Source: Hyphomonas sp. (GTDB taxonomy: Bacteria > Pseudomonadota > Alphaproteobacteria > Caulobacterales > Hyphomonadaceae). From it: a DNA stretch of 20,105 nt. The DNA lies in assembly GCA_024743015.1 (NCBI GenBank), contig JANSXJ010000015.1:1-20105 (forward strand). The letters are read 5' to 3'. The translations under genes were made by a program, and so were the position numbers. The notes under the pieces are model-generated. The model worked only from the letters and a program-made list of their open reading frames with translations, searched no databases and had not been told where the DNA came from. The stretch's first letter is position 1, and every line of letters begins with the position of its first letter. Of the stretch, positions 1 to 20,105 are shown piece by piece.

Positions 1-84
1 CGCACGTCCTATATGCCCCAGCACACTCATTGGCAGTGGCAACTGGATGGGGTCTTGGTGAAGATCAACGGGAAGCAGCACTAG
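1..84 (+). CDS. 3' end of an unidentified upstream gene (partial)
   Basis: Frame 1 is open from the first base to a TAG at 82-84, giving 27 residues that end in VKINGKQH. The tail is rich in Trp, His and Gln (a HTHWQWQLDG stretch), which looks like ordinary globular protein. The fragment is too short to assign to a family. It lies on the same strand as the efflux operon, 60 bases upstream of it. The open frame could be chance at this length, so the call rests on position and plausible composition only. Confidence 0.45.
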   Translation, partial: RTSYMPQHTHWQWQLDGVLVKINGKQH

Positions 85-144
85 CTTTACTGACACCCCC
101 CTTTTAAGGCTGACTTTTTTAGCTAGCGCATTAACTAGACCGGT

Positions 145-1578
145 ATGAACCTGACGGGAAACTTCTCTTGCGCGGCAGCAATGCTTCTCATCGTTGCGGC
201 TTGTGCGAGCGCGCCGCCGGCACCCGAGCGACCGGCGTTTACGGTCAAGGAAAGCGCATTCTCGACGACGAATACGAGCGGCATCGCCGCAAGCCCTGTC
301 ACGATGACCTGGTGGAAAACCTTTGACGATCCACTCCTGGATCAACTGGTGACCACTGCCCTCGCTGAAAACAAAGATCTCGCCGTTGCGGCAGCGAATA
401 TCGAGACGGCTCGCGCAGCGCTTGCGCGCCAGACGCTTCAAAGGTCTTTCTCGACAGATTCAGCTGCCAGCGCTGAACTTGGGCGAGCGGCACGAGACGG
501 CGCCAATACGGAACTGAGCGGAAGTGGACAGATCGGTGCCAGCTGGGAGTTCGACGCCGCTGGCGGCATATCGGCTGCCATTGACGGCGCGGTCTTTGAA
601 GTCGAGCAATTGTCAGAAATCCGGCGCGACGTTGCGGTCACCGTCGCAGCCGAAACAGCACTCGCTTATGTCGATTATCGCGGCAATCAGGTCCGGCTTA
701 GGGTAGCCCAGTCTAATGCCGAGCTACAAGGCGAAAGCCTCGAGCTTTTGAACGTATTGTTCGAAAATGGACGTGCCACACGTCTCGACGTTGAACGGGC
801 TGAGGCTCAATACCGCACGACGCTCGCATCCCTTCCCCTGCTGGAAATCGCCATCCGTTCAGCCGGGATAAGGTTGGCGGCTTTGACGGGTCGAACGGAC
901 TTTTCGGCTTCTGAGACGTTACTGCAACAGCCGGATATGCAAGTTGTCATTCCGTCTCCGCCTGAGAGTTTAGGCGTCGGGACGCCGCAAGATCTTATTC
1001 GCCGCCGACCTGACATTCGCGCCGCTGAAGCAGATATTGCCCGTCGATTGGCGCTGGGCGAGGTCGAACGCGCACGATTATTCCCAACACTGATGTTCAA
1101 CGCTGATCTGTTATCGCTCTTTACGGAAGACAATGCGAGCATTGACAGTTTCGGTTTCGGGATCGGTCCTGCCATCCGCTGGGAGGGTCCGGATCTTCGG
1201 CGTGTCCGCGGCGACATTGAGATCGCGGATGCCCAGACCCGCGCAGCCTTTGCCAATTATGAGCGCACGATCGTGGACGCCCTGCAGGAGATCGAAATCG
1301 CTCTGCTCTCCTATGGGCAAGAGCAGAAACGGCGTCCTGATCTGGAAGCGGCTGCAGATTCAGCAGCGCGCGCGCTCGACCTCGCGCGATTGCGATTTGA
1401 CGAAGGCCTTGATGACTTCTTAGATGTAATTGATGCTCAGCGCACATTGCTGGACGCACAAGATCGATTGGAAAGCAATCGCCTCGCAACAACCAGACAG
1501 GCGGTTGCTACGTATAGAGCTTTAGGCGGAATATGGGACGCTGAGGTGTTCGCACCTGCGACGCCGGAAAGTGAGTAA
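145..1578 (+). CDS. RND efflux outer-membrane channel lipoprotein (OprM/NodT type)
   Basis: This 477-residue protein has the usual length of the TolC/OprM family. The N-terminus is a lipoprotein signal: a hydrophobic core (AAMLLIVAAC) ends in a lipobox with Cys20 as the predicted acylated residue. The W56-W57 segment followed by DPLLDQLV is typical of the first outer-membrane efflux (OEP) repeat. The second repeat begins around the RRRPDIRAAEADIARR segment (about 286-301), a hallmark of the NodT subfamily. The protein should form the trimeric outer-membrane and periplasmic tunnel for the adaptor and pump encoded next. Its stop overlaps the adaptor's GTG start by 8 bases, so the two are translationally coupled. 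No clear Shine-Dalgarno precedes this ATG, but the signal peptide supports the start. The exported substrates cannot be read from sequence. Confidence 0.93.
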   Translation: MNLTGNFSCAAAMLLIVAACASAPPAPERPAFTVKESAFSTTNTSGIAASPVTMTWWKTFDDPLLDQLVTTALAENKDLAVAAANIETARAALARQTLQRSFSTDSAASAELGRAARDGANTELSGSGQIGASWEFDAAGGISAAIDGAVFEVEQLSEIRRDVAVTVAAETALAYVDYRGNQVRLRVAQSNAELQGESLELLNVLFENGRATRLDVERAEAQYRTTLASLPLLEIAIRSAGIRLAALTGRTDFSASETLLQQPDMQVVIPSPPESLGVGTPQDLIRRRPDIRAAEADIARRLALGEVERARLFPTLMFNADLLSLFTEDNASIDSFGFGIGPAIRWEGPDLRRVRGDIEIADAQTRAAFANYERTIVDALQEIEIALLSYGQEQKRRPDLEAAADSAARALDLARLRFDEGLDDFLDVIDAQRTLLDAQDRLESNRLATTRQAVATYRALGGIWDAEVFAPATPESE

Positions 1579-2683
1579 GATCAGTATGATACGGTCATTC
1601 TTGAGTATGGCACTCGTTGGCTTACTAATTGCGCTACCCGCCGCGGCGCAACGCGGCGGTCCAGCCAGTGTTTTCGCAGAACCCGTCACCGAACGGGAAT
1701 TTTCACGCGATATAGAAGCCCTGGGTACACTCGAACCAAATGAGCAAGTCGACCTGTCGCTGAATGCATCAGATCGAATTACGGCTCTCTATTTTGACGA
1801 TGGCGAGCGAGTGAGGGAAGGTAAAACGCTTTTGTCCCTTGCCCAGCGCGAACAGCTTGCACTGGTCGAGTCGGCGGAAGCGGACGTTGAAGAAGCTGCG
1901 CGGCAATTGGAACGGATTTCGCGGCTTGCAGCTGCCGAAGCTGTTTCTCAGTCCGAACTGGACAGCGCGCGGCGCGATCTCGACAGCGCGGAAGCGAATT
2001 TACGGGCGCTGCAATCACGCCAGAAAGATCGCGTTCTGGTCGCGCCTTTTGATGGCATTCTCGGATTTCGACGCGTAAGCGTTGGATCATTCGTGCGCCC
2101 CGGCGATGTCATCGCCACATTGATCGATGACAGCGAAATGAACCTGGATTTTGACGTGCCGTCTATTTTCACACGCTCGATTCAGCCTGGAACGACCATT
2201 ATCGCGCAGACTGATGATTTGCCGGGCGACACGTTCACGGGCGAGATTGAAACGCTCGACAATCGCATTGATCCGGTCACACGATCGATCAGGGCGCGCG
2301 CGACCATACCGAACCCCGAGCGCCTATTGCGCTCCGGTATGTTTATGCGGGTGTCGGTGATTGCAGAGCCGCGGACCAGCCTGGCCGTGCCGGAATCTGC
2401 CGTGCAACCTGTCGGCCCGCGAACATTCGTTTGGCGCGTAACGCCAGAGAGCGACGTCCTGAAAGCGCGCCGTGTCGAAGTTCAACTGGGACAACGCGCC
2501 AATGGCTATATCGAAGTCCTTTCAGGTCTGGCGGCAGGCGATCAGGTCATCACTGAAGGCATCATTCGTGTTCGCGAAGGGTCTGAACTCAAAGTAGAAG
2601 ACAAGCGCCTGCTCGACCCTGGAGGTGTAGTGGCAAGCAGCGGACCAAACTCGGGGTCCGCCTCTTTCGGCGCATCTAATTAG
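1571..2683 (+). CDS. RND efflux periplasmic adaptor (membrane fusion protein)
   Basis: This 370-residue HlyD/AcrA-type adaptor links the inner-membrane pump to the outer-membrane channel. A Sec signal peptide covers residues 1-26, with cleavage likely after ALPAAA. There is no lipobox Cys, so it is probably soluble or peripherally bound. Two lipoyl half-motifs (about 58-92 and 153-186) flank an alpha-helical hairpin (about 93-152, rich in Glu, Ala, Arg and Leu). Beta-barrel and membrane-proximal domains follow, including the typical ETLDNRIDPVTRSIRARA and GMFMRV segments. The start is GTG at 1571, overlapping the channel gene. An in-frame ATG at 1586 also leaves an intact signal peptide, so the exact start is not certain. 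A strong ribosome site for the pump gene lies just after the stop. Confidence 0.93.
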   Translation: MSKISMIRSFLSMALVGLLIALPAAAQRGGPASVFAEPVTEREFSRDIEALGTLEPNEQVDLSLNASDRITALYFDDGERVREGKTLLSLAQREQLALVESAEADVEEAARQLERISRLAAAEAVSQSELDSARRDLDSAEANLRALQSRQKDRVLVAPFDGILGFRRVSVGSFVRPGDVIATLIDDSEMNLDFDVPSIFTRSIQPGTTIIAQTDDLPGDTFTGEIETLDNRIDPVTRSIRARATIPNPERLLRSGMFMRVSVIAEPRTSLAVPESAVQPVGPRTFVWRVTPESDVLKARRVEVQLGQRANGYIEVLSGLAAGDQVITEGIIRVREGSELKVEDKRLLDPGGVVASSGPNSGSASFGASN

Positions 2684-2694
2684 GAGGGTCAGTC

Positions 2695-5600
2695 ATGCTG
2701 CTCTCTGATACCGCGGTCACGCGCCCGGTCTTCGCATCCGTGATTGCGCTCATCCTGGTTGTTCTTGGCATAGTCGCATTTGATCGGCTGTCTTTGCGGG
2801 AATACCCAGACATTGATGCCCCCATTGTGACCATAGACACACGCTATGCCGGCGCATCGGCGAGTGTGGTGGAAACGCGCATCACGCAGATCATCGAAGA
2901 CCGCATCGCTGGCGTTGAAGGCATTCGGTTCATCAACTCCAACTCGCGCGATGGTCGCTCGAGCATTTCAATCGAGTTCGGCGTCAATCAGGATATCGAT
3001 GTCGCCGCAAACGATATTCGCGATCGGATCTCCGGCGTGCTCGACAACTTGCCCGAAGAAGCCGATCCGCCTGAGGTCGAAAAAGCTGACTCCAATGATG
3101 ACGTGATCATATGGCTCAATCTCGCAGCGGAGAACCTCACCACACCTGAAATTTCCGACTATGCCGAGCGCAATCTTGTCGATCGCTTTTCCGCTCTGGA
3201 CGGCGTCGCCCGAGTCCGCGTCGGCGGGTCCCGAAATTACGCCTTGCGGGTGTGGATCGACCGACGCGCTCTGGCGGCGCGAAACCTGACGGTCAACGAC
3301 CTCGAACAAGCTTTGCGTCGTGAGAATATCGAAGCGCCCGCAGGCAGCATTGAATCTGACACGCGCGCCTACACCGTCCGGATTGACCGGGCGTTTCAGA
3401 CTCCCGAAGACTTCGCAGGTCTTGTCGTGGCAGAGGGGCAAGACGGCTATCTCGTACGCCTCGGCGATGTCGCACGCGTTGAGCGCGGAACGGTGGAAGA
3501 CCGAAACATGTTTCGCGGCAATGGCGTGCCAATGGTCGGACTGGGCATTATCAAACAATCCACCGCCAATACGGTCGACGTCGCAAACGCCGCTAAGGCT
3601 CTGGCCGATCAACTGAACGAGACGCTTCCGGATGGAGTGGTGATCGCCCGAAGCTTCGACAGTTCCGTCTTCATCTCTGCATCGATCCGGGAAGTCTATA
3701 CGACTCTCGCGATTGCCGTCGGGCTGGTGACCCTGGTGATTTTCCTATTCCTCGGCAGTGCCCGCGCGACGATAATCCCCGCGATCACAGTGCCCATCTC
3801 CATCATTTCCACGTTCATCGTGCTGTATGCACTCGGCTTCTCGATCAATTTGCTCACACTCTTGGCCATGGTGCTGGCCATCGGACTGGTCGTCGACGAC
3901 GCGATTGTCGTTCTTGAGAACATCTCGAGGCGTATGAAAGTGTATGGCGAAACACCACTCGTCGCGGCCTTCAAGGGCACGCGGCAAGTCGGTTTCGCCG
4001 TTATCGCGACGACCCTGGTACTGGTCGCCGTATTCGTTCCGATCACATTTTTACAAGGTGATATTGGGCGTTTGTTCACGGAGTTCGCGCTGACCATCTC
4101 AGCGGCTGTGGTGTTCTCGAGTTTGCTGGCATTGACGCTGACTCCGATGATGGCGTCCAAACTGCTCAGCCGCCCTGCAGACAAATGGACCATCGCGTCA
4201 TTTTTACCGCGTTTGGTTGACGGCGCCTTTGGCCTGATCAGGCGTGGATATGGTTGGATGCTGAATATTCTGATCCCACGTCCGCTGATCATGGCCATTC
4301 TGCTTTCTGGTCTGTTCGGGGCGACCTATCATCTCTCGCAATCGGTCACCGAAGAATATGTGCCGCGCGAAGATCGCGGCGCTTTCTTCGTTGTCGTGCG
4401 CGGTCCGGAAGGCGCGTCCTACAGCTATATGGAGCGCTATATAGACGAGATCGAGCGTCGTCTTTTGCCTTACACTGAAAGCCAGGATGGTAAGCCGCCA
4501 GAAGTGAATCGCCTGCTGTTTCGCGCGCCCGGATTCGGATCTTCTGCGTTCAACCAGGCCTTTATCATTGTCGTCCTGAATGACTGGAGCCAAAGACGAC
4601 CGGCCGACACGATTGTTGCAGAGGTCAATCGAAAACTCTCCGACTTGCCCGGGGTTCGAGGGTTTGCGCGAATGCGACAAGGTCTTGGAGGGGGAACCGG
4701 AAAACCGGTCCAGTTCGTGATCGGTGGGCCGAGTTATGAAGCACTTGTCGAGTGGCGCGACACATTTGTCACCGCGCTCGAAAACAGTGACCTCGGTCTG
4801 GTCGACATTGATTGGGACTACAAAGAAACACAGCCCCAATACCGTGTTAAAGTTGATTATGACCGCGCCGCCGATCTCGGTGTCACCGTGGCGGATCTCG
4901 GCGCGACCCTCCAAACCATGCTCGGTTCCAGGCGGGTCACGACTTATATTGAGAACGGAGAAGAGTATGATGTGATCCTGGAGGGCCTGCGATCCGATCA
5001 GAATAATCCAAACGATATCGAGAACATCTATGTCCGCTCGTCGCGCTCCGGTAGTCTGGTCCCATTGGCGAGCCTGATCAGCGTCGAGGCCCTGGCCGAC
5101 AGTCCAACTTTGAACCGGTACAATCGTGTGCGCGCAATCACGATCGAAGCCGGATTGGCCCCTGGAGTGTCCCTCGGCGATGCGCTCGATGGCATGCAGC
5201 TTATTGCGCGCGATGTCTTACCGATCGAAGCCACGATCGATTTCAAAGGTCAGTCGCTCGATTTCAAAACCTCCGGGTCGTCGATACTCTTTGTCTTCGG
5301 GATCGGTCTTGTCATTGTGTTTCTGGTCCTGGCGGCGCAGTTTGAAAGCTATCGTCACCCGATCATCATCATGCTCTGCGTACCCGCGACGTTGGCGGGT
5401 GGTTTATTCGGCTTGTGGTATACCGGGACCAGCATCAACATTTACACCCAGATCGGACTGATCATGCTGGTCGGGCTTGCCGCAAAGAATGGCATTCTGA
5501 TTGTCGAATTTGCCAATCAACTCCGCGATGAAGGCATGGCCTTTCAGGCCGCTATCAAACAAGCGTCCATGGATCGCCTCAGACCGATTGTGATGACAGG

Positions 5601-5832
5601 CCTGACAACCGCTGCGGGTACCCTGCCCCTTATTCTTTCCAGCGGCGCCGGTTCTGAGACCCGTGCGGCGATTGGCATTGTCATCTTGTTCGGCGTCATC
5701 GCCGCTGTCCTCGTTACGGTGCTTTTCGTCCCGACCGCCTATGCCCTGATCGCCCGTGGATCAGGATCACCAGGCGATGTCGCGCGGCGGCTGGAACTGG
5801 AATCCAACCAAGCGACCGTACCCGCAGAGTAA
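2695..5832 (+). CDS. RND multidrug efflux pump, HAE1 family (AcrB-like)
   Basis: At 1045 residues it has full AcrB-family length. It is the inner-membrane, proton-driven pump of the tripartite complex, expected to be trimeric with 12 transmembrane helices and two large periplasmic loops. The N-terminus (SDTAVTRPVFASVIALIL) is typical of the family. The proton-relay aspartates are present as D401-D402 in GLVVDDAIVVLEN (TM4), and the partner lysine is K931 in AAKNGILIVEF (TM10). A consensus AGGAGG ends 7 bases before the ATG. Periplasmic porter segments such as REYPDIDAP and the C-terminal TAAGTLPLILSSGAGSETR segment also fit HAE1 pumps. It is the last gene of the efflux operon. No TetR, MarR or two-component regulator is adjacent, so control is not evident here. 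Substrate range is unknown. Confidence 0.96.
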   Translation: MLLSDTAVTRPVFASVIALILVVLGIVAFDRLSLREYPDIDAPIVTIDTRYAGASASVVETRITQIIEDRIAGVEGIRFINSNSRDGRSSISIEFGVNQDIDVAANDIRDRISGVLDNLPEEADPPEVEKADSNDDVIIWLNLAAENLTTPEISDYAERNLVDRFSALDGVARVRVGGSRNYALRVWIDRRALAARNLTVNDLEQALRRENIEAPAGSIESDTRAYTVRIDRAFQTPEDFAGLVVAEGQDGYLVRLGDVARVERGTVEDRNMFRGNGVPMVGLGIIKQSTANTVDVANAAKALADQLNETLPDGVVIARSFDSSVFISASIREVYTTLAIAVGLVTLVIFLFLGSARATIIPAITVPISIISTFIVLYALGFSINLLTLLAMVLAIGLVVDDAIVVLENISRRMKVYGETPLVAAFKGTRQVGFAVIATTLVLVAVFVPITFLQGDIGRLFTEFALTISAAVVFSSLLALTLTPMMASKLLSRPADKWTIASFLPRLVDGAFGLIRRGYGWMLNILIPRPLIMAILLSGLFGATYHLSQSVTEEYVPREDRGAFFVVVRGPEGASYSYMERYIDEIERRLLPYTESQDGKPPEVNRLLFRAPGFGSSAFNQAFIIVVLNDWSQRRPADTIVAEVNRKLSDLPGVRGFARMRQGLGGGTGKPVQFVIGGPSYEALVEWRDTFVTALENSDLGLVDIDWDYKETQPQYRVKVDYDRAADLGVTVADLGATLQTMLGSRRVTTYIENGEEYDVILEGLRSDQNNPNDIENIYVRSSRSGSLVPLASLISVEALADSPTLNRYNRVRAITIEAGLAPGVSLGDALDGMQLIARDVLPIEATIDFKGQSLDFKTSGSSILFVFGIGLVIVFLVLAAQFESYRHPIIIMLCVPATLAGGLFGLWYTGTSINIYTQIGLIMLVGLAAKNGILIVEFANQLRDEGMAFQAAIKQASMDRLRPIVMTGLTTAAGTLPLILSSGAGSETRAAIGIVILFGVIAAVLVTVLFVPTAYALIARGSGSPGDVARRLELESNQATVPAE

Positions 5833-5883
5833 TCGGACAGAGACGTTCCGCTTCCCACGCCGTCGATAGGGGCAAACTATCAG

Positions 5884-5914
5884 GGCGGAATATTTTTTGT
5901 ATTTTGATTCCGCC
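5884..5914. promoter_or_regulatory. Perfect 8-bp inverted repeat upstream of the MFS gene
   Basis: GGCGGAAT (5884-5891) and ATTCCGCC (5907-5914) are exact reverse complements separated by a 15-base T-rich spacer. No T-tract follows the right arm, which argues against a simple intrinsic terminator for the efflux operon. The element lies just upstream of a TATAAT box at 5942. It could be an operator or activator site for the MFS gene, or an mRNA hairpin at the end of the RND transcript. A weaker 5-bp hairpin (GATAG/CTATC, 5865-5881) lies directly before it. Confidence 0.45.
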
Positions 5915-5941
5915 ATTCGAAGCCAAAATCGAACGGATAAA

Positions 5942-5947
5942 TATAAT
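5942..5947 (+). promoter_or_regulatory. Candidate -10 box of the MFS transporter gene
   Basis: A consensus TATAAT lies 57 bases before the preferred ATG of the MFS gene. No good -35 hexamer sits 16-18 bases upstream; the nearest candidate, TTCGAA at 5916-5921, is 20 bases away. A promoter with a weak -35 that depends on an activator at the inverted repeat is possible. If it is used, transcription starts after the longer ATG at 5897, which supports the shorter protein. Confidence 0.35.
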
Positions 5948-6004
5948 CGGGCGGTGCGCGCGGGGATCTCATTCCTGACGGTCATCGCCAGCGGAGGATC
6001 ACGC

Positions 6005-7447
6005 ATGAATAGCCAAGTTGCCGATGCAACCAGCGGGTCAAACGCTGCATCCTTGTCATCGACTGGAACGAGTTACGGCAGCTTCAACTATCGATCCTAC
6101 GTCCTGATGTCGCTGACGGTGGTTTACACGTTCAACTTCATCGACCGAATTTTGATCAGCGTGGTCAGCGTTCCGATCATCAATGAATTCGAATTGTCAC
6201 AGTTCCAGTTTGGCCTGCTTTCGGGGATTGGATTTGCCCTGTTTTACACCCTCCTGGGCATTCCAATCGCAAACCTCTCTGAAAAAGTCAGTCGCAAACT
6301 CATTATCGGCGTCAGCGTGATCCTCTGGTCATTCGCGACGGTGCTTTGCGGGTTTACCGTCGGCTTTGTTACGCTTCTTTTTGCCCGCATGCTGGTGGGC
6401 ATTGGAGAAGCCGGGTGCACCCCGCCCGCGAACTCCATGATCAGCGATTATTACGCGCCGTCCGCCCGGCCGACCGCGCTTGGTATTTATGCGATGGGTG
6501 TCACCGCAGGCGGCGTTATGGCGCAAGTCTTTGGCGGATTCATTCTCGACTTCTTCACTTGGCGCGAAGCCTTTATCTTCATTGGCGCACCCGGCATCCT
6601 CATTGGAATAATTTTCCTGCTGACCATCAAAGAACCTCCTCGTGGGTATTCGGACCCGCCAGGCGCCGCGCATGTGGAAAAGGCCGGCTTTGCAGAAGCG
6701 ATCGCCGAAATTTTCTCCAAGCGTACATTCTGGGTGATGACCACAGGTGCTACAATTGCGGCGTTCGCGGGCTATGCGCTTGTCGGATTACAGCCTCAGC
6801 ACGTCGTTTTCACGCAAGGCTTCACGCCAGCTGAGACGGCGCTGATGTTCATGGCGCCTGTGGGGCTTGCGGGTACGCTTGGCGCGTTCCTCGGAGGCTA
6901 TCTGACCGAGCGCGCTTCGAAACGCTCCGAAACCGCAGCGACCTGGGTACCGGGGATCGCCTTCCTGTTCTGCGCACCGATTTATGCTTCGGCGTTCCTG
7001 GTCGGCGACAGTACGCTGATGCTGGTCTTGCTGATGGTCGCCAGCACGCTGCAATACTTCTACCTCGGTGCGCAATACAATATCGCCCAGGCGGTTGTGA
7101 GCCTGCGCGTGAGAGCCACGGCGATTGCCGTTTTGCTCTTCGTGGTGAATCTCATCGGCTATGGCATCGGGCCACCAGCGCTTGGCATTATCGCGGACAC
7201 ACTCTCAACCAATTGGATCAATTCAAGCCTGTTTGCCGGGCAGATTGCTGCCACCTGTAGCCTCACCGACCCAAGCCTGACAGAGGAGCTCGTCAGTGCC
7301 TGTCGCGATGCCAGAGCCTATGGTGTTCGCTGGGCCTGCGTGGTGGCGACGGGCCTGTTTGCCCTGGCCGGCGCGTTCTTCCTGCTTGCCGGACGCTCAT
7401 TCACACGCGACCTCTATGTGAATCAGAAAGCGGCTGCTGCAGCCTGA
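6005..7447 (+). CDS. Spinster-like MFS transporter
   Basis: A 480-residue major facilitator superfamily carrier with about 12 transmembrane helices. TM1 carries YTFNFIDRILISVV, and the TM2-TM3 loop holds a degenerate motif A (GIPIANLSEKVSRK, about 85-98). TM4 has RMLVGIGEAGCTPPANSMISDYY, typical of the spinster-related MFS group common in Caulobacterales and sphingomonads. Members are proposed to move lipids or organic anions, but the substrate cannot be predicted. I chose ATG 6005 because GGAGG lies 6 bases upstream and the N-terminus then resembles the family. The longer frame from 5897 would start inside the inverted-repeat loop and upstream of the TATAAT box. A soluble segment with two Cys, predicted between the last two helices, is somewhat unusual. 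The gene converges on the Anbu gene with only 14 bases between the stops. Confidence 0.88.
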   Translation: MNSQVADATSGSNAASLSSTGTSYGSFNYRSYVLMSLTVVYTFNFIDRILISVVSVPIINEFELSQFQFGLLSGIGFALFYTLLGIPIANLSEKVSRKLIIGVSVILWSFATVLCGFTVGFVTLLFARMLVGIGEAGCTPPANSMISDYYAPSARPTALGIYAMGVTAGGVMAQVFGGFILDFFTWREAFIFIGAPGILIGIIFLLTIKEPPRGYSDPPGAAHVEKAGFAEAIAEIFSKRTFWVMTTGATIAAFAGYALVGLQPQHVVFTQGFTPAETALMFMAPVGLAGTLGAFLGGYLTERASKRSETAATWVPGIAFLFCAPIYASAFLVGDSTLMLVLLMVASTLQYFYLGAQYNIAQAVVSLRVRATAIAVLLFVVNLIGYGIGPPALGIIADTLSTNWINSSLFAGQIAATCSLTDPSLTEELVSACRDARAYGVRWACVVATGLFALAGAFFLLAGRSFTRDLYVNQKAAAAA

Positions 7448-7461
7448 AACGGATCAGAGTG

Positions 7462-8202
7462 TCAACGAGAGTGAACGCTAAACTCTGGCAAACCATCCAG
7501 AGCTGATTTCAGCGCGGATCCCCAGGCCTCGGAGATGGCTGCGAACGTTGCGTCGGATTCTTCAATTCGGAATTCCGCGCCAGTTTCCAGTGAATTGGCT
7601 TCGTAAACGTGCACATCCAGCGGCATTCCGACGGACAGGTTCGCCCGCAAAGTTGAATCGAAGGACACGCACAGCAGACGAAGGGCTTGCTCGACGCTCA
7701 TCGCCGGATCGAAGGCCCGGAAGATGATTGGGCGTCCATACTTGGTCTCGCCGATTTGGAAGAACGGCGTCTCGGTGCTTGCTTCGATGAAGTTGCCTTC
7801 CGGATAAATCAGGAAAAGGCGCGGCTCCATGCCCTTGATCTGCCCGCCCATGATCAACGTCGCGCGAAACGCGGATTCAGCGTCCTGTCCTTCGTCGGCA
7901 TGGGCATTGACAACTTCGTTGAGCGTATCCGCGATCAGACGCGCCGCCTGGAACAGGGTCGGGACCTGCAGGAGCGTGGGGTCTCGTTCTTCCGGGGCTT
8001 TGGAGCGTTCATCCAGCAGGCTGACAACGGCTTGTGTCGTGGCGAGGTTACCAGCTGTCATCAAGGTAATCACACGCTCGCCGGGTACAGACCAGGTGAA
8101 CATCTTTCTGAAAACGGAAATATTATCGACGCCCGCATTGGTACGCGTATCAGACATGAAAACGAGATGATCGTTCATTTTCAGAGCTGCGCAATAAGTC
8201 AT
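7462..8202 (-). CDS. Anbu proteasome-like peptidase (ancestral beta subunit)
   Basis: This 246-residue protein belongs to the Ntn-hydrolase/proteasome beta family, in the bacterial Anbu branch related to HslV. The start MTYCAALK followed by FMSDTRTNAGVDNIS is diagnostic. After Met removal the nucleophile would be Thr2, with Asp18 and Lys33 at or next to the proteasome D17 and K33 positions. I chose ATG 8202 rather than an upstream in-frame codon at 8280 because only this start exposes Thr2 and because GAGGA lies 9 bases upstream. Structural work on Anbu shows open helical assemblies, and its physiological substrate is not established. The gene is last in the operon, 31 bases after the transglutaminase-like gene. 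It presumably acts on a product or tag made by the upstream enzymes, which is inference from conserved neighbourhood. Confidence 0.9.
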   Translation of the reverse strand: MTYCAALKMNDHLVFMSDTRTNAGVDNISVFRKMFTWSVPGERVITLMTAGNLATTQAVVSLLDERSKAPEERDPTLLQVPTLFQAARLIADTLNEVVNAHADEGQDAESAFRATLIMGGQIKGMEPRLFLIYPEGNFIEASTETPFFQIGETKYGRPIIFRAFDPAMSVEQALRLLCVSFDSTLRANLSVGMPLDVHVYEANSLETGAEFRIEESDATFAAISEAWGSALKSALDGLPEFSVHSR

Positions 8203-8233
8203 TCGGTCTTGTCCTCGCTTCGACCGACCAGCC

Positions 8234-9034
8234 CTATTGTTGAACCTGGATGGAGACAACCAAATTTTCCCGTCCTGCACCGACGGTCAGGCCTTTGGTT
8301 GGTGCGACATCAGCATAGTCTAACCCTTGAGCAATGCGGACATAGCGCTCATCCGGGCTGATGCCGTTCGAAACATCGAAACCGACCCAGCCAAGCCCAT
8401 CAAGGTAGACTTCACTCCAGGCATGGCTGGCATCCTGCGAGGTGCGGTCATCCATTAGCAGGTAACCGCTGACATAGCGTGCGGGAAAGCCCTTTTCGCG
8501 AACCACGCTGAGAAAGATGTGGCTGTGATCCTGGCAAACACCTTTTGCGTTTTCGAGCGCGTCACCAGCCGTTGTCGCGACACTGGATTGCCCGGTGACA
8601 TAAGTGACACGCTCACGGACCACCCGACTAAGCTCATGTAGCCCCGATAGCGTGTCCTCAGCAGGTAAACTGATCGAGTTGGCCAGATCACGCAAACCTT
8701 CTGTCATTTTGGTCAGGACCGATTGTCGGCGATAGAACCAGAGTGGCATGGCCTGCGCGTGCGCACCGAGGATCCCATCTGCGCAAAGCGTGTCCACCTC
8801 TCCTGAGACGCTGATTTCAAGCAATTGTGCGTCGGGAAGCACGCTGATGAGATCGGTTCTGTTTCCATGCTGGTCAATAAACTGGGCCTGCGTCCGCGCG
8901 CCGTCGAGGCTGACCTCCCATTCGAGCACAGTCTGCGCCGACGAAGACTGCGGCGAGGCGCGCAGTTGCAGCAAGCCATAGGAAGGCGGCTCGTCATAGT
9001 GAAATTGCGTTGTATGCTTGATCTGCAGGCGCAT
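8234..9034 (-). CDS. Transglutaminase-like cysteine peptidase of the Anbu operon
   Basis: This 266-residue protein has the two-part form usual for bacterial transglutaminase-like proteins. An N-terminal beta domain (about 1-80, starting MRLQIKHTTQFHYDEP) precedes the catalytic core. The triad is visible: Cys167 in GVCQDHSH, His204 in ASHAWSEVY and Asp220 in WVGFDVSNG. Such enzymes usually hydrolyse or transfer at amide bonds and are likely cytoplasmic here, as no signal peptide is seen. The ATG at 9034 lies one base after the alpha-E stop (TGA-T-ATG), indicating coupled translation. A longer frame to 9103 overlaps alpha-E and adds residues foreign to the family. The context suggests cleavage or modification of peptides made by the ATP-grasp enzyme. 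Confidence 0.92.
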   Translation of the reverse strand: MRLQIKHTTQFHYDEPPSYGLLQLRASPQSSSAQTVLEWEVSLDGARTQAQFIDQHGNRTDLISVLPDAQLLEISVSGEVDTLCADGILGAHAQAMPLWFYRRQSVLTKMTEGLRDLANSISLPAEDTLSGLHELSRVVRERVTYVTGQSSVATTAGDALENAKGVCQDHSHIFLSVVREKGFPARYVSGYLLMDDRTSQDASHAWSEVYLDGLGWVGFDVSNGISPDERYVRIAQGLDYADVAPTKGLTVGAGRENLVVSIQVQQ

Positions 9035-9035
9035 A

Positions 9036-9986
9036 TCAGCTCGCGAACCTGTAATCTTGCTCAATCTGGCTTGAAAGCGCAGCATTCCGGGCGATGAAAT
9101 CAATCAGAAACTCGTGCAATCCCGATCCGATGATTGCGTCGCTGTTCGAAGCCGTGATGTGGGCCTCGTGGCTGGCGGCGAGATCATGCGCGGGTGTACG
9201 ACGTCCATATTCGCGTTCCAGCGCCGACAGCGTCTCTATGATTTCGTCATAGCAATAGGCAATTGATCGCGGCAGGCGCACGTCGTGAATGAGGAATTCA
9301 ACAATCGCGGAGGGACTCATTTCTCCGCCATAGAGCCAATGAAACGATCGTTCCGCCGAGGCCGAGCGCAAGATCATTTCCCATTGAACGCGGTCTAGAG
9401 AGGATCCGACCGACGCGCTCGAGGGTAAGAGAACGTAGTATTTCGTATCCAGAATCCGGGCGGTATTGTCAGCTCGCTCAATCAATGCGCCCAGAACGGC
9501 AAATCGGAAAATGTCGTTGCGTAGCATTGTGCCATTGATGCTGCCGCGTACCAGCGCCGCCTGCTGCCTCACGGAGGAAAGCAGATCGGGCAAATCCGTT
9601 CGGTGCTTGTTTGCCTCACGATCACGTTTGAACTGGATCCAGATCTCATTGATCGCTTCCCAAACATCGCGCGTCAGCGCGGTACGGGTCATGCGAGCAT
9701 TCTCTCTCGCTGCGGCAATGGAAGAATAAAGACTACTCGGATTGTCCTTTTCCGCTACCAGGAAGTCGACTGCACCGCCTGTGTTGAACTGCTCATGACG
9801 TTGCAGATAAAGGTCCCGGGTTCCCGCCGTGGTCAGAACTGACTCCCACTCGCTTTCAGCGGTGCGCGCGCGCGTCAGCGACATTCGGAACCCGGCATCG
9901 ACCAGGCGCGCTGTGTTCTCGAACCGCTCCAGATATCGCATCATCCAGAACAGACCCGAAGCGGTTCGGCCCAGCATCTTATTCAT
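9036..9986 (-). CDS. Alpha-E domain protein
   Basis: This 316-residue, mostly alpha-helical protein has the characteristic N-terminus MLGRTASGLFWMMRYLERFENTARLVDAG. The alpha-E family (named for conserved Glu residues in helices) occurs almost always beside circularly permuted ATP-grasp genes. Comparative genomics predicts it as a partner in peptide or amide-bond formation, but no biochemical role is settled. Recurrent helix segments such as RADNTARILDTKYYVLL and YCYDEIIETLSALEREYG are visible. I prefer ATG 9986, which overlaps the upstream ATP-grasp stop by 8 bases. ATG 9977, three codons later, is nearly as good, and neither has a strong Shine-Dalgarno. A longer frame to 10019 seems unlikely. 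Confidence 0.88.
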   Translation of the reverse strand: MNKMLGRTASGLFWMMRYLERFENTARLVDAGFRMSLTRARTAESEWESVLTTAGTRDLYLQRHEQFNTGGAVDFLVAEKDNPSSLYSSIAAARENARMTRTALTRDVWEAINEIWIQFKRDREANKHRTDLPDLLSSVRQQAALVRGSINGTMLRNDIFRFAVLGALIERADNTARILDTKYYVLLPSSASVGSSLDRVQWEMILRSASAERSFHWLYGGEMSPSAIVEFLIHDVRLPRSIAYCYDEIIETLSALEREYGRRTPAHDLAASHEAHITASNSDAIIGSGLHEFLIDFIARNAALSSQIEQDYRFAS

Positions 9987-11409
9987 CGGAGAGCACCCAG
10001 GTATCTTTCGTACCCCCACCCTGGCTTGAGTTCACAACCAGAGACCCCGCTTCCATAGCGACACGCGTAAGTCCTCCGGGGACCACATCGATTGATTGCG
10101 GCGAGACCAGCACGAAAGGTCTCAAGTCGACATGGCGGGGCGCGAGACCAGCATCCGTGAGAATGGGCACGGTTGAAAGCGCCAAAGTCGGTTGCGCGAT
10201 ATAATTGCCGGGTTTCGCTTCGAGTTTCTTGCGGAAAGCTTCCAACTCTGCCTTGCTCGCTGCCGGCCCCACCAGCATGCCATACCCGCCCGAACCATGC
10301 ACTTCCTTGACCACCAGGTCTGAGAGATTGTCGAGGACATATTGCAAGGAAGACGGTTCCGAACATCGCCAGGTTTCGACATTCTTCAAGAGCGGTTTTT
10401 GTCCGGTATAGAACTCGATAATATCCGGCATGTAGGAATACAGTGCCTTATCATCTGAAATTCCGGTGCCGGGAGCGTTGGTGATCGTGACACCTCCGGC
10501 GCGATAGATGTCGAAGATTCCCGGTACGCCCAAGAGAGAGTCCGGATTGAAATTGAGCGGGTCCAGGTATTCATCATCGACACGGCGGTAGATGACATCG
10601 ATCGGCTCAAAGCCACATGTGGTGCGCATGCAGATGCGCCCATCGACGACTTTCAGGTCATGACCCTCGACCAGTTCCACGCCCATCTGATCCGCCAGAA
10701 AGGCATGCTCGTAATAGGCAGAATTGTGAATGCCCGGGGTCAACACCGCAATGGTTGGCTTTCCCGTACACGCCGCGGGCGCGGATGCCGCGAGCGCCTT
10801 ACGCAATAAGGATGGATAATCGCTGATCGTCTCTACGCCGACGCGCGAGAACAGTTCCGGAAACATCTTCAGCATCGTTTCCCGATTTTCAAGCATGTAC
10901 GAGACGCCGGAGGGCGTACGCGCATTGTCCTCAAGAACGAAAAACTCATTCGGCCCGGTGCGCACCAAGTCTGTGCCGACAATATGCGTGTAGATCCCAC
11001 CGGGCGGATCGACGCCAACCATCTGCGACAGAAACGCTTCGTTCTCCAAAATTAGCGCAGCAGGCACACGCCCGGCACGGAGGATTTCCTGACGGTGATA
11101 GATGTCGTGCAAAAAAGCGTTGAGCGCCTTGATCCGCTGCTCGATGCCTTTGGTGAGCATTCGCCATTCTTTCGCACTGATGATCCGAGGCAGCAGGTCA
11201 AATGGGATCAAGCGTTCTTCCGCATCGGCTTCGCCATATACGTTGAATGTGATCCCGGTTCGCCGAAAGAACTCTTCTGCTTTGTGCGATTGGCGCTTCA
11301 GCCGAGCCGGATTGATCTCGGAAAGCAATTGGTGAAACGCCTGGTACGGCGCGCGCACTTCGTTTCCATAGCCATGCATCTCGTCAAAGAAGTCATCACC
11401 ATCCGCCAT
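9979..11409 (-). CDS. Circularly permuted ATP-grasp enzyme (predicted amide ligase)
   Basis: This 476-residue protein matches the circularly permuted ATP-grasp type 2 family. Conserved blocks in order are FFDEMHG (7-13), VLEDNARTPSG (158-168), RRVDDEYLDPL (275-285), NAPGTGISDDKA (311-322), VVKEVHGSGGYGM (366-378) and SSQGGGTKDTWVL (461-473). ATP-grasp enzymes activate carboxylates as acyl-phosphates and join them to amines. This branch is predicted to make peptides or amide conjugates, but the substrate is unknown. It is the first gene of the four-gene operon. I chose ATG 11409. A GTG at 11424 adds five residues and has a distant GAGAG, so the start is uncertain by five codons. No confident promoter was found in the 192 bases upstream. 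Confidence 0.92.
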   Translation of the reverse strand: MADGDDFFDEMHGYGNEVRAPYQAFHQLLSEINPARLKRQSHKAEEFFRRTGITFNVYGEADAEERLIPFDLLPRIISAKEWRMLTKGIEQRIKALNAFLHDIYHRQEILRAGRVPAALILENEAFLSQMVGVDPPGGIYTHIVGTDLVRTGPNEFFVLEDNARTPSGVSYMLENRETMLKMFPELFSRVGVETISDYPSLLRKALAASAPAACTGKPTIAVLTPGIHNSAYYEHAFLADQMGVELVEGHDLKVVDGRICMRTTCGFEPIDVIYRRVDDEYLDPLNFNPDSLLGVPGIFDIYRAGGVTITNAPGTGISDDKALYSYMPDIIEFYTGQKPLLKNVETWRCSEPSSLQYVLDNLSDLVVKEVHGSGGYGMLVGPAASKAELEAFRKKLEAKPGNYIAQPTLALSTVPILTDAGLAPRHVDLRPFVLVSPQSIDVVPGGLTRVAMEAGSLVVNSSQGGGTKDTWVLSDE

Positions 11410-11601
11410 GCCCCCATCACGCACATCCGCTTAGCTCTCGCAAGGGGCGACACGTCAGAAGTGTAACCTATCCGTCGACTGCTCGAAGATTGGGCGGAAG
11501 AAATGGGTCGGGAGAGCGCAATGTGAGCTTCGACCGTCTGTTCGATACTCTTGGTTCATGAGCAAGCCCACTATCCAAACAGCATGGTGCGCTGCACTGG
11601 A
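11410..11601. other. Intergenic region between the MscS gene and the Anbu operon
   Basis: These 192 bases separate two genes that run in the same direction on the minus strand. I find no convincing hairpin with a T-tract after the channel gene and no clear -35/-10 pair before the ATP-grasp gene. The operon's own promoter most likely lies here, but read-through from the channel gene cannot be excluded. Confidence 0.5.
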
Positions 11602-13959
11602 CTAGTCTTTATCGACCGAGAGTCCACCGGAACGAATATGAATGTCGCGCTGTGGGAACGGGATTTCGATTCCGGCTTTCTTGAGCGCTGAGAAGATCTT
11701 GAACCGCATGTCATTGCGGACCAGCAAGGAATTGTTGGCATCACGGATGAACACCCGCAATTCGAGATTGAGCGAGCTATCGGCGAAGTCCGCAAAATAC
11801 ACAAAAGGTTCCGGATAACTTAGAACCTGCGGGTGGTTTTCAGCGCATGCGAGCAACACGTCCCGCACTTGTTCCGGGTCGGAGTCATAGGATACGCCGA
11901 CGGGAACGATGACCCGCGCCGTGTCGTCCTTGTAGGTCCAGTTCTGCACGGATGACGAAATCAACTCCGAATTCGGGACTATGATTGAGCATCGGTCGAA
12001 TGTCTCAATTTCAGTAGATCGGACGTTGATCTTCTTCACTCGCCCCTCTCCCGAAGCCGTGATCACCCAGTCATCGATCTTGATCGGGCGTTCGAACAGT
12101 AGGATTAGCCCGGACACAAAATTATTGACGATGCTTTGCAAGCCGAACCCGATCCCGACCGAGAGAGCGCCCGCTATGATCGCGAGGTTCGACAGATTGA
12201 AACCTAGAACTGAAACGCCAGTGAAGAAGGCGATCAAAAGTCCAACATATCCAACCAGCGTCTTCAGTGAGTGCCGAATTCCCGGATTGAGCCGCGTCAT
12301 CGGCAAGATCCGGTTCTCGAGCACGCGCTGCATGAGGCGCGTGATCACCAGGATGACGATCACAACGATCAACCCGTAAATCAGGTTGGAGGGTGATATG
12401 CGCATCGACCCGATCGAGAACCCCGCCATAAAGTCGAGGGCGAGCGTGCGGATCTCTGTCCACTCCATGCCGCCGATCGCCAGAAGGATGGGAAGCGCAA
12501 CGATCACAATCAGAATATCAACCGAGAGCCGCGTCCAGAAGCCGATGATGTCGTCAGCAGGCGTTTCGTTTCGGGTTTTGCCAAAAGTGATGCGCTCAAC
12601 CGCGAGCAGCGTCCAACTCCCGAGGAATTTCCGAACGAGGAAAGCGTATCCCAGGAATAGCGCAAAATAGGCTGCTTTCTCGAACACCCATCTGGATAGT
12701 GCCGAATACCCGAGAAGGCTGGCCAGAACCATGACCAAGGCAGGCGCGAGGATGAGCAATTGAGCCACTGCCTTACGCGTCCTGCCGTTGTCCGAGGGCG
12801 GGCCTCTGGTCTCAAGCGACCCCTGTTCGTCCGTCTGGTGCCGGATTGTCTGCAATCGGCGATAGAGGATTAGCATTACCACGCCAAAAATGATGGCCGC
12901 GATCAGCGTCTCCAGGCGCAGCAGCTCGCTAAAAGCCTCACGGCCGATCAGGGCAGCTGCGATTTGGTCGATTGCGAACAGGGTCGCGACCGAGAGGGCG
13001 GCAAAATGAGCCCCGGATGCGGTTTGGTCTGAAATCCGAACCGTTCTCCAATGGCTATTGTCCGGCGCGAAAAAGCCGCGAGAGACTGCGTTCGCGCAGA
13101 GCACGATGAAGACCGCTTGTGCGATGAGACCGAGCGTATTTGCGTCGGCCTCACCGAAAAAACCTGACTCCAGGAGCAGTCGGTGAGCTGCAAATACGCT
13201 GACAGCTGCCAGCACTATACGCGTGGAAGTTCGAGTGAGCGCAATCGCAGGCGGTCCGGCTGGCGTCATCTCACGCCTCGGTAATTGCCGCCATAGTTCG
13301 CGCGCGACACGGTCCTTCACCGGGACATTGATCAAGAAGATGATCACACCGCTGGCGAGCAACAGCCAAAGCAGGGTCAGGGTTGAGCGCTCTGTGCCGG
13401 CCTCGTCTGTGGTCAATCCCGTCAGCCAAAGCTGGCCCTCGGCTATCGAATCTGAAAACTCATGTCCCGCCGCTTTCAATTCACTCGGCAAATAGGGAGG
13501 CGGCGTGCGGGCGAGAATGCGCGACAGGAAGGCATCTCGAAGCTGCTGGGCAGATGTCTCCAGAAGCGTTTCGATTTGCTGCTGCAGGGCGCTCGCGAGC
13601 ACTGAAAGTCGGTCATACTCGGCAATCCGGTCGGCATAAGTCTGCCGGAGATCGGCTACAGCTGCGGGCTCTTCTCCAGTCTCCGGCGATGGCCCCAGGA
13701 CACCGAGGTCGGTTTCGAGCTGGGATTTCGATGCCCGGAAACTCCGCCGCAATTCCTGTAATTCCACGCGGCTTTCCTGCAGGACCAGTCTGGCCGCCGA
13801 AAGGTCCGCGGACTCTGTTGCTGCCGACAGCTCCGCCTTCGCGACTTCGACTTCGGTCTGCAGGGAGTTGAACCGATCAGTCGCTGTTACGGTGTCCTGC
13901 GCTGCCGCATGCCATGAGATCAGCAAGCTCAGCAGCAAGCACCTAATCAGTTTAAGCAT
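11602..13959 (-). CDS. Large MscS-family mechanosensitive channel
   Basis: A 785-residue multi-domain MscS homologue of the MscK/MscM/YbdG-like size class. Residues 1-20 form a signal peptide (cleavage after WHAAA). A periplasmic coiled-coil region (about 28-145, rich in Glu, Leu, Arg and Ala) follows, resembling the DUF3772 type of extension. Extra transmembrane helices span about 195-575. The MscS core begins near 570: the pore helix shows AIIAGALSVGIGFGLQSIVNNFVSG (about 593-617), then the beta domain LFERPIKIDDWV, and IIVPNSELISS (659-669). Such channels open on membrane tension and release solutes during hypo-osmotic shock. GGAG precedes the ATG by about 11 bases. It is divergent from marR, and the Anbu operon follows on the same strand. 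Confidence 0.92.
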   Translation of the reverse strand: MLKLIRCLLLSLLISWHAAAQDTVTATDRFNSLQTEVEVAKAELSAATESADLSAARLVLQESRVELQELRRSFRASKSQLETDLGVLGPSPETGEEPAAVADLRQTYADRIAEYDRLSVLASALQQQIETLLETSAQQLRDAFLSRILARTPPPYLPSELKAAGHEFSDSIAEGQLWLTGLTTDEAGTERSTLTLLWLLLASGVIIFLINVPVKDRVARELWRQLPRREMTPAGPPAIALTRTSTRIVLAAVSVFAAHRLLLESGFFGEADANTLGLIAQAVFIVLCANAVSRGFFAPDNSHWRTVRISDQTASGAHFAALSVATLFAIDQIAAALIGREAFSELLRLETLIAAIIFGVVMLILYRRLQTIRHQTDEQGSLETRGPPSDNGRTRKAVAQLLILAPALVMVLASLLGYSALSRWVFEKAAYFALFLGYAFLVRKFLGSWTLLAVERITFGKTRNETPADDIIGFWTRLSVDILIVIVALPILLAIGGMEWTEIRTLALDFMAGFSIGSMRISPSNLIYGLIVVIVILVITRLMQRVLENRILPMTRLNPGIRHSLKTLVGYVGLLIAFFTGVSVLGFNLSNLAIIAGALSVGIGFGLQSIVNNFVSGLILLFERPIKIDDWVITASGEGRVKKINVRSTEIETFDRCSIIVPNSELISSSVQNWTYKDDTARVIVPVGVSYDSDPEQVRDVLLACAENHPQVLSYPEPFVYFADFADSSLNLELRVFIRDANNSLLVRNDMRFKIFSALKKAGIEIPFPQRDIHIRSGGLSVDKD

Positions 13960-14026
13960 CGTGTTGATTCTCCGAACCCATCAGACGGTGACTGTAGACA
14001 TGCCGTAACGAATTTCCAGCGAAGCC

Positions 14027-14061
14027 TTGACAAATCTATGTAGAGCTATAATGTTTAGAGC
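14027..14061 (+). promoter_or_regulatory. Candidate marR promoter with direct repeats
   Basis: TTGACA (14027-14032) and TATAAT (14047-14052) are both consensus, but the spacer is only 14 bases. Using TAATGT (14049-14054) as the -10 gives a 16-base spacer. The TATAAT box is bracketed by two TAGAGC direct repeats (14041-14046 and 14056-14061), 15 bases apart, in a position where a repressor could block polymerase. Autoregulation by the MarR protein is inferred from family habit only. Confidence 0.45.
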
Positions 14062-14088
14062 ACGAAAGAAAAGAGGTCTATTGAATTT

Positions 14089-14589
14089 ATGACGGCTGCA
14101 GCCGACATCCGTTTCTCGTCGCAGAGCGATCGTGTGCTGGTTTCAATCCGGCAGATTATTCGTGCGATCGACATCCAGTCGAAGCGACTTGCGCGGGATA
14201 CAGGCTTGTCGTCGCCGCAATTGGTGGTGCTTCGCGCCATTGATGAGCTCGGCGAAGTCACCACGCGAGTGCTGTCGCGGCATGTCAGCCTCAGCCAACC
14301 GACCGTGACAACCATTCTGGATCGTCTGGAAGCACGCGGATTGGTGGAACGTTATCGCAGCCAGAAAGACCGCCGCATCGTGCACTCGATGCTCACGCGG
14401 ACAGGTTCGAAAACCCTCAAGACGGCACCGCCTCTTTTACAGGAGGCTTTCACGGATGCGTTTGACGCACTCCCCGAGAAACGCCGAACAGACATCGTCT
14501 CTGCCGTGAACGATCTCGCGCAGATGATGCGGGCCGATGACATTGATGCATCACCGGTCCTGACCACAGCCGCGACCGCAAGAACGTAA
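14089..14589 (+). CDS. MarR-family transcriptional regulator
   Basis: This 166-residue winged-helix regulator has helices at 12-35 for dimerisation. The DNA-binding core runs from TGLSSPQLVVLRAI through LSRHVSLSQPTVTTILDRLEARGLV, and the wing contains RSQKDRRIVHSMLTRTG. The Asp-Arg-Arg of the wing, conserved in MarR proteins, is intact. MarR dimers usually repress nearby genes and release DNA on binding small ligands or on Cys oxidation. No Cys is present, so thiol redox sensing is unlikely. The overall pattern resembles the subgroup that includes ectoine-operon regulators (EctR), but no ect genes are present. The gene lies 92 bases before dps on the same strand, so dps is a plausible target. 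AGAGG lies 12 bases before the ATG, a rather long spacing. Confidence 0.9.
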   Translation: MTAAADIRFSSQSDRVLVSIRQIIRAIDIQSKRLARDTGLSSPQLVVLRAIDELGEVTTRVLSRHVSLSQPTVTTILDRLEARGLVERYRSQKDRRIVHSMLTRTGSKTLKTAPPLLQEAFTDAFDALPEKRRTDIVSAVNDLAQMMRADDIDASPVLTTAATART

Positions 14590-14632
14590 GTTCATCGCGC
14601 GGCGGCTGACGCATCCTCAATCCAATCCCTGT

Positions 14633-14658
14633 GCGCTCCGCGTTGACGCGTCGAGCGC
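14633..14658 (+). promoter_or_regulatory. GC-rich hairpin in the dps leader
   Basis: GCGCTC-CGCG and CGCG-TC-GAGCGC can pair into a 10-bp stem with a TTGA tetraloop and a two-base TC bulge. It ends about 11 bases before the dps ribosome site and 23 bases before its ATG. No T-tract follows, so it is not a classical terminator. It could attenuate read-through from marR, protect a processed dps mRNA, or modulate translation. Confidence 0.45.
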
Positions 14659-14681
14659 CGGGCAAATGAAAGGAAATACCC

Positions 14682-15188
14682 ATGACCAGTACTGTACTGA
14701 TGACCCGCAACGAAACCCTGAACATCGAAACTGATGTGACAGCTGAGAATCGCACCGCGATTGCCAGCATGCTCGAGAAGGTCCTGGCCTCAACTTATGT
14801 GCTGTATCACAAAACCCAAGGCTTCCACTGGAATGTCACCGGACCAATGTTCCTGAGCGTGCACGAGCTGACAGAGCGCCAATATAAAAGCCTCTCGAAA
14901 GCGGTGGACAAGCTGGCCGAGCGGATTCGAACCCTTGGAGAGCCTGCCCCAATGGGCCTGACCGGATACATCAATGACAGCCAGGTGGCAGACCAGTCGG
15001 AGTTTCCGACAGTTGGCCAGATGCTTGAAACGCTGGCGCAGGACCACTTGATGGTCGCTGACGAAATGCGCGGAATTGTTGAAGCCGCGGAGAAGCTCAA
15101 AGACGTCTACACCGCCGACTTGCTGACATCGCGCATCGGCGAACACGAAGAAGCCGCGTGGATGCTCAAAGCGCTGGCAGCTTCATAG
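14682..15188 (+). CDS. dps: Dps-family DNA protection / iron storage protein
   Basis: This 168-residue ferritin-like protein has the size and motifs of Dps, a dodecamer that oxidises ferrous iron with hydrogen peroxide and shields DNA. The inter-subunit ferroxidase ligands are visible: His49 in FHWNVTGP, His61 in SVHELTE, Asp76 in AVDKLAERI and Glu80. Glu65 stands where E. coli Dps has Asp67, a common variation in this subgroup. The N-terminal 20 residues have few basic residues, so direct DNA binding through a Lys-rich tail is not obvious. An AAAGGAAA ribosome site lies 5 bases before the ATG. The gene follows a MarR regulator and is followed by a small membrane ORF before tandem stem-loops, suggesting one stress-responsive unit. 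Confidence 0.95.
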   Translation: MTSTVLMTRNETLNIETDVTAENRTAIASMLEKVLASTYVLYHKTQGFHWNVTGPMFLSVHELTERQYKSLSKAVDKLAERIRTLGEPAPMGLTGYINDSQVADQSEFPTVGQMLETLAQDHLMVADEMRGIVEAAEKLKDVYTADLLTSRIGEHEEAAWMLKALAAS

Positions 15189-15243
15189 GCCAACCAAACG
15201 ACTAACCCGAACACACCCGAAGAAACACAAGGAGAGATACTCA

Positions 15244-15375
15244 ATGTCGACCGAATTGACACAAACCGATGCCCGCCAAGGAAAAACAACCGAGAGTATG
15301 CCAATGGTACTCGGCGTCTCGACAGCGACAGCCGCGGCCGCGATGCTCGCAATATTCGGGATCGCGATGTTGTAA
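15244..15375 (+). CDS. Small single-span membrane protein (43 aa)
   Basis: ATG 15244 opens a 43-residue frame ending at TAA 15373-15375, preceded by a strong Shine-Dalgarno (AAGGAGA, ending 8 bases before the ATG). The first 20 residues are polar (MSTELTQTDARQGKTTESMP). The remaining 23 form one Ala-rich hydrophobic helix (VLGVSTATAAAAMLAIFGIAM) ending right at the membrane. It lies 55 bases after dps and is followed at once by tandem stem-loops, so it is probably the last gene of the dps transcript. I do not recognise a family. The ribosome site, operon position and clear membrane helix argue that it is real. A role at the membrane in stress response is speculation. Confidence 0.65.
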   Translation: MSTELTQTDARQGKTTESMPMVLGVSTATAAAAMLAIFGIAML

Positions 15376-15384
15376 GATCTGGGG

Positions 15385-15434
15385 GACCGCATGGGAGGCG
15401 GTCGGGGTCAGTCCTTTTGGAACTGACCCCTTTT
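15385..15434 (+). terminator. Tandem stem-loops, intrinsic terminator of the dps unit
   Basis: The first hairpin pairs GACCGC (15385-15390) with GCGGTC (15398-15403). The second starts at the next base, with GGGGTCAGT (15404-15412) pairing ACTGACCCC (15422-15430). Its inner CC/GG pairs extend the stem around a TTTT loop with one bulged A. TTTTCTTT follows on the plus strand, as expected for rho-independent termination. The minus-strand side lacks a T-tract, so it should not terminate zntB efficiently. Confidence 0.8.
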
Positions 15435-15441
15435 CTTTGCG

Positions 15442-16428
15442 CTATAACCAGTCGGCTTTCCGGAACAGGTAAAGCAGCCCCGCGGTCACAACACCCAAAG
15501 CGAAACAAAACAGTGCGAACGCGAACGGGCTGTCTACGCCCGGCATCCCGCCAATATTGACGCCAAACAGGCCGGTAAAAAAGCCCAGCGGAAGGAATAT
15601 TGCTGAGATGATCGCGAGCACAAACAGTCGTTGGTTCATGGCTTCGCTGCGCTGTTCGACAATCTGCTCTTGAATGACAACCGCGCGTTCCCGCGCCAGA
15701 TCCAGATCTTCAGCAAGACGCGTCGTCACGTCCTGAACATCGCGCAGGCGCAGTTTTGCGCTCTCGCTCAAGAACGGTCCGGCTTCCCGTACCAATGCCG
15801 AAAGCGCTTCTTTTTGGGGGGCAATATAGCGGCGCAGAGACAGCGCGGCTCGCCGGAATTTTGCAAGCTTCAGCTTCGGCGCGGGCGTATTCTGGTCCAG
15901 CCAGTCTTCCTCCAACTGGTCTGCTTCATCTTCCAGACTGGCCACGATCGGCTCCAGGCGAAATGTCAGCCTGTCAGCAATGAAGGTTACAAGATCGCCG
16001 TGTGAAGCTGGTGGTGCACCAGCTTTGTAGGCGTCTGCCAGATCGTCAATAGCGCGGATCGGATGGGCTCGCGTCGTAATCACCAGGTCATCCGTCGCCC
16101 AGATCCGGATCGAAATCATGTCCGTTGGCTTCGCCCCTGGGTTCAGATTAGCCCCGCGGAGGTTGAGAAGCACGCCCTCCCCATACCTTGCGGCGCGTGG
16201 ACGGGTGTCTTCTTGCAAGAGGATGGCGACGACACTTGGATCCAGACCGCAAACATCTTCCAACCAGCCGCGTGTCCCGTCAGCTAGCCGATCGAGGTGG
16301 AACCATCGTCGTTCACCCTGAGGTCCGCCTGCATCGTTTGCGACGTCCACCCAGCTCATCTCGCGAACCTCGCCCGCGGCATCAACGACAAACCCCACGA
16401 TTAACGGACCCGCTCGTGACTCAGACAC
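15442..16428 (-). CDS. zntB: ZntB/CorA-family divalent metal transporter
   Basis: This 328-residue protein (E. coli ZntB has 327) belongs to the 2-TM GxN metal transporter family. A long cytoplasmic funnel domain starts with GPLIVGFVVDAAG and WFHLDR. The C-terminal helices span about 267-287 and 303-323. The signature loop is GVN followed by IGGMPG (289-296), the ZntB-like variant rather than the CorA GMN with YGMNF. ZntB moves zinc across the inner membrane; direction differs between studies. The start is set at GTG 16428, preceded by a perfect TTGGAGG with five bases between. A longer in-frame ORF reaching 16644 runs into the 3' end of betA, and its extra residues do not look like the family. 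It lies 173 bases downstream of betA on the same strand. Confidence 0.88.
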   Translation of the reverse strand: MSESRAGPLIVGFVVDAAGEVREMSWVDVANDAGGPQGERRWFHLDRLADGTRGWLEDVCGLDPSVVAILLQEDTRPRAARYGEGVLLNLRGANLNPGAKPTDMISIRIWATDDLVITTRAHPIRAIDDLADAYKAGAPPASHGDLVTFIADRLTFRLEPIVASLEDEADQLEEDWLDQNTPAPKLKLAKFRRAALSLRRYIAPQKEALSALVREAGPFLSESAKLRLRDVQDVTTRLAEDLDLARERAVVIQEQIVEQRSEAMNQRLFVLAIISAIFLPLGFFTGLFGVNIGGMPGVDSPFAFALFCFALGVVTAGLLYLFRKADWL

Positions 16429-16431
16429 TTT

Positions 16432-16438
16432 TACCTCC
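16432..16438 (-). promoter_or_regulatory. Strong ribosome binding site that fixes the zntB start
   Basis: On the minus strand GGAGG is followed by TAAAA and then GTG at 16428-16426. This spacing and match are far better than anything near the in-frame ATG codons, and the resulting protein has the usual family length. Confidence 0.75.
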
Positions 16439-16601
16439 AAATCGAAATCTGTTCCGTGCCCAGTCGCAGGTTGGAACGAATCTGACCGCAGGTCTAACAC
16501 AGCTGATATAATTGTGTGCGGAAACTCCACTGTCCCGCTGGTTTGAGCCGATCTAAACACACGGATGGAGCTTTGTTCGCGTTCGCCGCAAAACCCCTCA
16601 A

Positions 16602-18287
16602 TCAGTTCTGAGCTCGCGCGAAAGGACGCTGCCGCTCCCGCCATTTCTCGTCGATCCAGACGGGGACTGAGACTGGCGTGAGAGCGGGTTTGCCCAGGAT
16701 CAGGTCTGCCGCCTTTTCGGCGACCATGATTGTTGGCGCATTGATATTGCCATAGGGCACCGTTGGGAAAACGGACGCGTCAACGACCCGTACCCCATCG
16801 AGCCCACGTATGCGGCAGGCGGTATCGACGACCGCGTCTTTGTCGTCGTCCCGCCCCATGCGCGCTGTACCGCAAGGATGGTAGGCGCTTTCGACGTTCT
16901 CGCGCACCCAGCGATCGATATCTTCGTCCGATTGGATCTCCAATCCGGGTTGTAACTCGTCCCCTCGATATGCATCCAGGGCGGGTTGGCTGATAATCTC
17001 CCGCGTCAGACGAATACACTGGCGCCAGGCCGCGATGTCGTCTTCGTGCTGCAAATAATTGAACAGGATGCTTGGATGCGCAGCGGGGTCGGTGGATGTG
17101 ATTTCGACCCGTCCGCGACTTTTGGGTTTGTTCGGACCGACATGGACCTGAAACCCATGGCCCGGAATGGATGGCGTTCCATCATACCGCATCGCGGCAG
17201 GCAGGAAATGATACTGAATGTCCGGGGATTTCAGGCCGGCACGCGACCGAATAAACGCACAAGACTCAAAATGGTTGGTCGCGCCGAGGCCGGATTTGAA
17301 GAAGAACCAACGCGCGCCGATGAAGAACTTGCTGAACAGGTTCAGTTTGTTGTTGAGGCTGACCGGCTGCTTGCAGTGGAACTGGAAATAGACCTCCATA
17401 TGATCCTGCAAGTTCTGCCCGACACCGGCGAGGTCGTGGCGGACCGGAATACCAAGCCGCGCAAGGAGTGCGGAAGGTCCGATGCCGCTTCGCTGTAAAA
17501 TCATGGGTGAGGCGATCGACCCGGCACTTAGAATGACTTCCTTGCCCGCGTTCAACTGGATGGGCTTACCCTTGTGCGTACCCGACACACCGGTGACGCG
17601 CTTGCCGTCCAGTTTGAGTTGGTCGACCAGGACATGTTTGAGGACGCTCAGGTTGGGGCGTTTCCGGGCTGTCCGCAAATAAGCGCGCGACGTGGATTCG
17701 CGCACACCGCCGGACACCGTCATATGCATCTGGCCGAAGCCTTCGCCGCAATACCCGTTATAGTCCTCTGTGCGAGGATACCCCGCCTCGACGCCAGCAT
17801 CGATGAAGGCCTGATAGAGTGGGTTGCGGGTCATATTGTTACCGCCTGAGACCCCGAGCGGGCCAGATCCGCCGCGATAGTCGTCTTCGCCGCCTTGCCA
17901 GGTCTCTGCTCGCTTGAAGTATGGCAGGCAGTCGGCATAGCCCCAGCTTGTCGCGCCGGCGGCTTCCCACTCATCGAAATCGCAGGCGTGGCCGCGGACA
18001 TAGACCATGCCATTTATTGATGATGTGCCACCCAGGCCCTTGCCACGCGGACACGTGATGCGCCGATTGTCGACATAAGGCTCAGGATCAGACTCGTAGC
18101 CCCAATTATACGTCTTGGACGCCATTGGGTATGACAGGGCGGTCGGCATAGCGATAAGGATGTTACGGTCACTTCCCCCTGCTTCGAGCAGAAGCACAGA
18201 GTGCCTGCCATCCGCGGACAACCGATTTGCCAGCACGCAGCCCGCCGAGCCTGCGCCGACAATGATATAGTCGAATGTCTTGTCCAT
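16602..18287 (-). CDS. betA: Choline dehydrogenase (GMC oxidoreductase)
   Basis: This 561-residue FAD enzyme closely follows E. coli BetA in length and motif order. The FAD Rossmann motif GAGSAG is at 11-16, with the acidic LLLEAGG at its second strand. The GMC signature lies in [19 protein letters not shown], and [11 protein letters not shown] also matches BetA. The active-site His is His470 in [11 protein letters not shown], and its partner Asn lies in GNINAPT (about 514-516). BetA is membrane-associated and oxidises choline to betaine aldehyde and, more slowly, to glycine betaine, with electrons entering the respiratory chain. It starts 13 bases after the short BCCT-like gene, with AAGCGGA upstream. 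Neither betB nor betI is within the window. A related alcohol dehydrogenase of the GMC family is the main alternative, but neighbouring BCCT genes favour choline. Confidence 0.87.
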
Positions 18288-18300
18288 CTTAGTCCGCTTG

Positions 18301-19431
18301 CTAGCTCTTCAGGGGTTGCAACCCTTCACGCCTGATAAAGGTCAGCGCATAGATGGCGCAATAGATGGCGATCACGACGAGACCAATCCATTCAATCTTC
18401 CACGGCGTACACTGGTAGAGCAGGATCAGGCCGAACAAGAGCGACCAGTGGGCAAGGACGTAGCCTGGTCCACCGAGACGCTTAACCGTCAGGCCGAGGT
18501 TTTCAGAGTAAAGCCGCGTCAGAGAGTCGAGCGAATTGACGACAAAGATGACGCCCACCACGACCATGCTGAGCTGTAGACCGCCCGCCAGCGCGAGTGC
18601 CTCTGTGTGATAGAAATAAAGCACCGAGAACCACAGCGCGATCGGGATGGATGGCAGGATCAGCAATGCGAGCATCAATTGATACACACGCAGCCCCCCA
18701 ACGAAGCGGGCTACGAATTGGCCGATCATAATGCTCCACGCGAACCACCAGAACAGATAGAAAGCGTGATAATCCGAAAGCGGCTGGGTGAATTTTGGCA
18801 AGTTCGCGAAATAGCCGCCAATGTTCGCAGCGCTCTCAATGAGCCCAGTAAGCCCTGCTCCACTGCTGAGCCAGAGCAGTCCGATCAACCCAAAAAAGAC
18901 CGCACTCGAACCCAGGCCAAGCCATTTCACATAGCGAATGTCCGTGCTCGAAAGCACTGCGCCAAGAACCACAGCCGCGACCAGCCCGTATCGAAACCAC
19001 GGACTGATCCCCTCGATATAGGTCGGCAAATAGCTGAGGAATAAGAACCCCGTAAACGCACAGGTCGCGATGATGACAGCATTGTTGATCAGTTTGATCC
19101 AGCCAATCTCGAACAGTTTCAATCTGGGCTCGACGACGCAAAAGTAGAACGTCGTAAGGAAGTAGAAGCCCCATACCAAAAAGCCCCAAAACCCAAACTC
19201 AATCGCGAGCGCATTGGTGAAACCGTAAACCGGTTCGGACTCATAGACCGGGAATTCGGTGAGCGGAAACATGATCAGGCCAACATCAAGTCCGGATGTG
19301 AAGAGGATTGCGATAAAGGCCGTCAGCGGCAGCGGGTCACTTCCGTTCAGACGGACGCTTCTAAAGCGAAGGACCAGGATCACCGACGTCAACAGTGTAA
19401 CGAAAATCGCGATCGATAGGATGGTATTCAT
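18301..19431 (-). CDS. Short, divergent BCCT-family transporter paralogue
   Basis: A 376-residue membrane protein with about 11 helices. It aligns by eye with BCCT carriers but is shorter than their usual 500 or more residues. The family's Trp-rich block appears as [20 protein letters not shown], against FYWAWWISWSPFVGMFIARI in the adjacent canonical gene. The VTSADSG block corresponds to VNSLDSL. The TM3 Gly motif usually written GMGIGL is here GLDVGL. It seems to lack the first N-terminal helix and the long C-terminal tail of regulated BCCTs. It begins 6 bases after the stop of the canonical BCCT gene and ends 13 bases before betA, so the three are very likely one operon. It may transport a related substrate, work with its neighbour, or be a sensor. 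The frame is intact, so it is not an obvious pseudogene. Confidence 0.75.
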
Positions 19432-19437
19432 AGGTGC

Positions 19438-20105
19438 CTAATCGTCTGCCGTCGGCGTCACCACCTCGTCGCGCATACCGCGATACAGGCTGAGGCAACA
19501 AACCAGCAAAACCAACGTGAAAGGCAGAGCCGCCGCGATCGTCCCGGCTTGCAGCGACTCGAGTGCCGACGTGCCGCCGCCATATAATAGTGCCGAAGCC
19601 GTCAACCCAAGCATACAGGCCCAGAAGACACGTTGTGTGACCGGGGCGTCCGTCTTGCCACCCGATGTGATCGTATCAACGACCAGGGCTCCAGAATCTG
19701 CTGAAGTGACGATAAAAACAATCAACAACGCGATCGCGATGACCGAGGTGATCGTCGCGCCAGGCATCGCGGCCAGCATCTGAAACAGAACCGTCGCTGA
19801 GTTCACGATGCCGCCTGAGAGATCGCCTATCCCATTCTCATATTGGAAGACCGCCGTTTCGCCGAACGCGGAAAACCAGACGACACAGATCGTAAACGGC
19901 GCCAGCAGCACCACCGCGAAATACTCCCGCACGGTCCGACCGCGGGAGATGCGGGCAATGAACATGCCGACAAAAGGCGACCAGGAAATCCACCATGCCC
20001 AGTAGAAAATCGTCCAGTCATGAAACCAGCCAATATCTTCTCGACCGACCCAGTTTGTCAGCGCGGGCGTATCCCTGAGGTAGGCCACGAAATTCTCTCC
20101 CATAC
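19438..20105 (-). CDS. BCCT-family choline/betaine/carnitine transporter (partial, C-terminal part)
   Basis: About 222 C-terminal residues are visible; the frame stays open through the window edge, so the start lies beyond 20105. The signature GWFHDWTIFYWAWWISWSPFVGMFIARISRGRTVREY (split here across the family's Trp box and following helix) is unmistakable. VTSADSGALVVDTITSGG matches the later conserved block. The gene ends with LYRGMRDEV and a short acidic tail, so it lacks the long C-terminal osmosensing extension of BetP. BCCT carriers import quaternary ammonium compounds with sodium or protons. With betA downstream, choline is the likely substrate. Confidence 0.9.
   Translation of the reverse strand, partial: MGENFVAYLRDTPALTNWVGREDIGWFHDWTIFYWAWWISWSPFVGMFIARISRGRTVREYFAVVLLAPFTICVVWFSAFGETAVFQYENGIGDLSGGIVNSATVLFQMLAAMPGATITSVIAIALLIVFIVTSADSGALVVDTITSGGKTDAPVTQRVFWACMLGLTASALLYGGGTSALESLQAGTIAAALPFTLVLLVCCLSLYRGMRDEVVTPTADD

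Follow-up and report, generated by a model that had tools for sequence, protein, structure and literature searches.

Anbu has been placed near the origin of proteasomes (PMC5666114, in its available portions). The four-gene Anbu operon (found, for example, in Yersinia bercovieri) is credited to Iyer et al. 2009 and to Valas and Bourne 2008; its role is given as not known, and peptide-synthesis and degradation ideas have both been proposed (available portions of PMC6376114 and PMC5666114). A sequence-only reading of the DNA studied here had likewise called the gene set described but unexplained, and no later functional solution was found in the open-access literature among the matches listed. 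What, then, does such an operon do in the window, a whole Hyphomonas contig of 20,105 nucleotides? The window locus is a canonical, minimal Anbu-1 operon, an ordinary member of a known family and of a kind already published (PMC6376114 and PMC5666114, in the portions available). It consists of four intact minus-strand genes running from 11409 to 7462, in the order CP_ATPgrasp_2, Alpha-E, transglutaminase-like and Anbu, below a non-coding stretch:

11410..11601, no strand: upstream non-coding stretch, with a synteny end at about 11568 and the start of shared DNA at about 11424
9979..11409, minus strand: ATP-grasp amide ligase of the circularly permuted type-2 kind (476 aa from ATG; PF14403, 543 bits)
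9036..9986, minus strand: Alpha-E, internally duplicated and all-helical (316 aa; PF04168, 294 bits)
9690..9935, minus strand: Alpha-E repeat 1, with ERFENTAR (residues 18-99, by hhalign)
9222..9485, minus strand: Alpha-E repeat 2, with ERADNTAR (residues 168-255, by hhalign)
8234..9034, minus strand: transglutaminase-like Cys-His-Asp protein (266 aa; PF01841, 77 bits; PF08379, 56 bits)
7462..8202, minus strand: Anbu-1 proteasome-type Ntn hydrolase (246 aa; PF00227, 25.9 bits, and PDB matches)

All of these family assignments exceed curated Pfam cut-offs (for PF00227, 25.9 bits against 22.4), and together with PDB matches they bear out the gene identities proposed in the earlier reading; the catalytic residues that it had called intact are also present at the expected positions in the Anbu, transglutaminase and ATP-grasp alignments. 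At E 0.001, none of the four proteins matched an NCBIfam model, and PADLOC models for anti-phage defence gave 0 families for 4/4. The ATP-grasp gene starts at the ATG at 11409, with an in-frame GTG at 11424. Its 8-base overlap with Alpha-E, the 1-base gap from Alpha-E to the transglutaminase gene and the 31-base gap from there to Anbu are as first described, and this spacing suggests that the four genes would be expressed together; between 7300 and 11700, promoter-like sites (1 found, 1.9 expected) and terminator-like sites (5 found, 3.7 expected) were at chance level. Mean column identity is 80% for ATP-grasp, 63% for Anbu, 61% for Alpha-E and 57% for the transglutaminase, in alignments that are unlike in depth and make-up.

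The host genome (3.88 Mb in 585 contigs, 87.5% complete) has its nearest named proteins in Henriciella and other Hyphomonadaceae. It shares with the published operon the four families, their order and the catalytic residues, and no essential difference was found; in what is assembled, each gene occurs once and no match to DUF2126 or the sister system was found, although absence from this genome is weak evidence because the genome is incomplete. Elsewhere in the window, an RND efflux set (outer-membrane channel, adaptor and pump) lies to the left of the operon at 145-5832 on the plus strand, and two adjoining minus-strand ORFs at 18301-20103, one of them truncated where the contig stops, both show matches to the BCCT transporter family, with profile parts in odd order.

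How tightly are the four genes bound to one another? Of 61 relatives, 34 have Anbu, 42 have Alpha-E, 43 have CP_ATPgrasp_2 and 43 have a PF08379 protein; every one of the 34 with Anbu also has the other three, while eight (G038, G040, G044, G045, G046, G052, G053 and G054) have these three core genes without Anbu. The presence of Anbu is nested inside the distribution of the Alpha-E/ATP-grasp/PF08379 core. Within the genus, 19 of the 21 Anbu-bearing genomes have all four genes on one contig in the same order and the remaining two (G005 and G023) are cut by contig ends, so that the loss of association in close relatives, named earlier as a possible refutation, was not seen. The full order was recovered by coordinates in 29/34 Anbu-bearing relatives (G005 and G023 being cut by contig ends). 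In four (G030, G035, G056 and G060), Anbu, Alpha-E and ATP-grasp are accompanied by a divergent long transglutaminase frame of 1113-1152 aa, which is their only PF08379 match and, in the one checked (L046), contains DUF2126 by Pfam; a long DUF2126-type protein probably replaces the small transglutaminase in these relatives. Two further observations concern incomplete loci: G050 (L045) holds a core remnant, with ATP-grasp in pieces with stops, a partial transglutaminase and no Alpha-E match in the genome, and G005 (contigs C15 and C88) has, besides its cut operon, another Anbu match, a partial one of 54% identity, where C88 ends.

The link loosens further out, as in G034, where Anbu lies away from the core genes, and in at least 8 of the 69 Anbu genomes found in a Pseudomonadota sample (n=200). 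In that sample Alpha-E occurs in 112 genomes and accompanies Anbu in 68/69; the lone exception, G152 (L180), is also without a CP_ATPgrasp_2 match. Fisher values computed for this association take no account of common descent among the genomes. At L185, L186 and L191-L194, Anbu instead adjoins a long transglutaminase frame (DUF2126 was checked in L191). A GTDB scan supplied further Anbu loci from named genomes, of which the best 80 of more than 590 were kept, and the set is therefore mostly alphaproteobacterial. The plain four-gene order is present in 71 of these 80, which argues that the grouping is not due to chance; it comes with an extra transglutaminase hit in three (L087, L098 and L103), is cut by contig ends in three (L085, L113 and L120) and is truly broken in three (L099, L119 and L136). 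What parts Anbu from the core is a long transglutaminase frame of 1208 aa in L136 and apparently an entire sister operon in L119; in both, Anbu comes after a 273-aa frame containing a transglutaminase core (Pfam was run on the L136 frame). Trees of the four genes from 70 loci partly agree, which shows shared history and not more.

Does the operon bring along a gene for a tag? DNA matches between the window and relatives' loci are confined to 7462-11424 in 20/20, and the DNA that genus relatives with the cassette have in common with the window starts at about 11424, upstream of the operon. Cassette DNA identity to the closest genus relatives is 73.7-77.5% in four and 71.5-72.8%, in two pieces, in G022; the five closest have no neighbours in common with the window in the flanks compared. 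One genome that lacks every one of the four genes, G024, carries a mechanosensitive-channel gene 94% identical to that of the window, and its synteny with the window runs from about 16318 to about 11568, stopping about 35 bases past that gene; beyond it, where the window has the cassette, lies a gene that fuses a RimB-type protease to a RimK ligase (503 aa, L152:12060-13571). This difference could be a cassette gain in the window or a loss in G024. Across 99 loci, with ORFs of at least 90 aa, no other cluster occurs in more than 10 loci as a fifth gene; four larger clusters (13-23 loci) were rejected, as their representatives, on which the judgement was made, are antisense readings of the operon. 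Likewise, flanks of 1.2 kb (less in L054) around the cassette in the window and five genus relatives had no ORF of at least 20 aa in common, except for a short upstream stretch that L053 and L054 share. The four genes seem to travel as a unit, in changing chromosomal places. Because the shared DNA ends at the cassette edges, the neighbours vary and no small ORF travels along in the flanks searched, we conclude that no Pup-like tag gene appears to be carried and that a protein tag encoded with the cassette is unlikely.

The proteins themselves narrow the chemistry. Anbu has five distinct PDB sequence matches (5loy, 5nyj, 5nyf, 5nyw and 5lox; E 2e-82 to 2e-67), three named Anbu and two only 'Peptidase', and its identity is firmer from these than from the PF00227 score. 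Its T1, D17 and K32 are invariant in 13/13 aligned sequences, and Thr directly follows Met, as in Anbu-1 (Thr1, Asp17 and Lys32/33 without a propeptide). Against the Anbu-1 S1 pocket set of T20, F30, T48, L52 and S55 (PMC5666114, available portions), the first four are identical and T55 replaces S55; a Yersinia Anbu pocket is also named with T55 (PMC6376114, likewise). To call Anbu a self-compartmentalising Thr peptidase, as the earlier reading did, was too strong: the structures in print show open dodecameric or lock-washer rings, and standard substrates gave no peptidase activity (both papers, in the portions available), Anbu proteolysis as the end of the pathway being one published hypothesis among several.

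For the ligase, the closest PDB sequence is 3n6x (E 2.5e-186), and E160, N162 and K368, which we take to be the catalytic residues of the ATP/Mg site, are conserved in 41/41 aligned sequences. Among folds whose function is known, its AF2 model (pLDDT 78.2, pTM 0.84) comes closest to glutathione synthetases and glutathionylspermidine/YgiC ligases, at 9-14% identity. The transglutaminase has one partial PDB match (3isr, 118 residues, E 1.2e-11) and a Cys-His-Asp triad in PF01841, C167/H204/D220, presumably catalytic and invariant in 30/30 aligned sequences. According to the available portions of PMC6376114 and PMC5666114, the ATP-grasp protein releases phosphate, and a complex among the operon proteins was not detected.

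Alpha-E proves to be a duplication. Its halves align to each other with an hhalign score of 70.9, against at most 14.1 in 10 controls that include a reversed half, and residues 18-99 pair with 168-255, matching E20-R21 to E170-R171, E23-N24 to D173-N174, R27 to R177 and W47 to W202. E20, R21, R27, W47, E170, R171, R177 and W202 are conserved in 64/64 rows, E23, N24 and D173 in 63/64, and N174 in 52/64. The AF2 model (pLDDT 89.9, pTM 0.89) is all-helical, its two halves having helices of like length in matching order; our guess is that the motifs may meet in space. Against the PDB, a sequence search gave nothing significant and a profile search a best E of 1, with no match standing out, and no report of the duplication was found in the open-access literature among the matches listed.

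Three kinds of known system bear on what these proteins might do together. The sister operon (L051) has homologous ATP-grasp, Alpha-E and transglutaminase parts, but as a fused ATP-grasp-Alpha-E, a transglutaminase and a transglutaminase-DUF2126 protein: it differs in the ligase-partner fusion and an extra putative amidoligase, and Anbu is not part of it in that locus. Glutathionylspermidine synthetase/amidase, E. coli YgiC/YjfC and glutathione synthetases were compared with the window ligase by fold only, at the 9-14% identity given above; unlike glutathionylspermidine synthetase/amidase, the window has separate genes and adds Alpha-E and Anbu, and its Cys enzyme presumably belongs to a different family from that amidase. 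The Pup-proteasome system also combines an amide ligase with a proteasome-type hydrolase, but no Pup-like gene was found with the cassette in the flanks searched, and we take the Pup ligase fold to be unrelated to that of the window ligase.

The best explanation, to which we give about an even chance, is that this canonical minimal Anbu-1 operon makes and turns over a small conjugate. The ATP-grasp enzyme, with Alpha-E as its partner (the sister system has both in a single polypeptide), would activate a carboxylate as an acyl phosphate, which would be joined to an amine to yield a small non-ribosomal peptide or peptide-amine conjugate and not a gene-encoded tag; such a product is favoured by the glutathione-synthetase-like fold of the ligase. 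The transglutaminase-like Cys enzyme would hydrolyse or transfer the amide, so that ligase and amidase would form a pair like that of glutathionylspermidine synthetase/amidase. Anbu would be an optional later step, cleaving the conjugate or its carrier. The sequence-only reading had offered a tagging or small-peptide system; in view of the flank searches its tagging half, if cassette-encoded, is unlikely, and a metabolite-made conjugate fits better. Its version of protein tagging, in which ligase and transglutaminase mark proteins that Anbu degrades, could draw on the proteasome triad and Anbu-1 S1 pocket that Anbu retains, on the binding of proteasome inhibitors by P. aeruginosa Anbu (PMC5666114, available portions) and on the two amide-bond enzymes in one operon; we nevertheless consider it rather unlikely, given that no tag gene was found travelling in the flanks searched, that no recurrent fifth family emerged to serve as an unfoldase (99 loci, ORFs of at least 90 aa), that published assays were without peptidase activity (PMC6376114, available portions) and that an open ring is a weak compartment.

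The nesting of Anbu within the core's distribution is what an optional eraser would produce, as in the de-conjugation idea credited to Iyer et al. 2009 (PMC6376114, in part), where a protein or small molecule is decorated by the ligase and the decoration is taken off again by Anbu as a DUB-like isopeptidase or amidase; but the nesting fits any downstream role as well, and the transglutaminase already supplies an amidase, which leaves this idea improbable. Nitrogen scavenging, with amide turnover freeing ammonia or amino acids in nitrogen starvation, seems very improbable. Nitrogen limitation induces Anbu in P. putida (an observation that PMC6376114 and PMC5666114 cite); in marine metagenomes, the domains Bact_transglu_N, DUF403 and DUF407 group with those of urea metabolism (PMC3597751; all three sources in their available portions); and on the Acidithiobacillus caldus plasmid mpAca1.1 (L229), genes annotated as glnL and ntrC are found no more than about 5 kb from Anbu, an IS256 transposase lying in between; yet a sigma-54-like element is not enriched upstream of the operon (3/68 regions with at most two mismatches against 3.65 in shuffles; 1/68 with one mismatch against 0.2; none in the window).

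Taking the preferred small-conjugate reading further, we suggest, as a tentative possibility, that the cassette is portable and self-sufficient, both making and recycling a novel non-ribosomal peptide or peptide-amine conjugate, in which the two mirrored ER(F/A)(E/D)NTAR motifs of Alpha-E would form one site passing substrate between ligase and transglutaminase, and Anbu would be a conjugate hydrolase and not a protease. Beyond the published operon, the additions made here are a tag-less minimal cassette, a nested distribution and a duplicated Alpha-E. A tag-less minimal operon in a genome without a detected sister system is a clean place for comparative metabolomics on its product and, because Anbu is nested within the distribution of the core, the search for that product should begin with the ligase and not with Anbu.
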